Below, one piece after another: positions 1-64,000 of a DNA stretch of 64,000 nucleotides. The DNA lies in the NCBI GenBank assembly GCA_012031965.1, contig JAAUSC010000001.1:1-64000 (forward strand), written 5' to 3'. Source of the stretch: Scytonema sp. RU_4_4. Its GTDB lineage: Bacteria; Cyanobacteriota; Cyanobacteriia; Cyanobacteriales; Nostocaceae. Numbering within the stretch: the first letter of the stretch is position 1; each line of letters opens with the position of its first letter. The notes below the pieces were generated by a model. The model made no database searches. It worked only from the letters and a program-made list of their open reading frames with translations, and was not told the origin of the DNA. Position numbers and translations under genes: made by a program.

Positions 1-72
1 TCTCCTCTGCTCCCCTGCTCCCTCTGCCTCCCCTCCCTCTGCCGTCCCTGCCCCTCTGCTCCCCCTGCCCGC
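1..72. repeat. Low-complexity CT-rich repeat (ctccccctg-type)
   Basis: A pyrimidine-rich stretch built from imperfect repeats of ctcccctg/cctctgc. It lies inside the open trmD reading frame and encodes a Gly/Glu/Gln/Arg tail. Similar simple arrays occur elsewhere in this window, for example at 26590-26650 and 41222-41290. Confidence 0.8.
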
Positions 73-755
73 TTCTCCTCCCAACTTTTAAGCAAATCAG
101 GGCGACGCAGGCGTGTTCTGCTAATTTGTTGTTCATAGCGCCACCGAGCAATTGCGGCGTGATTACCAGAAAGCAGGACTTCAGGAACTTTCCAGCCACG
201 AAATACGGCAGGACGAGTATACTGGGGATAGTCCAACAATCCCTCTTCAAAGCTTTCTGCTGTTAAGGACTCGACTTTACTCACTGTTCCTGGTAGTAGG
301 CGTACGACACCATTCATTAAAGCCATTGCTGGAATTTCTCCACCAGTGAGAATAAAATCGCCCAAAGAGACCTCGCGGTCAACTAAATGCAGGACGCGCT
401 CATCGACTCCTTCGTAATGACCACAAATCACTACCAATTGGTCGTAATTCGTCGCTAATTCTCGTAATAGTGGCTGATTCATCGTTTGACCTTGAGGACT
501 CATCAGAATAACCTCTCTTCGATGTAAAATCGGCAGTGACTCTACAGCAGCAAAGATAGGTTCTGGCTTCATCAACATCCCCACACCGCCGCCGTAAGGT
601 TCATCATCAACTTTCCGGTGCTTGTCAGTGGTAAACTCCCGTGGATTAATCAGATGCACTTGGGCAATCTGCTTTGCCAGAGCCTTACCTATCAGCCCGG
701 TATTGAGAACAGAGGTAAAACAGTCAGGAAACAGCGTAACTATATCAAAGCGCAC
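1..755 (-). CDS. trmD: tRNA (guanine37-N1)-methyltransferase TrmD, 3' end outside window
   Basis: TrmD methylates G37 next to the tRNA anticodon with S-adenosylmethionine, preventing +1 frameshifts. The protein begins at a GTG (codon 753-755) and reads VRFDIVTLFPDCF, then shows the SPOUT/TrmD motifs GGGVGM, SPQGQ, GHYEGVDERV and SLGDFILTGGE that form the knotted SAM-binding site, and the conserved RPDLLKSW near the usual C-terminus (about residue 225). Past that point the frame stays open to the window edge through a purine-rich low-complexity tail made of Gly, Glu, Gln and Arg, so the stop codon is not visible. Family members are about 230-250 residues, so nearly the whole enzyme is present. 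Function is secure; the tail is probably repeat-derived. Confidence 0.93.
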   Translation of the reverse strand, partial: MRFDIVTLFPDCFTSVLNTGLIGKALAKQIAQVHLINPREFTTDKHRKVDDEPYGGGVGMLMKPEPIFAAVESLPILHRREVILMSPQGQTMNQPLLRELATNYDQLVVICGHYEGVDERVLHLVDREVSLGDFILTGGEIPAMALMNGVVRLLPGTVSKVESLTAESFEEGLLDYPQYTRPAVFRGWKVPEVLLSGNHAAIARWRYEQQISRTRLRRPDLLKSWEEKRAGGAEGQGRQREGRQREQGSRG

Positions 756-1429
756 AGTATTTCGTATTGGAGGACACTAATCTGAAATTGGATGATTTGA
801 AAACGATGTTATGTCACAGACATTTCAACATCATCAACCGTATCTAAAAGTACCGGAAGTCATAGATTTTCCGTGTCAACACAAGTTTTTCTAATTACTT
901 AATTTATGTTTAAATATTGTCACATCTACATTGAAATTATTAAACTGAACGTTTGTTAACAACTTCTTTGGATGCATCTAGCCAGCCTCAAAAAAAGCGT
1001 GTCAAGACCTGCTTTTCTCCCTCCACTCTTGAGTGTAGCTGGTATGAGGTAGGGAACCTTGATACATAGACTCAGGGAATTGAATAAAGAATCTAGTTGT
1101 TTTTCTTCATGAACAAATTCAGAGACTTCAAACCAAATCTTCAGGGAAATAGGTGTTCCAATCACCCTCCTACCTTACACCAGTACAGGTGCAGTTCCTT
1201 GCGCCCGTACAGGTCCACAGACACAAAATCTTGCGCCCCTACACCATATCCCATTGGGAGCTTAGGTAAAAAACAAGGCGTCCAGAAGCAAGGAACGGCA
1301 AAAGACACTCCACACTCCTGAGATATTTTGTGCATGAAGCACTGTCCTCCACCAGAGGCGAATCATAAAAATAATAAGGCGAAAGCTACCTTGTTTAATT
1401 CACCTGAAGTTGTTGACAGGAGAAACACA
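756..1429. other. Intergenic region, no convincing gene
   Basis: 674 bases between the trmD start (minus) and the cphB start (plus). It holds AT-rich sequence and a few direct copies of the short motif gcgccc-n-taca around 1200-1245. The open frames here show no recognisable family. Promoters for trmD and cphB must lie here, but I cannot place them reliably. Confidence 0.5.
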
Positions 1430-2293
1430 ATGCCGCAATTAAAAGTTAAATCGCTGGAAATGAGGACACCCCAAGCAACTAAAACCGCTGTTCTGGTCAT
1501 CGGAGGCGCAGAAGACAAAGTACATGGACGCGAAATTTTGCGGACATTTGTTAGTCGTTCTGGTGGCAGTAATGCCTACATTACAATTATCCCCTCTGCT
1601 TCCCGTGAACCAAGCATCATAGGTGGTAGGTATATTCGTATTTTTGAAGAAATGGGTGCTAAGAAAGTCGAAATCTTAGACATTCGAGAACGAGAGCAGT
1701 GTGAAGATTCCTACATCCAAGCATCCTTGGAAGGATGTACAGGAGCTTTTTTGACAGGTGGAGACCAATTACGCCTCTGTGGCGTCTTGTCAGATACACC
1801 AGCTATGGATATTATCCGGCAGCGGGTTAGATCTGGACAACTCACCTTAGCGGGTACGAGCGCAGGAGCCGCTGTAATGGGTCATCATATGATCGCGGGA
1901 GGTGGTAGCGGCGAATCGCCAAATCGCTCCCTCGTGGATATGGCTACAGGTTTAGGATTGATTCCAGAAGTCATAGTAGACCAACACTTCCACAATCGCA
2001 ATCGCATGGTACGGCTGATGAGCGCGCTCGCAGCTCATCCAGATCGCCTGGGAATCGGCATTGATGAAGATACATGTGCCATGTTTGAGCGGGATGGTTG
2101 GCTACAAGTCTTAGGCAAAGGTAGTGTTACGATTGTAGATCCAACTGAGGTAACTCACACGAATGAACCACATGTGGGAGCAACTGAACCGTTAAATCTC
2201 CATAATCTACGGCTGCATATTCTTAGTCACGGCGATCGCTATCATGTGTACCAGCGTACTGTATTACCAGCTGTCTACCGTGTCTCCAGCTGA
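1430..2293 (+). CDS. cphB: Cyanophycinase
   Basis: Cyanophycinase is a serine-type exopeptidase of the peptidase S51 family. It hydrolyses cyanophycin (multi-L-arginyl-poly-L-aspartate) to beta-Asp-Arg dipeptides, mobilising stored nitrogen. The 287-residue frame from ATG 1430 contains the nucleophile motif GTSAGAA (Ser about residue 144), an early VIGGAED segment, GGDQLRL and DQHFHNRNR, all typical of the family. ATG 1430 is preceded by acaggag at a good distance. The frame stays open upstream to 1328, but that extension has no family similarity, so I prefer 1430. The gene sits just upstream of cphA in the same direction, the common cphBA arrangement of cyanobacteria. Confidence 0.95.
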   Translation: MPQLKVKSLEMRTPQATKTAVLVIGGAEDKVHGREILRTFVSRSGGSNAYITIIPSASREPSIIGGRYIRIFEEMGAKKVEILDIREREQCEDSYIQASLEGCTGAFLTGGDQLRLCGVLSDTPAMDIIRQRVRSGQLTLAGTSAGAAVMGHHMIAGGGSGESPNRSLVDMATGLGLIPEVIVDQHFHNRNRMVRLMSALAAHPDRLGIGIDEDTCAMFERDGWLQVLGKGSVTIVDPTEVTHTNEPHVGATEPLNLHNLRLHILSHGDRYHVYQRTVLPAVYRVSS

Positions 2294-2486
2294 CGGCAAA
2301 CAGTAGCTGAGGTTACACTAGGTAGCTGAAGTTACATCGGGTTGATCGCTCAATTTTTAAGTTGCAGCAAAAAATTTGAGAATAATACGATGTAAGAAGA
2401 AAAAACTGTTTACTATAAACAGTTAAGCGGTCAATTCCAGTAAGAAACTAGAATTTTGGTTCCGAATCTCCATCTACCTATTTCCC

Positions 2487-2714
2487 ATGAGAATCCTCAA
2501 GATCCAGACCTTACGCGGCCCCAACTATTGGAGCATTCGACGCCACAAACTGATTGTCATGCGCCTCGATTTAGAAAACCTTGCTGAGACGCCCACAAAC
2601 GAAATTCCTGGCTTTCATGAAGGATTAGTTGAGGCTCTGCCCAGTCTGGAAGGTCATTTTTGCTCTCCTGGCTGTCGTGGTGGTTTTTTGATGCGGGTGC
2701 GCGAGGGCACATGA
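2487..2714 (+). CDS. cphA: Cyanophycin synthetase, N-terminal fragment (frameshifted)
   Basis: The first 75 residues match the CphA N-terminal domain (MRILKIQTLRGPNYWSIRRH, CSPGCRGGFL, RVREGT). The frame then meets TGA at 2712-2714, and the protein continues in the -1 frame from ATG 2711. Family proteins read RVREGT-MMGH-VEHVALE here. Restoring one base (an A) at about 2710 rejoins both parts into a 900-residue CphA of normal length. The disruption therefore looks like a single-base deletion or a sequencing error, not ancient decay. As written, stop and restart overlap as ATGA, an arrangement that could allow coupled re-initiation. Whether two polypeptides are made cannot be told from sequence. 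Confidence 0.85.
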   Translation: MRILKIQTLRGPNYWSIRRHKLIVMRLDLENLAETPTNEIPGFHEGLVEALPSLEGHFCSPGCRGGFLMRVREGT

Positions 2715-5188
2715 TGGGTCATGTCGTGGAACACGTAGCCCTAGAAATGCAAGATTTGGCTGGAATGCACGTAGGCTTTGGTCGGACCCGAGAAACATCA
2801 ACATCGGGAGTTTACCAGGTAGTGTTCGAGTATCTGAACGAGGAAGCGGGACGCTACGCTGGTAGAGCAGCAGTGCGGCTATGCCAAAGTATTGTAGATC
2901 GGGGTCGTTATCCAAGGGCAGAATTAGAGCAAGATTTGCAAGACCTGAAAGACTTATGGCGTGACGCAGCATTAGGACCGAGTACAGAAACACTAGTCAA
3001 AGAAGCAGAAAAAAGAGGCATTCCCTGGATGCACCTTGACGCGCGCTTTTTGATTCAACTGGGCTACGGCGTGAATCAAAAGCGGGTACAAGCGACAATG
3101 ACAGACAATACTGGCATCTTGGGAGTAGAACTCGCCTGCGACAAAGAAGCCACCAAACGCGTTCTTGCCAACGCTGGAGTCCCAGTACCAAGAGGTACCG
3201 TCATCAACTTCTTGGATGATTTAGGAGAAGCCATAGAACAGGTTGGCGGCTACCCTATTGTTATCAAACCTTTAGATGGCAATCACGGACGCGGTATCTC
3301 TATCGATATCAGTTCTTGGGAAGAAGCAGAAGCTGCATACGATTCTGCCAGACAGATTTCCCGGTCAATTATTGTAGAGCGCTATTACACTGGGCGGGAT
3401 CACAGAGTCCTGGTGGTGGATGGCAAAGTTGTGGCAGTTGCTGAACGTGTGCCAGCTCATGTCGTGGGCGATGGCAGATCTACCATCTTTGAACTGATTG
3501 AGGAAACGAACAAAGATCCAAACCGTGGTGAAGGGCATGATAACATCCTCACCAAAATTGAACTAGACCGCACTAGCTACCAACTCATGGAAAAGCAAGG
3601 TTTCACCCTTAACAGTGTGTTACCTAAAGACAACATTTGCTATTTACGGGCAACGGCAAACTTGAGTACAGGGGGCAGTGCCGTAGACCGTACAGATGAG
3701 ATCCATCCAGAAAATGTCTGGCTGGCACAACGGATCGTGAAAATTATCGGTTTGGATATTGCAGGAATTGATATTGTAACAGCGAATATTGGCCGTCCCT
3801 TGCGAGAAGTGGATGGTGTGATTGTAGAAGTTAATGCCGCTCCCGGATTCCGGATGCATGTTGCTCCAAGTCAAGGGATCGCTCGTAACGTCGCAGGAGC
3901 AGTGCTAGATATGCTGTTCCCGGCTGAGAAAATCAGCCACATACCCATCCTTGCCGTAACGGGTACCAACGGCAAAACGACCACCACCCGTCTGTTAGCA
4001 CACATTTTCAAACAAACTAATAAAGTCATAGGTTATACAACAACAGACGGGACATACATCGGAGATTACTTAGTCGAAGCTGGAGACAACACTGGTCCCC
4101 AAAGTGCCCAACTGATCTTGCAAGATCCAACTGTGGAAGTAGCGGTACTGGAAACTGCTCGCGGGGGTATCCTCCGGTCTGGACTGGCTTTTGAAAACGC
4201 TAACGTGGGGGTGATATTGAACGTTGCCTCAGACCACCTAGGAATAGGCGATATTGATACTATTGAACAGTTAGCGCATCTCAAGAGTGTGGTCGCGGAA
4301 GCTGTGTTTCCTGACGGCTACGCAGTCCTTAACGCCGATGATCACAGAGTCGCTGCAATGGCAGAAAAAACAAAAGCAAATATTGCCTACTTCACCATGA
4401 ATCCAGATTCAGAATTGGTGCGACAGCACATTCAAAAGGGTGGAGTCGCAGCAGTTTATGAAAATGGCTATCTGTCGATATTGAAAGGCGATTGGACGCA
4501 CCGAATTGAACGGGCAGAAAATATACCCCTGACAATGGGCGGACGTGCGCCGTTTATGATAGCCAATGCTTTAGCAGCTTCTTTGGCGGCGTTCGTACAA
4601 AATGTCACGATAGAGCAAATTCGCTCAGGCTTGAATACCTTTCGTGCTTCAGTAAGTCAAACGCCGGGACGGATGAATTTATTTAATTTGGGGAACCACC
4701 ACGCTTTGGTAGACTATGCTCACAACCCAGCTAGTTATCAAGCGTTGGGCGCTTTTGTCCGCAATTGGACTTCTGGTCGGCGCATTGGGGTCATTGGGGG
4801 ACCAGGCGATCGCCGCGACGAAGACTTTATCATGCTTGGCAAACTCGCAGCGGAAATTTTTGACTACATTATTGTCAAAGAAGATGATGACACTAGAGGA
4901 CGGGTGCGAGGGACAGCTGCTGAGTTGATTGTTCAAGGGATCAAGGAAATCAAGCCCAACTGCGAGCATGAAATAATTCTCAATGAAACACAAGCGGTTG
5001 ATAGAGCCTTAGACACTGCACCAGATAACAGTCTCGTCGTCATTTTGCCAGAAAGCATTAGCCGCGCTATTGGGTTAATTACAGCGCGTGGAGTCGTTAA
5101 AGAAGAAATAACTCAACAAAATACCAACTTGTCTACCATAGATTCTCAAATTGAGGTGGCATCTTCTGTAGTTAACACGCTGTCATAG
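2711..5188 (+). CDS. cphA: Cyanophycin synthetase, main part
   Basis: CphA polymerises aspartate and arginine into cyanophycin using ATP. This frame carries the rest of the N-terminal domain, an ATP-grasp domain (roughly full-length residues 210-470, with PIVIKPLDGNHGRG and EVNAAPGF) that adds Asp, and a C-terminal Mur-ligase-like domain with the P-loop GTNGKTTTTR that adds Arg. From ATG 2711 it has 825 residues; with the 75-residue fragment upstream the total is about 900, as expected. All motifs downstream of the frameshift are intact, so loss of function is recent or only apparent. The gene follows cphB in the same direction with about 190 bases between. An ORF start at 2660 in this frame is not native: its first 17 residues are out-of-frame CphA sequence. 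Confidence 0.93.
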   Translation: MMGHVVEHVALEMQDLAGMHVGFGRTRETSTSGVYQVVFEYLNEEAGRYAGRAAVRLCQSIVDRGRYPRAELEQDLQDLKDLWRDAALGPSTETLVKEAEKRGIPWMHLDARFLIQLGYGVNQKRVQATMTDNTGILGVELACDKEATKRVLANAGVPVPRGTVINFLDDLGEAIEQVGGYPIVIKPLDGNHGRGISIDISSWEEAEAAYDSARQISRSIIVERYYTGRDHRVLVVDGKVVAVAERVPAHVVGDGRSTIFELIEETNKDPNRGEGHDNILTKIELDRTSYQLMEKQGFTLNSVLPKDNICYLRATANLSTGGSAVDRTDEIHPENVWLAQRIVKIIGLDIAGIDIVTANIGRPLREVDGVIVEVNAAPGFRMHVAPSQGIARNVAGAVLDMLFPAEKISHIPILAVTGTNGKTTTTRLLAHIFKQTNKVIGYTTTDGTYIGDYLVEAGDNTGPQSAQLILQDPTVEVAVLETARGGILRSGLAFENANVGVILNVASDHLGIGDIDTIEQLAHLKSVVAEAVFPDGYAVLNADDHRVAAMAEKTKANIAYFTMNPDSELVRQHIQKGGVAAVYENGYLSILKGDWTHRIERAENIPLTMGGRAPFMIANALAASLAAFVQNVTIEQIRSGLNTFRASVSQTPGRMNLFNLGNHHALVDYAHNPASYQALGAFVRNWTSGRRIGVIGGPGDRRDEDFIMLGKLAAEIFDYIIVKEDDDTRGRVRGTAAELIVQGIKEIKPNCEHEIILNETQAVDRALDTAPDNSLVVILPESISRAIGLITARGVVKEEITQQNTNLSTIDSQIEVASSVVNTLS

Positions 5189-5353
5189 TGCTTAGTCATT
5201 TAGAACAGGGAGAGAGAGTAGGAAAAAAGGAGGGATATTTCCCACACTCTCAAACTCTCACACTCCCTCAATCTCTGGCTTCCTCACCCCTATTATTGCC
5301 CCTATTGTTGTTCATTCACCAATTCTGAATTGGTGGATTCTTCCCAAAAATGA

Positions 5354-5539
5354 CTATTGTTTTTCTTCTTGTTTTTCTTCTTCCGAATTAGTCTCATCAC
5401 TGGGATTTTTCAGTTCCTCCTTAAAACCCCGCAGAGTTTTGCCCAGTGCGCTACCTAATTCTGGAATTTTTTTTGGTCCAAAAATGAGAAGAGCGACCAA
5501 AACAATAACACCTACCTCCGTCCATCCCAATCCAAACAT
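5354..5539 (-). CDS. tatA: Sec-independent protein translocase subunit TatA
   Basis: A 61-residue protein of the TatA/Hcf106 family, part of the twin-arginine translocase that moves folded proteins across thylakoid or plasma membranes. It begins MFGLGWTEVGVIVLVALLIF, a single short membrane helix, followed by the hallmark FGPKKIPELG hinge, an amphipathic helix (GSALGKTLRGFKEEL) and an acidic, Glu-rich tail. Length and motifs fit cyanobacterial TatA/E rather than TatB. It is alone on the minus strand between cphA and a repeat-rich spacer. A likely Tat substrate in this window is PhoX at 47244-49490, which starts with a twin-arginine signal. Confidence 0.95.
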   Translation of the reverse strand: MFGLGWTEVGVIVLVALLIFGPKKIPELGSALGKTLRGFKEELKNPSDETNSEEEKQEEKQ

Positions 5540-5697
5540 AAATCTCTACTCCATAAAACTAATACAACGCCGGACTTGTCCGGATATTGAGGTATACTTC
5601 CTGCTTCACTGGGTGCGTCGGCGCATGAAACCATCAGCAGGCTTATGGGTTCCAGCCGATCCCAATTCGTTTAAGGGGCTAGTACCGCTGGCGTTCG

Positions 5698-5727
5698 TCA
5701 AAAGTCAAAAGTCAAAAGTCAAAAGAC
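5698..5727. repeat. Short tandem heptamer repeat (GTCAAAA)n
   Basis: About four head-to-tail copies of the heptamer gtcaaaa. Short tandemly repeated heptamers of this kind are a known feature of heterocystous cyanobacterial genomes. Confidence 0.85.
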
Positions 5728-5924
5728 TTATACCATAATCTTTTTGCTGATTTTTAATGGTAGCTTTATTTCCGCCGCGTTGTACTAGGAACTGTGACTT
5801 AATTCCCTACTATCTAAATGCTGCTCTACTCATCGTTACTCATTTTTGGGTAGTTCTAATATCAGAAGATCCATAAAGGTACGTAACCGTTCTTGCCAGT
5901 CTGGAATGCTGTGCATAAGTATAC

Positions 5925-6025
5925 AGGACTTACGCAAAGAAACCCGGTTTTTACCAAAAATCGTCTGTTTGACAACCAAATACGAACGAAGAAACCGGGT
6001 TTCTAGCAGATGGTGCCTAAGTCCT
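5925..6025. mobile_element. Miniature inverted-repeat element, family A (AGGACTTA ends)
   Basis: 101 bp bounded by the inverted repeats AGGACTTA(CGCA) and TAAGTCCT. Inside is a second inverted pair, AGAAACCCGGTTT and GAAACCGGGTTTCT. The flanking heptamers agtatac and aatatag match at five of seven positions, a possible decayed target duplication. The same ends recur at 38911-39101 and 58978-59069 with different interiors. There is no coding capacity. Confidence 0.65.
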
Positions 6026-6278
6026 AATATAGACAAATATGTTTGCCATACCACCAATTTCACTGATTTCAAGCTAAAGTTTCAGTTTTGTGATTTTTTA
6101 TATAAAAAATATTACAAAAAATAAATATTTGTATCTAGTCGGATGACTTGCAAGACAAAACATAGTAAAAAATAAAAAAAATATTAAATTTTCAGTTTTT
6201 GAAATCTACTCATTCTAAGTCGAATGATTGTCACCGCGATCTTTAATAAAAATCACGCACGCTCGGAGTCGTATTTCC

Positions 6279-6965
6279 ATGCAGCTACTTCCACGACCTC
6301 AGCATAATAACCAACGACGCTTAAAGTTGGAGTCTGAGTCACCGTTGAATCTGACACAGCTTTGTGTCTTTGACAAACCAGATATTGAAAGTGCAAATAC
6401 CTTACGAGCCTCCCACCAGAACGATTCAGACAAGAAGCGACACCAACGCATTGCCATTTTTATTGATGGCGCAAACTTGTTTTACGCAGCAATGCATCTC
6501 AATCTTGAAATTGATTACACCAAACTGCTGCGCTATCTAACGAAGGGGCGTCAACTGCTTAGGGCTTACTTTTATACAGGTGTTGATTACACAAATGAAA
6601 AACAGCAAGGCTTTCTGCTTTGGATGAGTCGCAATGGCTATCGTGTGGTGAGTAAAGAACTCATTGCTCTCCCGAATGGTTCTAAAAAAGCGGATTTGGA
6701 TGTAGAGATTGCCATCGATATGATGACCTTAGCAAGGTACTGCAACACTTTAGTTCTGTTGAGTGGCGATGGCGACCTTGCTTATGCTGTTGAGAACATT
6801 ACCTACCGAGGAGTTCAAGTGGAAGTTGTTGGTTTGGGTTCTATGACAAGTGACAGTCTGATTAGGGTTGCTGACTCTTATACCGACCTTGAACTTATCA
6901 AACAAGACATTCAAAAAAAGAATCTAGGTTGGGTTGAACGGAGTAAAATCCCACGCAAAGTGTAA
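6279..6965 (+). CDS. NYN-domain (LabA-like, DUF88) putative nuclease
   Basis: The 228-residue product has a NYN/PIN-like domain of the LabA/DUF88 family from about residue 60 to the end. Visible acidic metal-binding positions are in IAIFIDGANLFYA (strand 1 Asp), KADLDVEIAIDM (two Asp) and LLSGDGDLAYAV (Asp pair), the pattern of a Mg-dependent single-stranded RNase fold. The first 50 residues are polar and probably disordered. I chose ATG 6279; an upstream TTG at 6228 would add 17 residues without family support. In cyanobacteria LabA-type proteins have been tied to clock output, but this family is broad, so the role here is undetermined. It lies alone between a repeat-rich spacer and the convergent kinase gene. 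Confidence 0.85.
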   Translation: MQLLPRPQHNNQRRLKLESESPLNLTQLCVFDKPDIESANTLRASHQNDSDKKRHQRIAIFIDGANLFYAAMHLNLEIDYTKLLRYLTKGRQLLRAYFYTGVDYTNEKQQGFLLWMSRNGYRVVSKELIALPNGSKKADLDVEIAIDMMTLARYCNTLVLLSGDGDLAYAVENITYRGVQVEVVGLGSMTSDSLIRVADSYTDLELIKQDIQKKNLGWVERSKIPRKV

Positions 6966-6995
6966 TGTGGTCATGGGTTGGGAACGTTGACTTCC

Positions 6996-8201
6996 TCAAA
7001 CAGACTCTTTGCAAGAGTTCAACTCACCAGGTCGCTTTGGTAAGGTTACTGTTACTTTTGTTCCTTTTCCCACCTGACTTTCTAAGGTAATATCACCGCC
7101 ATGTAACTCTACACAAACTTTCGTAATGGCGAGTCCCAAACCTGTTCCGGGGATTGTGTTAACGTTACTCCCACGACAGAAAGCTTGAAACAAGTTTTCT
7201 TGCTCCTGTATCGGTATACCAATACCCTTGTCTTTGATGTAAAAGATAACTTGTGAGTCACCCCCAATCAGATGAAACTCTATATCACCTCCATCTGGAG
7301 AGTACTTAATCGCATTGGATATTAAGTTCATAAAGATTTGCCGCAAGAGTCCTCCATCACCCCAGAAGCCCTTGTGATCTCCTATCATCTTATAAATTAA
7401 TTGATGGCGATCGCTCAAATTTTCTCGCTGCTCTTCTACTAAGTCAGAAAAAAAGTGGCACAAATCGAGTGGTTGGGGCTTAAACTGAGCTTTGTTTAAC
7501 TCAAATTGGTTACACACAAGCAAGTCATCGACCAATTTAGCCATGTAGCGAGCTTTCTGTTCAATGATTTGTAGGAACTTCTGTTGTTTAGCTTTATCTA
7601 GCTGATTGCTATGTTGCTTGAGGGTGGATGCTGCAGTCAGTATAGAAGCTAACGGCATTCGATACTCACAAGAAACTGTTCTAATGATTTGGGATTTAAA
7701 TGCGTTCAGTTTCTGTTCCTTCATAAGAGCTGCTTGAGTTTGAGCAAGCAGTTCAGCTTGTTGGATCATGAAGCGCTGTTTTTCCTTAGTTTTGCTGAGC
7801 ACAGTTTGCAAGTCTGAGTGCTGAATCACGTTGCGGACTGCTAACTGTAGCACATCCGGTTTCAGATGTTGCTTGACTAAGTAATCTTGGACACCCTTTT
7901 TCATAGCTTGTACAGCGACAGCTTCATCACCTTGTCCTGTCAGCATAATGACGGGTGCAGGAGTCTCAAATCTTTCCTGCTTGAGATGATCAAGGATTTC
8001 TAGCCCACTCATATCAGGTAGGTAAAAATCGAGTAGAATAACGTCGCAGAGTATTTCTTGGCACATCGCAAGTCCGTCCTGCGCAGAATCTGCTTCCAAA
8101 ATCTGGTAGGACTGGCTAGGATCTTTTAAAAGATATCGCCGATAAATTCTCCGATCCTCTGCACAATCATCAATGATGAGTAGCGTCCTGGTATCTGACA
8201 T
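6996..8201 (-). CDS. Receiver-histidine-kinase-like protein lacking the phospho-acceptor His
   Basis: 401 residues: an N-terminal CheY-like receiver (1-125: DD pair in LLIIDDCAED, acceptor Asp in VILLDFYLPDMSG, Lys in DYLVKQHLKP), a helical linker, a HisKA-like dimerisation region (about 165-235) and an HATPase_c domain (NLISNAIKYS N box, DKGIGIP G1 box, GTGLGLAI G2 box). The H box reads SCEYRMPL where family members read SHE(F/L)RTPL, so residue 178 is Cys (codon TGT at 7668-7670) in place of the phosphorylated His. All ATP-binding boxes are intact. It may therefore be a pseudokinase, a phosphatase-only protein or a partner-phosphorylating enzyme. It is convergent with the NYN gene and has no cognate partner next to it. 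Confidence 0.9.
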   Translation of the reverse strand: MSDTRTLLIIDDCAEDRRIYRRYLLKDPSQSYQILEADSAQDGLAMCQEILCDVILLDFYLPDMSGLEILDHLKQERFETPAPVIMLTGQGDEAVAVQAMKKGVQDYLVKQHLKPDVLQLAVRNVIQHSDLQTVLSKTKEKQRFMIQQAELLAQTQAALMKEQKLNAFKSQIIRTVSCEYRMPLASILTAASTLKQHSNQLDKAKQQKFLQIIEQKARYMAKLVDDLLVCNQFELNKAQFKPQPLDLCHFFSDLVEEQRENLSDRHQLIYKMIGDHKGFWGDGGLLRQIFMNLISNAIKYSPDGGDIEFHLIGGDSQVIFYIKDKGIGIPIQEQENLFQAFCRGSNVNTIPGTGLGLAITKVCVELHGGDITLESQVGKGTKVTVTLPKRPGELNSCKESV

Positions 8202-8384
8202 AGAAGGATGAAGGAGATTTGTTGCACTCCTTCATCAAGCTTCTCACATATCACAGGATTATTAATAAATATTGAAGGAATATTATTGACATGATATGTT
8301 AGCGCCGCAGCAACGTGAAGCCAATCTCTCCACCCATGTTCTGACCATAAGCGAGCTATACCAAGAGCATCTTGCTTTCATGGG

Positions 8385-9101
8385 TTATGCTGACTGATTT
8401 GCTGGTGTGATCAGCAAGCGACCAATATTTACGTTGCTGGGTTGCTCCAGCAGGAATCGAATTGCTCTAGCGATATCCTCTGCGACAAGCGGTTGTTCTA
8501 TAGCAACCATTTGCTTTTCCTCTTCACTCCAGTTTTGGTAAAGATTCGTTGCTACCTTACCCGGTTCAATACAGCCAACGCCAACCCCAGAACCCGCCAA
8601 CTCCAACCGGAGACAATCGGTAAAGGATTCTATGGCATGCTTAGTACCGCAGTAAGCTGCCATTGTGGGATAATTCGTCATGCCTGAAATGCTGGATAAG
8701 TTGACGATAAATCCATTGCCATGTTGTTTGAAGTGCCTTGCAAATACATAAGCCATGCGAAAAGCCGCTTCAACATTAATGCGTACCATCTGGCAAAGTG
8801 CTTCAATATCAACAGTTTCTACTGAACCAACGACCATCACTCCAGCATTGTTAACCAGCGCATCTGCCCGACCAAACGAGCTAAGTGCTTGCTCTAACAA
8901 GCGTTTGGGTAAATCTGGATTAGTCACCTCACCAGCAACAAACGTAGCATGGGTGAGGCTGGTAGCTAACTTATTGAGTTTGTCTTCATTCCTAGCAGTC
9001 AGGACAAGATTCATTCCAGCAGCATCCAATTCGCGAGCAGTCGCTTCACCGATACCACTGCTTGCTCCAGTGATAATGGCAACTTTATTTTGTAAGTTCA
9101 T
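8385..9101 (-). CDS. Short-chain dehydrogenase/reductase (SDR)
   Basis: 238 residues of the classical SDR fold: Rossmann motif TGASSGIG (residues about 11-18) for NAD(P), NNAG at about 85, catalytic Ser in NLSSISG and the YxxxK pair in AAYCGTKHAIESF. An Arg in LTARNEDKL after strand 2 suggests NADP(H) preference. The substrate cannot be predicted. It is divergent from an HxlR-family regulator (start 9182) with 80 bases between the starts, the common layout in which the regulator controls the oxidoreductase. Confidence 0.92.
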   Translation of the reverse strand: MNLQNKVAIITGASSGIGEATARELDAAGMNLVLTARNEDKLNKLATSLTHATFVAGEVTNPDLPKRLLEQALSSFGRADALVNNAGVMVVGSVETVDIEALCQMVRINVEAAFRMAYVFARHFKQHGNGFIVNLSSISGMTNYPTMAAYCGTKHAIESFTDCLRLELAGSGVGVGCIEPGKVATNLYQNWSEEEKQMVAIEQPLVAEDIARAIRFLLEQPSNVNIGRLLITPANQSA

Positions 9102-9150
9102 AATTTTCCTGTTACTTCACTGTTTTGTTAGAGATACCATAGGCAATCAA

Positions 9151-9170
9151 TAGTTACCAAATAGATACTA
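9151..9170. promoter_or_regulatory. Candidate HxlR operator in the divergent SDR/hxlR spacer
   Basis: An imperfect dyad TAGTTACC-n4-AGATACTA lies midway between the divergent starts of the SDR gene (9101) and the HxlR regulator (9182). Five of eight arm positions pair. HxlR/DUF24 regulators usually bind such dyads beside their own gene; assignment here is positional inference. Confidence 0.4.
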
Positions 9171-9181
9171 ATGAAGTTGTT

Positions 9182-9976
9182 ATGAGAGCATCACAGTTGG
9201 CACTAGAATATACCTGCCCTGTCGAGGTTACGCTTGAGGTGATTGGCGGTAAATGGAAGTGTGTCATCTTGTGGTGGCTAAGACGAGATGCAAAACGGTT
9301 TAGCGAATTGAGACTTTTGATTCCTGGAATTACCCAAAAGGTTTTGACCCAAAAGTTACGTGAACTGGAACGAGATGGACTCATTCGTCGAGAAACTTAT
9401 CGAGAGACACCGCCTCGGGTTGAATACTCACTCACACCATATGGTGAGACGGTTCGACCTATTACGGAACTAATGTGTAACTGGGGTAAGAACCATAAAT
9501 CAGAGTACGAGTTCGGCTATCTCCGGCTCAAAGGCTTACGAATATTGGTCGTGGCGACTGAGGCTGAGGTGCGCGTTAAGCGTTTGCGTAGCGAACCCTT
9601 AGGGGCTAGCTCTACCGTTAGCGGAGCGTGTCCGCAGGACATAGGTAATCGCCTACGCACAGTGCTTGAAGAGTATAATGCCCAAGTCATTACAGTTACA
9701 TCAACTCACGCAGCACTCGAAGTGTTGCTTCAACAGCCACCACAAGCACTAGTCGTTGATATTGGAGCATCAAGCGAAGACTGTTATGCTCTGGTTCGTC
9801 AGTTAAGAAATCTTTCCGTGGAGCAAGGCGGACAAATCCCAGCGATTGCGTTAATCAATAATGATTCGGAGCGCTCACGAGTCATCACAGAGGGGTTTCA
9901 AATCCATTTAGCCCAACCGTTTGATCCAGTGGAATTGGTTGCCACCCTCGCTAGCCTCACTAGTTACTCCCAATGA
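9182..9976 (+). CDS. HxlR-family regulator fused to a degenerate receiver domain
   Basis: 264 residues. Residues 1-115 form an HxlR/DUF24 winged helix (CPVEVTLEVIGGKWKCVILW, ITQKVLTQKLRELERDGLI, RVEYSLTPYG) with the early Cys11 that is redox-active in some relatives. From about residue 118 a receiver-like domain follows (LRILVVATEAE, LVVDIGASSEDCYALVRQLR, GFQIHLAQPFDP). Its acidic pocket DD is replaced by AT/E and the conserved Lys of KP is Gln, so it is unlikely to be a normal phosphoreceiver. Codons 9575-9646 encode a 24-residue in-frame insertion derived from a palindromic repeat; without it the receiver aligns without a gap. It is divergent from the SDR gene, its probable target. Confidence 0.85.
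   Translation: MRASQLALEYTCPVEVTLEVIGGKWKCVILWWLRRDAKRFSELRLLIPGITQKVLTQKLRELERDGLIRRETYRETPPRVEYSLTPYGETVRPITELMCNWGKNHKSEYEFGYLRLKGLRILVVATEAEVRVKRLRSEPLGASSTVSGACPQDIGNRLRTVLEEYNAQVITVTSTHAALEVLLQQPPQALVVDIGASSEDCYALVRQLRNLSVEQGGQIPAIALINNDSERSRVITEGFQIHLAQPFDPVELVATLASLTSYSQ
9575..9646. repeat. Palindromic repeat inserted in frame in the hxlR-like gene
   Basis: 72 bases (24 codons) carrying the core gcgtttgcgtagcg and cccttaggggctagct. A closely related sequence sits in frame inside the catalase gene at 61060-61110 in the other orientation relative to coding. It interrupts the first helix of the receiver-like domain without a stop codon. Confidence 0.75.
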
Positions 9977-10161
9977 TAGTACTATTTTGCTACGATTTGT
10001 GCTAATCAGAATTCTCGCTAAGCCTTAAGAACAAGGCTTAGCTTCTTCGCCGTAAGCCCCGCACCATAGCTGAAAGCTTGGTGACGGGATATAAGGCGGG
10101 GAATGACGAAAGCATCCCCGCTTGATGTTGACTGTCACTCAACGAGAAAGTGGGGTGCTTG

Positions 10162-10329
10162 TTAGCGGAGCGGCGCGTTTAGCGCGGAATTCCCAATCTC
10201 TGAAGTGGGTAACGAATCAATGAAGTCTTCCAGTATTTGAGTCATCGTCTTATCTTTCAACGCTGAGAACGTTCTCAGCTTGTTTAATCGGCGCTCACTA
10301 ATACGTATTTGCAGATATTTACTTTTCAT
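10162..10329 (-). CDS. Small ribbon-helix-helix-like protein divergent from tnpB
   Basis: A 55-residue frame from ATG 10327-10329 reading [19 protein letters not shown], then [20 protein letters not shown] short beta strand of alternating hydrophobics followed by two helices is the pattern of CopG/Arc-type DNA-binding proteins. The last residues (NSALNAPLR) are encoded by a palindromic repeat (ttagcggagcggcgcg). The gene is divergent from tnpB with 59 bases between starts, and the space contains a plausible tnpB promoter beginning at 10330, so the product could repress tnpB. The fold assignment comes from pattern reading only. Confidence 0.6.
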
Positions 10330-10384
10330 TTGTCACAACATCGTCACTACGTTTATGCTATCATAGATATAATGGAGGTGATAG
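10330..10384 (+). promoter_or_regulatory. Predicted tnpB promoter and strong ribosome binding site
   Basis: TTGTCA at 10330-10335 and TATGCT at 10354-10359 are separated by 18 bases, close to a sigma-70 consensus. Ggaggtgat at 10374-10382 is a near-perfect Shine-Dalgarno sequence placed before ATG 10389. The -35 box touches the start of the divergent small ORF. Confidence 0.55.
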
Positions 10385-10388
10385 ACAA

Positions 10389-11561
10389 ATGAGGACGGCT
10401 TACCAGTACAAGCTACGACCAACAAAACAGCAAGCGGAAGAAATAGACAGATGGCTGTCTATGCTTTGCGCTCAATATAACTACCTGTTGGCTCGACGTT
10501 TCGACTGGTATGAGCAAAACAGGTGCTCGATTGACGCTTGCCCTCTTGTTTGTCACATTCCGGAATTGCGGGATAATCCAGATTATTACAGCCAAAAGAA
10601 AACATTACCCAATCTCAAGAGAACTCACCCTCACTACAGCAATGTTTATTCGTCGGTTTTGCAAGATGTGGTCAAGCGGGTAAAACTGACTTTTGACAGG
10701 TTTCTCATAGGCGACTGCAACGGGAAGAGAAGCGGTAGACCTCGGTTTAAACCACGCGACCGTTACAGGACTTTTACTTATCCTCAGATGAAGGATGATT
10801 GCATTCAGGGTACTTTGATAACTCTGCCAAAACTGGGAGTAATTAAAGTAATCTTGCACCGTCCTATTCCTGATGGATTCAAGGTTAAAACTGCTTCAGT
10901 TACCAAGAAAGCTGACGGGTACTATGTAACCTTGTCGCTGGAAGATCCAACTGTCCCCACAGTAAAGCCAGATATCAATCCTAATTTGATAACGGGCATA
11001 GACCTTGGGTTAAAAGAGTTTTTAACAACTTCTGAAAGCGAAACAGTTGCTATTCCTCAACACTACCGAAAGTCTCAAAAACGTTTACGTGTTATCCAAA
11101 AACGTGTTTCGCGTCGCAAGAAAGGTAGTAATCGTAGGAAAAAATCTGTTAAGCAGTTGGGTAAGCAAAACAAAAAAGTTGCTGACAAACGTAAAGATTT
11201 TCACTTCAAAACAGCAAAACAATTGTTGTCAAAACATGATGTTGTTGTTCACGAAGATTTGAACATAAAAGGACTTTCAAAATCAAGACTAGCTAAATCT
11301 ATACATGACGCTGGATGGTCAAGCTTTCTATCGATACTATCAAACAAAGCCGAGAATGCTGGTTTGTTGGTGATTGCTGTGAATGCTTCTGGTACTTCTC
11401 AAGATTGTTCTAGTTGTGGAATGAAAGTTCCTAAAAAGCTGCATGAAAGATGGCACTCATGCCAATGTGGTTGCAGTCTTGACCGTGACCACAATGCAGC
11501 GATAAATATAAAAAAAAGCGCAAAGTTGGAGCGGAGGCTTCCTCCGATCCAAGCTTTGTAA
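10389..11561 (+). CDS. tnpB: RNA-guided nuclease TnpB of an IS200/IS605-type element
   Basis: 390 residues with the OrfB/TnpB layout: N-terminal helix-turn-helix start ([17 protein letters not shown]), beta-barrel/REC part, and a split RuvC nuclease whose acidic triad is visible as Asp205 (GIDLGLK), Glu289 (HEDLN) and Asp367 (DRDHNAA). The zinc ribbon (CSSCG then CQCGC) lies before the last Asp. Work on other TnpBs shows that they cut DNA guided by an RNA from the element's right end. All catalytic residues are present, so it should be active. The GC-rich Lys/Arg stretch near residue 240 is usual. No tnpA is adjacent; a divergent microprotein lies upstream. Confidence 0.93.
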
Positions 11562-11668
11562 GAGAGAGCGGTAGGGCATTCCGTTCTTAAAGCTCAACGC
11601 CTCCTAAGCAATAGCCGGATTGGTTGAGAAGCCCACACTGTAATGTACTCATTCAGTGTGGGAGTATG
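11562..11668 (+). ncRNA. Candidate right-end guide RNA (omega/reRNA) region of the TnpB element
   Basis: TnpB guide RNAs overlap the 3' end of tnpB and run to the element's right end. Here 107 bases after the stop are rich in short inverted segments and finish with the stem cccacactg/cagtgtggg. The guide would be the first 15-20 bases beyond the right end, about 11669 onward. Boundaries are inferred from other systems. Confidence 0.4.
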
Positions 11669-11704
11669 TCACGAGAATTTGAAACATATATTGAAACACA
11701 TACA

Positions 11705-12154
11705 TTAACCTGTACTTGGGAAAGTATTTACCTCCAACCAGTAATCTACAAAAGCCTGAATCGTCTTTTGCAGTTCTTGAGCATCCATTGGCTTGATGAG
11801 ATAGCCGTTTGCACCTTTCTGGTAGCACAGTTCAATATCTCTTGGGTTAGATGATGTAGTGAAAACAATGACGGGGATTTCCCTAAAGCTCCTATCTTGC
11901 TTGAGTCGTTCCAGGATGTCACGACCATCAATTCCTGGCAAATTTAGGTCAAGAAGAATAACAGAAGGTCTTGGTGCTACGTTAGGATCTTGATAATTTC
12001 CCTCTTGATAGAGAAAGTCTAAAACCTCATCCCCATTAGTACAGCGATATATGGGGTTCGGGACAGCCATCCGCCGCATAAAGCGTTGCAGCATCCTAAA
12101 ATCCTCATTGCTGTCCTCAACAACCAGCAATGGTTCATTGAGTTTTACGGTCAT
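11705..12154 (-). CDS. CheY-like response regulator paired with phytochrome (Rcp type)
   Basis: 149 residues from ATG 12152-12154: a single receiver domain with acidic residues in LLVVEDSNED, acceptor Asp in VILLDLNLPGIDG, Thr in VIVFTTSS and Lys in GYLIKPMD. The N-terminal FRMLQRFMRRM and the YRCTNGDEVLDFL segment are typical of Rcp1-like regulators that serve cyanobacterial phytochromes. It lies 49 bases downstream of the phytochrome kinase gene on the same strand, so both are likely co-transcribed and form a phosphorelay pair. The frame is open upstream to 12235, overlapping the phytochrome gene, but those residues have no family similarity. There is no output domain, so it probably signals by protein contact. 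Confidence 0.9.
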   Translation of the reverse strand: MTVKLNEPLLVVEDSNEDFRMLQRFMRRMAVPNPIYRCTNGDEVLDFLYQEGNYQDPNVAPRPSVILLDLNLPGIDGRDILERLKQDRSFREIPVIVFTTSSNPRDIELCYQKGANGYLIKPMDAQELQKTIQAFVDYWLEVNTFPSTG

Positions 12155-12203
12155 CACTTCAAAAATCGTATCAAAAAGAAATTTTTTGTAATGTAATTTT
12201 ACA

Positions 12204-14486
12204 TCATGAAAGCGTAAAATAGAATATCGAGCCAATGCCTACAGTCGATTCAACCCAAATATGACCACCGTGGCGCTCAACAATCTTCTTAGAAATGGCT
12301 AATCCAGCACCTGTACCCCCACCGTACTTTTCTTGAGAGTGGAGCCGTTTAAAGAGTCGGAAAATTGTTTGGTGGTGATGTTCTGGAATACCAATGCCGT
12401 TATCTTGTACATAAAAGACAACAGGGACTGAGGTTTGCTGTTGCTGTTGGAGCAACCCTTTTTCTACCTGTTCATTAATATCCAAATAACCAATGTCAAT
12501 CCATTTGTCTGGCTTATCATTGTATTTAAATGCATTGATAATCAAGTTACTAAAGACTTCGCTCACGAGAACTGGATCACATTCAATCGTTGGCAAAGGT
12601 TTGGAAATACGAAGATCTAACTGAGCTGGCGAACGACTGGCACGTATAACATCAATCACTTGGTGGAGCAATTCGTTGAAGTCAGTTGCTTGCAGGTTGA
12701 GTTGGCTTTGTCCCAGCAGGGAAAGTCTCAGGAGTGAGTTAATCAGAGTTTCCATACGTATGGATAAGGATACCACGGTCTGTAGGTACTCAACTCCATC
12801 CTCATCTAGTCGTGGAGCGTAATCTTCCAGCAAAACATTTGAGTAATTGTAAATACCGCGCAAAGGTTCCTTTAAATCATGAGAAGCAGCGAAAGCGAAA
12901 GATGCGAGTTCGTGGTTACTGCGCTCTAACTCTTGATTAATTTTGGCTAATTCATCTGCCTTAGAAAGTACAATGCCCACAATTGCATTCCGCAGGGCGA
13001 TCGCACTGTCAAGTTCACACGACTTCCATGGGAGCGAAGTTAGGCGCACTGTTTCTTGCCACAGTTCAAAAGATACTCGCGGACAAAGGGTCATGCTACC
13101 ATCAGCATTAACCTGAATTGATTCGTTCGATTGACCTGCCCAGTTTACTGTTTGGATAACTTCGGGACGAAACCACAGGATGTAATAGCGTCGAACTTTA
13201 GAAATTCGCAACAGCAGCAAACCACTTGCATTATCTTTAAAAGCAATAGCCTCTAGGTAGAGTTTAGGCAGAGAATCCGTGGAAAACAGATTATCACTAA
13301 TTTGACTATCTACCCATTCAATAAGGGTGCGAACTTCCTCAATATTTGGTGTTGTACCAACAAGCGTAATGTCATTATCTAAACAAACGGCTGCTCCTTG
13401 AGCATTGACGACATCCAGCAAACGAGGCTTAGGATAGACAAGCGCTTCTCTAAAGTTGCCTGCTTTAGATATAGACTCTATGAAATCTGCCTGTAGCGAT
13501 TGAAGCTTGATTTTATAGTCTAATTCAGACTGATTGACTTTGTGTTCTAATTCCAACGACACAATCTGTCCTAAAAACTCGCAGATTTTCCGCATTTCAT
13601 AAGGAATATGCTTGGGTGTTTGATGATGGCAGGAAATCAATCCCCAAAGTGTTTGCTCCTTGATGAGCGCTATAATCAGGATTGCCGCTACACCCATGTT
13701 TTGATGATATTCAACACAGCACGGGTGAGTACTCCTAAGTACAGATAAGCTTAAGTCAACAGGTGTAGAATGCATTTCGGGATTTTCAGCCGCAATCAGT
13801 TCTACAAGTTGGGCATTTATATCGGGAATGAATCGAAGTAGACAGCGCTTATACAACTCCCTGGCTTGTTGGGGGATATCCGTAGACGGATAATGTAGCC
13901 CTAGTAATGGTGATAAATCCTCTCGTTTGACTTCGGCAACTACGGAACCTGCTCCCATCTGGTCGAATTGATAGACCATCACCCTATCATAACCTGTGAC
14001 TTTTTGCACTTCGGATACGACGAGATGTAAAAAATCTGTGAGGTTTGATGTGTTTCTCATTTTGGCGATCGCCTCTCCCGCCAAAGCATGGAAGCTCAAA
14101 AAGCTGATCTGCTTAAGAGAATCAGTTGGTTCTAGCTCAAGAATCACAGTATTTCCTGTACGATGAGCAATGCTGTCAAAGTATTGCTCACCTTTCAATG
14201 TCTGAATTGACAGCTTGAAGGAATTGACACAACCTCCCTCCTGTTGAGAAGATTGCTCAATAGCTTTCACGTGTTCTGCGTTAAGCAGAGTGTCCAGAGG
14301 TTGACCAAGTAGATGGTGTGGCTCTTTGCCCAAAAATTCCTGAGTATTATTGCTGACCTGTAGGATTTTTAGCTGAGGACTAAGCGCCAGTAGTACACCA
14401 TGAGGTTGGATCGAGCGAGGGAGATGAATTGGTTCGTGATGAATCAGGTTGGTAGCTTGGGTATGGGTAACATCAGATTGGCTCAT
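12204..14486 (-). CDS. Phytochrome-type photoreceptor histidine kinase (Cph1-like)
   Basis: 760 residues from ATG 14484-14486: PAS (about 15-120; EPIHLPRSIQPHG), GAF (about 135-310; YPSTDIP with the conserved Asp), PHY (about 320-500; WFRPE and PRVSFELW of the tongue), HisKA (SHDLKEPLRG, His present) and HATPase_c (NLIINAFKYN, DNGIGIP, GGGTGAGLAI). The bilin-binding Cys of the GAF domain is Cys256 in LRSTHPCCVEY, equivalent to Cys259 of Synechocystis Cph1. The next residue, normally His, is also Cys. There is no Cys near the N-terminus, so a biliverdin-type attachment is unlikely and a phycocyanobilin-type red/far-red sensor is expected. A TTG at 14507 could add seven residues. The Rcp-type regulator gene follows. 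Confidence 0.93.
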   Translation of the reverse strand: MSQSDVTHTQATNLIHHEPIHLPRSIQPHGVLLALSPQLKILQVSNNTQEFLGKEPHHLLGQPLDTLLNAEHVKAIEQSSQQEGGCVNSFKLSIQTLKGEQYFDSIAHRTGNTVILELEPTDSLKQISFLSFHALAGEAIAKMRNTSNLTDFLHLVVSEVQKVTGYDRVMVYQFDQMGAGSVVAEVKREDLSPLLGLHYPSTDIPQQARELYKRCLLRFIPDINAQLVELIAAENPEMHSTPVDLSLSVLRSTHPCCVEYHQNMGVAAILIIALIKEQTLWGLISCHHQTPKHIPYEMRKICEFLGQIVSLELEHKVNQSELDYKIKLQSLQADFIESISKAGNFREALVYPKPRLLDVVNAQGAAVCLDNDITLVGTTPNIEEVRTLIEWVDSQISDNLFSTDSLPKLYLEAIAFKDNASGLLLLRISKVRRYYILWFRPEVIQTVNWAGQSNESIQVNADGSMTLCPRVSFELWQETVRLTSLPWKSCELDSAIALRNAIVGIVLSKADELAKINQELERSNHELASFAFAASHDLKEPLRGIYNYSNVLLEDYAPRLDEDGVEYLQTVVSLSIRMETLINSLLRLSLLGQSQLNLQATDFNELLHQVIDVIRASRSPAQLDLRISKPLPTIECDPVLVSEVFSNLIINAFKYNDKPDKWIDIGYLDINEQVEKGLLQQQQQTSVPVVFYVQDNGIGIPEHHHQTIFRLFKRLHSQEKYGGGTGAGLAISKKIVERHGGHIWVESTVGIGSIFYFTLS

Positions 14487-14639
14487 AGCTTGACTCACAA
14501 GAACCAAACTTCTTTGCTTTACGATACCGCAATTAAACGTTACATAAAAAAATTAACGAATAAGTAGCCATTATGAACTGCGTTCATTCGTGAGCATAAA
14601 AATCTTCTTTCCCTTATCCCCCTCATCTCCCTGCTATTT

Positions 14640-16181
14640 TCAATCTTGCGTCAGCGGTAAACCCAACCAATTGCTTAATTCATGAGCGAGCCATTCAATT
14701 TCCGGTTCAGACTTAATAGGACCATGACTACCACCAAGCTGATACTTATGCACTCCCGCCCAGATAATTAATTGAGGTGGTATTTCAACTCTGTTCCCCT
14801 CAGAGTTTGTTGTAAACGTCTTCGGCAAGTACACTAACTTAGTGATATGCTGTGTTCGTGCTGAAGCAACACGATTGAATTTCAAGCCAAAAAAATCCCA
14901 ACTGAAGGCAATTTTCTCCTGATTTAAACGAAGTCGAGTCCGTCTGAACAAAGGAAAGAGAATCCAAGACAACATCTGAAAACCAGCACCCCAAAAGGGA
15001 AGCGAGAATAAAGCAAAGGGTATGTTTGCTGGAAAAGGTGCAGCAAGGGCGTTAATTGTCCAAAAAAGAATAAAAGAATTCCAAGAAATAGCAAACAAAA
15101 CCATGAACGTCATCGATGGCTGAAAACCAGTCGGTGGAATGAGAATATCTAAAGAATTTTCATCTTTCTCCAGTATGATTTTGCTTCCTGCTGGTTTCGT
15201 CATTTTCATGGTTAAACTATGACGTCCAGACTCTTGTGTTCTGTTAAACTTTTGCGGAACAACTTGTGTTTGCTGTTCTTGAACCTTACTGATCCAATAG
15301 TAACCGTTCCAATACCAAGTCCCTCTAATCCAGTCTGTGAGGTGCATTTCTTTTGGGTACGGATGTTGCAAAAGTAGTGGATGTTCCAAAGCTGCGAGTG
15401 CTTCACGTGCAGAACTCAACCGTCGCTCTAAACGAGGTTCGCTCATCCACTTCAACCACTCAGTGAAAGTAGAACTCAAAATTGCTGCTTGCTCAAATTG
15501 AATCCGTAAGTCCTTTTGAGGTAAATCTGCTGGTTGTGTCCCTGTGACTAAATAAATTAAAGTTGCACCCAAGCTGTAGAGATCAGATGCAGGAACCGTG
15601 CGTCCACCAAACTGCTCCGGTGGCATATAACCATAAGTTCCTACTACAGTCATTGTCCCACCTTCACCAGCTGCTACAGTCTGCACCGAGCCAAAATCTA
15701 CCAAATATATTTGACCTACACTATTGCCAGAGCGATTTGTCAGCAAAATATTACTAGGCTTAATATCTCGGTGGATTGTAGGAGGTTTTTGCTCATGTAA
15801 GTAAATGAGAATTTTTAAAAGTGCTTTAGCTATTTGTTTAACTTCTGCTTCTGTAAAAGTACGCCCAGCTTTGATGTATTGCTCTAACGTTTGTGCTGGA
15901 ATATAAGTTTGTACAAGAGCAAATCCTTTGATATTTGATGAATTGACCTCAAAATAGTCTAAATAGCGAGGAATAGAGGGATGTGCTATCTTTTTTAGAG
16001 TTTCAGCTTCTCGCTCAAACAGCTTGAGATCATCCCACTCAAAGTCACTGCTAAAAGACAGTAACTTGACAACCACCATTTCACCTGTCAGCAGATCACG
16101 AGCTAAAAGCGTCCGTCGCCCAGCCTTTTTTCCTAATTGCTGCTGTATCTCGTAGCGATCGCCTAATACTTGACCATTCAT
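14640..16181 (-). CDS. Membrane-anchored serine/threonine protein kinase
   Basis: 513 residues. The kinase domain occupies about 8-270: a degenerate Gly loop (YEIQQQLGKKAGRRT), the ATP-binding Lys in VVVKLLSF, catalytic loop IHRDIKPSNILL, VDFGSVQT (DFG) and the APE-like region GTYGYMPPEQFGG. A linker follows, then two hydrophobic segments around 365-425 (MTFMVLFAISWNSFILFW and a partner), and a C-terminal domain of about 90 residues probably facing the cytoplasm. This is the Hanks-type (SPK/pknB-like) architecture frequent in Nostocales. Substrates are unknown. The gene is isolated between the phytochrome gene and a tnpB remnant. Confidence 0.9.
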   Translation of the reverse strand: MNGQVLGDRYEIQQQLGKKAGRRTLLARDLLTGEMVVVKLLSFSSDFEWDDLKLFEREAETLKKIAHPSIPRYLDYFEVNSSNIKGFALVQTYIPAQTLEQYIKAGRTFTEAEVKQIAKALLKILIYLHEQKPPTIHRDIKPSNILLTNRSGNSVGQIYLVDFGSVQTVAAGEGGTMTVVGTYGYMPPEQFGGRTVPASDLYSLGATLIYLVTGTQPADLPQKDLRIQFEQAAILSSTFTEWLKWMSEPRLERRLSSAREALAALEHPLLLQHPYPKEMHLTDWIRGTWYWNGYYWISKVQEQQTQVVPQKFNRTQESGRHSLTMKMTKPAGSKIILEKDENSLDILIPPTGFQPSMTFMVLFAISWNSFILFWTINALAAPFPANIPFALFSLPFWGAGFQMLSWILFPLFRRTRLRLNQEKIAFSWDFFGLKFNRVASARTQHITKLVYLPKTFTTNSEGNRVEIPPQLIIWAGVHKYQLGGSHGPIKSEPEIEWLAHELSNWLGLPLTQD

Positions 16182-16290
16182 TACAATTACTTATGAATAG
16201 AAATTTAAAGCCTTTTTATTTATTGTATTTTCCTAACCTCGGCAGATATATATCTTTAACATATATTGTTTGACAACTCTACGCCCAATC

Positions 16291-16458
16291 CTACGGGTAT
16301 GGACGCAGATTCTTAAGGTCAAGCCTTAACGGTTGTGTCAAGCAACCACTAATACGTTGAATCAAGTCATGATCCTTCGCTTTACTTAGTCCAAGATGTT
16401 TTCTCAAGATATTCAATGCCCCATTGGCATCCGCGTTGACCATTCGTCCGGAAATTGC
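16291..16458 (-). pseudogene. tnpB C-terminal remnant
   Basis: The minus strand from about 16458 to the TAG at 16291-16293 reads GRMVNADANGALNILRK followed by HLGLSKAKDH. The VNADxNGAxNILRK block is the conserved end of the TnpB RuvC/zinc region in IS200/IS605 and IS891-type elements. The preceding 300 or more codons are missing, so only about 55 codons survive. It ends two bases before the cbiT start codon. It is distinct in sequence from the complete TnpB at 10389-11561. Confidence 0.8.
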
Positions 16459-16460
16459 CT

Positions 16461-17063
16461 ATGCCCTCCCAACTTTGGCCTTACATTAGTCCTGGTATTC
16501 CAGATGATTTGTTTGAACGCTTACCAGGAATTCCCCTCAGCAAGCGAGAAATTCGACTGTTACTGCTTGCTCAACTGCGTCTTTTACCGAACACCGTGTT
16601 ATTGGACATTGGCGCAGGGACAGGAACAATTCCAATAGAAGTGGGGTTACTATGCCCAAATGGACAGATCGTGGCTGTAGAACGAGATGAAGAAGTCGCC
16701 AACTTGATTCGCCGCAACTGCGATCGCTTTGAAGTCAAGAATGTCGAAGTCATTGAAGGGAGTGCTCCTGAGTGTTTGCATAACTTAAAAATTGTTCCTG
16801 ATCGCATTTGTATTGAGGGAGGACGTCCCATCCAAGAAATCATGAAAGCAGTGTGGCATTACTTACAACCCTCAGGTCGAGTTGTCGCCACAGCTGCTAA
16901 TCTAGAAAGTCTGTATGCTATTTCTCAAAGCTTTGCCCATTTGCAAGCGAGAAATATTGAAGTCATCCAGTCGGCGGTGAACCGTTTGGAGACGCGAGGT
17001 TCTTCTCAGACTTTTGCTGCTGTCAATCCCATTTTTATTCTCAGTGGTGAGAAACTAGATTAG
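16461..17063 (+). CDS. cbiT: Precorrin-type C15-methyltransferase/decarboxylase CbiT
   Basis: 200 residues: a class I SAM-dependent methyltransferase with the glycine loop LLDIGAGTGTIPIE, the acidic end of strand 2 (VAVERDE) and DRICIEGGRP. Together with the N-terminal WPYISPGIPDDLFERLPGIPLSKREIR this matches CbiT, the subunit of the cobalamin pathway that methylates C15 and decarboxylates the C12 acetate of the corrin precursor. I chose ATG 16461 (MPSQLWPY). It is immediately next to a tnpB remnant, so the native promoter may have been replaced or displaced. Family resemblance to the CobL C-terminus is expected. No other cobalamin genes are nearby. Confidence 0.9.
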   Translation: MPSQLWPYISPGIPDDLFERLPGIPLSKREIRLLLLAQLRLLPNTVLLDIGAGTGTIPIEVGLLCPNGQIVAVERDEEVANLIRRNCDRFEVKNVEVIEGSAPECLHNLKIVPDRICIEGGRPIQEIMKAVWHYLQPSGRVVATAANLESLYAISQSFAHLQARNIEVIQSAVNRLETRGSSQTFAAVNPIFILSGEKLD

Positions 17064-17165
17064 AAAACAAAATAAGAAGAAAGAGGTACGAAGAAACGAA
17101 GATGCAAAAATGTCTTCAATCTTCAATCTTCATTTTTCACTCTTCATTTTTTCCTTCTTTTGCCC

Positions 17166-18050
17166 ATGCCTTGGTCTCGGATTGTTAGTGGAATTATTGC
17201 AATAGCCCTTGCTTTGACTGCAACTCTTTTAGGTGGGTGGTATTATACTCTTTTATTTGCGGTTATCATTTTTCTCGGTCAATTAGAATATTTTGATTTG
17301 GTGCGAGCAAAAGGCATGGCTCCGGCTGCTAAAACTACCATGTTTGTCAGCCAAGTCTTGCTGATCATTTGCACTTTGGATGGAGACTTAGCAGATGCTG
17401 TGATGCCCGTGGCTGGTACTTTTATTTGTTTTTATCTGCTGTTTCAGCCAAAAATGGCAACAATTGCGGATATTGCCGCTTCTATTTTGGGGTTATTTTA
17501 TACTGGGTATCTGCCGAGTTACTGGGTACGATTGCGATCGCTCGACGGTACAACTATCAGCAATCTACCTGTTAGTGATTACCTGTCCACAATTTGGACA
17601 AATATAGTACACCAAGACTTTGCCTCTTTACCCCAAGGTCTCACAGGAACAGCACTCACCTTCGTGTGTATTTGGGCTACTGACATTGGTGCTTACATCG
17701 TGGGTAAATTTTTTGGGAAAACCCCTTTATCAGATATTAGTCCTAAAAAAACAGTCGAAGGAGCTGTTTTTGGTATTGCTGCCAGTGTTATCGTCGCTGT
17801 CATTGCAGCATATTATCTCAATTGGTCTAAATTCGCCTTTACTGGTGTCGCAATAGGTTTGCTGATTGGCATTGCTGGTTTATTGGGTGATTTGACCGAA
17901 TCTATGCTCAAACGTGATGCTGGGGTAAAGGATTCAGGGCAGTTAATTCCTGGTCATGGAGGTATCTTGGATCGTACAGATAGCTATATTTTCACTGCTC
18001 CTTTGGTTTATTATTTTGTCACTCTGTTGTTGCCATTGGTGGGAAAGTAG
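17166..18050 (+). CDS. cdsA: Phosphatidate cytidylyltransferase CdsA
   Basis: 294 residues from ATG 17166. CdsA makes CDP-diacylglycerol from phosphatidic acid and CTP, the precursor of phosphatidylglycerol. The protein has about eight hydrophobic helices and the signature near its end: LTESMLKRDAGVKDSG followed by IPGHGGILDRTDSY, where the Asp residues bind the metal and CTP. The start at ATG 17166 (MPWSRIVSG) is preferred to a TTG six bases upstream. About 100 bases separate it from cbiT; the direction is the same, but the spacer (aagaagaaag-type sequence) gives no clear sign of co-transcription. Confidence 0.95.
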   Translation: MPWSRIVSGIIAIALALTATLLGGWYYTLLFAVIIFLGQLEYFDLVRAKGMAPAAKTTMFVSQVLLIICTLDGDLADAVMPVAGTFICFYLLFQPKMATIADIAASILGLFYTGYLPSYWVRLRSLDGTTISNLPVSDYLSTIWTNIVHQDFASLPQGLTGTALTFVCIWATDIGAYIVGKFFGKTPLSDISPKKTVEGAVFGIAASVIVAVIAAYYLNWSKFAFTGVAIGLLIGIAGLLGDLTESMLKRDAGVKDSGQLIPGHGGILDRTDSYIFTAPLVYYFVTLLLPLVGK

Positions 18051-18108
18051 GGAAGAAACCTCTTGCAGCGGTAATTTAGCATTGTTTAATATCGTACAGA
18101 TGAAGTTG

Positions 18109-18157
18109 TGGTGAGCGTAAGCGAAGCTCCTCCCTTTGGGAGGCTCGCTTGTTGTAA
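18109..18157. repeat. Palindromic interspersed repeat
   Basis: Gagcgtaagcgaagctcctccctttgg-type sequence with a central inverted pair ctccc/gggag. It belongs to the GC-rich palindromic repeats common in Nostocales intergenic DNA; related cores occur near 9575, 10160, 46019 and 61060. Confidence 0.6.
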
Positions 18158-18226
18158 GGAAATGCGCCCGACTTGGGAACGGGAATCTGAGGGGCGAGAT
18201 CGCTCCTCTTACACCGATAAAATAAA

Positions 18227-18490
18227 TTAGGTATCTGAGGAAGGACGCAAAGCTTTGAGATCCTCCCTTAGTTCCTCTAATTTCTCACCCGATTCTTTGG
18301 CGATTTGAGAGCAAAGGGTTGTTGAAATTAAGCCGGTAGCGGTAGTGACGCTCCCTTCAGAGGCTTTACCAGAAATCAAAAGCCCAGCACCAATTACGCT
18401 GATACCAAGGGAAAGTGCAACTGCTACAACATAGTAGTTGAAAATCTGCCGTGCCTGACGCAGATGCTCATGAAATAGATCTAGCATCAT
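18227..18490 (-). CDS. Small two-helix membrane protein resembling TRADD-N-associated membrane modules
   Basis: 87 residues from ATG 18488-18490: MMLDLFHEHLRQARQIFNYY, then two adjacent hydrophobic segments (VVAVALSLGISVIGAGLLIS and VTTATGLISTTLCSQ) and a basic/acidic helix (KESGEKLEELREDLKAL). An N-terminal amphipathic helix, a hairpin of two membrane helices and a C-terminal coiled helix resemble the TRADD-N-associated membrane modules described with bacterial NACHT/STAND conflict proteins. This rests on recalled pattern only. It is divergent from the next ORF with only ten bases between start codons. An open upstream frame to 18559 overlaps that ORF and is unlikely to be used. Confidence 0.55.
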   Translation of the reverse strand: MMLDLFHEHLRQARQIFNYYVVAVALSLGISVIGAGLLISGKASEGSVTTATGLISTTLCSQIAKESGEKLEELREDLKALRPSSDT

Positions 18491-18500
18491 TTTAAAGTCA

Positions 18501-19019
18501 ATGAAACGCCAAATTGATGCTCTTTTAGCAAAAGATGAAAAATTGCTGCAATTTCTCATTTGGCTTGAGCAAAAGTCAAAGTCTGTAGAGGCGCGTTATA
18601 AACCTGCTGCTATTCGAGCATTCTACCAAAACCTCGACCTCGCCCTCGCCCTCGCCCTCGCCCGAGACCTCGCCCTCGACCTTGCCCTCGACCGAGCCCG
18701 AGCCCTCGACCAAAACCCAGAGTTAAGGCGATCGCTCCAACGACTCAAAGACCAACTGCCCAACCCAGAAGACAAAGAAGTATACAAACAATGGTGGCAG
18801 GAAAACGGTTCAACTTGGACTGAACAACTTAGAGCCGTAATGATTGAACATCGTAATATTGGTCATGATTGGCAATTCACTGATGCTCAAGAGGAACTCC
18901 TGAAGCAGTACTACGATGCTAATAAACTGCTAGTTGATTGCCTCAACAGCGATTGCTACGTAAGTCGGGAAGCTCGCCAGGAGATTGAGGATACATTGCT
19001 GCTGCCAAATGCTACTTAA
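18501..19019 (+). CDS. Stand-alone homologue of the C-terminal helical domain of cyanobacterial NACHT proteins
   Basis: 172 residues. Residues 1-50 (LLAKDEKLLQFLIWLEQK, YKPAAIRAFYQNLDLAL) and 75-172 (LQRLKDQLPNPEDKEVYKQWW, HRNIGHDWQFTDAQEELLKQYY, LLVDCLNSDCYVS) match the alpha-helical tail of cyanobacterial NACHT NTPases as I remember it. Between them is a dipeptide-like run of Ala, Leu, Asp and Arg encoded by a hexamer microsatellite. No NACHT P-loop is encoded here, and the upstream frame is closed by TGA at 18471, so this is a free-standing domain or a relic. Its last 8 bases overlap the end of pilO on the other strand. Confidence 0.6.
   Translation: MKRQIDALLAKDEKLLQFLIWLEQKSKSVEARYKPAAIRAFYQNLDLALALALARDLALDLALDRARALDQNPELRRSLQRLKDQLPNPEDKEVYKQWWQENGSTWTEQLRAVMIEHRNIGHDWQFTDAQEELLKQYYDANKLLVDCLNSDCYVSREARQEIEDTLLLPNAT
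18632..18710. repeat. Hexamer microsatellite (CTCGCC/CTCGAC)n inside the NACHT-C-like ORF
   Basis: About thirteen imperfect hexamers based on ctcg(c/a)c encode a run of Ala-Leu, Asp-Leu and Arg-Asp pairs. Because the unit is six bases, copy-number change keeps the frame and adds or removes two residues, so length can vary without loss of function. Confidence 0.85.
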
Positions 19020-19773
19020 TCTTTGATTGCACTGCTTTCACCGCTGCAATTTCCTCTTGACTCAGTGGCATTAATGCCTGTAACTGAAAAGATGTACTAA
19101 TCAGTGTTGGTCCAACCCTACGTACCAAAACTTTATCCTGTTGAGTGACAGATTCCGGTGACAAACTTGATTGATAATCTCTCACAATCAACAAAGGTTG
19201 TAACCGCTCTATATTGCGGAAAATAGATTGTGTTTGTTCGTAAGTTCCTAGAATTTCAATATTGATACTGCTGCGTTTTAATTTCCCATTCACCAATGAT
19301 CCAAAACTACCATCAGTAATTGGTTCAGCTTTTCCAGAAGGCACATACTTCTTCAGTTTAGCTCTCACTGCATTCTTGAGAATTTGAGTGTTACTAGATT
19401 CAACTAAGCGATTTAAATCCAGCAGGAGAGTATCCAAAGTTTTCTCATTAGCAAATAAAGCTAAAACCTGGAGTTGTTGCTGTTTGGCAAGCGCTTGCTC
19501 CTGTTGTACTTTGTCAATTTGTTTAATGTAAGATTTTTTTTGGTCAATAGCCTGCTGTAATTCGTTCTGTTTTGTTTCCTGCTGTTGAATAGAATCCAAT
19601 AATGGAAACACAAAATTCATCGCTATATAAGCTGCTCCTGCAATTCCTAAAACCCCTAAGATAATGCCGCTAACTTTTGGTGTTAGGGTGATGCCAAAAA
19701 CAACAGGTTGACTTGAGAAAGTTGTATGAAATTCCGTGTCTTCTACAAAATTAAAATCATCACCCAGCGTCAT
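19012..19773 (-). CDS. pilO: Type IV pilus inner-membrane assembly protein PilO
   Basis: 253 residues with one membrane helix (about 32-52, VSGIILGVLGIAGAAYIAM), a long coiled-coil (60-105, QQQETKQNELQQAIDQKKS) and a ferredoxin-like periplasmic domain, the PilO plan. PilM, PilN and PilO form the platform that links the cytoplasmic motor to the outer-membrane secretin and are needed for twitching motility and DNA uptake. Its ATG overlaps the pilN stop as ATGA, so the two are translationally coupled. In most cyanobacteria pilQ follows at once; here the next sequence is a NACHT-like ORF on the opposite strand, and pilQ is absent from the window. Confidence 0.9.
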   Translation of the reverse strand: MTLGDDFNFVEDTEFHTTFSSQPVVFGITLTPKVSGIILGVLGIAGAAYIAMNFVFPLLDSIQQQETKQNELQQAIDQKKSYIKQIDKVQQEQALAKQQQLQVLALFANEKTLDTLLLDLNRLVESSNTQILKNAVRAKLKKYVPSGKAEPITDGSFGSLVNGKLKRSSINIEILGTYEQTQSIFRNIERLQPLLIVRDYQSSLSPESVTQQDKVLVRRVGPTLISTSFQLQALMPLSQEEIAAVKAVQSKIK

Positions 19774-20540
19774 CTTGCAATGACTCCTATCTGTTGCATA
19801 CTACGAATCCGAGTAACGAGTCCTACTGTGCCTTTTTGCTCCAACTCACGAATCAATTCAGAGGCGGGAATATCACTCAAACTAGATTGAATTGTATATT
19901 TAACGATTTGAGGTGATTTGATTTGTGAGCTATGAGTAGATTGAGCGCTGGGTGGTAGCGGTGCATCTACTAACTGTGCTGTCATAATTTTTGTTTGTGT
20001 AGCTTTGAAGAAACGAGACTGTTGCAAAGTCAACGTGAAATCGTTGACATCGCTAAACGAGCGAGCAAACCCAGAGATTTCTAAACCTCCAGCAGGATTA
20101 GGTGCTGGCTGTCCTCCTGTGAGTGCAGTAGGTGTCATTTGTTTGATACTCTCAATTTGCACTGTTGTAGGTATGCGATCGCGCACCTCTTGCAACATCG
20201 CTGACCAAGGGCGAATCTGGTCAAAAACACTTACTAAAGCTTGAGTTTCCTGATGAATTGTTTTCGTTTCTTCTCGGATTTTTTTAATATTTTCTATCCC
20301 GACTTCTAATCTTTTGTTTTCCTGTTCTAGTTGTGCTATCTTCTGCTCTAATGCACTATCTTTCGTTTGCAAAAACCACCAACTAGTACCCACTATAGCT
20401 GGGAAAAAGAGAGCAACTACTAGTCCTATATAAACTGGGGCTAAATTGCCAGTAGGTAGAGATATTCCTGGTCGTTTCTTTTCAAAATTCTTTTGGTCAG
20501 TTTGGCGGTCTTTGAGAAAGTTAATATCTATACTGTACAT
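19770..20540 (-). CDS. pilN: Type IV pilus assembly protein PilN
   Basis: 256 residues beginning MYSIDINFLKDR, the conserved cytoplasmic N-terminal peptide that binds PilM. A membrane helix (about 36-56), a coiled-coil (65-105) and a periplasmic alpha/beta domain (DRIPTTVQIESIKQM, GFARSFSDVNDFTLTLQQS) follow. The length is slightly above non-cyanobacterial PilN, as usual in this phylum. It overlaps pilO by four bases and lies 95 bases downstream of pilM on the same strand. The short pilM-pilN spacer holds a (cttttga) heptamer run around 20620. Confidence 0.92.
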   Translation of the reverse strand: MYSIDINFLKDRQTDQKNFEKKRPGISLPTGNLAPVYIGLVVALFFPAIVGTSWWFLQTKDSALEQKIAQLEQENKRLEVGIENIKKIREETKTIHQETQALVSVFDQIRPWSAMLQEVRDRIPTTVQIESIKQMTPTALTGGQPAPNPAGGLEISGFARSFSDVNDFTLTLQQSRFFKATQTKIMTAQLVDAPLPPSAQSTHSSQIKSPQIVKYTIQSSLSDIPASELIRELEQKGTVGLVTRIRSMQQIGVIAR

Positions 20541-20635
20541 TTTTTATGAGTTGTCACGCTTTAAGCGTATATGTTGGACATTGGCAGAATACTTGCAACC
20601 ACTACATTTATTTTCTTCACTTTTGACTTTTGACT

Positions 20636-21754
20636 TTATTCTGCCTCTCGCATTCCTAAACCAAGCACTATTCCCAATCCAGAACGTTCCACTGCGGAGT
20701 ATCTCTGTTCGTCAATTTGCAATGACAAAGCTGCTACTGGATCGATTTGAGAAGTTGGCAAATTCAATCGTTGTGTAAAAAACTCATCGAGTTGTCCCAG
20801 TCCGCTTCCTGGTCCAGCTAGCATAATCTGTGCTACCTCAAAATTTTCATTTTGGTTGAGATAAAAATTGATAGAACGGCGCAGTTCATCTGTGAGTTCT
20901 CCCAATACTTTCATCATTGCTGTCATACCTGGATTGATTTCATGAATGTCATCATGAACGTCAGTTTTTCCTTCATCTATAGAAGTTAAAGGAATAGATA
21001 TTTCATAAAACTCTTCTATATTTTGTGAAACGGGTAAGCTCATTACCTCAGATAAGGCAGTTTGCATTTGATATATTCCAATAGGAACTGTACGCGAGAA
21101 TTGTGGCACTCCATTCACAACAATCGCTATTTCTGTACAGTCGAATTCTATATCCACAAGCACGACTGCTTCTTGTGTTCCAAATTGTCGAAGTTGTTCG
21201 CGAATTGTGCGAATGAGAGCCAAACAGTTAATTTCTAAAACATCGATTTGCAATCCTGCTTGCTCAAATGTCTTTATATATGTGTCAGTAATTTCCTTGC
21301 GTGTAGCGACTAAAAGTATCTGTACCTTTTCAATGCCATCTTCATCTATAAAGTACCCAAGTTTCTGATAATCTAAATCAGCCTCTTCACGAGGGTAAGG
21401 TAAATGCAAACCAGCTTCGTGGTTTAGGACCATCTCCCGTAGTTCTTTATCGTCTAACTCGGCTGGCACAGATATTATGCGTATAATGGATTCTCGCCCT
21501 GGTACAGCAGTAGCGACACGAGAAGCTTTGATTTTACTTTCAGTTAGCGCTTGCTGAATGAATTGCGCCATTGTTGAAGAGTCAATGATTTGACCATTGA
21601 CGAAAACCCCTTCCGGAACAGACACCGATGTTAGAGTTTCTAGTTTTAAACCTTGGCTGAGCTTACGCAACTGAACTAAATTCACACGTTGTGGTGACAG
21701 TTCTATGCCAACTCCTTTCTGGAATTTACCAAATAAGTTATTGAATAGTTTCAC
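20636..21754 (-). CDS. pilM: Type IV pilus assembly ATPase-fold protein PilM
   Basis: 372 residues of the actin/FtsA-like PilM family: GVGIELSPQRVNLVQL (phosphate 1 loop), VLVDIEFDCTEIAIV (phosphate 2), LAGPGSGLGQLDEFF (adenosine motif). PilM is cytoplasmic and binds the N-terminus of PilN. The start is GTG (21752-21754) giving MKLFNNLFGKFQKG. It is the first gene of pilMNO; its upstream region carries a heptamer array (21801-21849), and the likely promoter lies between that and the start. The final residues (GLGIVLGLGMREAE) are typical of cyanobacterial PilM. Confidence 0.93.
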   Translation of the reverse strand: MKLFNNLFGKFQKGVGIELSPQRVNLVQLRKLSQGLKLETLTSVSVPEGVFVNGQIIDSSTMAQFIQQALTESKIKASRVATAVPGRESIIRIISVPAELDDKELREMVLNHEAGLHLPYPREEADLDYQKLGYFIDEDGIEKVQILLVATRKEITDTYIKTFEQAGLQIDVLEINCLALIRTIREQLRQFGTQEAVVLVDIEFDCTEIAIVVNGVPQFSRTVPIGIYQMQTALSEVMSLPVSQNIEEFYEISIPLTSIDEGKTDVHDDIHEINPGMTAMMKVLGELTDELRRSINFYLNQNENFEVAQIMLAGPGSGLGQLDEFFTQRLNLPTSQIDPVAALSLQIDEQRYSAVERSGLGIVLGLGMREAE

Positions 21755-21800
21755 TAGAGTTTTTCCCGTTGGATTGCCAATTTAAAAATGAAATGATATT

Positions 21801-21849
21801 AACAGTTATCAGTTATCAGTTATCAGTTACCAGTTATCAGTCATCAGTT
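21801..21849. repeat. Short tandem heptamer repeat (CAGTTAT)n
   Basis: About six to seven near-identical copies of cagttat/cagttac/cagtcat, followed by related ttcactg/ctcactg units up to about 21890. It lies in the spacer between the divergent pilM and sugar-binding lipoprotein genes. Confidence 0.85.
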
Positions 21850-21938
21850 TTTTGTTCACTGTTCACTGCTCACTGTGTACTGTTTACTGTTCAGTTGCCT
21901 AAGTACCTTACCCTGATAGAGTTAAATAAAGTACAAGC

Positions 21939-23252
21939 ATGATGGTTAGAATTCAAAAGTTCATTCAAAAGTTCAAAAAATTAATTGTTTGGGTATTACT
22001 CGGTGTATTGACTAGTTGGATTGTTAGCTGTGGTACAGGCAATATTGGTACCACCACAAAACAAGGATCATCAGGGATCGCAAATGTTGAATTTTGGACA
22101 ATGCAACTCCAACCTCAATTCACTAACTACTTTAAAAGCTTAATGACATCCTTTGAATCACAAAATCCTGGTATAAAAGTGACTTGGGTTGATGTGCCTT
22201 GGACTGCAATGGAGAGCAAAATTTTAACGGCTGTTTCCGCAAAAACACCACCTGATGTTGTCAATCTCAATCCAGATTTTGCTTCCCAACTTGCAGGAAG
22301 AAATGCCTGGTTAGATTTAGATGCAAAAATCCCAAATGAAGTACGTTCCTCCTATTTACCGAATATTTGGAAAGCTAGTACGCTCAATGGCAAGAGTTTT
22401 GGGATTCCCTGGTACCTCACCACGCAACTAACCATTTATAACACTGATCTCTTAAAACAGGCAGGTATCAAGAAATCACCTGTCACCTACACTGAATTAG
22501 CGCAGGTGGCTCAACAAATGAAGGACAAAACTGGTAAATATGCCTTTTTTCTGACGTTTGTTCCTCAAGATACTGGAGAGGTGTTAGAGTCCTTTGTACA
22601 AATGGGGGTGACTCTAGTAGATGCTGAAGGTAAAGCAGCTTTTAACTCCCCACAAGGTAAAGCGGCGTTTCAGTATTGGGTAGACTTATATAAAAAAGGG
22701 CTTCTCCCTAAAGAAATATTGACACAAGGGCATCGTCGTGCAATTGACTTGTATCAAGCTGGAGAAACAGCGTTTCTGTTTTCTGGTGGAGAATTTCTTG
22801 AGAACATTGCTAAAAATGCGCCAGCCATAGCCAAAGTTTCCGCCACCGCACCGCAAGTTATTGGTGATAATGGTAAAAAAAATGTCGCTGTCATGAACGT
22901 TGTGATTCCTCGTGACAGCAAGCAACCGGACGCTGCTCTCAAATTTGCCTTGTTTCTGACAAATGACGAGAACCAGCTCACCTTTGCTAAAGCAGCGAAT
23001 GTTCTCCCATCCACAGTGAAGTCCCTTGCTGACAGCTACTTCAAAGACGTACCCGCGAACGCCTCGACTTTAGATAAAGCGCGAGTTATCAGCGCACAAG
23101 AACTGCGACAAGCAGAGATATTAACTCCCAGGCTTAAGGATATAAAACGCTTGCAAAAGGCAATTTACGAGAACTTGCAAGCAGCTATGCTGGGTGAGAA
23201 GACAGTAGATAAAGCTGTGGAGGATGCAGCAAACGAATGGAATAGCAGGTAG
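21939..23252 (+). CDS. ABC transporter sugar-binding lipoprotein
   Basis: 437 residues of the extracellular solute-binding family 1 (maltose/sn-glycerol-3-phosphate type). The N-terminus has a signal peptide with lipobox (VLTSWIVSC, Cys about residue 31). The body shows VEFWTMQLQPQFTNYFKSLM, PDVVNLNPDFASQLAGRN and GIPWYLTTQLTIYNTDLL, typical of sugar-binding lobes. It would deliver a sugar to a permease/ATPase not encoded here. It is transcribed alone, divergent from pilM. A 21/42-bp tandem array starts right after its stop. The substrate cannot be told from sequence. Confidence 0.9.
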   Translation: MMVRIQKFIQKFKKLIVWVLLGVLTSWIVSCGTGNIGTTTKQGSSGIANVEFWTMQLQPQFTNYFKSLMTSFESQNPGIKVTWVDVPWTAMESKILTAVSAKTPPDVVNLNPDFASQLAGRNAWLDLDAKIPNEVRSSYLPNIWKASTLNGKSFGIPWYLTTQLTIYNTDLLKQAGIKKSPVTYTELAQVAQQMKDKTGKYAFFLTFVPQDTGEVLESFVQMGVTLVDAEGKAAFNSPQGKAAFQYWVDLYKKGLLPKEILTQGHRRAIDLYQAGETAFLFSGGEFLENIAKNAPAIAKVSATAPQVIGDNGKKNVAVMNVVIPRDSKQPDAALKFALFLTNDENQLTFAKAANVLPSTVKSLADSYFKDVPANASTLDKARVISAQELRQAEILTPRLKDIKRLQKAIYENLQAAMLGEKTVDKAVEDAANEWNSR

Positions 23253-23256
23253 AGAG

Positions 23257-23404
23257 CATAAGCTGTCGTTATGAATGCACAAGCTGTCGTAACCACAGCA
23301 TAAACTGTCGTTATGAACGCACAAGCTGTCGTAACCACAGCATAAACTGTCGTTATGAACGCACAAGTTGTCGTAACCACAGCATAAACTGTCGTTATGA
23401 ACGC
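23257..23404. repeat. 42-bp tandem repeat built from two 21-bp half units
   Basis: About 3.5 copies of a 42-bp unit, itself two related 21-mers (taaactgtcgttatgaacgca and caagctgtcgtaaccacagca differ mainly at their ends). Copies are nearly identical, pointing to recent expansion. Long minus-strand frames across it are by-products of the 21-bp periodicity. Confidence 0.9.
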
Positions 23405-23558
23405 GAAAGAATTTCAAGATTCAATGGTGTGCGATCGCGCGGGGCGCAGACGCCTTCAGGTGTCCGGATACTGAATCAGGTTACTCACCATGCTGATAGT
23501 AAACCAAACTAATTTGTCATCAGAACCCAATACTAAGGTTATCGTCCCACCATTTATT

Positions 23559-24596
23559 ATGAGCTACTTTCGTCCTGCCATTGATGCTATGACTGGCTAC
23601 ATTCCTGGTGAACAACCGAAACCAGGAACAAAAATTATCAAACTTAACACAAATGAAAATCCCTATCCGCCTTCCCCAAAAGCAATGGAGGTGCTGCACA
23701 ATTTAGATGGTGAGTGGTTACGACGCTACCCTGATCCATTTGCAAGAGAGTTTTGTCAAGCAGTCAGTGATGCGTTAGGAGTACCTGCGGATTGGGTGAT
23801 TGTGGGGAATGGGAGCGATGATTTGCTGAATGTGCTGGTGCGTTCCTGTGCGGAGGGGAGTGAGCGCAAAGTTGTGTATCCCACACCAACTTATGTTCTG
23901 TATCGGACTTTATCAGCTATGCAACCAGCATCAGTGGTTGAGCTTCCTTACCTAGATAACTTTGAGTTACCAATCAAGGATCTGGTTGCGGCTAATGGAG
24001 CAATTACGTTTATTGCCTCTCCGAATAGTCCTTCTGGTCATGTGGTACCTTTAGATGATCTGCGGGAATTGGCGCAGCAAGTGTCAGGAATTGTTGCGGT
24101 TGATGAGGCTTACGTTGACTTTGCTAAGTATACGGCGTTACCGTTGGTGCAAGAATTCGAGAACGTGATTGTGTTACGTACTTTGTCCAAAGGGTATTCA
24201 TTGGCAGGTTTGCGGCTGGGTTTTGGAGTAGCAAATCCAAAATTACTGGCTGGATTATTTAAGGTAAAAGACAGTTACAACATTGATGCGATCGCCATAG
24301 CAGTGGGTACAGCTGCAATGCGGGATCAAGCCTACAAGAATGCTTGTGCAGAAAAAGTGAAAATATCGCGGACAAAGCTAACACTAGATTTGAAGAATCT
24401 GGGATGGAGAGTCCTTGATTCTGAGGCTAACTTTGTTTTGGCAACTCCTCCAGAAGGAAATGCAGAGTCTGTTTACTTGGCTCTGAAAGAACGAGGAATT
24501 TTGGTGCGTTACTTTAAGCAACCTGGGTTAGAAGATAAGCTACGGATTACGGTTGGTACGGATGAGCAAAACCAGACGTTAATGGAAGCGTTATAA
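23559..24596 (+). CDS. hisC: Histidinol-phosphate aminotransferase
   Basis: 345 residues from ATG 23559 (MSYFRPAIDAM). This PLP enzyme converts imidazole-acetol phosphate to histidinol phosphate in histidine synthesis. Family marks: LNTNENPYPPSP near the start, GNGSDDLLN, ASPNSPSGH, VDEAYVDFA and the PLP-binding Lys in LRTLSKGYSLAGLRLGFG. ATG 23490 would add 23 residues (MLIVNQTNLSSEP) not usual in relatives, so I prefer 23559. The predicted product ends slightly short (TLMEAL) compared with some relatives. It is not linked to hisA, which lies at 53542-54315. Confidence 0.93.
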   Translation: MSYFRPAIDAMTGYIPGEQPKPGTKIIKLNTNENPYPPSPKAMEVLHNLDGEWLRRYPDPFAREFCQAVSDALGVPADWVIVGNGSDDLLNVLVRSCAEGSERKVVYPTPTYVLYRTLSAMQPASVVELPYLDNFELPIKDLVAANGAITFIASPNSPSGHVVPLDDLRELAQQVSGIVAVDEAYVDFAKYTALPLVQEFENVIVLRTLSKGYSLAGLRLGFGVANPKLLAGLFKVKDSYNIDAIAIAVGTAAMRDQAYKNACAEKVKISRTKLTLDLKNLGWRVLDSEANFVLATPPEGNAESVYLALKERGILVRYFKQPGLEDKLRITVGTDEQNQTLMEAL

Positions 24597-24927
24597 GGAC
24601 GGCGATCGCCTCACCATGACAGCGCTAAAATAAACCCATAAAACAGTAATGCTGCACCCCAAGCCATGTCCCTAGCCAAGGAATTAGACACTCTCCAAGA
24701 TATCCCAGAAGATGTTAAGTAGCTCAACCTAATTAAACGTGAAATGTCATTGCGACCGAAACGCAGTGGAGGGAAGCAATCTCATCAAATTACATTTTAA
24801 GTTTTTTAAGGTTGAACTACTTATCCTTCCTCCAGGTGATTTGTACAGCGACGAACCTCCCTTAGAAACTGAACTGCATCTAGAGCAAATAATGCTCTTA
24901 CTTAAATGTTTAAAATGGTTTAAGCAA
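24597..24927. other. Intergenic region with a gene relic and an interspersed repeat
   Basis: 331 bases. A ribosome-less start at 24666 encodes only MSLAKELDTLQDIPEDVK before TAG, possibly the stump of a lost gene. At 24743-24785 lies gtcattgcgaccgaaacgca and onward, a copy of a repeat also present at 31619-31661. The rest is AT-rich. Confidence 0.5.
24743..24785. repeat. Interspersed 'gtcattgcga...gaagcaatctcatca' repeat, copy 1
   Basis: A 43-bp element with the core gtcattgcga and gaagcaatctcatca. The second copy (31619-31661) lies inside the cupredoxin reading frame. Similar sequences are scattered in many cyanobacterial genomes. Confidence 0.75.
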
Positions 24928-26196
24928 TTAAGAATAATCTACTCTTACCTCTGTGCTTCCTAAAAAATGCCCAACTAGATATAGCGAACCGCACAAAATC
25001 ACCAAATTATCTCTTGAAGCAAAAGCTGCCGAAAGGGCTGATAATAATTCTGGGTAAGTATGACAAAAACTCAATTCTGGGCAGATACTTTGAGCCAGTT
25101 CTGCTAGTTCCCCAGGATTTGCTGAACTATGATCTGGTACTGGCACTAAGTATAATTGGTCATTTGGTCGTAGTAAAACTTTGAATATCTCCCCATGCTC
25201 TTTTGTTGAGAGCATTCCCATCACCCAACTAACCGATTTAATATTTAACGTGTCCACATAATCTCTCAAGACTTGAGCAGCTGCTGGGTTATGAGCGCCA
25301 TCTAGCAACAATTTATGGTTTTTCCAAGTTGTCCATTGCATTCGCCCCAGCCATTTTGTATTTGCCATTCCTTGAATAATGGCTTCCTCAGAAATCTGCC
25401 AACCCTGCGCTTGTAGAATTTCTATAGCACGATTAGCCAAAGCTGAATTCGTTAACTGAATCTGTCCCTGTAGCGGTAGGGGATATTTAATGAGTTTTGA
25501 ATGATAAATTGTTTGATACTCTGCCCATCCTGAAGCAATTTGACGGGAAGGTTGAGGCGCAATCACAGGGCATTGCAATTCTAAAGCACGCGTGAGCACA
25601 ACTTCTTCTGCTTCCTTTGGTAATGGTCCCACAACCGCAGGACATCCAGGTTTAAGAATACCAGCTTTTTCTCTGGCAATCTCAGCAACAGTAGAACCGA
25701 GAACCTGCCAATGTTCACGACTAATGGAGGTGATAATGGTGACGAGAGGATTCGAGCAGACGTTTGTTGCATCCAAGCGTCCTCCTAATCCAACTTCTAC
25801 CACCGCCACATCTACTTTCTGCTGTGCAAAATATAACCAAGCTGCTGCGGTAATGACTTCAAATTGAGTTGGTGATTCTCCTGGGGTAATTGCTGCTTTC
25901 ACTTGCAGTAATAATTGGCAAAATTCCTCTGAGGAAATTGGCTGTTCGTTGAAGCAAATGCGTTCCGTCCAATCTACCAAATGAGGTGAAGTGTAGCGTC
26001 CAGTGCGATAACCTGCTTTGGTAAGGATAGAGCTGAGGTAAGCACAAACAGAACCTTTGCCATTAGTACCAGCAACATGAACAACTGGAACTTGATCATG
26101 AGGATTTCCAAGATTCGCTAGCAGCTTGACAATACGTTCTAATCCAAGGTGAACGCCAAAGTGTTGGAAGGGCTGAAGTAAGGAGTCGATATCCAC
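24928..26196 (-). CDS. folC: Bifunctional folylpolyglutamate synthase/dihydrofolate synthase
   Basis: 422 residues of the Mur-ligase superfamily. FolC adds glutamate to dihydropteroate and then to reduced folates. Motifs: P-loop VHVAGTNGKGSVCAYL (about 40-55), YTSPHLVDWTERI, the carbamylated-Lys region EVGLGGRLDATNV, and LLDGAHNPAAAQ in the C-terminal domain. The start is GTG at 26194-26196 (MDIDSLLQPFQHFGVHLG); no suitable ATG is nearby. It is a single-gene unit on the minus strand. Confidence 0.95.
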   Translation of the reverse strand: MDIDSLLQPFQHFGVHLGLERIVKLLANLGNPHDQVPVVHVAGTNGKGSVCAYLSSILTKAGYRTGRYTSPHLVDWTERICFNEQPISSEEFCQLLLQVKAAITPGESPTQFEVITAAAWLYFAQQKVDVAVVEVGLGGRLDATNVCSNPLVTIITSISREHWQVLGSTVAEIAREKAGILKPGCPAVVGPLPKEAEEVVLTRALELQCPVIAPQPSRQIASGWAEYQTIYHSKLIKYPLPLQGQIQLTNSALANRAIEILQAQGWQISEEAIIQGMANTKWLGRMQWTTWKNHKLLLDGAHNPAAAQVLRDYVDTLNIKSVSWVMGMLSTKEHGEIFKVLLRPNDQLYLVPVPDHSSANPGELAELAQSICPELSFCHTYPELLSALSAAFASRDNLVILCGSLYLVGHFLGSTEVRVDYS

Positions 26197-26275
26197 AAAA
26201 GGTCTTTAAATGTGTAGGGTAATGGGAAGAAGGTTTATAGTCCAATACAATGTCAATATCAACATACATAAATAA

Positions 26276-26309
26276 AACCGACTGTCCTTGTAAAGAGAAA
26301 CAGTCGGTT
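26276..26309 (-). terminator. Rho-independent terminator of psbY
   Basis: Perfect 10-bp arms aaccgactgt (26276-26285) and acagtcggtt (26300-26309). Read on the minus strand the stem is followed by a T-rich run (ttttatttat), as expected for a terminator 27 bases past the psbY stop. Confidence 0.8.
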
Positions 26310-26335
26310 GAGTGTTTTACGGTAATAATCAGATT

Positions 26336-26461
26336 TTAAGCTTCTCTATTCAAAAAGTTTTGTAATTGATTAAGAGCAGCAGCACCAATATTAAACACTG
26401 CCCAACCAGCAGCAATTAGGACTGGTGCTAAAACGATAACCAAACGTAGATCAAGATCCAT
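26336..26461 (-). CDS. psbY: Photosystem II protein Y (PsbY)
   Basis: A 41-residue protein from ATG 26459-26461: [20 protein letters not shown], then [21 protein letters not shown]. One membrane helix followed by NIGxAAxxQ matches cyanobacterial PsbY, a small subunit at the periphery of photosystem II near cytochrome b559. It is too short for usual ORF cut-offs. A terminator follows 27 bases after the stop, so it is a one-gene unit. Confidence 0.93.
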
Positions 26462-26589
26462 CTTTACAACCCCTTTATTTATTTTATTGTCAATTTTTTC
26501 TCATTATTTATATTTAACTAAAGCAGTCAACTTTCCCAAACAATTCGTAAAAAATATTTACACTTTGAATCATCAGTCATTAATTATTA

Positions 26590-26650
26590 CCCCTAGTCCC
26601 CTAGTCCCCTAGTCCCCTAGTCCCCTAGTCCCCTAGTCCCCTAGTCCCCT
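26590..26650. repeat. 8-bp tandem repeat (CCCCTAGT)n
   Basis: About 7.6 perfect head-to-tail copies of cccctagt ending at the stop codon of the downstream minus-strand gene (TGA at 26650-26652). Such perfect copies indicate recent slippage. Confidence 0.92.
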
Positions 26651-27180
26651 CACTCCGGTATCCGGAACCCAATATCCGTACCCTTACCAGCATGAACCAA
26701 CGCTAACTTTTTGTAACGTTGGGCATGTTCAATCAATTCTGCTGCTTCATCTTCAGAAATTTGGCGGATAACTTTGCCAGGAACACCCACAACGAGGGAT
26801 AAGGGCGGTACATCTTTGGTGACAACTGCACCTGCACCAATAATACTACCAGTACCCACCCGTACCCCATCTAGAACAACTGCGCCAATTCCAATCAAGC
26901 TGCCGTGTTCAATGTAGGCGGAATGTACGACAGCACGATGTCCTACAGTCACATGATCTTCTAACACCGTGGGTAACCCAGGTTCACCGTGTAATATAGC
27001 TCCATCTTGAATGTTTGTACATTCACCAATTTCTATAGATTCCACATCTCCTCTCACAACAGCTCCGTACCATATACTGACCCCTGCTGCAATTTTGACT
27101 GAACCCATAACAATAGCATTCGCTGCAATGAAGGCAGCTTGAGAAATATCAGGAGAAGACCAGTAGGAAGCGATAGACAC
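26650..27180 (-). CDS. Gamma-carbonic-anhydrase-like hexapeptide-repeat protein
   Basis: 176 residues of left-handed beta-helix hexapeptide repeats (AIVMGSVKIAAGVSIWYGAV, VTVGHRAVVHSAYIEHGSLI, GIGAVVLDGV). Metal-binding His positions are visible in HGEPG, VGHRAVVH and related turns. This is the YrdA/CaiE/gamma-CA family that includes the CcmM N-terminal domain. Carbonic anhydrase activity is possible, but the catalytic Glu loop of true Cam is not obvious, so I call it gamma-CA-like. The start is GTG (27178-27180). The 8-bp tandem repeat touches its stop codon. Confidence 0.88.
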   Translation of the reverse strand: MSIASYWSSPDISQAAFIAANAIVMGSVKIAAGVSIWYGAVVRGDVESIEIGECTNIQDGAILHGEPGLPTVLEDHVTVGHRAVVHSAYIEHGSLIGIGAVVLDGVRVGTGSIIGAGAVVTKDVPPLSLVVGVPGKVIRQISEDEAAELIEHAQRYKKLALVHAGKGTDIGFRIPE

Positions 27181-27370
27181 GGTAGAATAGAGCTATGGTA
27201 CCCAAGAACACTGGAGGAACTCCAACCTTTGTAGGTTGCAAAACCAGGATATCACGGTGTAGAGCCTATAAGCTCTCGGCGGCAGTCAGTCAGTGTCCAA
27301 CGAGGTGGAGCAGAAGTGTAAAAGGAACCAACACTACTGGTGAAGACAAAAATATGTTTGTACGCACTTC

Positions 27371-27883
27371 ATGATGAATCCAGGCTTGCAGTACCCCATA
27401 TTCGGTCCAGAAATTCAGTGTCCCCACTGTCGTCAAACAATACCGGCTTTGACACTAACCGACACTTATTTATGTCCGCGTCACGGTGCATTTGAAGCGA
27501 ATCCCAAAAATGGGGAATTAATCCATCTACAGTCAGGGCGTCATTGGCGAAGATGGAATGGCGACTGGTATCGGCAACATACTCATCCCGATGGCATTCG
27601 GTTTGAAATTCATGAAGCACTAGATAAGCTTTATACCCAAGGCTATCGAGCAACACAGGTAGTTATTGCTAGACGCTATCAGGAATTGATGAGTGGGTAT
27701 CTAGAGCGTAGCACTCACTGGCGTTCTGGACAGTCCGAGGCGACTTCGGCGCGACTTTATGGTTTACCTGTGGAGTTTAGCCCTGAGCCTTCGGAAGATC
27801 CCCGTTGGGACGTGATTAATTTCGATTTGGAAAAAGAGCCTGGTGTACCAGTGCGCTATCCTTATTTCAGGTTATTTGAGTAG
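27371..27883 (+). CDS. Conserved cyanobacterial protein (TIGR02652-like)
   Basis: 170 residues with an N-terminal zinc-ribbon-like part (CPHCRQTIPAL and YLCPRHGAF), then HLQSGRHWRRWNGDWYRQHTHPDGIRFEIHEALDKLYTQGYR cut into conserved blocks, and a C-terminal GLPVEFSPEP and NFDLEKEPG. I recognise it as a family restricted to cyanobacteria (TIGR02652-like) of unknown function. Four Cys/His positions suggest metal binding. About 190 bases of hairpin-rich sequence lie upstream. Confidence 0.75.
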   Translation: MMNPGLQYPIFGPEIQCPHCRQTIPALTLTDTYLCPRHGAFEANPKNGELIHLQSGRHWRRWNGDWYRQHTHPDGIRFEIHEALDKLYTQGYRATQVVIARRYQELMSGYLERSTHWRSGQSEATSARLYGLPVEFSPEPSEDPRWDVINFDLEKEPGVPVRYPYFRLFE

Positions 27884-27885
27884 TT

Positions 27886-28046
27886 GTCAATTGTCATTTG
27901 TCCTTTGTCCTTTGTCTTTAATAGTTTGGCAAAGGATCCTATGGCTGACGCCACGCCTTACGGCTATCGGGTATGCTAGTCGCCGTGACAGAAGGAAACC
28001 TTCTTGCACCACTAGCTCACAAATGACAATTGACAAAGGACATAAA
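27886..28046. repeat. Heptamer repeats in inverted orientation (ttgtcat/atgacaa)
   Basis: Tandem gtcattt/gtccttt heptamers at 27886-27917 are mirrored at 28018-28046 (caaatgacaattgacaaagg), enclosing about 100 bases with a GC-rich palindrome (ggctgacgccacgcc). The two arms could pair into one long hairpin just ahead of the VOC gene. Confidence 0.75.
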
Positions 28047-28048
28047 AT

Positions 28049-28492
28049 ATGCATCACGCTTCTATCCGTACCGCGAATATTCATCTGGCGATCGCCTTCT
28101 ACGAACAGCTGGGGTTTACAGTCTGTGAGCGCTTCACAACAGGCTACACTCTTGCATGTTGGATGGAAGGACTCAACGGCAGAATTGAACTGATCCAAAT
28201 CCCTCAACCAAAAACTGCCCCAGATGCATTTGCAGATGAACACTACGTGGGGTACTACCATCTTTCATTCGATTTAACTGAAATAACACCAGATTTATCT
28301 AGCTGGTTAACAAATTTAAAAGAACGTTTTTTGGTGTTATCAAGAAGTAACCCTGACCTGCTACAACCACTGAAAATTCTTTTAGAACCGACACAGCAGC
28401 AGATAGGTCATCAAATTTATGAAGTAACTTTTATTGCAGATACTGATAATTTGCCCCTCGAATTCATCCGCTTATTAACAAAACTCTCCTAG
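28049..28492 (+). CDS. VOC-family (glyoxalase/dioxygenase-fold) protein
   Basis: 147 residues beginning MHHASIRTANIHLAIAFYEQLGF, the classic first beta-alpha-beta unit of the vicinal-oxygen-chelate fold with a metal-type His at position 2-3; a second unit starts near GYYHLSFDL. Metal ligands beyond His and the Glu in GRIELIQI cannot be fixed by eye. The enzymatic role is unknown: family members include glyoxalase I, ring-cleaving dioxygenases and resistance proteins. It is preceded by inverted heptamer repeats and followed by about 150 AT-rich bases. Confidence 0.85.
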   Translation: MHHASIRTANIHLAIAFYEQLGFTVCERFTTGYTLACWMEGLNGRIELIQIPQPKTAPDAFADEHYVGYYHLSFDLTEITPDLSSWLTNLKERFLVLSRSNPDLLQPLKILLEPTQQQIGHQIYEVTFIADTDNLPLEFIRLLTKLS

Positions 28493-28644
28493 TTGAATTT
28501 CTGATTTTTTATCTGTAGAATAATTTTTTCTTCTCTTTTTTGTCTGTCGTGTTGTCAAGATCACATACCGCTCAGAAAAACTAAATTATATTCAATCAAA
28601 TAAAAAAATACGTAATCTTCTTTACGGACAACGTAGTAAAATTC

Positions 28645-31497
28645 ATGTACGTGTTTACCAAAGTGCATCGATATCGTTTTCCTTTATTACTGTTAATTTT
28701 TTCGCTCATGACAGTGTTGTTCCTTGGAGATGACTTTTCTTATAGCCAGATAACAACCACTTCCTCATGGTCAAGTTCACATCAAATTATTGTTTCAAAA
28801 AAAACAGAGCCATATTCATTGACTGAAAATGTCCACAAGACAATGTTAGACAATGGTCTGACTGTCTTGACTAAAGAAATCCACTCCAGCCCAGTGGTGA
28901 CTGTCCAAGTCTGGTACAAGGTGGGTTCACGTAACGAAGAACCCGGATTGAATGGTATTGCCCACCAGTTAGAGCACATGATGTTTAAAGGGACCAAAAA
29001 TCGTCCAATTCAATTTGGGCGATTGTTAAGTGCTTTGGGCAGTAACTCAAATGCTTTCACGAGTTATGACCAAACGGCATACTACAATACAGCAGAGCGC
29101 GACAAGCTTATGGCTTTGCTGACGCTAGAAGCAGATAGAATGCAAAATGCTCGCATTGATGCTCTTGAACTCGCAAGCGAAAAGCGAGTTGTGATTTCCG
29201 AGTTGCAAGGTTACGAAAATAGTCCCGACTATCGCTTAAACAGTGCGGTCATGCGCTCGGCGTTTCCCAACCATACTTACGGGCTGCCTATTGGTGGTAC
29301 TAAAGCTGATGTACAAAAGTTTGATTTAGAGCAGGTGGAGAAATACTACCGTAATTTCTACACTCCTGACAATGCTGTTTTAGTGATTGTTGGGGATTTT
29401 CAAACTGAACCAACCCTCGAAGCAGTTGAAGAAATTTTTGGGAAAATACCTAAGAGTCAGGAGTCGGGAGTCAAGACGAGAGATCGCCGTGGGTTGGTTT
29501 CCCGACTTGGGGCGACTTCTGTTGAGGAGTCAGAACGCAGAAATCCTATAGTATTACGCGAACCAGGAGCAGGAGCGTTACTGCAAGCTGTCTATCCGTT
29601 ACCAGATGTGAATCACCCGGATGTACCAGCACTGGATTTGATGGATCGGATTTTAACAGACGGACGGAATTCTCGCCTTGAGCAAGCATTGGTAGAATCA
29701 GGTTTAGCAAGTGATGTTTCAGCAACTGCAGTTAACTTGATGGAATTAGGCTGGTATGAGTTGTTGGTGACAGCAGATCCTGATCAAGACTTGAAAAAAA
29801 TTGATTCAGTTGTAAAAAGTGCGATCGCCAAACTGACCAAAAAAGGAGTCACAACAGAAGAACTCAATCGAGCAAAGGTGAAGTTAGAAGCATCTTTTCT
29901 TTTGAGTAACCGTGATATGACAAATCTGGCATTGCAATTGGGTAATGATGAGACAATGAGTGGTGATTATCGCTATACAGACCGATACTTGACAGCCATT
30001 CGCCAAGTCACAGCGCAAGATGTGCAGCGTGTGGCAAAAAAATACCTCAAACAAGAAGCACGTACAGTGGGCTTTTTTAAGCCGACTCAAGTAACAGCAA
30101 AAGGGAATGATGGCAAGGTACACTCCAAACGTAACACAGAAAATTTTGCCTCTGGTGTATCTGTAACGACACAGGAAGTGAAAAAGTACTTACCTCCAGT
30201 AGATTTGGCTAGTGTTCCTACAAACCATACATTACCAGAGCAATTTACATTATCTAATGGTTTACGTATATTGCTTGTACCCGACACTAGCACCCCTACA
30301 GTAACGCTTTCTGGCTACGTCAAAGCTGGTAAAGAATTTGAACCAGAAGATAAAGCTGGAGTTGCGTCTCTTGTCGCCGAGAACTTAATGAATGGTACCA
30401 AAACAAAGGATGCTTTGAGTGTTGCTAAAACTTTAGAAGACCGAGGAGCAAGCCTTGAGTTTGAAACATACCGAGAAGGTGTGCGAATAGAAGGTGATAG
30501 CTTGGCAGCTGACTTACCCATTCTGATTCAGACTTTAGCAGACGTGATCAAAAATGCTAATTTTCCAACAAAAGATTTAAAACTGAGTATTCAACAAGCA
30601 TTAACTGCCCTAAAACAAGAATTAGATGACCCTTCAGATGTCGCACAAAGAACATTTGTACAATCAATTTATCCGAAAAAACACCCCTTACATGTCTTTC
30701 CTACAGAGCAAAGTTTACGACGGATTAGCCGTAAGGATGTGATTGAATTTAGGACAAAACATTATCGTCCCGACACGACAGTGCTAGCACTAGTCGGAGA
30801 TTTTGTTCCGGCTGAAGTCCAAGCACTCATAAAAACCGAATTTGGTAAATGGAAAGCAAATGGCTCAGCACCAACATTAAAGTATCCAGCAGTCTCTTTG
30901 CCAGAAAAAGTTATCAGCGTTAACCCAGTACTTCCGGGTAAAGCTCAAGCGATTACCTATATGGGTAACACAGGTATTAACCGCAAAGACCCCCGCTTTT
31001 ACGCCGCTTTGGTGTTGAATCAGATTTTAGGTGGTGATACTCTATCAAGTAGGCTTGGGGCCCAAGTGCGCGATCGCCAAGGACTAACCTACGGAATTTA
31101 TAGCAATTTCCTTGCTGGCAAAAATTCTGGAACATTCATGATTGAGATGCAAACCAGTCCAGAAGATACCCGTCAGGCGATCGCCAGTACCCGCGAATTA
31201 CTCAGGGAAATCCATCAAAAAGGTGTCACTGAACTAGAAGTAGAGACAGCCAAACACATCTTGATCAGCAACTACATCGTATCCCTTGCAGATCCAGAGG
31301 AATTAATCGAAAAAATCCTGATGAATGAGGTATATGGGCTCTCTCAAGAAGAACTGCGCGGTTTTACTGAAAAAATTCAAGCAGTTAACTTTGAACAAGT
31401 GAATCAAGCAGCTCGTGAGTTACTCTATCCAGATAAAATTGTTGTAGTGACGGCTGGACCTCCTGTACTTGCGGAGCAAGGTCGCATAAATCAATAA
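28645..31497 (+). CDS. M16-family zinc metallopeptidase, two-domain (pitrilysin type)
   Basis: 950 residues. An N-terminal hydrophobic segment (about 12-30) suggests export or membrane anchoring. The first M16 unit holds the inverted zinc motif HQLEHMMF (HxxEH) with the distal Glu about 76 residues on (ELQGYENSP region). The second half (from about 520, HTLPEQFTLSNGLRILLVPD) repeats the fold without HxxEH, as is normal: one active and one structural half form the clamshell. The C-terminal RLGAQVRDRQGLTYGIYS has the R/Y pair that helps substrate binding. It probably degrades peptides in the periplasm. It stands alone on the plus strand. Confidence 0.92.
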   Translation: MYVFTKVHRYRFPLLLLIFSLMTVLFLGDDFSYSQITTTSSWSSSHQIIVSKKTEPYSLTENVHKTMLDNGLTVLTKEIHSSPVVTVQVWYKVGSRNEEPGLNGIAHQLEHMMFKGTKNRPIQFGRLLSALGSNSNAFTSYDQTAYYNTAERDKLMALLTLEADRMQNARIDALELASEKRVVISELQGYENSPDYRLNSAVMRSAFPNHTYGLPIGGTKADVQKFDLEQVEKYYRNFYTPDNAVLVIVGDFQTEPTLEAVEEIFGKIPKSQESGVKTRDRRGLVSRLGATSVEESERRNPIVLREPGAGALLQAVYPLPDVNHPDVPALDLMDRILTDGRNSRLEQALVESGLASDVSATAVNLMELGWYELLVTADPDQDLKKIDSVVKSAIAKLTKKGVTTEELNRAKVKLEASFLLSNRDMTNLALQLGNDETMSGDYRYTDRYLTAIRQVTAQDVQRVAKKYLKQEARTVGFFKPTQVTAKGNDGKVHSKRNTENFASGVSVTTQEVKKYLPPVDLASVPTNHTLPEQFTLSNGLRILLVPDTSTPTVTLSGYVKAGKEFEPEDKAGVASLVAENLMNGTKTKDALSVAKTLEDRGASLEFETYREGVRIEGDSLAADLPILIQTLADVIKNANFPTKDLKLSIQQALTALKQELDDPSDVAQRTFVQSIYPKKHPLHVFPTEQSLRRISRKDVIEFRTKHYRPDTTVLALVGDFVPAEVQALIKTEFGKWKANGSAPTLKYPAVSLPEKVISVNPVLPGKAQAITYMGNTGINRKDPRFYAALVLNQILGGDTLSSRLGAQVRDRQGLTYGIYSNFLAGKNSGTFMIEMQTSPEDTRQAIASTRELLREIHQKGVTELEVETAKHILISNYIVSLADPEELIEKILMNEVYGLSQEELRGFTEKIQAVNFEQVNQAARELLYPDKIVVVTAGPPVLAEQGRINQ

Positions 31498-31577
31498 CCT
31501 CTCGTCATGAGTCATGATTGATGAGTCATGACTCGTACTGTCAAAATTTTTTCAAGTTTTTTCATATGATGTCCTTT

Positions 31578-32201
31578 ATGAAAAAAGTTCATACCAAGTT
31601 GCAGTCAAACATGGTATTACGTCATTGCGACTGGAACGAAGTGGAAGGAAGCAATCTCATCAACCCTGAACTACTACAACAGAACGCAAATTGGTATCAG
31701 AAACTTTTATACCAATTTGCTATCAAAAATTTTCCCTCTGCAGCATTTCCTATATTCCCTATCTCCCTGTTTTTCATCCTATTGCTGTGTACTTTCGTAT
31801 TGAATAGTACCCCCGCAGTCGCAGCAAATGTCTCTGATGGCATTCTCAAGCAAGCTGCTACAGAAATGACAGTGAGCTTAGGTAATTCCGCTAACGAACT
31901 AAAATTTGAACCAAATAACCTGAAATTCGACTCTGGTAAACGCTATAACCTCAAACTGACCAATCCCAGTGCCCAAAAGCACTATTTCACCGCTAAAGAT
32001 TTTGCCGATGCGATCTGGACACAGAAAATCGAAGCAGGCAAAGTGGAAGTTAAAGGAGCCATCCACGAAGTAGAACTAAAACCAGGCGCTGAGGCAGAAT
32101 GGGTCTTTGTACCCCTAAAGCCAGGAAAATATAGTCTGCATTGTTCAATAGCAGGACACACAGAAGCGGGTATGACTGGAGAAATTGTAATTAGCAATTA
32201 A
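31578..32201 (+). CDS. Cupredoxin-domain secreted protein with repeat-derived N-terminal segment
   Basis: 207 residues from ATG 31578 (31566 is an alternative). The C-terminal half is a plastocyanin-like cupredoxin with type-1 copper ligands: His in KHYFTAKDF and Cys-His-Met in LHCSIAGHTEAGM. A signal peptide core (FPISLFFILLLCTFVLNSTPAVAA) precedes it, but about 50 residues lie upstream of that core, and VLRHCDWNEVEGSNLI within them is the translation of an interspersed repeat (31619-31661). The native protein therefore probably began nearer the signal core, or carries a long repeat-derived leader. It may accept or donate electrons, or bind copper, in the periplasm. Confidence 0.82.
   Translation: MKKVHTKLQSNMVLRHCDWNEVEGSNLINPELLQQNANWYQKLLYQFAIKNFPSAAFPIFPISLFFILLLCTFVLNSTPAVAANVSDGILKQAATEMTVSLGNSANELKFEPNNLKFDSGKRYNLKLTNPSAQKHYFTAKDFADAIWTQKIEAGKVEVKGAIHEVELKPGAEAEWVFVPLKPGKYSLHCSIAGHTEAGMTGEIVISN
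31619..31661. repeat. Interspersed 'gtcattgcga...gaagcaatctcatca' repeat, copy 2, inside the cupredoxin frame
   Basis: Same core as 24743-24785 with a few changes. It stays in frame with the cupredoxin gene and encodes about 14 residues upstream of the signal-peptide core. Confidence 0.75.
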
Positions 32202-32544
32202 CAATTCAAAAATCAAGTTTTTTAGCAAATATTGACAATGAGCTAGGCTGCAAACAGAATTTATTGCCACTAAGCAGATAGACAGAATTATAAATATAAT
32301 GAAACATATCAGTCGGGTGGGCGTTGCCTAAAACTGTTTGTCTATAAAGGTTACAAGCTTTTGATAGCAATGCCCACCTGAGGTTTAGTTCTGTCCACCC
32401 ACTTAGCGTGCAATTTCAAAGAACAGCTTCTGGCAAAAATAAGTTACCTTAGATATAGGTATTGTTTCTTAACAACGTTGTTAAAAGAAGTCTTGACCAC
32501 AACAGACAAGGGCACAAATAGTTATTAATTGTGATTAATTTCCC
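32202..32544. other. Intergenic region with a long inverted repeat
   Basis: 343 bases between the cupredoxin and map genes. It contains gtgggcgttgcc (about 32317) and the facing gcaatgcccacc (about 32369), a hairpin whose core resembles the interior of the miniature element at 38911-39101 (gtgggcagtgcc). The map promoter presumably lies in the AT-rich last 100 bases. Confidence 0.55.
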
Positions 32545-33375
32545 ATGAACATTCTCAGTAACCTGCTTTCTCAACCAGCTCAGAACAAAAATCAAAAAAG
32601 ACAACGCAGAGGAATTGAAATTAAATCGCCGCGTGAAATAGATATTATGCGGCAATCAGCAAAAATAGTAGCAACTGTGCTAAAAGAAATTACTGAGCTG
32701 GTTAAGCCAGGTATGACCACAGCTGACTTGGATGCTCATGCGGAAAAACGCATCCGGGAAATGGGTGCAACACCAAGTTTTAAGGGATATCACGGCTTCC
32801 CTGCTTCTATCTGCTCTAGCATCAACAATGAAGTTGTACATGGCATCCCTAGTGCAAAAAAAGTCATTCGCACTGGAGATGTCTTAAAAGTTGATACTGG
32901 CGCATATTACCAAGGCTATCATGGTGACTCTTGCATCACAATTGCTGTTGGCGAAGTCACTCCAGAAGCCGCCAGACTCATTCGTGTGGCAGAAGAAGCT
33001 CTTTTTAAAGGCATTGCACAGGTGAAAGCAGGAAACTATCTGATGGATATTGCTGGGGCAATAGAAGATCATGTGAAAGCAAATAGCTTTACTGTAGTAG
33101 AAGACTTTACTGGACACGGTGTTGGTCGTAACCTGCATGAAGAACCCTCGGTTTTTAACTTCCGCACCCGTGAAATGCCTAATGTCAAACTGCGTGCAGG
33201 GATGACGCTGGCAATAGAGCCAATTTTGAATGCTGGTTCCAAATATACACGGACCTTATCTGATCGTTGGACTGCTGTGACGGTAGATAATTCTCTATCC
33301 GCTCAATTTGAGCATACTGTGTTGGTGACAGAGAGTGGATACGAAATTTTGACTGATCGTACAAAGCTTTGTTGA
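32545..33375 (+). CDS. map: Methionine aminopeptidase, type I
   Basis: 276 residues. MetAP removes the initiator Met from nascent proteins. The five metal ligands are visible: Asp in KVDTGAYY, Asp in HGDSCIT, His in [10 protein letters not shown], Glu in AIEPILN and Glu in QFEHTVLV; the catalytic His lies in FKGYHGFP. The first 25 residues ([20 protein letters not shown]) form a basic extension found in several cyanobacterial paralogues. Cyanobacteria often have two to three map genes, so this may be one of several. Confidence 0.93.
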
Positions 33376-33475
33376 CACTCCGTTAACCTAAGCATGGGAC
33401 TTACGCATCAAGAGAAAGCTGGCGATCGCCGTAAATGGCATTCATTTTGTGCCCGAAAAGTCAAGAATGTCAAGT

Positions 33476-34210
33476 TTAAACTTTTAGGCTGGAACAAGTG
33501 AAATCTGATGTGCATAGAGATTTCCAGAAGTCGAGAATTTGTTCTGCGACAAGTTCAGACTTGAAGAAGTGGAAAAAATGCCGTCCTTGGGGACATTCCC
33601 ATAGGCGATCGCCTTCCTTCAAACACGGTTGCCATCCTTGCAGGGCATTGGGTTCGACAATGACATCATCTCTGCTACCACACACCATTAAGGGCACAGG
33701 GACTGGACTTGGGGGCAGACTCAGTTGTTTAAGCAGCGAGTGAGGTGAGAGTGAGCAATCTAAGTCTTGCTCCAGGATTCTTGTCAGACGCTTGATGGTA
33801 CATTCATTTTGATAGCCAAACAGATTATACACAAAAGTGGTAAGAGTTTTTTGGCGACTTAACAAAAATGGGTAATGAGTATAGTAGTGAGCTTGCCAGT
33901 CAATGGCTGCATCAACACCCACAGCTAACAGAATCAGAGACTTGACTTTTTCTGGATATCGACGGGCATAGAGAAGCCCTAGTAATCCTCCCGTGCTGTG
34001 ACCAATAATATGAACAGGTCTGGTGATGGATTTGAGATAGTCATGCAGTAGTTCAACAGCAACATCTAGGGAACTTGGCTCATCCTCAGTTTGGCAATAT
34101 TCCCAAATGGCAATGATCACTTCGTGTGATAGGTAACGTAGTAGCGGTTGAGCAAAACATTGCAAACTAGAGCTTGTATTCAACCAAATGACATCTGGTA
34201 GTTTAGACAT
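33476..34210 (-). CDS. Alpha/beta-hydrolase
   Basis: 244 residues from ATG 34208-34210 (MSKLPDVIWLNTSSSLQCF); a TTG at 34225 would add five. The nucleophile elbow GHSTGGLLGLLYARRYPEKV is clear (Ser about residue 97), followed by the acid in VCGSRDDVIV and the His in CPQGRHFFHFFKS. This is an ordinary lipase/esterase-like fold of unknown substrate. It lies between map (convergent) and isiB on the minus strand. A solitary terminal repeat of miniature family A (gggacttacgcatc) sits just past its 3' side at 33393-33407. Confidence 0.88.
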   Translation of the reverse strand: MSKLPDVIWLNTSSSLQCFAQPLLRYLSHEVIIAIWEYCQTEDEPSSLDVAVELLHDYLKSITRPVHIIGHSTGGLLGLLYARRYPEKVKSLILLAVGVDAAIDWQAHYYTHYPFLLSRQKTLTTFVYNLFGYQNECTIKRLTRILEQDLDCSLSPHSLLKQLSLPPSPVPVPLMVCGSRDDVIVEPNALQGWQPCLKEGDRLWECPQGRHFFHFFKSELVAEQILDFWKSLCTSDFTCSSLKV

Positions 34211-34269
34211 AAAATTTACCTGCAAGTAATTGGAGTTGTAAAATTTTCGTTAAGACTGTTAATAGCTAA

Positions 34270-34365
34270 TATAGCGGTTCTCATCCGGATGAAGTACACA
34301 TTCATCTGCGTCGAGGGTGCGGTTCCTTAACTCTTTGATGTATTGCACCCAATTGAAATAGCTAT
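34270..34365. mobile_element. Miniature element, family B, degraded copy
   Basis: About 96 bp closely related to 53013-53110 (shared atagcggttctcat, ggatgaagtac, ggttccttaactctttgatg and tattgcac). The left end is intact; the right end (aaatagctata) has drifted from the expected AGAACCGCTATA. Confidence 0.7.
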
Positions 34366-34431
34366 AGCTATTGGCTAATAGCAAACAAAAGTAATTAGCA
34401 ATTAACTATTAGCCATTAGCTATTATTTCAG

Positions 34432-34947
34432 CTAGACACCAAACTCTTTTTTCAATTGAGCCACCCAGGCTTTAATACGCTTATCAGTCAAGTCAGATTG
34501 GTTATCTTCATCAATAGCCAAACCAACAAATTTACCATCTCGCAATGCTTTTGAATCACTGAATTCGTAGCCATCCGTAGACCAATATCCGACTGTAGTG
34601 CCGCCGCGTTCGATAATTTTCTCTTCCAAAATACCCATTGCATCCTGAAAGTTATCGGCATAGCCAACTTGGTCACCTGTTCCGAAATATGCTACCTTTT
34701 TACCGCTGAAATCAATATTATCTAGCTCTTCATTAAAATAGCCATCCCAGTCGCTTTGTAGTTCGCCAACATCCCAGGTCGGGCAGCCAATGATGATATA
34801 TTGATAGTCTGAAAAATCACTATCTTCTACATCTATGATGTTATGCAATGTCACTACATTTTTTCCACCAAATTCTTTCTGAATCTGCTCTGCTACAGAC
34901 TCAGTTTTACCTGTTGTCGAGCCGAAAAATAGACCTATTTTTGACAT
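34432..34947 (-). CDS. isiB: Long-chain flavodoxin
   Basis: 171 residues beginning MSKIGLFFGSTTGKTESVAE, with the FMN phosphate loop GSTTGKTE, the 50s loop CPTWDVGELQSDW and the 90s loop FGTGDQVGYADNF that clamps FMN. The long-chain insertion typical of cyanobacteria is present. Flavodoxin replaces ferredoxin in photosystem I electron transfer when iron is scarce. IsiA is not next to it, so this is a separate flavodoxin unit. It has a normal ribosome binding site (aggaggag) before ATG 34945-34947, and an AT-rich upstream region with a 25-bp palindrome at 35192-35216. Confidence 0.95.
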   Translation of the reverse strand: MSKIGLFFGSTTGKTESVAEQIQKEFGGKNVVTLHNIIDVEDSDFSDYQYIIIGCPTWDVGELQSDWDGYFNEELDNIDFSGKKVAYFGTGDQVGYADNFQDAMGILEEKIIERGGTTVGYWSTDGYEFSDSKALRDGKFVGLAIDEDNQSDLTDKRIKAWVAQLKKEFGV

Positions 34948-35191
34948 CTTCTCCTCCTGAGTTACGTTTAATTAAGATTTGTTTTGACGTAGAATGCTAC
35001 GTCTCTACACGATTGAATCAGTACACTTGTGTACAGTTATCAAGCAACTTATGACTGATAACTGGTTGAACTCACCAAGCAAAACTTGATATTCTTTCCT
35101 TATTAAGGCTATGAGCAACGACTGCTGTCATGTGCTACTCTCCTTGAGAAGAATTAGCATTATTGCAGCACTATAAAGATGGCAATCAATG

Positions 35192-35216
35192 AAAATGTCA
35201 ATTTAATTGACATTTT
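35192..35216. promoter_or_regulatory. Perfect 25-bp palindrome upstream of isiB
   Basis: Arms aaaatgtcaat and attgacatttt around tta. Its symmetry and AT-richness suit either a regulator binding site or a hairpin. It lies about 245 bases upstream of the isiB start, so it could also belong to the divergent gene. Confidence 0.5.
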
Positions 35217-35379
35217 GCACCTAGTTTTTTGAGAATCTTATTCAACTACTCTAGGAAGAAGCTTACACTAAAATCTAACTTAATGAAAGATTATTGCATT
35301 AAAACTTTGAAGTGATAGCGAGTGACGACTTCGACGGGACTGGGAATGTCTACTCTGTGCGTTTTGGGGCGTAACTATA

Positions 35380-35522
35380 GAGGTTGAACCGAGATAGCTG
35401 CGTATCCGGAAATTAAGACTGGAAAGCGCTATTATACATAGGTTTGAGAAATTGCTACTTGATTGTTTCCGTTTTCACCTTTATCTCGGTTCGACCTCCC
35501 GTTCGCAACTTTGTGCGAACGG
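35380..35522 (+). other. Structured leader ahead of the GNAT gene
   Basis: Gaggttgaaccgagata (35380-35396) pairs with tatctcggttcgacctc (35482-35498), 85 bases apart with one mismatch, and ccgttcgca (35499-35507) pairs with tgcgaacgg (35514-35522). The second stem sits 22 bases before the start codon. Confidence 0.6.
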
Positions 35523-35544
35523 AACACTTGAAAGGTTTTTCATC

Positions 35545-36429
35545 ATGGACAAAGTATTTGAACAAACATCTTCGGTGATGCTGCGTGCGGGACGGCCCGA
35601 CGACGCACTAAAGTGTGGCACCATTCTGTATCAAGGGTTGCGTGCCATTGCGGAACAGCACGGCTTCAAACCCGACTTTCCTTCTGCGGAGTTTGGGGCG
35701 GGTATGTTGACCGAACTTTTAGCGCACCCGACGGTTTATTCAGTCGTGGCCGAGACTGAGGATGGGCGTGTCATCGGCAGCAACTTTTTGTGGGAAGGCG
35801 ACATTATCGCCGGCATCGGCCCCACTTCCGTAGACCCTGCCACGCAAAACAAGTCGGTTGGTCGCCGCTTGATGGAACATGTTTTACAGCGGGCACACGA
35901 AAAACGGTGCGCCGGTGTGCGGCTCGTTCAAGCCGCGCATAACAGCCGCTCGCTTTCCCTGTATACCAAACTCGGCTTCGATGTGCGCGAGCCATTGGCG
36001 GAACTGCAAGGTCAGCCGCTCGGCTTGACGATACCCGGTCGCACTGTTCGTCCGGCGACGGAGGCAGACCTTGCCGCGTGTAATCGTCTCTGCTACCGTA
36101 TTCATGGTCATGACCGGGCGGGCGAACTAAACGGAGCTGTCGGGCGGGGCACGGCAACGCTTGTCGAGTGTGATGGGCGCGTATCGGGCTACGCCAGCGA
36201 AATTGGCTTCTTCGGCCACACTGTTGGCGAGAACAATGAGGACTTAAAGGCGCTTATCGGGGCGGCTCCAGCGCTCAATGGGTTGGGCTTCTATGTTCCA
36301 ATGCGCAACGCCGACCTGTTCCGTTGGTGTTTGAAGCATGGCTTACGTGTCAGCCAGACCGCAACGTTGATGAGCCTCGGTCTGTATAATGAACCGGCAG
36401 GGCCCTTTCTACCCTCCGCCCTGTATTAA
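35545..36429 (+). CDS. Tandem-GNAT acetyltransferase, probably acquired
   Basis: 294 residues from ATG 35545. The first GNAT domain (about 10-160) shows the acetyl-CoA loop VDPATQNKSVGRRLMEHVLQRA and the C-terminal NSRSLSLYTKLGFDV. A second, weaker GNAT-like half follows (VRPATEADLAACNRLCYRIHG). Family members acetylate amines of antibiotics, polyamines or proteins; the substrate is not predictable. The coding DNA is visibly richer in G and C than its neighbours (codons such as GCG, CGG and GGC are frequent) and lacks the usual AT-leaning wobble bases. With the unusual structured leader this suggests horizontal transfer. Start chosen because of gaaagg upstream and family fit. Confidence 0.85.
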   Translation: MDKVFEQTSSVMLRAGRPDDALKCGTILYQGLRAIAEQHGFKPDFPSAEFGAGMLTELLAHPTVYSVVAETEDGRVIGSNFLWEGDIIAGIGPTSVDPATQNKSVGRRLMEHVLQRAHEKRCAGVRLVQAAHNSRSLSLYTKLGFDVREPLAELQGQPLGLTIPGRTVRPATEADLAACNRLCYRIHGHDRAGELNGAVGRGTATLVECDGRVSGYASEIGFFGHTVGENNEDLKALIGAAPALNGLGFYVPMRNADLFRWCLKHGLRVSQTATLMSLGLYNEPAGPFLPSALY

Positions 36430-36476
36430 ATGCTAATATTTCGGCAATAACAGCAATGGTATAGTGGTAGAATTTG

Positions 36477-37976
36477 CTACTTTACGCGACAGAACTTACG
36501 GTGGTTATCATGCTGTGGATCTTGCCAAGAATAAGCAAAATGACTGACTCCTTTGACTTGCGGTGCAAGTTGGCGGAGCGCCTGCATTTGTACTTCCAAG
36601 GGAGGACGATTGCTTATTGATTCTCCCCACTTACCAGCTAAAGCTGGAATCACTTGGGTGCCTGGTTTTGCCATGTTCAGAACCCGCTGCACCTGTGCTG
36701 CAATACAATCGGCACTAGCGCAATTTGCATAAGACATGGGATGCCACTCTATTGTGCTTGGAAACTTATCCCAAGGTTGTAAACGGGAATCGTATCCTTG
36801 ACCTACCATTTGGTTACCATCTGGGAAAAATACCGCCCCCACTGGAATACCTTGTTGCTGTGCTGGATAAGCAGCTAGAGCTAAAAAATCTATGATGCCT
36901 TGCATCGCGTGAGCAACTGCTAACTGCCATAATTCAAATTGTAGTTGCGGTTGCCTTTGACCTGGGGGAAGGATTGATTTTTGCTCTTGGGGTGGAGTGC
37001 GACCCTGCCATAAGGGTTCTCCTTCTTGAGGATAGAGTTTATCAATCTCATTCACGTCTCCAGCTGTGATATATCCCTTACCTAAAAAACGTCTAATGAA
37101 TTCCAATCCTTTGGAATTCAGTGCTCGTCGGAATATAGCTTGTTGGGTCGCTTCACTATACAGCCATAAATCTGTGACTTTCGTGGCGATGGAATCACTG
37201 CCTGCTTGTCGTGGATAGCGTACATAGTCGAAGAGTACCCCATCTGGGCGACGGCGCAGCACTTCCTGTAACATTTGGTAGTAATCTCGTTTGGCTTGCA
37301 GGTTGTAGGGATCGATAAAGACCTGAGAGCCGTTATCTACGACGTAGAGGCTCGTTTGACCCTTACCATTGCGGGCGATCGCTCTTTCTCTATCTGAACG
37401 CTGGGCGTAAGTATAGCCGAAATTTGTGGCGAACATCCAAGCGTAAACCTTCAAACCACGTTCCCGCCCTTTTTGAATAGCTGTGGCGAGCAAATCAGTC
37501 TTTTGTGTTCCCGGTGTGCGAATGACAGAAGGCCAAACAGTGGGGTTAGAGCCTGTTGGTAGGAGTACCTGACCATCATAAAAAACTTCCAGATAAACTT
37601 CATTATAACCTCGGTTGACAATCCGATCCATGATTTGGTCAACAGCGCCTGGCTGAACATCACAAGGATACAAGCGCAACCAGATTGCTTGCAACTGAGG
37701 CCAAGTACGATTACGGCATTCCTGCAAAACTTGTGCGTGTTGTCGTAACAACTGCTGGTAACGACTTTGTGCCTGTTGATCGCCTCTGAGTGCTGACAAA
37801 CGTAAGTTTTCTTTTTCTTGCGCCTGAGGGGATGATAACTGGCAATATTCAGGAATTTGCGCCCCTGCTGGCTGATTCTTTAAAAAGGGAATGAGCAAAC
37901 TACTGCTAAAAATAGCAACAGCAAGCAGGCGTTGCCAAAAGAATATTGTTGCAACATTCAAAGGACAGTTGAACAT
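36477..37976 (-). CDS. Secreted GH10-like (GHL10, DUF4015-type) glycoside hydrolase
   Basis: 499 residues. A membrane or signal helix (about 10-32) is followed by a TIM-barrel of the family-10-like glycosylhydrolases: AIWLRLYPCDVQ, YNEVYLEVFYDGQVL, GLKVYAWMFATNFGY, GVLFDYVRYPRQAG and a C-terminal GVSHFAYSWQDPQHD. Cyanobacteria commonly have several of these; substrates are not established. Likely catalytic acids are Glu in YLEVFYDG and Asp in LFDYVRYP by position on strands, but this is inference. Single-gene unit. Confidence 0.85.
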   Translation of the reverse strand: MFNCPLNVATIFFWQRLLAVAIFSSSLLIPFLKNQPAGAQIPEYCQLSSPQAQEKENLRLSALRGDQQAQSRYQQLLRQHAQVLQECRNRTWPQLQAIWLRLYPCDVQPGAVDQIMDRIVNRGYNEVYLEVFYDGQVLLPTGSNPTVWPSVIRTPGTQKTDLLATAIQKGRERGLKVYAWMFATNFGYTYAQRSDRERAIARNGKGQTSLYVVDNGSQVFIDPYNLQAKRDYYQMLQEVLRRRPDGVLFDYVRYPRQAGSDSIATKVTDLWLYSEATQQAIFRRALNSKGLEFIRRFLGKGYITAGDVNEIDKLYPQEGEPLWQGRTPPQEQKSILPPGQRQPQLQFELWQLAVAHAMQGIIDFLALAAYPAQQQGIPVGAVFFPDGNQMVGQGYDSRLQPWDKFPSTIEWHPMSYANCASADCIAAQVQRVLNMAKPGTQVIPALAGKWGESISNRPPLEVQMQALRQLAPQVKGVSHFAYSWQDPQHDNHRKFCRVK

Positions 37977-38355
37977 ACGTACAATTAGAAAGACAAAACA
38001 GCAATCAATCCTAACTTAGGTTACGTAGGATAATGTGTATCAAATTCCATCATTTATAAATAGGGGCTTTGAAGCCCACATGGTATAGACTTCCAAACCC
38101 CTATTTCTGTTGCCGAATTGTGTTATTCAGTTTTAGTTACTGAAACAGTTTTCTCGCAAGAATTCTGTCGTATCCATAAGATTTTATGACATCAAATTTC
38201 AAAATTCAAAAATAAAAACCTGAAATATGTGACTTTTTTGACTGAACGATGCCACAAAATTGTCAAGAGTCTAGAGTGAAAGCTCAACAGTCCAAACTTT
38301 GATCCAAACTTTGAACTGTGGACTTGTGACTCTAGACTCTACGCAGAGGTTATGT
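37977..38355. other. Intergenic region with a strong hairpin
   Basis: 379 bases. The visible structures are the hairpin at 38266-38340 and a short inverted pair aggggctt/aagcccac near 38063-38082. There is no open frame with family support. Confidence 0.5.
38266..38340 (-). terminator. Large inverted repeat downstream of psb27
   Basis: Perfect 12-bp arms agagtctagagt (38266-38277) and actctagactct (38329-38340), with smaller repeats of tccaaacttt inside. It lies directly after the psb27 stop and may end that transcript, although no clear T-run follows. Confidence 0.5.
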
Positions 38356-38754
38356 TTAAGCACCACGGCTTAATGCTGCTTCTACTCGCTCAAACTCCAG
38401 GTCTAAGCGGTCTTTGAGTTTTTTTGGTACAGGACGATTTGGATAAGAACTATAGTGTCCGGCTAAGGAGTTAAGGGCGGTTCGCATGGTTGTAAAGGAA
38501 GCCAAACCAGAGACAGAGCCATCCCGCTGGTAGCGAGCTGCAAAGTCATTGATTTTCTTACGCGCTTCTGCTTGAACTGATGCTCTATCTGGAGAATCTT
38601 GTGGTAACTCTATAGCAGTCCTCAAAGCATTAACGACAGCTAGAGTATCTTGGCGATAATTTCCTGTTAGAGCACCCGGACTGCTATTACAGCCCATCAA
38701 ACCAATGACGACAACCAAAACTAGGGCAAGCAGACGTGACCAATAGCGCTTCAT
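38356..38754 (-). CDS. psb27: Photosystem II assembly lipoprotein Psb27
   Basis: 132 residues from ATG 38752-38754 (MKRYWSRLLALVLVVVIGLM). The lipobox LMGC places a lipid anchor at Cys about 22, so the mature protein is on the lumenal face of the thylakoid. The body (GNYRQDTLAVVNALRTAIEL, RKKINDFAARYQRDG, TALNSLAGHYSSYPNRPVP) matches the four-helix Psb27 that binds CP43 during photosystem II assembly and repair. A further upstream ATG at 38772 is unlikely to be used. A miniature element lies about 160 bases upstream. Confidence 0.95.
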   Translation of the reverse strand: MKRYWSRLLALVLVVVIGLMGCNSSPGALTGNYRQDTLAVVNALRTAIELPQDSPDRASVQAEARKKINDFAARYQRDGSVSGLASFTTMRTALNSLAGHYSSYPNRPVPKKLKDRLDLEFERVEAALSRGA

Positions 38755-38910
38755 AAACCTTAAGTGAAACAATACCTAAATCAACGTCCATCGTATCCTG
38801 GATTGGTATCCAGGGGATCATCTCATAGAAGGACACGCAGAAAGAATCGAGAAAGACTTTCCCCGTTACCTCATTCTCAGGCTGCTCTCACTCCTTTGAT
38901 ATAAAGTATT

Positions 38911-39101
38911 AGGACTTACGCACTGTACAGATTGAGCATCATGTGTATGAACGTGCATTCAATGGGAAAGCGACCACAACTTGTAGGGTGGGCAGTGCCC
39001 TAAACTTATATCCAGATCATCAGGTTTTACTGAGCACTGCCCACCCTACAGTCGAAAAATGAAAACTCATATTCGAGGACTTTTGTCAATGCGTAAGTCC
39101 T
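38911..39101. mobile_element. Miniature inverted-repeat element, family A, with target duplication
   Basis: 191 bp with perfect 12-bp ends AGGACTTACGCA and TGCGTAAGTCCT and an exact 7-bp direct repeat AAGTATT on both sides (38904-38910, 39102-39108). Inside, gtagggtgggcagtgcc faces gcactgcccaccctac. The right end contributes two bases of the cofH stop codon. No reading frame. It is the best-preserved of three copies in this window. Confidence 0.88.
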
Positions 39102-40233
39102 AAGTATTTTGATATAAGGTATCTCGTTGTTGGTAAGGACGTCCTAGGTTGGTGATAGCAGCTTGCAAGGTTTCAACTTCCATGTTTGTACCACCTTGAG
39201 CACCTGCCATTGTCGTAATGTGTTCTTCCATTAATGTACCGCCAATATCGTTGCAACCCCACAATAGGGCTTCTGTTGCACCAGCCAAACCCAGTTTTAC
39301 CCAACTTGGCTGATGGTTAGAAATCCAGTTTCCCAAAAAAATTCGTGCGACAGCAGTCAGTAGCAGTGCATCTGCCAAAATGGGTTGGTCGTGTCCGACA
39401 CGACGACGTAGAGGTTTGGGAGCTTCTTTGCCAACAAAGGGTAATAGAATAAACTCAGTTATGCGAGCAGGGTAGCTTTGATGAATGGCTGTTTGTTGGA
39501 GCGATCGCAATTTTTCCAAATGCCTAATTTGTTGTTCCGGCGTTTCAATATGCCCTGATAGCATTGTGCTAGTGGTGTGCAAACCTAGGCTATGAGCTGT
39601 ACTCACAATTTCCAGCCATTGGCTAGTATTAATTTTTTCTGGGCAAAGAATGCGCCGTACTTCATCATCTAACACTTCAGCCGCTGTTCCTGGCATAGAA
39701 TCAACACCAGCAGAGCTCAAAGCGACAATCACATCGGCATATTTAAGTCCATCTTCTCTTGCTATGAATTGCACTTCTTGAGGAGAAAAGGCGTGCAAAT
39801 GCAGTTGTGGAAATTTTTGCTTAATCTTTTCCACAAACTTGAGGTAGTAAAGCAAAGATTTTCCGTGTACCTTCGCTTGTGGGTTTAAGCCTCCCTGAAT
39901 ACAGATTTCCGTTGCACCCCGTTGCACCGCATCTGTCGCCTTCTCTAAAATATGCGCCCAATCTAACCAGTAAGCACCCTCCTCCCCTTCATCTCGCCGG
40001 AAAGCGCAGAAACTACAGTGTTGCTCGCAGATGTTGGTAAAATTGAGATTACGGTTAATGACATACGTAACAGTGTCTCCTGCTTGCTGTTGACGCAGTT
40101 TATTAGCTGTAGCGCGAATAGCAGCTACTACACTTTGATCAGTTTGTTTCAACAAAACGACTCCCTCTTCGGGAAATAAATCATACCCACTTAAAGCACG
40201 ATCAAGAATAGCATCAACAGTTATAGTAACCAC
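39100..40233 (-). CDS. cofH: 7,8-didemethyl-8-hydroxy-5-deazariboflavin synthase, CofH subunit
   Basis: 377 residues of the radical-SAM family; CofH with CofG makes the deazaflavin chromophore F0, used by some photolyases. The cluster motif is CEQHCSFC, preceded by [11 protein letters not shown], and CofH-type blocks follow ([52 protein letters not shown]). The start is GTG 40231-40233. The last codon before the stop is ACT, and TAG is formed by one host base and two bases of the miniature element (39100-39102). Joined across the insertion site, the frame would have gone on for about 12 more codons. No cofG is present here. Confidence 0.93.
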
Positions 40234-40507
40234 AGTTTATGAAAAGCAAACCACATTTATTATTTTTACAATTTTCTGTTACTTAAACATTCAGATTGGG
40301 CGGGTAAGGAAGCAAGGGTGAATGATTTGTAGCTGTTATTTAGTGAATTAGTCTCGCGTAGTGCTTAATACACTGGATAGCGAGTGATCGATGAGCAACT
40401 CGAAGTCGAAGAAGTCAGGATGATTTGGCGCGTGACTCAGGTGAACTAGAAGGGAACAAAGAGTGATGAGTTATGAGTTATAAGTTATGAGTGGTAAATC
40501 ATAATTT
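40234..40507. other. Spacer with short heptamer repeats
   Basis: No gene support. From 40463 a run of gttatga/gttataa heptamers leads into the start of the glycosyltransferase gene at 40508. Confidence 0.5.
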
Positions 40508-42331
40508 ATGAATTTAATACTTAAAAACTCAAAACTCAAAACTCTATTACTGCTAACGATTTGGCTAGTGATTGGCGTCGGCTTGCGCTTAACTAACTTG
40601 ACTGCTAAACCTCCTTGGACTGACGAGTTTTCTACTCTGGTGTTTAGCCTCGGCAATAGCTTTTTGCCAGTACCGTTAGATCAGCCTATCTCTATTGATG
40701 TTCTATTACAACCACTACAACCACAATCTACAGTCGGTATACAAGACGTATGGAAACACTTATCGAGTGAAAGTAATCATCCGCCACTTTACTTTCTTCT
40801 CACTCACTGGTGGATGCGGCTGTTTCCCACACATGAGGGTTTGGTGTCGTTGTGGGGAGCGCGATCGCTTGCTGCTCTTTTCGGTGGTGCATCTATTCCA
40901 GCTGTTTATGCTTTAAGTCAGCTAGCATTTCGTTCCCGTCTTGTGAGCCATTTAGCCGCTGCAATGATGGCGACTTCACCCTACGGCATTTTTTTAGCAC
41001 AAGAAGCCCGTCACTATACTTTAGCAATCTTGTGGGTGATTGCTTCTTTTGCCTGCTTAGTCATTGCCAGTCGCCACATCCAAAAACATACTCAAATACC
41101 CATCAAGATAGCACTCTCGTGGGTGGGTATTAATGCTATTGGTATTGCGACTCATTACTTTTTCACTCTCACCCTCTGCTGTGAAGCGTTGGTTTTGCTC
41201 TTTCTTGCTTGGCTACAGTGGACAAGGAAGGACAAGGAGACAAGGAGACAAGGAGACAATAGGAGAGAGGAAGAATTTTCCCTCACTCTTTCACTCCCTC
41301 ACTCTCTCACTCCCCCCATCTCCTCCCAACCCCACCTCCCTCTCAACACCTGGTTTCGCATCTACGCTGTTGCTGTAGGTACACTTGTAGCAGGTTTAGT
41401 TTGGCTGCCCGTATTTTTACATAATAGTTATGGAGGTAAATTGACTGAATGGATTCAAGGTCCACGTACTGGGATGGCTTGGATTAACCCAATTTTTCAA
41501 GCTTTGGCAGCATGGATTACGATGATTTCTTTGCTACCAGTGGAAGCATCACAGTTAGCAGTTGTGATTGTTTCTGGAGTCTTGATGCTGATTTTTTTCA
41601 TTTGGGCTGTACCAATTTTGGTGCGTGGAATGAAAGTTCATCTTAAACAACCACAAACCCGTTTGATGAGTCAAGTATTTGTTGGTTTGATTGCAGGGGC
41701 TATAGCTTTATTTTTTATTTTTACTTACTTTTTTGGTATTGACTTGACACGAGGCGCTCGTTACAACTTTGTTTACTTTCCTGCTGTGATAGTCTTACTT
41801 GGAGCAAGTCTGGCTGTTTGTTGGCGTACTTCCATTTTGGAAAAGGCGAGATGGGGAATAAATGGCAAAAAAGCTGTGTTCATCATTTGGTTGATGGGAT
41901 TGGCAAGTGCGATTACAGTTGTCTGCAATTTGGGCTATCAAAAATACTACCGTCCAGACCTATTTGTACAACTTGTTGAGCAAACATCCCATGTCCCTGT
42001 ACTCATCACCACAACCCACAAAACTCATGTACAGATTGGGGAAATGATGGGAATAGCGAGGGAATATAAAATACAAAATTCCATACAAAATTCCATACAA
42101 AATTCAAAATTCACATCACCGCTATTTCTCCTTGCTCATCAAGACGAAGACCCCAAGACTTCCACCTTTGCACTCCAAAATACGTTAAAGACACTACCAC
42201 GTCCTTTTGACTTATGGTTAGTAAACTTTTATGCCCCTGAACCAGAGGAAGTCAAAAACTGTGTTGCTGAAACTCAATCCTTAAGCGCAATCAACGGCTA
42301 TGAATACAAACTGTATCATTGTGGTGATTAG
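40508..42331 (+). CDS. Polytopic glycosyltransferase, family 39-like (PMT/ArnT type)
   Basis: 607 residues with about ten to eleven membrane helices. Early marks are LRLTNLTAKPPWTDEF (Asp-Glu pair in the first external loop, as in GT-C enzymes), SSESNHPPLYFLLTHWW and FLAQEARHYTLAILW. Such enzymes move sugars from lipid carriers to proteins or lipids on the outer face of the membrane. Two tandem-repeat insertions are in frame: an Arg/Lys/Glu-rich stretch with Ser/Leu/Pro (about residues 240-278) and IQNSIQNSIQNSK (about 522). Both fall in predicted loops. The last 41 bases overlap the convergent YdeI-like gene. Confidence 0.85.
   Translation: MNLILKNSKLKTLLLLTIWLVIGVGLRLTNLTAKPPWTDEFSTLVFSLGNSFLPVPLDQPISIDVLLQPLQPQSTVGIQDVWKHLSSESNHPPLYFLLTHWWMRLFPTHEGLVSLWGARSLAALFGGASIPAVYALSQLAFRSRLVSHLAAAMMATSPYGIFLAQEARHYTLAILWVIASFACLVIASRHIQKHTQIPIKIALSWVGINAIGIATHYFFTLTLCCEALVLLFLAWLQWTRKDKETRRQGDNRREEEFSLTLSLPHSLTPPISSQPHLPLNTWFRIYAVAVGTLVAGLVWLPVFLHNSYGGKLTEWIQGPRTGMAWINPIFQALAAWITMISLLPVEASQLAVVIVSGVLMLIFFIWAVPILVRGMKVHLKQPQTRLMSQVFVGLIAGAIALFFIFTYFFGIDLTRGARYNFVYFPAVIVLLGASLAVCWRTSILEKARWGINGKKAVFIIWLMGLASAITVVCNLGYQKYYRPDLFVQLVEQTSHVPVLITTTHKTHVQIGEMMGIAREYKIQNSIQNSIQNSKFTSPLFLLAHQDEDPKTSTFALQNTLKTLPRPFDLWLVNFYAPEPEEVKNCVAETQSLSAINGYEYKLYHCGD
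41222..41345. repeat. Low-complexity tandem repeats inside the glycosyltransferase gene
   Basis: Gacaaggag/gacaaggaa 7-9-base units (41222-41262) followed by ctcactc/ctccctc units (41281-41345). The array is in frame and widens a loop between membrane helices. Confidence 0.8.
42070..42112. repeat. Tandem 12-bp repeat (acaaaattccat) inside the glycosyltransferase gene
   Basis: Three copies of acaaaattccat and a partial fourth encode IQNS repeats. The unit is a multiple of three, so copy changes keep the frame. Confidence 0.8.
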
Positions 42332-42917
42332 TCCGGAGTGTTAATGGATTTTTGTTCTCTGCTGCTGAAGTTATGGTTTGCTCAATTCTCTTCAACCTTG
42401 TCTGCGGACGTTTAGCACTGTTAATCCAAAAGAGGATGTTCTTCTTGGATGAATGACTAAACGCTTCAAAATATTTGTTAGCAGTTTCGTTTGCTTCCAA
42501 TGCTTGCTTTAAGTCTGCTGGAATTATTAACGCTTCGATCTCATCTAACGCAGTCCATGAACCATTTTGTTTTGCAACTTCAATCTTCTGAAAACCAGCC
42601 TCAGTCATCAAATCTTGTTCGATGAGTTCTTGAATATATTGCTTATTTAATTTTGACCATACACTTTTTAGTTTTCGGGGTGTAAATATTTGCATGTAAC
42701 GTTCTTTATCCAAGGATTTCACTTTACTGTCAATCCAACCAAAGCATAAGGCTTCTTTCACTGCTTCGCTATACTGAACGCTTGGTTTACCACTTTTTAC
42801 CTTGTAGTAGATCAACCAGACACCAACACAAGTCTGATGATTTTTCTTCAACCATTCCCGCCATTCTTTGCGATCTTCAGCATAAACGGTTTCTAATTGG
42901 TTCTCAAATTGTGGCAT
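42291..42917 (-). CDS. YdeI/OmpD-associated family protein
   Basis: 208 residues: WREWLKKNHQTCVGVWLIYYKV and SEAVKEALCFGWIDSKVKSLD form the first conserved block, and YMQIFTPRKLKSVWSKLNKQ and FEAFSHSSKKNILFWINSAKRPQTRLKRIEQ the second. This is the YdeI/OmpD-associated family, whose biochemical role is not settled (stress-linked in enterobacteria). Its last codons read across the end of the glycosyltransferase gene on the other strand (41-bp convergent overlap), so its C-terminal 14 residues may be non-native. Confidence 0.88.
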   Translation of the reverse strand: MPQFENQLETVYAEDRKEWREWLKKNHQTCVGVWLIYYKVKSGKPSVQYSEAVKEALCFGWIDSKVKSLDKERYMQIFTPRKLKSVWSKLNKQYIQELIEQDLMTEAGFQKIEVAKQNGSWTALDEIEALIIPADLKQALEANETANKYFEAFSHSSKKNILFWINSAKRPQTRLKRIEQTITSAAENKNPLTLRTNHHNDTVCIHSR

Positions 42918-43052
42918 AACAGGAGCTTATCGGAGTTTAGATATCAATCATAATCCGCCCTCACATCACTCTGAGCGCCAACAAACTTAACGCTAAATGT
43001 CAATAGATAACTCATCAACAATTGTTACCACTGATAGCTTGAGTAGCCTCAC

Positions 43053-43658
43053 TCATCTATCAAAACCTTCCGGAACACTCACTGATGACAAACCGGCGAT
43101 CGCCCGTAAATTTTGACTACGAATCAACTCAGTAAAGTCTAATCCAGAACGCCCTTCAATTTTTGCCACCGCCTCAATAGCAGATAACAGATGCTGTGCG
43201 GCTTCAGCTTCTGAGTAACCCCGTCGTTGTGCGACACGAATAGCGGCTTCATCAGCGTTTAACTCTGTTTGCTGGGATCGGTTAGTCCGCCAAATACGAA
43301 GCATAGCCAGTGTAGTTAATCCACCAGCTACAGCCATACCCACTGCATCTGCTTGAGTTGATTCTACAAAAGCGCCCACTAGACCTGCGATCGCCACTCC
43401 TTGATAAATGTCAGGTTTAAACCACTTGACTCCCATCAACCAACTAACATTCCGCAGGAGTAACAAATCGCGTTGTGGTTTCGTCAGGCGACGCCATAAA
43501 TCAAAATTAATATAAATTGGTCGTTCCCTATTCCAAGGCAATGGAAAGGAAGCGTCAATGACTTTTGCCTGTTCCGGCTTGAGAACGATTTTTGTCATCA
43601 TTCTACCAGAAGCAGGCATCACATCTAGCAAACGGCGAATTTCAACGTTTGATTCCAT
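43053..43658 (-). CDS. Cyanobacterial membrane protein, DUF3318 family
   Basis: 201 residues: a conserved N-terminal half (VEIRRLLDVMPASGRMMTKI, SFPLPWNRERPIYINFDLW, QRDLLLLRNVSWLMGVKW), a central hydrophobic pair (YQGVAIAGLVGAFVEST and AVGMAVAGGLTTLAML), and a C-terminal helical region beginning LNADEAAIRVAQRRGYSEAEAAQ. The family is specific to cyanobacteria and its function is unknown. The HExxH-like zinc motif of peptidases is absent, although LNADEAA resembles the third-ligand segment of M48 enzymes, which may hint at a distant relation. Confidence 0.82.
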   Translation of the reverse strand: MESNVEIRRLLDVMPASGRMMTKIVLKPEQAKVIDASFPLPWNRERPIYINFDLWRRLTKPQRDLLLLRNVSWLMGVKWFKPDIYQGVAIAGLVGAFVESTQADAVGMAVAGGLTTLAMLRIWRTNRSQQTELNADEAAIRVAQRRGYSEAEAAQHLLSAIEAVAKIEGRSGLDFTELIRSQNLRAIAGLSSVSVPEGFDR

Positions 43659-43777
43659 GTTAGCGTTCAGCTTTCAGAAACCTTTTTATATATGCTTATG
43701 CTAAGAATAGCCGGTTTATAGGCTTTTCATGTAGTCATTTATGATTGATACAACTCATGACAAATGACTCATAACTA

Positions 43778-44056
43778 ATGAATATAGATGCTTTTACTCC
43801 AACCCCGCCTGAATGGACAAATACAGCAATTCATGCTTATGAATTTTGCTGTCCTAGCTGTCACTCCAGTAGCTTAGAAGCTGTACAAGTCTGGATAAAT
43901 CGTCGTTCGCCTGTGATGACGGAAAACTATCGTCGGAAATGGCAAGAATTTTACCAATGTCATTGTGGCTGCGTATGGTGGGCTTGGAGTAGCGATCGCC
44001 CTCAAGAGGTGCGTCCTTGGGACGTTCACCCTCCAACAAATCTCGATGATCAATAG
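43778..44056 (+). CDS. Small conserved zinc-ribbon-like protein
   Basis: 92 residues with two Cys pairs, FCCPSCHSSSL and CHCGCVWW, separated by about 40 residues: a zinc-ribbon arrangement, with a Trp-rich C-terminal part (WWAWSSDRPQEVRPWDVHPP). I know similar short proteins in other Nostocales but no assigned function. The start (ATG 43778) follows an AT-rich heptamer-like stretch. It is followed 95 bases later by a bidirectional hairpin. Confidence 0.7.
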   Translation: MNIDAFTPTPPEWTNTAIHAYEFCCPSCHSSSLEAVQVWINRRSPVMTENYRRKWQEFYQCHCGCVWWAWSSDRPQEVRPWDVHPPTNLDDQ

Positions 44057-44150
44057 ACTTTCCATAAACTATCTGCGTCTATCCGCGTGAAGGGTGCGGT
44101 TCCAAATACCCTCACAGATTTTTACAAAAAATCTCATAGTCATAAGAAAA

Positions 44151-44172
44151 AAAGCCTGCTTACGCAGGCTTT
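44151..44172 (-). terminator. Rho-independent terminator of the porin gene
   Basis: Arms aaagcctgc (44151-44159) and gcaggcttt (44164-44172) with a 4-base loop. On the minus strand it is followed by a seven-T run, and it lies 50 bases after the porin stop. It may also end the plus-strand gene at 43778-44056. Confidence 0.88.
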
Positions 44173-44221
44173 GTTCACATAACCTTACCTTAAAAAGGTA
44201 AGCCTTGCTGTAAAAGTCATC

Positions 44222-45865
44222 TTAGAAAGTGAAAGTAGTACGCAGTGTACCTACGTAAACAGTGTCGTTCCTGTCATTGTGTTCTGGGTTAAAGATAACC
44301 AACACACCAGGGGTGACAGAAATGTTGTCAGTCAGTTGTAGTCTGTACAATGCCTCTAGGTGATATGACGTATCCCTATCTTGACGACGAACGTCATCTG
44401 ATACGAATTCGTTACCAGTCGCCTTAGGTGGTTGACCAAAGACAAAACCAAGTACGTTACCTTGTCTGCCAAAGTCCTTGAAAGACACAGTAGCAGCCCA
44501 GTACTCGAAGTATGCATTATCACCATCTGCTGCACCGCCCTTAGCTTCTGCCTCAGTGTAACCATACCAACCACCAAGCGTAATCTTGGGACCAAGTCTC
44601 AGACTGGCTTGTACGCCGTAGTTGTCAGCACTCAGAGCAGTACCGTCAAATGGGTCATTTGCATAGGTACTACCAGTAGAGTCAAAGAGGTTAATACTTG
44701 CACTAGAAACATTTCCTATATTTTGATAGGTGCGAGCATAGGTCAAACCAACGTTGAACGCTTGATTGGGCTGGAAGGATATCTGACCGAGAGCTGCATA
44801 GCTACCATCGAAAAGACCCGAACCATCGTTAGGATTATTAGCTCTGTTAGCTAGGTAAGCAGCAGATACAGTGATAGGTCCTTTAGGATTGAGGGTCAGT
44901 GTCGCACCAGTACCATTATTACCTTGGCGATAAATGGGGCTAAAACGACCGTAGCGGGAAATAGCACCTCTACCAGAACTCTCCAGGTCTGGGTTGAAAG
45001 TGTTGATGTTTTCGTATAACTCACCACCAAATGCATCAATCTTAATGCGCGCTGCGCTGCCTAGGTTGAAAGCATAGTTGAGTTTGTCAATCTCGATGTC
45101 GTTGTTGTTATTTCCGTCAAAACTCAGACGGGTCATGTTAGTACCCGTTACACCCGTACCGTATGGGGTGGTATTCCGCGCCTGCAAACGAGTTTGTAGC
45201 AGGTCTGAGCCAAAGAAGCTCGTGTTCAATTTCAAACGAACTCGGTCAGAGAAAATAGTATTAGATTGCAATTCGTCAGGCGTTGTCCCGTCACCAGAAG
45301 CTACAGCCTGATCATCGCTACCAAAAACGTTAGATACGTTGAAAATCGCTTCCCCAACCAGTTTGGTGGTGGTAGAGAATTGATTTGCTTCCAACTCAGC
45401 AGTACGAGCTTCTAGAGCATCAACACGACCGCGCAGGGTAGCTAATTCAGCAGAGAACTCTTCTTGTAAGCGCTGTAAGGTAGCTAGGTCTTCTTTCCTC
45501 ACCAAGTCAGCGGTAGCTGTTGCAATCAGTTCATTTACCCGATCCAAACAAGCATTCAAACCAGCCGCGAACTCATAACGGGTCAAAGCACGGTTACCAC
45601 GATAGGTCCCATTGGGATAACCAGCAATACAACCGTAGCGCTCTACGAGAGACTGCAATGCTTGGAATGCCCAATCTGTTGGCTGTACGTCAGAAAACTG
45701 GGAAACAGATGTAACTTGACCAATGCTGTCAGATTGTGCTGTTAACTGAGAGACGGAAGTCACTTGTTCGTTGACTTCTCCAGCTATAGCACTATTTGCT
45801 GCGAAAAGTGTTGCGGCAACAACAACCGGGCTTAACTTTAGAAAGTTTTTAGATAGTTTCTTCAT
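44222..45865 (-). CDS. SLH-domain porin (OprB-like, iron-uptake-porin type)
   Basis: 547 residues from ATG 45863-45865 (MKKLSKNFLKLSPVVVAATL), with a signal peptide ending near SAIAGEV. An S-layer-homology domain (VQPTDWAFQALQSLVERYGC, YRGNRALTRYEFAAGL) anchors the protein to peptidoglycan. A coiled-coil (RLQEEFSAELATLRGRVDAL) and a C-terminal beta-barrel ending in TLRTTFTF (terminal Phe, signal for the outer-membrane assembly machinery) follow. This is the major cyanobacterial outer-membrane porin family. Substrate specificity is not visible; iron or small solutes are suggested in the literature. A terminator follows. Confidence 0.93.
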   Translation of the reverse strand: MKKLSKNFLKLSPVVVAATLFAANSAIAGEVNEQVTSVSQLTAQSDSIGQVTSVSQFSDVQPTDWAFQALQSLVERYGCIAGYPNGTYRGNRALTRYEFAAGLNACLDRVNELIATATADLVRKEDLATLQRLQEEFSAELATLRGRVDALEARTAELEANQFSTTTKLVGEAIFNVSNVFGSDDQAVASGDGTTPDELQSNTIFSDRVRLKLNTSFFGSDLLQTRLQARNTTPYGTGVTGTNMTRLSFDGNNNNDIEIDKLNYAFNLGSAARIKIDAFGGELYENINTFNPDLESSGRGAISRYGRFSPIYRQGNNGTGATLTLNPKGPITVSAAYLANRANNPNDGSGLFDGSYAALGQISFQPNQAFNVGLTYARTYQNIGNVSSASINLFDSTGSTYANDPFDGTALSADNYGVQASLRLGPKITLGGWYGYTEAEAKGGAADGDNAYFEYWAATVSFKDFGRQGNVLGFVFGQPPKATGNEFVSDDVRRQDRDTSYHLEALYRLQLTDNISVTPGVLVIFNPEHNDRNDTVYVGTLRTTFTF

Positions 45866-46018
45866 GATTTCTGTCTCACTCACACCTACCGACTTAATCA
45901 TGGTACAATTCCCTGAAATACATAATTTTGTTGGGAACTTACTAATGATTTTCTGTCAGAATTGTACCAGATGTTAGTGGTGATTAACACAGGTTAATCA
46001 CCACTCTTTTACCCTTCG

Positions 46019-46085
46019 CGTATGTCCTAGAGCGCTGCGGGCATGCAAAGCGCATGGAGAGGCTACGCCAGCCCCCTGAGCGTGG
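46019..46085. repeat. GC-rich palindromic interspersed repeat
   Basis: A block with gagcgctgcgggcatgcaaagcgc and ggagaggctacgcc-like modules, related to the palindromic repeats found near 9575, 10160, 18109 and 61060. It lies in the spacer between the porin and Crp-type genes. Confidence 0.55.
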
Positions 46086-46131
46086 TAAATCAACCCGCAA
46101 GGCTGAACTCACTGTAGACTACCTGCATTCT

Positions 46132-46725
46132 TTATTCAGATGAACGCAGAATCACGCGACGTTTGTGACGTAGCAGGGTTCCTTCTTCCTCAAACTGCTG
46201 AAGCAGCCGAGTGACAGTCACTCGCGTTGTATTTAACACTTCTGCCATTTCCTGATGAGTGACATTGAGGTCGATGAGCTTTCCTTGCTCCACATCACGA
46301 CCAAATTTTCCACTTAACCAACCAAGAAACTGCCATAAACGCAAGGAAATGGGTTTACGGTGTATAATACTAAGTAACTCTTCTGCCTGTTGAATGTGAG
46401 ACAATAAAGCGTTAACATCCTGACTCCACAAATGAGGTGGGATTGCGCTTACTTCTACACTCGTTAGGCATTCAATCTGGTAAGGTTTGACTTTGGACAA
46501 AGGATAGCCAATCAAATCCCCAGTGCCCCAATAACCCAAAGTGATAAACGTTCCGTCTTCACTCCAGGTTAAAGTGCGAACTGCTCCCCGCTCAATCCGC
46601 CACAGTACGTCATTACGCGCCGGAATGATTTCGCGGCGTGTGAACAGTCGTTGCGGCAGTTGTCCAGTAGACGGAGAATTATGAGACTGGGCAGAATTGT
46701 GAGAACGACTTGTGGAATGCATCAT
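46132..46725 (-). CDS. Crp/Fnr-family transcriptional regulator
   Basis: 197 residues with an N-terminal cyclic-nucleotide-like barrel (LFTRREIIPARNDVLWRIERGAVRTL, GTGDLIGYPLSK) and a C-terminal winged helix whose recognition region is VTHQEMAEVLNTTRVTVTRLL. The barrel lacks the RxS cAMP phosphate-binding motif, so cAMP is unlikely to be the ligand. It also lacks Fnr-type Cys clusters. It is not NtcA by sequence. Targets are unknown. Both neighbours are on the same strand but separated by more than 250 bases. Confidence 0.88.
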   Translation of the reverse strand: MMHSTSRSHNSAQSHNSPSTGQLPQRLFTRREIIPARNDVLWRIERGAVRTLTWSEDGTFITLGYWGTGDLIGYPLSKVKPYQIECLTSVEVSAIPPHLWSQDVNALLSHIQQAEELLSIIHRKPISLRLWQFLGWLSGKFGRDVEQGKLIDLNVTHQEMAEVLNTTRVTVTRLLQQFEEEGTLLRHKRRVILRSSE

Positions 46726-47243
46726 GGGATTTTATAAAGTAAAACTAGTAGAGCGATGGATTGAGAGGTTATTGGAGCCATTCTGAGGATTTAGCGTCAA
46801 ACGTTGCCTCATCGCGAAATTGATTCAGGTTATCATATCCGTGCTCCTTGGTATTAAGCTCAACCAAAAGATAGATTTCAGTACTTGGGAGACTCCGGTA
46901 ACTTAAGACTGCAAGCTGGTTGACTATATAAAAAAAGTGGATGAAAGACTCACGATTCAGATTCTATGATTGCCGTGAGCATTTGATTCGGTATTGCATA
47001 GGATCATTACTTTCGTAAGTTTGTCAGAAGAAGCGGTAAGTACGATTAAATTGAGCTTAAAGTTTGTAGCTTTTATCTGACATAGAATCATTTTGATGTA
47101 TAGTCGATTCTTTGTGTTATTTTTCTTTCTAAAGATTTATGGAGAAATGCTATAAATAGCAGATTCACGTGTATAAATTTGTTTTCTTTAGAAGAAAAAT
47201 AGAAACTTGCGGCAGGGTATCTTAGCCTGTCCTAAATTCTTTG
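46726..47243. other. Intergenic region between phoX and the Crp-type gene
   Basis: 518 bases, AT-rich, no supported gene and no clear repeat. The promoter of the Crp-type gene is expected in the first 150 bases. Tcttagcctgtcctaaattc near 47220 lies just after the phoX stop. Confidence 0.45.
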
Positions 47244-49490
47244 TCAAGTAACTTGGGATTTGAAGATAGCCACAACTGCTGGTTTTGGTGAATCATCAGG
47301 TTTTTTGCTGGGCCAATTAGAACCTATTGGAATCTGACGAGATTGTAAAAATTCTTCACCTGTTGTAGTGGTAACGAGGAATTCTCTAGTCTGTGATGCT
47401 TGCTTTTTACGAATCCCGTTAGCTTCTCCTGGGTGTTGTATAGAAAGAAACATTGTTTTCTGATCTGGAGCAAAGCAAGGTCCTGTGGTTTCGCATTCCA
47501 TTGGTCCGATACCAAACAGAAAAGCTTCACCTGCATTCTCGCCGCTTGTGGGAATGTACCAGAGGGCATTATTACCAAACAAACCGGATAGATTAGCGGG
47601 TTTTCCCTCGTCGTTTGTGCGACTTTTCACAGCTTTATTCATTTTGCTGGTGGACATATCGGTTACCATCCAGATATGACCGTCGTTATCCAGTAGTAAA
47701 TTATCTGGATTTGCAAAACCCAGACCACCAACAGATGGCTCACCACCAGTTGCTACCATTTGCCAGCGGAAGTTATTTGCTGCAAGATTGTTACCATCTT
47801 CGACAAGACGCATCACCCAGCCATACTCATAGGGAGCTTCGTCCATAGGACCTTTGAAAACTCTTATATCTGGACCACCTTCATCATCAGGAGAACCAGA
47901 GGTGAAACTAATATACAAGTCTCCATTAGGAGCAATTTCTGTATCTTCAGGACGAGCTGTGCAAGTTGCACCGGCAGCATTAGCAGCATAGTGAGCGTCT
48001 ATAAGAATAGCACCTTGTTGTTCTTCAGGATTCCCAACGTAAAGATCGCCCAATTGTTTGAATTTTTGCTTGTACTGAGTAATTTGCTCGTCCTTCGTCA
48101 CTTCAAAATCACCACCTTCGACACGCGGTGGTAAAGGCTGAAAACCTTGTCTTCCTTTTTCTTGAGCGTTTGCTGGACCTTTTGGTAAGCGAATGAGGTT
48201 TCCAGCAATCGTGCTAGGAAGGTCTGGATTGATAGGTGTGTCAGCTTTCAAAGGTATCCAACGACCTGTCCCATCAGGGTTGAATTTTGCAACGTAGAGC
48301 ATTCCTTGAGAAAGTAACCGGGAATTCGCTTTATCTTTGGGATCACTCACTTTATCACGGCTGACAAACTTGTAGATGTGTCCACCCCGGCGATCGCACC
48401 CTGAATAGAAAGCCAGTGGTTTCCCTGTTTCTACTCGCACACCCACCGCTTCATGGTGATAGCGTCCCAACCAAGTATGTTTGGTTCCATAGTCGTTAGG
48501 ATTAGCTGGATCGACTTCCACAATCCAACCATATTTATTCCCTGCTAATCCAAAAACGTTACCTTGTCCGAAGAGTTCTTCGTCACCTAAAGCGAATGGT
48601 CGCTTGCTGGGATCAAAGGACGTGCCATCAGCATACACTGGCTCTGGGACTTGTGCCTGAAAGTTTTCTTCAGCGCTAAGGACTGTTCCCCAAGGTGTGG
48701 TTCCGCCAGCACAGTTACCATAAGAACCAATGATGCGATCGCCTAACTTATCGACATATCCAAATCCTTGCTGTTTGCGAAAAACCGCCACCGCAGGTCC
48801 AGTTGCTTTAAGATAGCGCCCATCTTCCAAACCAGAGATACCACTAATACGTCTATCAGTTTTGGAATTGGTACGTTCCCACTTCCCATCAGCTGTTTTG
48901 CGAATGGAAATCACACCCAATCCTTGGTCTAACAGTGCTTCTTTGCTAATTTCTCGTATTTTCGCCTTGATTGGGTTTGAGTCTGGCAAAGAGAAGGCAT
49001 TAATCTCATTTTTGCCTGATTTGTTTTCTTTGAGTGCTGCTTTTACCTCATCGAACGGTAGTGATTTACCAATCACCTGTTCGTAAGTTTGCATCCAAGG
49101 TATGGCACTAATATATTCAAAGTTGATTGAGAGATATCCTTCATTCTCGCTTGTTGGAACGAAAGAAAGATAGTCATTATTATAACCAAAACGAGAATCA
49201 CCGACTTTATCACCCCATGCAGCAATGACTTGGTACTGATATCCTTGTGGCAATACCAAATCATCCAGCACTTCATAAGTATTGTATTGCTCTTTTTGCT
49301 GTTCTGGTTGCAATCGAACTGTTTCTAAGGGAATCGGACCTTTAATTGGTTGAAATGCGAATGCTGCCTTAACTTCTGGATTGGTAGATTGAACTGCGAT
49401 TTTTTTTTCGCATCCTGCCAAAGAATGCAGCGCGACTGCACTTGCACTGCTTCCTAGCAAAAGCAGGAAGTCCCGACGTGTGATACTCAT
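47244..49490 (-). CDS. phoX: PhoX-type alkaline phosphatase, Tat-exported
   Basis: 748 residues of the DUF839/PhoX family, calcium/iron phosphatases that release phosphate from organic esters in the periplasm. The N-terminus ITRRDFLLLLGSS is a twin-arginine signal, and LHSLAGC may be a lipobox. Typical blocks: YQYQVIAAWGD, GGTTPWGTVLSAEENFQ, RYHHEAVGVRVETGK, GCDRRGGHIYKF, ATCTARPEDTEIAPNGDLY and LGFANPDNLLLD. It lies 390 bases after phoU on the same strand, next to the SphS/SphR regulators, so it is a probable member of their regulon. Confidence 0.93.
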   Translation of the reverse strand: MSITRRDFLLLLGSSASAVALHSLAGCEKKIAVQSTNPEVKAAFAFQPIKGPIPLETVRLQPEQQKEQYNTYEVLDDLVLPQGYQYQVIAAWGDKVGDSRFGYNNDYLSFVPTSENEGYLSINFEYISAIPWMQTYEQVIGKSLPFDEVKAALKENKSGKNEINAFSLPDSNPIKAKIREISKEALLDQGLGVISIRKTADGKWERTNSKTDRRISGISGLEDGRYLKATGPAVAVFRKQQGFGYVDKLGDRIIGSYGNCAGGTTPWGTVLSAEENFQAQVPEPVYADGTSFDPSKRPFALGDEELFGQGNVFGLAGNKYGWIVEVDPANPNDYGTKHTWLGRYHHEAVGVRVETGKPLAFYSGCDRRGGHIYKFVSRDKVSDPKDKANSRLLSQGMLYVAKFNPDGTGRWIPLKADTPINPDLPSTIAGNLIRLPKGPANAQEKGRQGFQPLPPRVEGGDFEVTKDEQITQYKQKFKQLGDLYVGNPEEQQGAILIDAHYAANAAGATCTARPEDTEIAPNGDLYISFTSGSPDDEGGPDIRVFKGPMDEAPYEYGWVMRLVEDGNNLAANNFRWQMVATGGEPSVGGLGFANPDNLLLDNDGHIWMVTDMSTSKMNKAVKSRTNDEGKPANLSGLFGNNALWYIPTSGENAGEAFLFGIGPMECETTGPCFAPDQKTMFLSIQHPGEANGIRKKQASQTREFLVTTTTGEEFLQSRQIPIGSNWPSKKPDDSPKPAVVAIFKSQVT

Positions 49491-49880
49491 CTGCTTTATC
49501 GATTACACCTTAGCCATCTGTCAGACAGCACGCGGATTTTACATTATCATTGCCTAATCTAAGCTTGGAAGTTTAAGAATAGGTAAGCTTTTTGTAAAAT
49601 GTTTCCTATTTAACAAAATATTCTGAACCTAGGAATATCAATGATTAATAATTTCTCGTTTCAGTATAAGAATGTACTATATGTATGGGGTGTAGCTTGT
49701 GTTTTTTATTGAAGAGTTATCAATCCTTTTTGAGGAGCAACAAGCTAAATGTTTTTCACAAAATAATCGCTAATACTTAACTGTTTTGCCTACATCTATC
49801 TAAAGTAGTACTTGCACGAGGGGCTTCCGGGGCGAGGAGGTTCGGTGAAAACTTCCTCACCAGAACCTACACCCTAGTCT
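49491..49880. other. phoU-phoX spacer with a hairpin and a possible Pho box
   Basis: 390 bases. At 49835-49867 lies the inverted pair aggttcggtga/tcaccagaacct, a likely terminator after phoU. At 49558-49590 the minus strand has several CTTA-based segments (gcttacct, cttaaact, agcttaga) reminiscent of Pho boxes, but their spacing is irregular. Confidence 0.45.
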
Positions 49881-50567
49881 TTAACCTCGTTGACCAGTCA
49901 CAATATATGCTACACGTTGACCGATGTTGGTCGCATGATCTGCCATGCGTTCCAAACAACGAATCGCCAGTACTAAGAGCAAAATAGGCTCAACGACACC
50001 TTGATCGTATCGTTGATGAGCTAAAGTCTGATAAAGCCGTTCATAGGCATTATCTACAGCATCATCGAGTTGCTTTATACCTCGTCCGTTGACTTCATCT
50101 AAATCTGCTAACGCCACTAAGCTTGTTGCTAACATTGCTTGTGCATGGTGAGACATGACTGCAATCTCTGGTAAAGAAGAATGAGTTGGATAGGGAAAAA
50201 TTTTAATTGCAATTTTAGCCAAATCCTTAGCATAGTCACCAATGCGTTCTAAGTCGCGCACAAGTTGCATAAAAGCACTCAAACAACGTAAATCTTGAGC
50301 TGTAGGAACTTGCAGCGTCATGATTGCCGTACAGTCTAGTTCTATTTGTTTATAGAAGCGATCAATCTTTTTATCTAAAACAGGAAGTTCCTCAGCGGCT
50401 GTCAAGTTGCGAGCAAACAAGGCTTGATGACTCTGACGAAAAGATTGTTCCACCAGAGCACCCATACGCAATACATCCTGCTCTAAGCGCCTAATCTCAC
50501 GAGCCAGCTGGGGTGTTTCAGTATTGGGACTATAAAGGGGGACTTTCACTCTTGTAGTCTCAAACAT
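49881..50567 (-). CDS. phoU: Phosphate signalling protein PhoU
   Basis: 228 residues from ATG 50565-50567 (MFETTRVKVPLYSPN). Two homologous three-helix PhoU repeats carry the metal-binding E/DxxxD patterns: VLRMGALVEQSFRQS, LDKKIDRFYKQIELD, LVRDLERIGDYAKDLAKIA in the first and LDDAVDNAYERLYQ, LERMADHATNIGQRVAY in the second. PhoU restrains the phosphate sensor kinase when phosphate is plentiful. It starts 10 bases after the sphS stop and is clearly part of the sphR-sphS-phoU operon. A longer frame to 50627 overlaps sphS and is not supported. Confidence 0.95.
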   Translation of the reverse strand: MFETTRVKVPLYSPNTETPQLAREIRRLEQDVLRMGALVEQSFRQSHQALFARNLTAAEELPVLDKKIDRFYKQIELDCTAIMTLQVPTAQDLRCLSAFMQLVRDLERIGDYAKDLAKIAIKIFPYPTHSSLPEIAVMSHHAQAMLATSLVALADLDEVNGRGIKQLDDAVDNAYERLYQTLAHQRYDQGVVEPILLLVLAIRCLERMADHATNIGQRVAYIVTGQRG

Positions 50568-50577
50568 GAAGATATTT

Positions 50578-51897
50578 TCAAATATAATCTTGGCTAGCAG
50601 AATTTGCCACGACGCTAGGTAGTTCAACTTGTAACCATGCTCCCCCAGTCTTTGGATGATTCATGGCTTTTACGGAACCGCCATGGGCAAGAATAATTTG
50701 CCGGACAATTGCTAAACCTAAACCACTACCAACAATTATTGCCGTAGTTGAATAACTTTCTAAGGTTGTCACACGAGAGCGTGCTTGATCTCCTCGGTAA
50801 AAGCGCTCGAACACATGGGGTAAATCTGCTTGAGAAAAACCCGTACCGGAGTCAATAATGTTAATTTGTAGGACTGGTTCTGGATTTTTCTGTTCTGAAA
50901 CGATTTTTGCTTCAATGACAATGGTTGTATTTGGTAAACTGTATTTGATACTGTTGTCAAGTAAGTTGAGAAACACCTGGTAAATGCGAGATTCATCGGC
51001 GTTAATCCAAACATTTTCTGGACCAGAGTAGGCAATCTCAATCTGGTGTTGCTGTGCTAGGGGTGCTAAAGTTTCCCATACAGACAGAATGAGCGATCGC
51101 GCTTCTAAAGGCTGACGATGCAGTTGAATGGTAGGGTTTGTTTCTAGTTGAGTCAGTTCTAGCCAACTTTGTACCAAGTGAATCAATCTGTCAACCTCCT
51201 GCAAGAGGCGATTCACCCAGCGATCCAAAGGTGGTTTTACGCGGTCTTGTAATGTTTCGACAACCAGACGTATTGAGGTCAACGGAGTTCTCAGTTCGTG
51301 TGCTAGGTCAGAAAAAGCCCGCTCGCGTGCTTGGCTCATATCCAGCACAGGCTGACGGTTTTCTATAAATACTCCGACTTGTCCCTTCGGCAAGGGTAAA
51401 CTTGTTGCTTGCAACATGAGAGATTTCACCTCCGAAATAGCTGCTACGTTCTCGCAAGAAGGATGAAACACCCACTCTCTGACCTGTGACTTTTGGCGAT
51501 CGCGCGTTTGCCCAATTAACTGGTCAAGTTCATAGGATCTTATTAACTCTAACAACAAGCGTACCTGTCCGGGTTGCCATCTTTGCAGATACAACATTTT
51601 TCGTGCCTGCTCATTACACCAGAGCAGTTGATTTTCTTCGTCAACCTGCAAATACCCCACTGGTGCAAACTCTAGCAGGTCTTCGTATGTTTGGAGCAAC
51701 TGCTGCAATTGTTGCCGTTGCTGCATAATCAATTCAATTTCGTGCCGCAAGCCTGGTATTATTAGCAGCGTCACGTCAGAAGAATGAGCGGTTAACGGTC
51801 GCAACACATGCCCTAAGTAGCGGTTCAGTTGAACCTGTTGCCACACCCAAAAACTTGCACCTACCGCGAAACCCAGTAAAAATCCCAGTATGAGCAT
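50578..51897 (-). CDS. sphS: Phosphate sensor histidine kinase SphS (PhoR type)
   Basis: 439 residues from ATG 51895-51897; a TTG at 51924 could add nine. A hydrophobic N-terminal helix (MLILGFLLGFAVGASFWVW) anchors it. A PAS domain (about 75-190; YEDLLEFAPVGYLQVDEENQ), HisKA with DLAHELRTPLTSIR (His phospho-acceptor) and HATPase_c (NLLDNSIKYS, DSGTGFS, GSGLGLAIV) follow. It should autophosphorylate in phosphate shortage and pass the phosphate to SphR. The gene lies 41 bases after sphR and 10 before phoU, all on the minus strand. Confidence 0.93.
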   Translation of the reverse strand: MLILGFLLGFAVGASFWVWQQVQLNRYLGHVLRPLTAHSSDVTLLIIPGLRHEIELIMQQRQQLQQLLQTYEDLLEFAPVGYLQVDEENQLLWCNEQARKMLYLQRWQPGQVRLLLELIRSYELDQLIGQTRDRQKSQVREWVFHPSCENVAAISEVKSLMLQATSLPLPKGQVGVFIENRQPVLDMSQARERAFSDLAHELRTPLTSIRLVVETLQDRVKPPLDRWVNRLLQEVDRLIHLVQSWLELTQLETNPTIQLHRQPLEARSLILSVWETLAPLAQQHQIEIAYSGPENVWINADESRIYQVFLNLLDNSIKYSLPNTTIVIEAKIVSEQKNPEPVLQINIIDSGTGFSQADLPHVFERFYRGDQARSRVTTLESYSTTAIIVGSGLGLAIVRQIILAHGGSVKAMNHPKTGGAWLQVELPSVVANSASQDYI

Positions 51898-51938
51898 TGC
51901 TAGTTGTTCGTTGTTCTCTGACAACTAAAAACTAACAA

Positions 51939-52691
51939 CTATCCAAATCGATAGCCAAAACCCCGCACAGTCACGATATATTCTGGACGGCTGGGGTCTT
52001 GTTCTAATTTTTCGCGCAGCCAGCGAATATGGACGTCTACAGTTTTACTATCTCCAACAAAATCTGGTCCCCAAACTTGGTCTAGCAATTGTTCCCGCGA
52101 CCACACCCTACGGGCGTAACTCATAAACAGTTCTAAAAGTCGGAATTCTTTTGGTGACAAATTTACCTCTTGAGAGCGAACCAGCACTCGACATTCTTGA
52201 GGATACAAAGTCACTTCTTTATACTGAAGTACTGGTAGCTGAGGCAAACAGCTCAAGCGTTGGCGACGGAGCAAAGCTCGACAACGAGCCACTAATTCCC
52301 GCATACTAAAGGGTTTGGTTAAGTAGTCATCTGCCCCCACTTCTAGCCCCAGAACGCGGTCTGTTTCACTCCCTTTAGCACTTAACATTAAAATTGGTAC
52401 TGGGTTTCCTTGATATCGGATTAAGCGGCAGATGTCTAAGCCATTAATTTGAGGCAGCATCAAATCAAGAATTACCAGATCAAAGGAAAGTTCTCCTGAA
52501 TTGAGTTCATAACTTTTCAGGCATTCTACAGCCAACCGCCCATCAGTGGCAGTTACTACTCCATAACCTTCCTCTTCCAAAGCTAGAACAAGCATTTCCC
52601 GGATCAGCTCTTCATCTTCCACTACCAGAATGCGGCTTCTTTGTCCGATTGCCGCCGTGTGGGGATACTTGGTCGATTCACTGGTATACAT
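51939..52691 (-). CDS. sphR: Phosphate response regulator SphR (PhoB type)
   Basis: 250 residues from ATG 52689-52691: a receiver domain (ILVVEDEELIREM, acceptor Asp in LVILDLMLPQINGLD, Lys in DYLTKPFSM) and an OmpR/PhoB winged helix (EVNLSPKEFRLLELFM, VDVHIRWLREKLEQDPSRPEYIVTVRGFGYRF). It is the first gene of sphR-sphS-phoU. A TTG at 52727 would lengthen it by 12 residues. It is expected to activate phoX and phosphate uptake genes when phosphate is low. Confidence 0.93.
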   Translation of the reverse strand: MYTSESTKYPHTAAIGQRSRILVVEDEELIREMLVLALEEEGYGVVTATDGRLAVECLKSYELNSGELSFDLVILDLMLPQINGLDICRLIRYQGNPVPILMLSAKGSETDRVLGLEVGADDYLTKPFSMRELVARCRALLRRQRLSCLPQLPVLQYKEVTLYPQECRVLVRSQEVNLSPKEFRLLELFMSYARRVWSREQLLDQVWGPDFVGDSKTVDVHIRWLREKLEQDPSRPEYIVTVRGFGYRFG

Positions 52692-53012
52692 TGATATCAC
52701 AGAATAACGTAGTTGTGATGGTATCAATATGAATTATTTAGTTTCGGTGTATCTAAGCTTTCTTGAAGATATTAAATTTTACAATTTGTAACATCTACAA
52801 CAGAACTGACCCTATTATAAACCAATGCCACACAAAGCCAGCGATTGTTTTTTTACAAATTTACTTTTCAATCGTTAAAAATACGAAAAATAGCCATAAT
52901 AAGCGCGAACTTATCATCGTCCTTCGGATTTGTAACACAGCCTTTGTATACAGCAATTAACTTGATAAATGAAGGCAATGTAAGGAGATGGGGAGGATAA
53001 GGGAATGAGAGA

Positions 53013-53110
53013 TATAGCGGTTCTCATTCGGATGAAGTACATTTTCATCAGCGTGCATTTGCGGTTCCTTAACTCTTTGATGTATTGCACTCAACACTAG
53101 AACCGCTATA
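53013..53110. mobile_element. Miniature inverted-repeat element, family B, intact ends
   Basis: 98 bp with perfect 12-bp ends TATAGCGGTTCT and AGAACCGCTATA. A decayed sister copy is at 34270-34365, sharing most of the interior. No coding capacity. Confidence 0.82.
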
Positions 53111-53210
53111 ATTTCCTTCAGTCGCTTGAGGAGTCATTCTGACTCCTTGGCGGAGCGTAGGCGTGGTTCCGCTCTTGGCACTCCTGAATTCTTTCTTGAT
53201 AAAAAAGAAA

Positions 53211-53236
53211 ATAGAGACGCTTGATTGATGCGTCTC
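53211..53236. repeat. Hairpin agagacgc/gcgtctct
   Basis: Perfect 8-base arms around a 10-base loop. The same gcgtctct/agagac theme occurs at 34985-35010 (acgtagaatgctacgtctct). It may serve as a terminator or be another small repeat. Confidence 0.5.
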
Positions 53237-53541
53237 TACAAGAGAGGAAACCCATTAACTGTAAAAAATCAAAATTGAAAATTAAAAGTTAAATATTTAC
53301 AACAAATATTATTGAGTAAGCACTTTACCTTCATTCAGGACTTTTGTTGTTGAAACTTTTACCTCTATTAGGAGGTGTTTGACGAGTCAGATTCAGAACT
53401 GAATGATTGCTTACAAATTGGGATACACAATGGTAAATGACCAATCCGGAAAATCTCAAAAAAAAACCGACTGCAAGCCGGTAATAAATTTGGAATAAGA
53501 AACGTACTATGAGATATCTCTACACTAGAGGATAGAAAATA

Positions 53542-54315
53542 TTAGGCAAATGCTGAAAAATCTATATTTGGAGGAATATCCTGAATACGCCCTTGACCAA
53601 CAGCACGCAATGCTTCTTTTAGAGAAACATCTCCTGTATAGAGCGCACGACCAACAATAACACTAGTCACGCCTTGTGGCTCTAGCGCCAACAGACTCAG
53701 CAAATCCGTGACAGAACTGACACCACCAGAAGCAATGATCGGAATGGAAATTGTAGCGGCGAGCGATCGCAATGCTTCTATATTTGGTCCAGAAAGGGTA
53801 CCATCACGATGGATATCGGTGTAGATGATGGCTGCTGCTCCCAATTCTTGCATCTGTACAGCCAGTTGAGTTGCGAAAACTTCTGAGGTTTCTTGCCACC
53901 CGCGAGTTGCTACCATTCCATTACGAGCATCAATACCAATAACAATCTGCTCTGGAAATTCTTGACAGAGTTGTTGTACAAGCTGTGGTTGTTCTACGGC
54001 TACAGTTCCCAAAATAACCCGTTGCACGCCTATGTTCAGTAGCTGTTGTACACGAGAGCGATCGCGCACTCCTCCACCAATTTGAATGGGTACAGACACA
54101 GCTTGAGCGATCGCTTCAATTGCTGGTAAGTTTACTAATTCACCTGTTTTTGCCCCATCCAAATCGACGACATGTAGTCTGGTAGCTCCTTGTTCTACCC
54201 ACAGTTGTGCAACCTCAACTGGGTTTTCGCTAAAAACTTGGGATTGTTCATAATCTCCTTGATACAGTCGCACACAGCAACCTTCTAGTAAATCTATCGC
54301 CGGAATAACTTCCAT
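53542..54315 (-). CDS. hisA: Phosphoribosylformimino-5-aminoimidazole carboxamide ribotide isomerase
   Basis: 257 residues, a TIM barrel with [17 protein letters not shown] (catalytic Asp8) and GGGVRD and [11 protein letters not shown] (second catalytic Asp), then IASGGVSS at the phosphate site. HisA catalyses the fourth step of histidine synthesis. In-frame start ATG 54313-54315. It is not in an operon with hisC (23559-24596). An AT-rich spacer with a miniature element lies upstream on the far side. The next gene (DUF3593) is 86 bases away on the same strand. Confidence 0.95.
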
Positions 54316-54401
54316 AACTGTCCTGAAAAACTAATTTTTTTATGGAGAGTGCTTAGTCGTTAAGTGATAAAGAACAAGCAAGAAGTAACAACTAACAATT
54401 C

Positions 54402-54692
54402 CTACTCCTTACTTTTTTGAAGAATAGCTTGCCGGAAACCCAACACAATCAAGATATTAGCAAGCGTCAAAAAAAATTCTGCACCTCCGTGCAGCCAATC
54501 GACATTTGCCAGAGATTTACCATAATGGACTTGAGCATAAATCCCCGCTGGAATGGTGACAGCGACAAAGACAAGAGTACAGTAAAAACCATACAGTGCT
54601 AAACGAGGCATTTGTTGAGTGCGGCTGATAAACCACAAGAAACCCAAGTAGGGGAACAGGGAAAGGGCAAAGAGGGTTTCTTTTGAAATCAT
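54402..54692 (-). CDS. Small membrane protein, DUF3593 family
   Basis: 96 residues with three membrane helices (LFALSLFPYLGFLWFI, YGFYCTLVFVAVTIPAGIY, GAEFFLTLANILIVLGF). The family is confined to cyanobacteria and plastids and always seems to travel with DUF2499. Its start overlaps the DUF2499 stop as ATGA, so the two are translationally coupled and probably form one membrane complex. Function is unknown. Confidence 0.85.
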   Translation of the reverse strand: MISKETLFALSLFPYLGFLWFISRTQQMPRLALYGFYCTLVFVAVTIPAGIYAQVHYGKSLANVDWLHGGAEFFLTLANILIVLGFRQAILQKSKE

Positions 54693-55036
54693 CGCTCTAA
54701 TTTTATAGATTTGCTTGACACGGGATTATTTGCAGTTTCGACAGACTTAGTGGAACGCCAAATCCATACCGCAGCTGCCCAAAGCGTAAAATTACCCAAT
54801 AAAGTCATACTAGCTTGCAGTGTGACCAACCATTCTAGAGATTCTGCGTTATCAAAATAGTGCCAAGTGCAGGCACACATGGCGCTAACCAGAGCAGGTA
54901 ACATAGCAAAGGACAATGACCACCAAGCACGGTTACCATTGACTTCACCGTATTTCCAAATTAACCAAATAGCGGCAATCCACTCAATAACACTAGATAC
55001 GTGAATAATCCAAGTAGGAATCGAAAGAGCGTTCAT
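54689..55036 (-). CDS. Small membrane protein, DUF2499 family
   Basis: 115 residues from ATG 55034-55036 (MNALSIPTWIIHVSSVIEWI). Three to four helices with conserved His, Trp and Cys positions (HVSSVIEW, FAMLPALVSAMCACTWHYF, NFTLWAAAVW). Cyanobacterial/plastid family of unknown function. It is coupled to DUF3593 by a four-base overlap and divergent from csaB with 35 bases between starts, so promoters of the two units must overlap. Confidence 0.85.
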   Translation of the reverse strand: MNALSIPTWIIHVSSVIEWIAAIWLIWKYGEVNGNRAWWSLSFAMLPALVSAMCACTWHYFDNAESLEWLVTLQASMTLLGNFTLWAAAVWIWRSTKSVETANNPVSSKSIKLER

Positions 55037-55071
55037 AAAAGTCAAAAGTTAAAAATTATAAGGATTTAAAG

Positions 55072-56073
55072 ATGCGGGTACTACTATCTGGATACTACGG
55101 TAAGGGAAATGGTGGAGACGAAGCTTTGTTAGCAACGCTTCTACAGATGCTACCACCATCAGTCACACCTGTGGTTCTCTCTGGCAATCCAGAGGAAACT
55201 AACAGTCGCTATGGTGTGGAAGCACGCGATCGCATGGCACTTTTAACCGTACTGCAAGCTTTGCGCTCTTGTGATGCCTTTATTTGGGGTGGTGGTAGCT
55301 TAATTCAAGATACAACGAGTGCCGTTAGCCCATTTTATTATGGAGCCATCATGACATTAGCCCAGAAAATGGGCTTGAAAACGATTGCTTGGGGACAGGG
55401 AATTGGTCCTTTGAAGCGTCCTGTCACTCGTTGGTTAGCACGGCAAAATTTTGGTGGTTGTACAAAAGTGAGTGTGCGCGATCGCGCTTCTGCTGCATTA
55501 CTCACTGACTGGCAAATTCCTTTTATCTTAGCTCCCGATCCAGTTTGGGCGCTGCAAAGTAAACCAGTTCCTGGACTTTGGGATTTACCTGCTCCTAGGG
55601 TAGCAGTGACTTTACGAACTCACCCCCAGTTAACCCAAACACGCCTTGCTAACCTAACTCGCGCACTCGTTGATTTTCAAAAAGCTACACAAACTTTTAT
55701 ATTACTGTTGCCTTTTCAAAAGAGTGAAGATTTAGACATAGCCCAAGCAATTCAACCGCAACTTAAAGATGTTAGCCAGATTATGTGCTTGGAAGAACCG
55801 GAACTTTTAAAAGGAGTATTTCGCGGCGTGGAAATGGCGATCGGGATGCGCCTACATAGTTTAATTATGGCAGCAAGTGAAGGTTGTCGCTGCTTTGCGT
55901 TGAGTTACGACCCCAAGGTAAATCGATTAATGGAAGATTTGGATATGCCTGGTTGGGATTTAGCTACTTTGCCAGATGATCCTAATTTCATTAGTAAAAC
56001 ATGGATGGAGCATTACGCCAATGGCGATCCATTATCTTCTGAAAAATCCAGTCTTTGGTGGATAGAGCGCTGA
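55072..56073 (+). CDS. csaB: Polysaccharide pyruvyl transferase CsaB
   Basis: 333 residues beginning MRVLLSGYYGKGNGGDEALL, the GGDEA motif of the pyruvyl transferase family, followed by IWGGGSLIQDTTS, AWGQGIGPLKRP, VSVRDRAS and EMAIGMRLHSLIMAA (RxHxxI region). CsaB adds pyruvyl ketals to cell-wall polysaccharides, needed for SLH-domain proteins to bind. The window also encodes an SLH porin (44222-45865), a plausible functional link. The gene is divergent from the DUF2499 gene. Confidence 0.92.
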   Translation: MRVLLSGYYGKGNGGDEALLATLLQMLPPSVTPVVLSGNPEETNSRYGVEARDRMALLTVLQALRSCDAFIWGGGSLIQDTTSAVSPFYYGAIMTLAQKMGLKTIAWGQGIGPLKRPVTRWLARQNFGGCTKVSVRDRASAALLTDWQIPFILAPDPVWALQSKPVPGLWDLPAPRVAVTLRTHPQLTQTRLANLTRALVDFQKATQTFILLLPFQKSEDLDIAQAIQPQLKDVSQIMCLEEPELLKGVFRGVEMAIGMRLHSLIMAASEGCRCFALSYDPKVNRLMEDLDMPGWDLATLPDDPNFISKTWMEHYANGDPLSSEKSSLWWIER

Positions 56074-56127
56074 TGCATCGTGAGGTATTGAGGGAAGTCT
56101 TAACAGAGAATTAATGCTTTGGACTGT

Positions 56128-56694
56128 TTAACTAAATATTCGGACAATAGGACAAGTGAACCCAGGTAAAAGAGGTGAACTCAGCTCGTCACTGATAATT
56201 AACGTTGCTACCAACACCAGTGTAGCTTGCTGCCGTCGATAAATTTGAATTTGCTGCAACTGCCAATCAACAATCCAGTATTCTTGGACGCCTTGAGTAG
56301 CGTAAAGCTTCAGCTTCACTTGTTTATCGCGTCGTTCATTGTTCTCACCAGGAGAAAGAACCTCAACAACTAACTCTGGTGCAGCAGTGAGATGTCCTGC
56401 ATCATCTATCACCAATGCTAGCCGTTCATTACTAATCCACACCACATCAGGAATGACGTTATCAGCATCAGTGAAGATAATACCAGCTGCTGTGACAGCT
56501 TTTCCCAAACCAGATTGGCGAGACCATAGTTTTAATTCTGTACAAATATTGTCAGCAGCTTCTTGATGTTCCCAGTGTGGTGCATGTGTCACAAATAACT
56601 CTCCATCGACAATTTCATACCGCTTGCCGTTATCTGGGAACAGCTCTAAATCAGCAGTTGTCCAGCGTACCTGGTTAGTTGTAGTCTGGCTCAT
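56128..56694 (-). CDS. Uma2-family (DUF820) PD-(D/E)xK nuclease-like protein
   Basis: 188 residues with DLELFPDNGKRYEIVDGELFVTHAP, DNVIPDVVWIS (metal Asp), PELVVEVLSPGENNERRDKQVKLKLY (the E-x-L...K catalytic core) and GVQEYWIVDWQ. This is the restriction-endonuclease-fold Uma2/DUF820 family, found in tens to hundreds of copies in filamentous cyanobacteria. No biological role is established. Catalytic residues look intact. Confidence 0.9.
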   Translation of the reverse strand: MSQTTTNQVRWTTADLELFPDNGKRYEIVDGELFVTHAPHWEHQEAADNICTELKLWSRQSGLGKAVTAAGIIFTDADNVIPDVVWISNERLALVIDDAGHLTAAPELVVEVLSPGENNERRDKQVKLKLYATQGVQEYWIVDWQLQQIQIYRRQQATLVLVATLIISDELSSPLLPGFTCPIVRIFS

Positions 56695-56792
56695 ATGGGC
56701 ATCTTTTGAAATCTGTTTTTCTAATCTACCAAATCGTTTTTAAAACATTTTGTAGGGTGTGTTAGCGCAATGTAACGCACCCTTCCCTTGTT

Positions 56793-57137
56793 CTACGCTG
56801 CTATTTCCTCAGCTTTAACTGCCAACCTATTCTTTGCCAGTCGATCATAATTCATTCGCAACAGTTCCAGCAGCAAGGGAACATCCTCAACACCATGAAT
56901 GTAGAAAGAAATCCAACCGCTTTTTGGATAGATGTGATGGGGTGAGACTTTACCTGATTCTACGAGTTCTTTACGTATGCGAGCTGTAAAAGGAATATCT
57001 GCTTGATAATCTCCATGCAGATGACCAATTTCTCGACCATTAACCTGAAACTCTATACCACCAAAGCGATGAGGTGCGACAGTTACACTTTGCCAAGTTT
57101 GTACTTCCCGCACGATTGTGTCTTTTATGTTACTCAT
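56793..57137 (-). CDS. DUF5519 (luciferase-like) family protein
   Basis: 114 residues: VAPHRFGGIEFQVNGREIGHLHGDYQADIPF, then HHIYPKSGWISFYIHGVED and LLELLRMNYDRL. The conserved G-x-E-F and G-H-L-H-G with a later HHIYPxSGW pattern is the DUF5519 or luciferase-domain family of small stand-alone proteins with a YjbR/MmcQ-like fold. Its role is unknown. It lies between Uma2 and rubrerythrin on the minus strand with more than 90 bases on each side, so it is likely a single-gene unit. Confidence 0.8.
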   Translation of the reverse strand: MSNIKDTIVREVQTWQSVTVAPHRFGGIEFQVNGREIGHLHGDYQADIPFTARIRKELVESGKVSPHHIYPKSGWISFYIHGVEDVPLLLELLRMNYDRLAKNRLAVKAEEIAA

Positions 57138-57274
57138 AGCTATTATTCTCCTAAGGTATGACTCAACCTTATATATAAATCATAATCAAAATGACTATGA
57201 GTTGCAATAACCAAAGTAAGAGGCGTAATGTGTTACGCCCCTACATGACATACGCCAAAACTATTAATTAACGC

Positions 57275-57988
57275 CTATGCTGCAACAGCTTCCTGATATG
57301 GAACAAACGTTTTCTTAGAAGCGCCACAAATCGGACAGTACCAATCTTCTGAAATTGCCTCAAACGCTGTCCCAGGAGCAATTCCAGAGTCAGGATCACC
57401 CACCACGGGGTCGTAAATCATTGAACACTGGCGACAAATCCATTTCTGGGTTGTAGGGTTAGCGCTTACTACTTTCGGTGCGGGAGCAACTCCCTCCAGA
57501 ACTGCCCGTGCTTCTGTATACTGATTGGCGTGATGATGTTCGATTGGTGTTAGCAATCCAAAGTTGTGTGCTGCTTTGCGGAAAATTTGGGCGTGTTCGC
57601 GGGACTCTGTTTGTTGTGCTTCAAACTCTACGACAGCTTTGTTGTCCCTATCTGCACGTGCTGCTTCTGTAAACTCTGGGTACATGGTAGTGTACTCATA
57701 GGTTTCGCCCTCAATCGCTAACTCTAAACAACGAGCGGCGATCGCTTTCTTTTGCTCTTGTGTTAACGAAGCCACATCATCCACCACTAACTCTGGATGC
57801 ATTAACCGAAAGTGAGCAAAAGCGTGTTCCGTCTCCTGATTAGCTGTTTCTCGAAACAGTTTTGACACTTCGCTCATCCCCAACTGGCGAGTCACTTCTG
57901 CAAAGAACAGATACTTACGATTCGCCATTGACTCGCCTGCAAATGCTGCAGACAAGTTCTTTGCAGTGTTTGAGTTTGATAAATCCAT
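57275..57988 (-). CDS. Rubrerythrin (peroxidase) with C-terminal rubredoxin domain
   Basis: 237 residues: a four-helix ferritin-like domain with the diiron ligands ESMANRKY, ETEHAFAHF, EGETYEYTT and ESREHAQIF, then a rubredoxin-like domain with ICRQCSMIYDP and WYCPICGA (four Cys for iron). Rubrerythrin reduces hydrogen peroxide and is typical of organisms with anaerobic or micro-oxic compartments such as heterocysts. Two identical operators lie upstream at 58048-58097. Catalase is encoded 2.4 kb away. The gene is a single-gene unit with a normal promoter spacing. Confidence 0.95.
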   Translation of the reverse strand: MDLSNSNTAKNLSAAFAGESMANRKYLFFAEVTRQLGMSEVSKLFRETANQETEHAFAHFRLMHPELVVDDVASLTQEQKKAIAARCLELAIEGETYEYTTMYPEFTEAARADRDNKAVVEFEAQQTESREHAQIFRKAAHNFGLLTPIEHHHANQYTEARAVLEGVAPAPKVVSANPTTQKWICRQCSMIYDPVVGDPDSGIAPGTAFEAISEDWYCPICGASKKTFVPYQEAVAA

Positions 57989-58047
57989 TGTGTTGCCTCT
58001 CTATTATTCTCTCAAAGACTGCCGTGAGAATGGCAGTTTGATTAAAA

Positions 58048-58097
58048 CATACTCATAACGAGTATGGAATATTTTTATTGTACTCATAACGAGTATG
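58048..58097. promoter_or_regulatory. Two copies of a TACT-n7-AGTA operator before rubrerythrin
   Basis: The 15-bp dyad TACTCATAACGAGTA occurs at 58050-58064 and 58081-58095, 31 bases apart (three helical turns), about 60-110 bases upstream of the rubrerythrin start. TACT-n7-AGTA is the consensus of HxlR/DUF24-type redox regulators such as YodB. The sites are seen; the regulator is inferred. Confidence 0.7.
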
Positions 58098-58227
58098 AAA
58101 TGGGAGAGCCTTCACAATATTTTTATGCTAAGAAGGCGAAAAACCTGTGCAGCTTTGGAGTTCATCACTCACCGACATCAGCTTGATTTATGTGACCTTT
58201 GAGCTTTAGCCTACGGGAAGATTTTGC

Positions 58228-58857
58228 TCAACGAGTTCGTTTATCGACTTCTTTTTTAATTGCAGTCATAATCTCACCCAGTGAATCTTTAAAAAGATTG
58301 TAGAAGATTCCCTTTGGTGTTCCCGATTTTGGTTGAGCTTCTACTACCTGCGTAATTAAAACTTGATTCGCTTTTGCACCAGAATAAGGAGCCACAGGTT
58401 CAATTTTCCAGTATCCGTCCAAGCTTTGCAAATCTCCATCAACTTGACGGAACTCTATCCGGCTTTTTGCAGTTTCAGTAATAGCTGACCGGATGCGTGA
58501 TTGAACATTCATTAAAAATACCTGACGCGTATCTACCTGCTCCACAACTTTCTGATTACCATTCACTGTAAGCACTTTACCCGACACTGTATTAGGTAAA
58601 AATTTAGAAAAATTGTCATAATCAGTCAGCACTTCCCAAGCAATATCTGGCGAAGCTGTCACCAAAACTTTAGCAGTATATTTTCCTTTTTCTCCAGTGA
58701 CTAAAGCTTGACCATTTCTCAATTTTACCCGTTCGGCAACAGGTAATTTATCAACAGGACTATTAAATAATTCAGCCGAGACAGATGGGGTAACTGCAAT
58801 TGTAGCCATCACAGAAAAGTATCCTGCAAACAAACAAGTACGCAAGAAGTGCGACAT
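58228..58857 (-). CDS. Secreted SRPBCC/START-like (polyketide-cyclase-type) protein
   Basis: 209 residues with a signal peptide (LFAGYFSVMATIAVTPSVSA). The body fits the SRPBCC lipid-binding fold: AKVLVTASPDIAWEVLTDYDNFSKFLPNTVSGKVL is the first strand-helix pair, and later strands include VEQVDTRQVFLMNVQSRIR and YWKIEPVA. Such proteins bind hydrophobic ligands; cyanobacterial secreted members have no assigned ligand. It stands alone, and its upstream side carries a miniature element and a devB remnant. Confidence 0.85.
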   Translation of the reverse strand: MSHFLRTCLFAGYFSVMATIAVTPSVSAELFNSPVDKLPVAERVKLRNGQALVTGEKGKYTAKVLVTASPDIAWEVLTDYDNFSKFLPNTVSGKVLTVNGNQKVVEQVDTRQVFLMNVQSRIRSAITETAKSRIEFRQVDGDLQSLDGYWKIEPVAPYSGAKANQVLITQVVEAQPKSGTPKGIFYNLFKDSLGEIMTAIKKEVDKRTR

Positions 58858-58977
58858 ATGGTCATTCCCTCAATTTAGAACTGTCAATTGACATCTTCCC
58901 ACCGCCAAGCCCTACGGGCTAAACAGTTTTGAATAGGAGTACAGACTGTAAAGTCAAGTAAGAGCAGATAATCAATA

Positions 58978-59069
58978 AGACTTACACACGTGCTACTAAA
59001 AACAGAGGGTTGCAATTGGTTCTCTCCGGTCGCTGCGGACTATGGTTACGTTGTTCGTGCGTAAGTCCT
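58978..59069. mobile_element. Miniature inverted-repeat element, family A, 92-bp copy
   Basis: Ends AAGACTTACACACG and CGTGCGTAAGTCCT match the family A ends with few changes. Flanks aatcaat and gatcaac agree at five of seven positions, a possible worn target duplication. It lies 21 bases from the broken devB fragment. Confidence 0.65.
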
Positions 59070-59090
59070 GATCAACAACATTGTCTGTTG

Positions 59091-59306
59091 CTATGATTTC
59101 AGCACCCATGACTTGAACTCCTTAGAAGCTGCAATTTCTCCAGATTTTGCGCCAGCTTTAACCTTTGTTAGTTCAGCTGGCGCCACTTTCACCTGTTTTT
59201 GAGCTTCGAGTAGAGTGCTTTGCAGTCGATTGCGACTATCTAAAATCGCAATCACTTGATTGGCTTGTATGCGATCGCTCTTTGAGTCATTGAGCAATCC
59301 GGTCAT
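59091..59306 (-). pseudogene. devB-like membrane-fusion protein fragment
   Basis: 71 codons read DRIQANQVIAILDSRNRLQ and LLEAQKQVKVAPAELTKVKAGAKSGEIAA, matching the start of the coiled-coil hairpin of DevB/HlyD-type membrane fusion proteins of ABC exporters (heterocyst glycolipid export and relatives). Intact proteins have about 400 residues; the N-terminal anchor, most of the coiled-coil and the barrel are missing. The residue Pro in KVAPAEL breaks the helix. A miniature element lies just past the 3' side. It is a relic. Confidence 0.8.
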
Positions 59307-59564
59307 TGCTCCCGCGTCAGAAGTATAAAAGAATTTGATTGAGAAGCAAAATCTCAGTTTTTGGAAAATCAGGAACAGTATGAAAATAGATGAAAATAGA
59401 CATATTAAAAAGTATTTTCACGAAAATATCTTAAAAATAGGACTATTAACTTGAAAATAAGACTTATTTCTATCTTGCATTTGATTTCATGTTAAATTTA
59501 AACTCAAATAGTTAACTCAGCAAAAGTACTTTGTTTTATCTTATACAATTTTTGAGGATTATCT

Positions 59565-60269
59565 ATGCGTTTTTATCAGCTTCCTGTCATTCTTGGGGGC
59601 GCAATTGCAGCTTTAGTATCAATTGCACCGATACGGGCAGAGACTGCAACTTATCAGGTACAGTCTGGAGTTACCAGCGTTTATCATGATCTGAGCTATC
59701 TCAGCAGTATCGGGTTAAACTTGACAGGCACTGATAATACAGTCGAACCAATTAATAGCAATTTTTTGGTTGGCTTCAACATCGCCCCAGCCACTAACTT
59801 CACGTTCAGCGATGTGAATGGTTTGACCCCAATTTTAGGTATAATAGAACATAATGGTACTGTGACCTTTAATAACCAAACTACTGTTGGTAACTTTTCT
59901 GTTGGTTTAGATCCGACACGTGCTACCAACAATGCTAGTGGTCTTTTTCTCAAAGACACAGTTTCTCTAAATACAGCTTTGTTTGATTTGAGCGCTCCAG
60001 AAACTGTGGTGTTTGATGGCAAAAATTTAACTCTTACTGGTGTGAAATTACTGCTTTCTCCAGAGTTTGCTGGTATACTTGGCAACCCTAGTTTAGCAGG
60101 TGTGTTGGGTGGGCTTGTACAAATTGATGCTAAAGTTGTTCGAGTTGCTACAGTACCTGAAGGAGCAAATGTGCTTGCAATTTTGTCAGTAAGTGCAATT
60201 GTATTGGCAACTAAACGTCATAAACTGCTTTTTAAAAATACTCTGAACTGTTCAAAAGCGTCATTATAA
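59565..60269 (+). CDS. Secreted protein with a VPE-CTERM-like C-terminal sorting signal
   Basis: 234 residues: signal peptide ending near APIRAETA, a Thr/Asn-rich body with long beta-like stretches (GVTSVYHDLSYLSSIGLNL, GTVTFNNQTTVGNFSVGL) and a tripartite C-terminus: VPEG, a hydrophobic helix (ANVLAILSVSAIVLA) and a basic tail (TKRHK). That is the plan of PEP-CTERM proteins, which are processed by an exosortase, with VPE in place of PEP. The tail runs about 15 residues past the basic cluster, which is unusual. The function is unknown; a cell-surface role is likely. It has a normal ribosome binding site (gaggatt) before ATG 59565. Confidence 0.78.
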   Translation: MRFYQLPVILGGAIAALVSIAPIRAETATYQVQSGVTSVYHDLSYLSSIGLNLTGTDNTVEPINSNFLVGFNIAPATNFTFSDVNGLTPILGIIEHNGTVTFNNQTTVGNFSVGLDPTRATNNASGLFLKDTVSLNTALFDLSAPETVVFDGKNLTLTGVKLLLSPEFAGILGNPSLAGVLGGLVQIDAKVVRVATVPEGANVLAILSVSAIVLATKRHKLLFKNTLNCSKASL

Positions 60270-60357
60270 CTATTTGATCCTAACCCATCGCCATAATGCT
60301 TTCGCGTTATGGCGGTGAGTACTTCATTGTTAACAGTTAATAGTTTTCGAGCAAGCT

Positions 60358-61860
60358 CTATTTTTCAATATCAATACCTAATCCTTGAGCCACACGAATT
60401 CCATAGTCTGGATCTGCTTTGTAAAAGTGAGGAATCTGTCGCTGCTGAATCTCTAGTTTCACTGACTTCATTTGGTTAACGATGTTATCCACCAGCCGCG
60501 CTTTCTGTTCTTCACTCAACACACGATACAGTTCCCCTGCTTGGAAAAAGTCATCATCGGTTTTGGGGAACGGCGTACGGTCTACCATACCAGAAACCTC
60601 GAATGGTGGCTCTTTATACTCTGGTGCTTCTTTTGGTCCACCAAAACTATTAGGTTCATAATTAGGAGTTGCACCACCGTTGCTATCAAACCGCATAAAG
60701 CCATCACGCTGATAGTTATTCACCTTAGCAGCATGGGGACAATTCACAGGTAGAGCAGCGTAGTTAGCACCAAGACGGTAGCGCTGAGCATCAGGGTAGG
60801 AAAAAATGCGAGCTTGTAGCATTTTGTCTGGTGAAAAACTAATTCCAGGTACCACATTGGAAGGTGAGAAAGCAGCTTGTTCAACTTCAGCAAAATAATT
60901 CTCTGGATTGCGGTTTAGTACTAACCGACCAACGGTAATCAGTGGGTAATCTTTGTGTGACCAAACTTTTGTGAGGTCAAAGGGGTTGAAGCGGTAAGTT
61001 TTCGCGTCTTCTAAAGACATGATTTGGACTTTGAGCGTCCAAGAAGGAAAGTTATCTGAGGCGATCTGCGCTCCGCGCAGCAGCGTTTGCGCAGCGCCCC
61101 CTAAGGGGCTAGCTATCGCCTCAAACAAATCCTGAGTTGCATCATCTGGATTTTCCCCTGCTATCTGCGCCGCCTCTTCACGGGTAAAATTCTGGATACC
61201 CTGGTCAGTCTTGAAGTGATACTTCACCCAAAATGCCTCTCCTTGAGCATTAATCCATTTGTAAGTATGACTACCAAAGCCATCCATATGACGGTAGGAT
61301 TTCGGTGTGCCGCGATCAGAGTAGAGAATGGTTACTTGATGAATCGTTTCAGGGGACAAAGAAAAGAAATCCCAAACGATATTGGGGTCTTTGCAGTTGG
61401 TTTGAGGATTGCGCTTTTGGCTGTGAATCAAATCAGGGAACTTTTGGGGGTCACGCACGAAGAACACAGGCGTGTTATTGCCCACCAAATCATAATTTCC
61501 CTCTTCGGTGTAGAATTTAACAGCAAAGCCACGGGGGTCACGAGCAGTATCAGCAGAACCTTTTTCACCACCCACTGTGGAAAAACGAACAAAAACGGGT
61601 GTTTGCTGACCGACTTTGCTTAAGAATTTTGCCTTTGTCCATTGTGTCACATCTGCCGTGACTTCAAAATAACCGTGCGCCCCTGCTCCTTTGGCGTGAA
61701 CGACTCGTTCGGGAATACGTTCTCGGTTAAACTGAGCTAGCTTTTCAACAAGTTGGAAATCTTGCATTAACACCGGACCATCGCTGCTAGCTGTGAGAGA
61801 ATTTTGGTTATCGCTCACAGGGATACCAAAGCTTGTTGTCAGATGATTGCTTTCTGTCAT
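60358..61860 (-). CDS. katA: Monofunctional haem catalase with an in-frame repeat insertion
   Basis: 500 residues from ATG 61858-61860 ([15 protein letters not shown]). Catalase motifs: catalytic His in [16 protein letters not shown], Asn in [15 protein letters not shown], and haem Tyr in [17 protein letters not shown]. It decomposes hydrogen peroxide. Between EAIAS and [13 protein letters not shown] lie about 17 residues ([14 protein letters not shown]...) that relatives do not have; they come from a palindromic repeat (61060-61110). The insertion is in a surface region between beta barrel and helical part, so activity may be kept. A GTG at 61872 would add four residues. Confidence 0.93.
61060..61110. 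repeat. Palindromic repeat inserted in frame in katA
   Basis: 51 bases with the core gcgtttgcgcagcg and cccctaaggggctagct, sharing most bases with the insert at 9575-9646. It reads through in the minus-strand catalase frame, so this family can enter coding DNA in either orientation without stop codons. Confidence 0.78.
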
Positions 61861-62158
61861 ATACCACTCCACAGTGTCCTCAATTTAGAACTTTAACTTG
61901 CTTATGCTTTACACAATGCCATTTGTCGCTTGAATATTTTGTTATTCAATTGGATGACACAAATCAAAACCTTGCTCCATCATTGGCTACTGTTGTCCAG
62001 TCATGCAGCAGTTCCTCACTGGACCAAATAGAGATTATATGACTCCATAGCTCACTGTCTTGCCTAATATTGCTAAAAATATTCCAATTTTGCAAAATTT
62101 TGTTGGGTTTTCTACACAAACAACAAGTTGCCAAGTTTTCATCAAACGTTGTACATTT
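61861..62158. other. Spacer between katA and marR
   Basis: 298 bases between divergent starts, AT-rich, with one weak inverted pair gtccagt/actggac (61995-62024). Both promoters lie here; no sigma-factor boxes are placed with confidence. Confidence 0.45.
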
Positions 62159-62176
62159 TATTTAGCTGGCTAAATA
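62159..62176. promoter_or_regulatory. MarR-type operator before marR
   Basis: Perfect dyad TATTTAGCTGGCTAAATA eleven bases upstream of the marR start codon, suited to autoregulation. A near copy lies before the next gene at 62633-62649. Confidence 0.75.
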
Positions 62177-62186
62177 TCACTCATGT

Positions 62187-62615
62187 ATGCCTGAAAAACC
62201 CATGCAAGAAACTATGTGCTGTTTGATAGTACAGGTGTGTAAGGCACACCGCCATCAAACTGCTACGGTTTTGACTCAACTGGGATTGCATCCTGGGCAG
62301 GAGATTTTACTCCTGTATCTGTGGGAAAATGATGGGTTAATTCAATCTGAACTAGCTTCTCTTATGCAAGTGGAAGCCCCAACTCTCACAAAAATGATAC
62401 ACCGAATGGAAAAAGCTGGGTTATTGGAGCGACGCAAAGATGAAGAAGATGCGCGAATTTGCCGAATTTACTTGACTGATGGAGGGCGATCGCTCCAAGA
62501 ACCAGTCACCAGTGCTTGGAACCTCTTGGAAAAACGCGTATTAGCTAACCTGACACTGGAAGAACGATTACTGTTTCGTCGGTTGCTTTTGCAGGTTCTC
62601 AACAATCTCAGCTAA
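62187..62615 (+). CDS. MarR-family transcriptional regulator
   Basis: 142 residues with the MarR dimer and winged-helix plan: helical N-terminus (MQETMCCLIVQVCKAHRHQTATVL), recognition helix region LIQSELASLMQVEAPTLTKMIHRMEKAGLLERR, wing DARICRIYLTDGGRSL and a C-terminal dimerisation helix (LTLEERLLFRRLLLQVLNNLS). Cys11 and Cys12 (MCC) might sense oxidants, but that is a guess. The dyad at 62159-62176 covers its promoter, and a second copy precedes the crp-family gene downstream. The start ATG 62187 is preferred; M6 is an alternative. The gene is divergent from katA. Confidence 0.92.
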   Translation: MPEKPMQETMCCLIVQVCKAHRHQTATVLTQLGLHPGQEILLLYLWENDGLIQSELASLMQVEAPTLTKMIHRMEKAGLLERRKDEEDARICRIYLTDGGRSLQEPVTSAWNLLEKRVLANLTLEERLLFRRLLLQVLNNLS

Positions 62616-62632
62616 AGCTTTTTTTCGCTATT

Positions 62633-62649
62633 TATTTAGCCAGCTAATA
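62633..62649. promoter_or_regulatory. Second MarR-type operator, before the crp-family gene
   Basis: TATTTAGCCAGCTAATA differs from the perfect dyad at one arm position. It lies about 95 bases upstream of the crp-family start and 18 after the marR stop. Confidence 0.65.
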
Positions 62650-62741
62650 ACTACACAAAAATCATTCATGGTGCGTTAAATCTGATCCAAAACGCGCTCT
62701 ATTCATCCAAAATCTAAAAATCCAAAATTGGAGAAGTCTGT

Positions 62742-63356
62742 ATGGATTTGTTGACGCTGGAGAGCTTGCCAGTAGAGTTACAGAAGACAATTGTACACCG
62801 TGACTTAGCAGCAGGAGAAACCCTCTTTGGGCAGGGGGACTTAGCATTATCTTTTTTTATAGTAGAAACCGGACGAGTGAAACTTGTTCGCTACACGAGT
62901 GGCGACAAAGAGGTAACTTTACAAATTGCTGGAGCTAGGGATGCTGTGGCTGAAATTGCCTTGTTTTCAGAGACTTACCCCTGTACCGCAGTTGCAGAAG
63001 TCAATTCGCGGGTGATTGTCTATCCTAAGGAACTTCTTTTGTCAGCAATCCGTAATAATCCAGACTTAGCAGAAGATTTTATGGCAATGCTGGTACGAAA
63101 AATCCAAGATTTGAAGATACGCGTAGAATTGCGAGATATTCGAGCAGCGCACGAGCGACTGCTACGATATCTACGTTATCAAACACAGTCTGGTCAGCAA
63201 GGCGTCGTTAACTTTGACCGTCCCCTCAAAGATATTGCTGCTGACTTAGGTCTGACGCCTGAAACCCTCTCCCGATCATTGACGAGGCTAGAGCGTGATG
63301 GGATGATTACGCGAACACGTTTACAGATAACGCTTCAAAATTCATCTGCAGCTTGA
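62742..63356 (+). CDS. Crp/Fnr-family transcriptional regulator
   Basis: 204 residues: a cyclic-nucleotide-type barrel (HRDLAAGETLFGQGDLALSFFIVETGRVKLV, EIALFSETYPCTAVAEVNS) and a winged helix (LKDIAADLGLTPETLSRSLTRLERDGMI). The phosphate-cassette positions (AEIALFSETYPCTAVA) resemble the cAMP motif only in part, and an Fnr iron-sulfur cluster is absent (only one Cys). Cys81 could be redox-sensitive. It follows marR by about 125 bases in the same direction, with a MarR-type operator in between, so it is probably under MarR control. Confidence 0.9.
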   Translation: MDLLTLESLPVELQKTIVHRDLAAGETLFGQGDLALSFFIVETGRVKLVRYTSGDKEVTLQIAGARDAVAEIALFSETYPCTAVAEVNSRVIVYPKELLLSAIRNNPDLAEDFMAMLVRKIQDLKIRVELRDIRAAHERLLRYLRYQTQSGQQGVVNFDRPLKDIAADLGLTPETLSRSLTRLERDGMITRTRLQITLQNSSAA

Positions 63357-63492
63357 TTTGAATCAATGCAATTTTGCTATCCAACTGGATATAGTAACGA
63401 GTTGGTTGAATTTTGAATAAAGTCTGGAAATCTGAAAAATTGAAAAATTAACCACACAGGGCTTGCTTTTATTCTCTTGAGCTTACCCAAAG

Positions 63493-64000
63493 ATGAGCAA
63501 CTGTGATCAGTTAAATCAGGAAAAACCTTTGCTCGTTGATTTCAAACAGCAAGGAGCTTCACTTGCACTCTTTCCTAACCCACCCGTGCTAACCAGCCTG
63601 CAAGCAGGATGGGACAACATTCATTTGGAGTATCATCATCAGCCTGCTCATGATACCTCAAAGCATTGCTTGACAATGCACACCATTAGTATCGCCTTAG
63701 ACGCTATATCCTCACAAAGATGGTTTGACGGACATCAAGAAAGCGAATACCAGACAAAAGGAACCACAGCGATTATTCCCGCTGGGACACTCCATCGTTG
63801 TTTATGGGAACAAGAAGTTTCCTTCATGTTTGTAGCAATTGACCCTATGCTTTTGGTTCACTTAGGCGTGGAAGTTACTGCATCCGAAAACATTGAACTG
63901 ATACCTCAGTTTGCCACATCCCAAGATCCGCTCATCTTAGGTATCATGTCATCCCTCAAAGATGAACTAGAGTCAACGAATCAAGGAGAGCATTTGTATG
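63493..64000 (+). CDS. AraC-family regulator, 5' part only
   Basis: 169 codons from ATG 63493 to the window edge. The N-terminal part (ASLALFPNPPVLTSLQAGWD, NIHLEYHHQPA, IPAGTLHRCLWEQE) resembles the sensor domain of cyanobacterial AraC-type activators; the DNA-binding helix-turn-helix lies beyond the edge. There is no stop codon in frame. It continues the regulator row marR-crp-araC. A short dyad ccaact/agttgg near 63378-63402 precedes it. Confidence 0.75.
   Translation, partial: MSNCDQLNQEKPLLVDFKQQGASLALFPNPPVLTSLQAGWDNIHLEYHHQPAHDTSKHCLTMHTISIALDAISSQRWFDGHQESEYQTKGTTAIIPAGTLHRCLWEQEVSFMFVAIDPMLLVHLGVEVTASENIELIPQFATSQDPLILGIMSSLKDELESTNQGEHLY

Follow-up and report, generated by a model that had tools for sequence, protein, structure and literature searches.

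The divergent gene pair that abuts pilO in the DNA analysed here (a 64,000-nucleotide stretch from Scytonema sp. RU_4_4, referred to as the window) is, judging from sequence comparison, very probably the scar left by the deletion of a NACHT gene that is still whole in sister genomes, and it is probably not a new minimal system. The ancestor would have carried a divergent module in which a small two-TM protein faced an HTH-NACHT-NCH2 gene whose end overlapped pilO. In the lineage of the window, ~1.86 kb would then have been lost in a single deletion, at whose junction both flanks have the bases TTAA. This loss would have taken in the part of the TM gene coding for the N-terminus, the whole intergenic region, and ~541 codons at the beginning of the NACHT gene, among them those for its HTH and NTPase. 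Promoters presumably lay in the lost stretch, and the two stumps would not make up a working system. This reading is adopted because both proteins match Pfam families, the whole module exists in three sisters, a junction can be located, the spacing of the pair is that of the window alone, no missing piece turns up elsewhere at sister-like identity, and the genome holds two other broken NCH2 genes. Counted against it are the open frames of the stumps, the 400-contig draft, and a gene on contig C40 that a free NCH2 domain could in principle serve. The features of the region are collected in Table 1.

Table 1. Features of the cdsA-pilO region, with positions in the window.
Feature	Position	Strand	Remarks
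cdsA (CTP_transf_1)	17160..18050	+	left border of the variable cdsA-pilO gap; Pfam 9.6e-67
5'-truncated CyanoTRADDas_TM (PF20712) gene	18227..18490	-	87 aa; Pfam 3.1e-15; predicted helical hairpin
Deletion junction	18492..18498		TTAA common to both flanks; seven bases with single mismatches allowed
C-terminal stump of an HTH-NACHT-NCH2 gene, from about codon 542	18501..19019	+	172 aa; Pfam NCH2 1.6e-44
pilO, intact	19012..19773	-	8-bp overlap between its end and the NACHT stump

The first-pass annotation described a pair downstream of pilO, with start codons ten bases apart and an 8-base overlap with pilO, and all of this is borne out. An alternative start for the TM ORF (ATG at 18559) would give a protein of 110 aa. 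The overlap with the end of pilO recurs in one sister genome (G001) and, by tblastn, in a second (G003). In Pfam searches, the TM protein matches the whole CyanoTRADDas_TM model, a TRADD-N-associated 2TM domain (56.5 bits against a cut-off of 24.3; positions 1–68 of 68), and AlphaFold2 models it as two long helices at residues 2–39 and 43–81 (pLDDT 75.5, pTM 0.42). The stump consists of a linker, an ALD-rich repeat, and an NCH2 domain (PF22727, NACHT C-terminal helical domain 2), the last matched at 150.4 bits against a cut-off of 27 (positions 1–96 of 96). The earlier description of this ORF as NACHT-C-like therefore stands over the entire model. The description of its neighbor as TRADD-N-like came close but has to be corrected to TRADD-N-associated; TRADD-N itself (TRADD-like_N, PF20694) was matched by neither protein at E values up to 10. 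Under the same limit, neither contains the NACHT P-loop domain (PF05729). That no NACHT ATPase is encoded is likewise true of the locus but not of the genome, which has NACHT genes elsewhere (150 of 250 candidates scored, plus a search with the whole G001 protein). Chance, or a lack of profile similarity, as an account of the pair is rejected by the Pfam matches of both proteins. Weak matches of the TM protein to SLATT_fungal (0.035, below its cut-off) and WD_0736 (0.003), and of the stump to PDC-M23A (0.0027), were not used. When the stump was compared with solved structures, nothing better than E 0.23 was obtained.

The genus compared comprises seven genomes, namely that of the window and six sisters of the Brasilonema group (G001–G006). 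In three of the six sisters (G001, G002, and G005), a TM gene 86–93% identical to that of the window occupies the cdsA-pilO gap. Beside it, in divergent orientation, is a full HTH-NACHT-NCH2 gene, which is 761, 781, and 795 codons long, respectively. The 761-aa protein of G001 contains HTH_3 at residues 19–71, NACHT at 183–333 (PF05729, 2.7e-16), and NCH2 at 664–758, and the window stump aligns to its last 220 residues. Against solved structures, the full protein matches NLRC4 chains only (best E 2.6e-05). In G003, the contig ends inside the C-terminal part of the NACHT gene, before cdsA; the latter is seen at the left border in the window and the other five sisters. Just ~46 bp separate cdsA from pilO in G006, with none of the pair in between. 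The suggestion that the pair could be a decayed conflict island is thus supported by the whole HTH-NACHT-NCH2/TM module at the site in three sisters, together with the deletion junction in the window.

Across the genus, the cdsA-pilO gap (L045, L046, L048, L049, and L050) appears as a cargo hotspot. The gap of G001 holds the TM/NACHT genes alone. That of G004 holds other cargo, including an acetyltransferase (GNAT) gene, and a similar gene lies beside TM/NACHT in G002 and G005. In these last two genomes, pilO stops about 14 codons early (G002, L046 3981–4700; G005, L049 3563–4282); G002 also has DNA resembling the pilO tail beyond a short insertion, adjoining the NACHT end.

The junction was located by blastn of the window DNA against G001, in which the left-flank match runs to 18498 and the right-flank match starts from 18492. 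By direct reading, G001, G002, and G005 share the left flank ...ATTTTAAGGTAAGCG, G005 has ...TTATTAAAGTCAATGAAACACC as its right flank, and the window reads ...ATTTTAAAGTCAATGAAACGCC across the junction; TTAA is present in the window also. On G001 coordinates, ~1.86 kb is missing: the segment coding for the TM N-terminus, the DNA between the two genes, and some 541 codons of the NACHT gene. The TM frames of G001, G002, and G005 extend upstream through the residues SDDSHSDAYLK, which are absent from the window, to an ATG 18–48 codons further up. On the other side, the stump is 86% identical to the G001 protein over residues 637–761 and 53% over residues 536–603. The two start codons in the window thus correspond to positions inside the ancestral genes, which makes the ten-base spacing a by-product.

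In the window, the earliest start that the divergent gene could use is 10 bp from the TM match. Among 22 relatives with an HTH-headed partner, the distance is 117–337 bp in 21 and 647 bp in the other. All 21 TM homologues examined for this have an in-frame ATG 5–48 codons upstream of the TM match, and 20 of these count as longer; the exception is L082, whose match begins at residue 17 in a broken frame.

It is highly improbable that the deletion is an assembly artefact and that the organism has a whole NACHT gene at this site. The window genome is known from one draft assembly of 400 contigs, and NACHT genes form repetitive families, both of which would favor such an error; however, the common bases at the junction amount to only 4–7 bp and lie outside the ALD repeat, and the search with the full G001 protein revealed no further piece at sister-like identity in the genome. 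The best matches to that protein outside the window are on contigs C40 (52%) and C200 (46–50%), with weaker ones besides. The NACHT proteins of the sisters match that of G001 at 76–82%, and since nothing in the genome reaches this level, the lost piece is not on another contig.

A point against the deletion reading is that neither stump contains a stop or frameshift. Estimates of dN/dS over 95 NCH2 codons, based on too few sites to be informative and conflicting with one another, are 0.42, 0.24, 0.56, and 1.8 for the window against G001, G002, G003, and G005, respectively. Over the first 42 codons, again with too few sites, they are 0.74 (G001), 0.27 (G002), and 0.78 (G005).

Broken NCH2 genes are found elsewhere as well. 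The window genome has three NCH2 places. Apart from the one in the window, contig C200 (L011 6425–8330) carries a NACHT-NCH2 gene that is split, with a broken frame and its middle missing (tblastn matches to residues 3–250 and 386–758), and contig C146 carries an NCH2 relic of about 27 codons. A search of 118 genomes of the family gave, among the 150 matches listed, 130 NCH2 frames of at least 700 aa, 12 of 300–699 aa, and eight of <300 aa, the window included. The seven other short ORFs were read at their loci, and among these, within the matches listed from the 118 genomes, there is no convincing intact stand-alone NCH2 gene. L176 is a NACHT gene without its middle, L178 and L181 are each broken into several frames, L175 is a piece of some 145 codons, and in L177, L179, and L180 the start lies no more than about 170 bp from the end of a contig. 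With four remnants and three ORFs too close to contig ends to be judged, a family of stand-alone NCH2 genes was rejected for the matches listed. A separate decaying copy of the pair was seen in another genus (G076, L182), where frame changes have broken a close TM homologue (84–90% identity, piecewise) as well as the NACHT gene that partners it.

The first-pass annotation also raised the possibility of a minimal partner system working with NACHT proteins encoded elsewhere. In such a two-gene system, the 2TM protein would be the effector, and the free NCH2 would act in trans with a NACHT protein lacking that domain, or as a decoy or dominant-negative. Both ORFs are open and retain their Pfam domains, and what speaks most for the stump having a partner is the HTH-NACHT gene of contig C40 (L194 3517–5265) in the same genome. 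This gene encodes 582 aa in a 589-aa frame, with NACHT at 5.9e-20 and an HTH_3 match of 0.003, below its cut-off. Pfam finds no NCH2 in the protein; NCH2 is thus not universal among NACHT genes. The C40 protein is 52% identical to that of G001 over residues 3–555 and ends ~30 residues beyond the starting point of the window stump, with the 14 overlapping residues at 79% identity. There is no TM gene beside it. Orthologues occur in all seven genomes of the genus, at 80–84% identity over most of the length of the C40 gene in the six sisters, with frames of 561–575 aa in five and two pieces in G003; none of them coincides with any of the 34 sites at which NCH2 was matched in the genus. The genus thus has a stable, conserved HTH-NACHT gene without NCH2.

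Against a partner role, the C40 gene is present in G001, G002, and G005 alongside the whole module at pilO, and it follows from this coexistence that the C40 gene needs no free NCH2. In addition, both starts in the window are internal to ancestral genes, the intergenic region is gone, and the ten-base arrangement occurs only in the window among the 30 TM loci read. A minimal system therefore has little support: it is unlikely, and we consider it quite improbable in either form.

The absence of pilQ after pilO, where it was expected, is as claimed. A single secretin match was obtained in the window genome, to an intact 727-aa gene on contig C236. A connection between this absence and the pair was nevertheless not upheld. 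Thirty pilO neighborhoods were read, out of 58 matching places in 57 genomes, and pilQ follows pilO in each of the 23 that belong to other genera; in this genus it does so at none of the seven (in G003, the contig ends soon after pilO). On these counts the pair might be thought to have replaced pilQ or displaced it from the operon, but there is next to no likelihood of this, as G004 and G006 lack the module at the site and lack pilQ there too. Furthermore, a pilQ-type secretin frame of 711–744 aa is located elsewhere in six of the seven genomes, including the two without NACHT/TM at pilO; an intact pilQ elsewhere in most relatives with the same arrangement is what the first-pass annotation itself had named as refuting its proposal. 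No secretin frame was found in G003, which is 89% complete. Since G006 is without the pair and G004 has other cargo, the loss of pilQ linkage is independent of the pair. A further weak secretin match lies in a 583-aa frame in four genomes of the genus. The G004 stretch gave two weak matches to PilQ (34% and 29% identity; query residues 27–122), which were rejected as pilQ, being at two large ORFs of the other cargo; the second reaches slightly upstream of the listed start of its ORF.

The pair in itself is ordinary, and it is the divergent 2TM/HTH-NACHT linkage that is worth a separate look. TM matches were obtained in 59 of the 118 genomes, and the best-match loci of 30 were read (the window plus 29 others, L079–L107). 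At 22 of the 29, the divergent neighbor of the TM gene begins with a common HTH-like head (blastp, E up to 1e-4); the other seven have no such neighbor. The bodies behind the head are of three kinds: ten are NACHT, 11 resemble the HTH-TRADD-N-pentapeptide protein of L092 (itself counted), and one is AAA_35. Of 25 partner proteins aligned, 13 match NACHT and ten match TRADD-like_N; the 25 include full-length versions of three that are also present in another form. The window genome has a second TM gene on contig C257 (L012 5585–8335), 22% identical to the first and divergent from an FGE-sulfatase-domain gene whose first residues resemble, by eye, the start of the HTH head.

It is plausible, on gene order and domain content, that a divergent 2TM gene and an HTH-headed gene together form a two-gene conflict module. 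How the whole module might act can be proposed tentatively, and at somewhat less than even confidence: the HTH-NACHT protein would sense invasion and control or activate the 2TM protein, which would damage the membrane. Bacterial NACHT proteins are described as providing defense (PMC12169576). A search of 21 intergenic regions of TM homologues (L103, a short locus, was omitted) gave no convincing inverted-repeat operator, and the regulatory step of the module is therefore unsupported. The best inverted repeat of L088 was reached by one of 40 single-base shuffles, and as 21 regions were tried, it is not evidence. A broader proposal, which we regard as doubtful, is that of an undescribed conflict module of Nostocales in which the 2TM protein stays constant and the divergent, HTH-headed gene can exchange its body (NACHT-NCH2, TRADD-N-pentapeptide, AAA_35, and perhaps FGE-sulfatase). 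The HTH head would switch the shared intergenic region and so release the effector, the cdsA-pilO gap of Brasilonema would be a site of gain, swap, and loss, and the lost copy in the window may leave a free NCH2 able to meet the NCH2-less HTH-NACHT protein. A search of the open-access literature found no divergent linkage of 2TM with HTH-NACHT or HTH-TRADD-N genes, and no paper with the Pfam names or accessions of these families.

Taken at face value, one decayed NACHT gene matters little when the same genome has two more NCH2 genes that are broken. The pair serves as a warning that a tight divergent arrangement need not be a designed system. The linkage of 2TM with HTH-headed NACHT or TRADD-N genes offers a candidate effector and a testable promoter for the NLR-like proteins of cyanobacteria.

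Among known families, the TM protein resembles other CyanoTRADDas_TM (PF20712) members in its whole-model match and two predicted helices, and its relatives have a divergent, HTH-headed neighbor; it differs in that its N-terminus was cut by the deletion and no TRADD-N gene adjoins it. The stump likewise has the whole-model NCH2 (PF22727) match, at 150 bits, but lacks an NTPase, whereas NCH2 elsewhere occurs mostly in long frames (at least 700 aa in 130 of the 150 matches listed). The whole protein of the sister shares a NACHT domain with bacterial NACHT (NLR-related) antiphage proteins, for example bNACHT25 and EruA, and gives partial matches to the EruA and PDC-S60 models (NCBIfam, PADLOC); such partial NACHT matches were confined to the sister genes. 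Unlike bNACHT25 and EruA, it has an HTH head, an NCH2 tail, and a divergent 2TM gene, and its EruA score of 56.8 bits is far short of the NCBIfam cut-off of 1000 bits. In the bacterial TRADD-N systems covered in section 9 of Kaur et al. 2021 (PMC8195603), an ECF-like HTH is among the N-terminal parts of the TRADD-N proteins and pentapeptide repeats are among the C-terminal parts. The partners of eleven TM homologues resemble such an HTH-TRADD-N-pentapeptide protein, whereas the sisters of the window have NACHT-NCH2 in the place that TRADD-N-pentapeptide would occupy.
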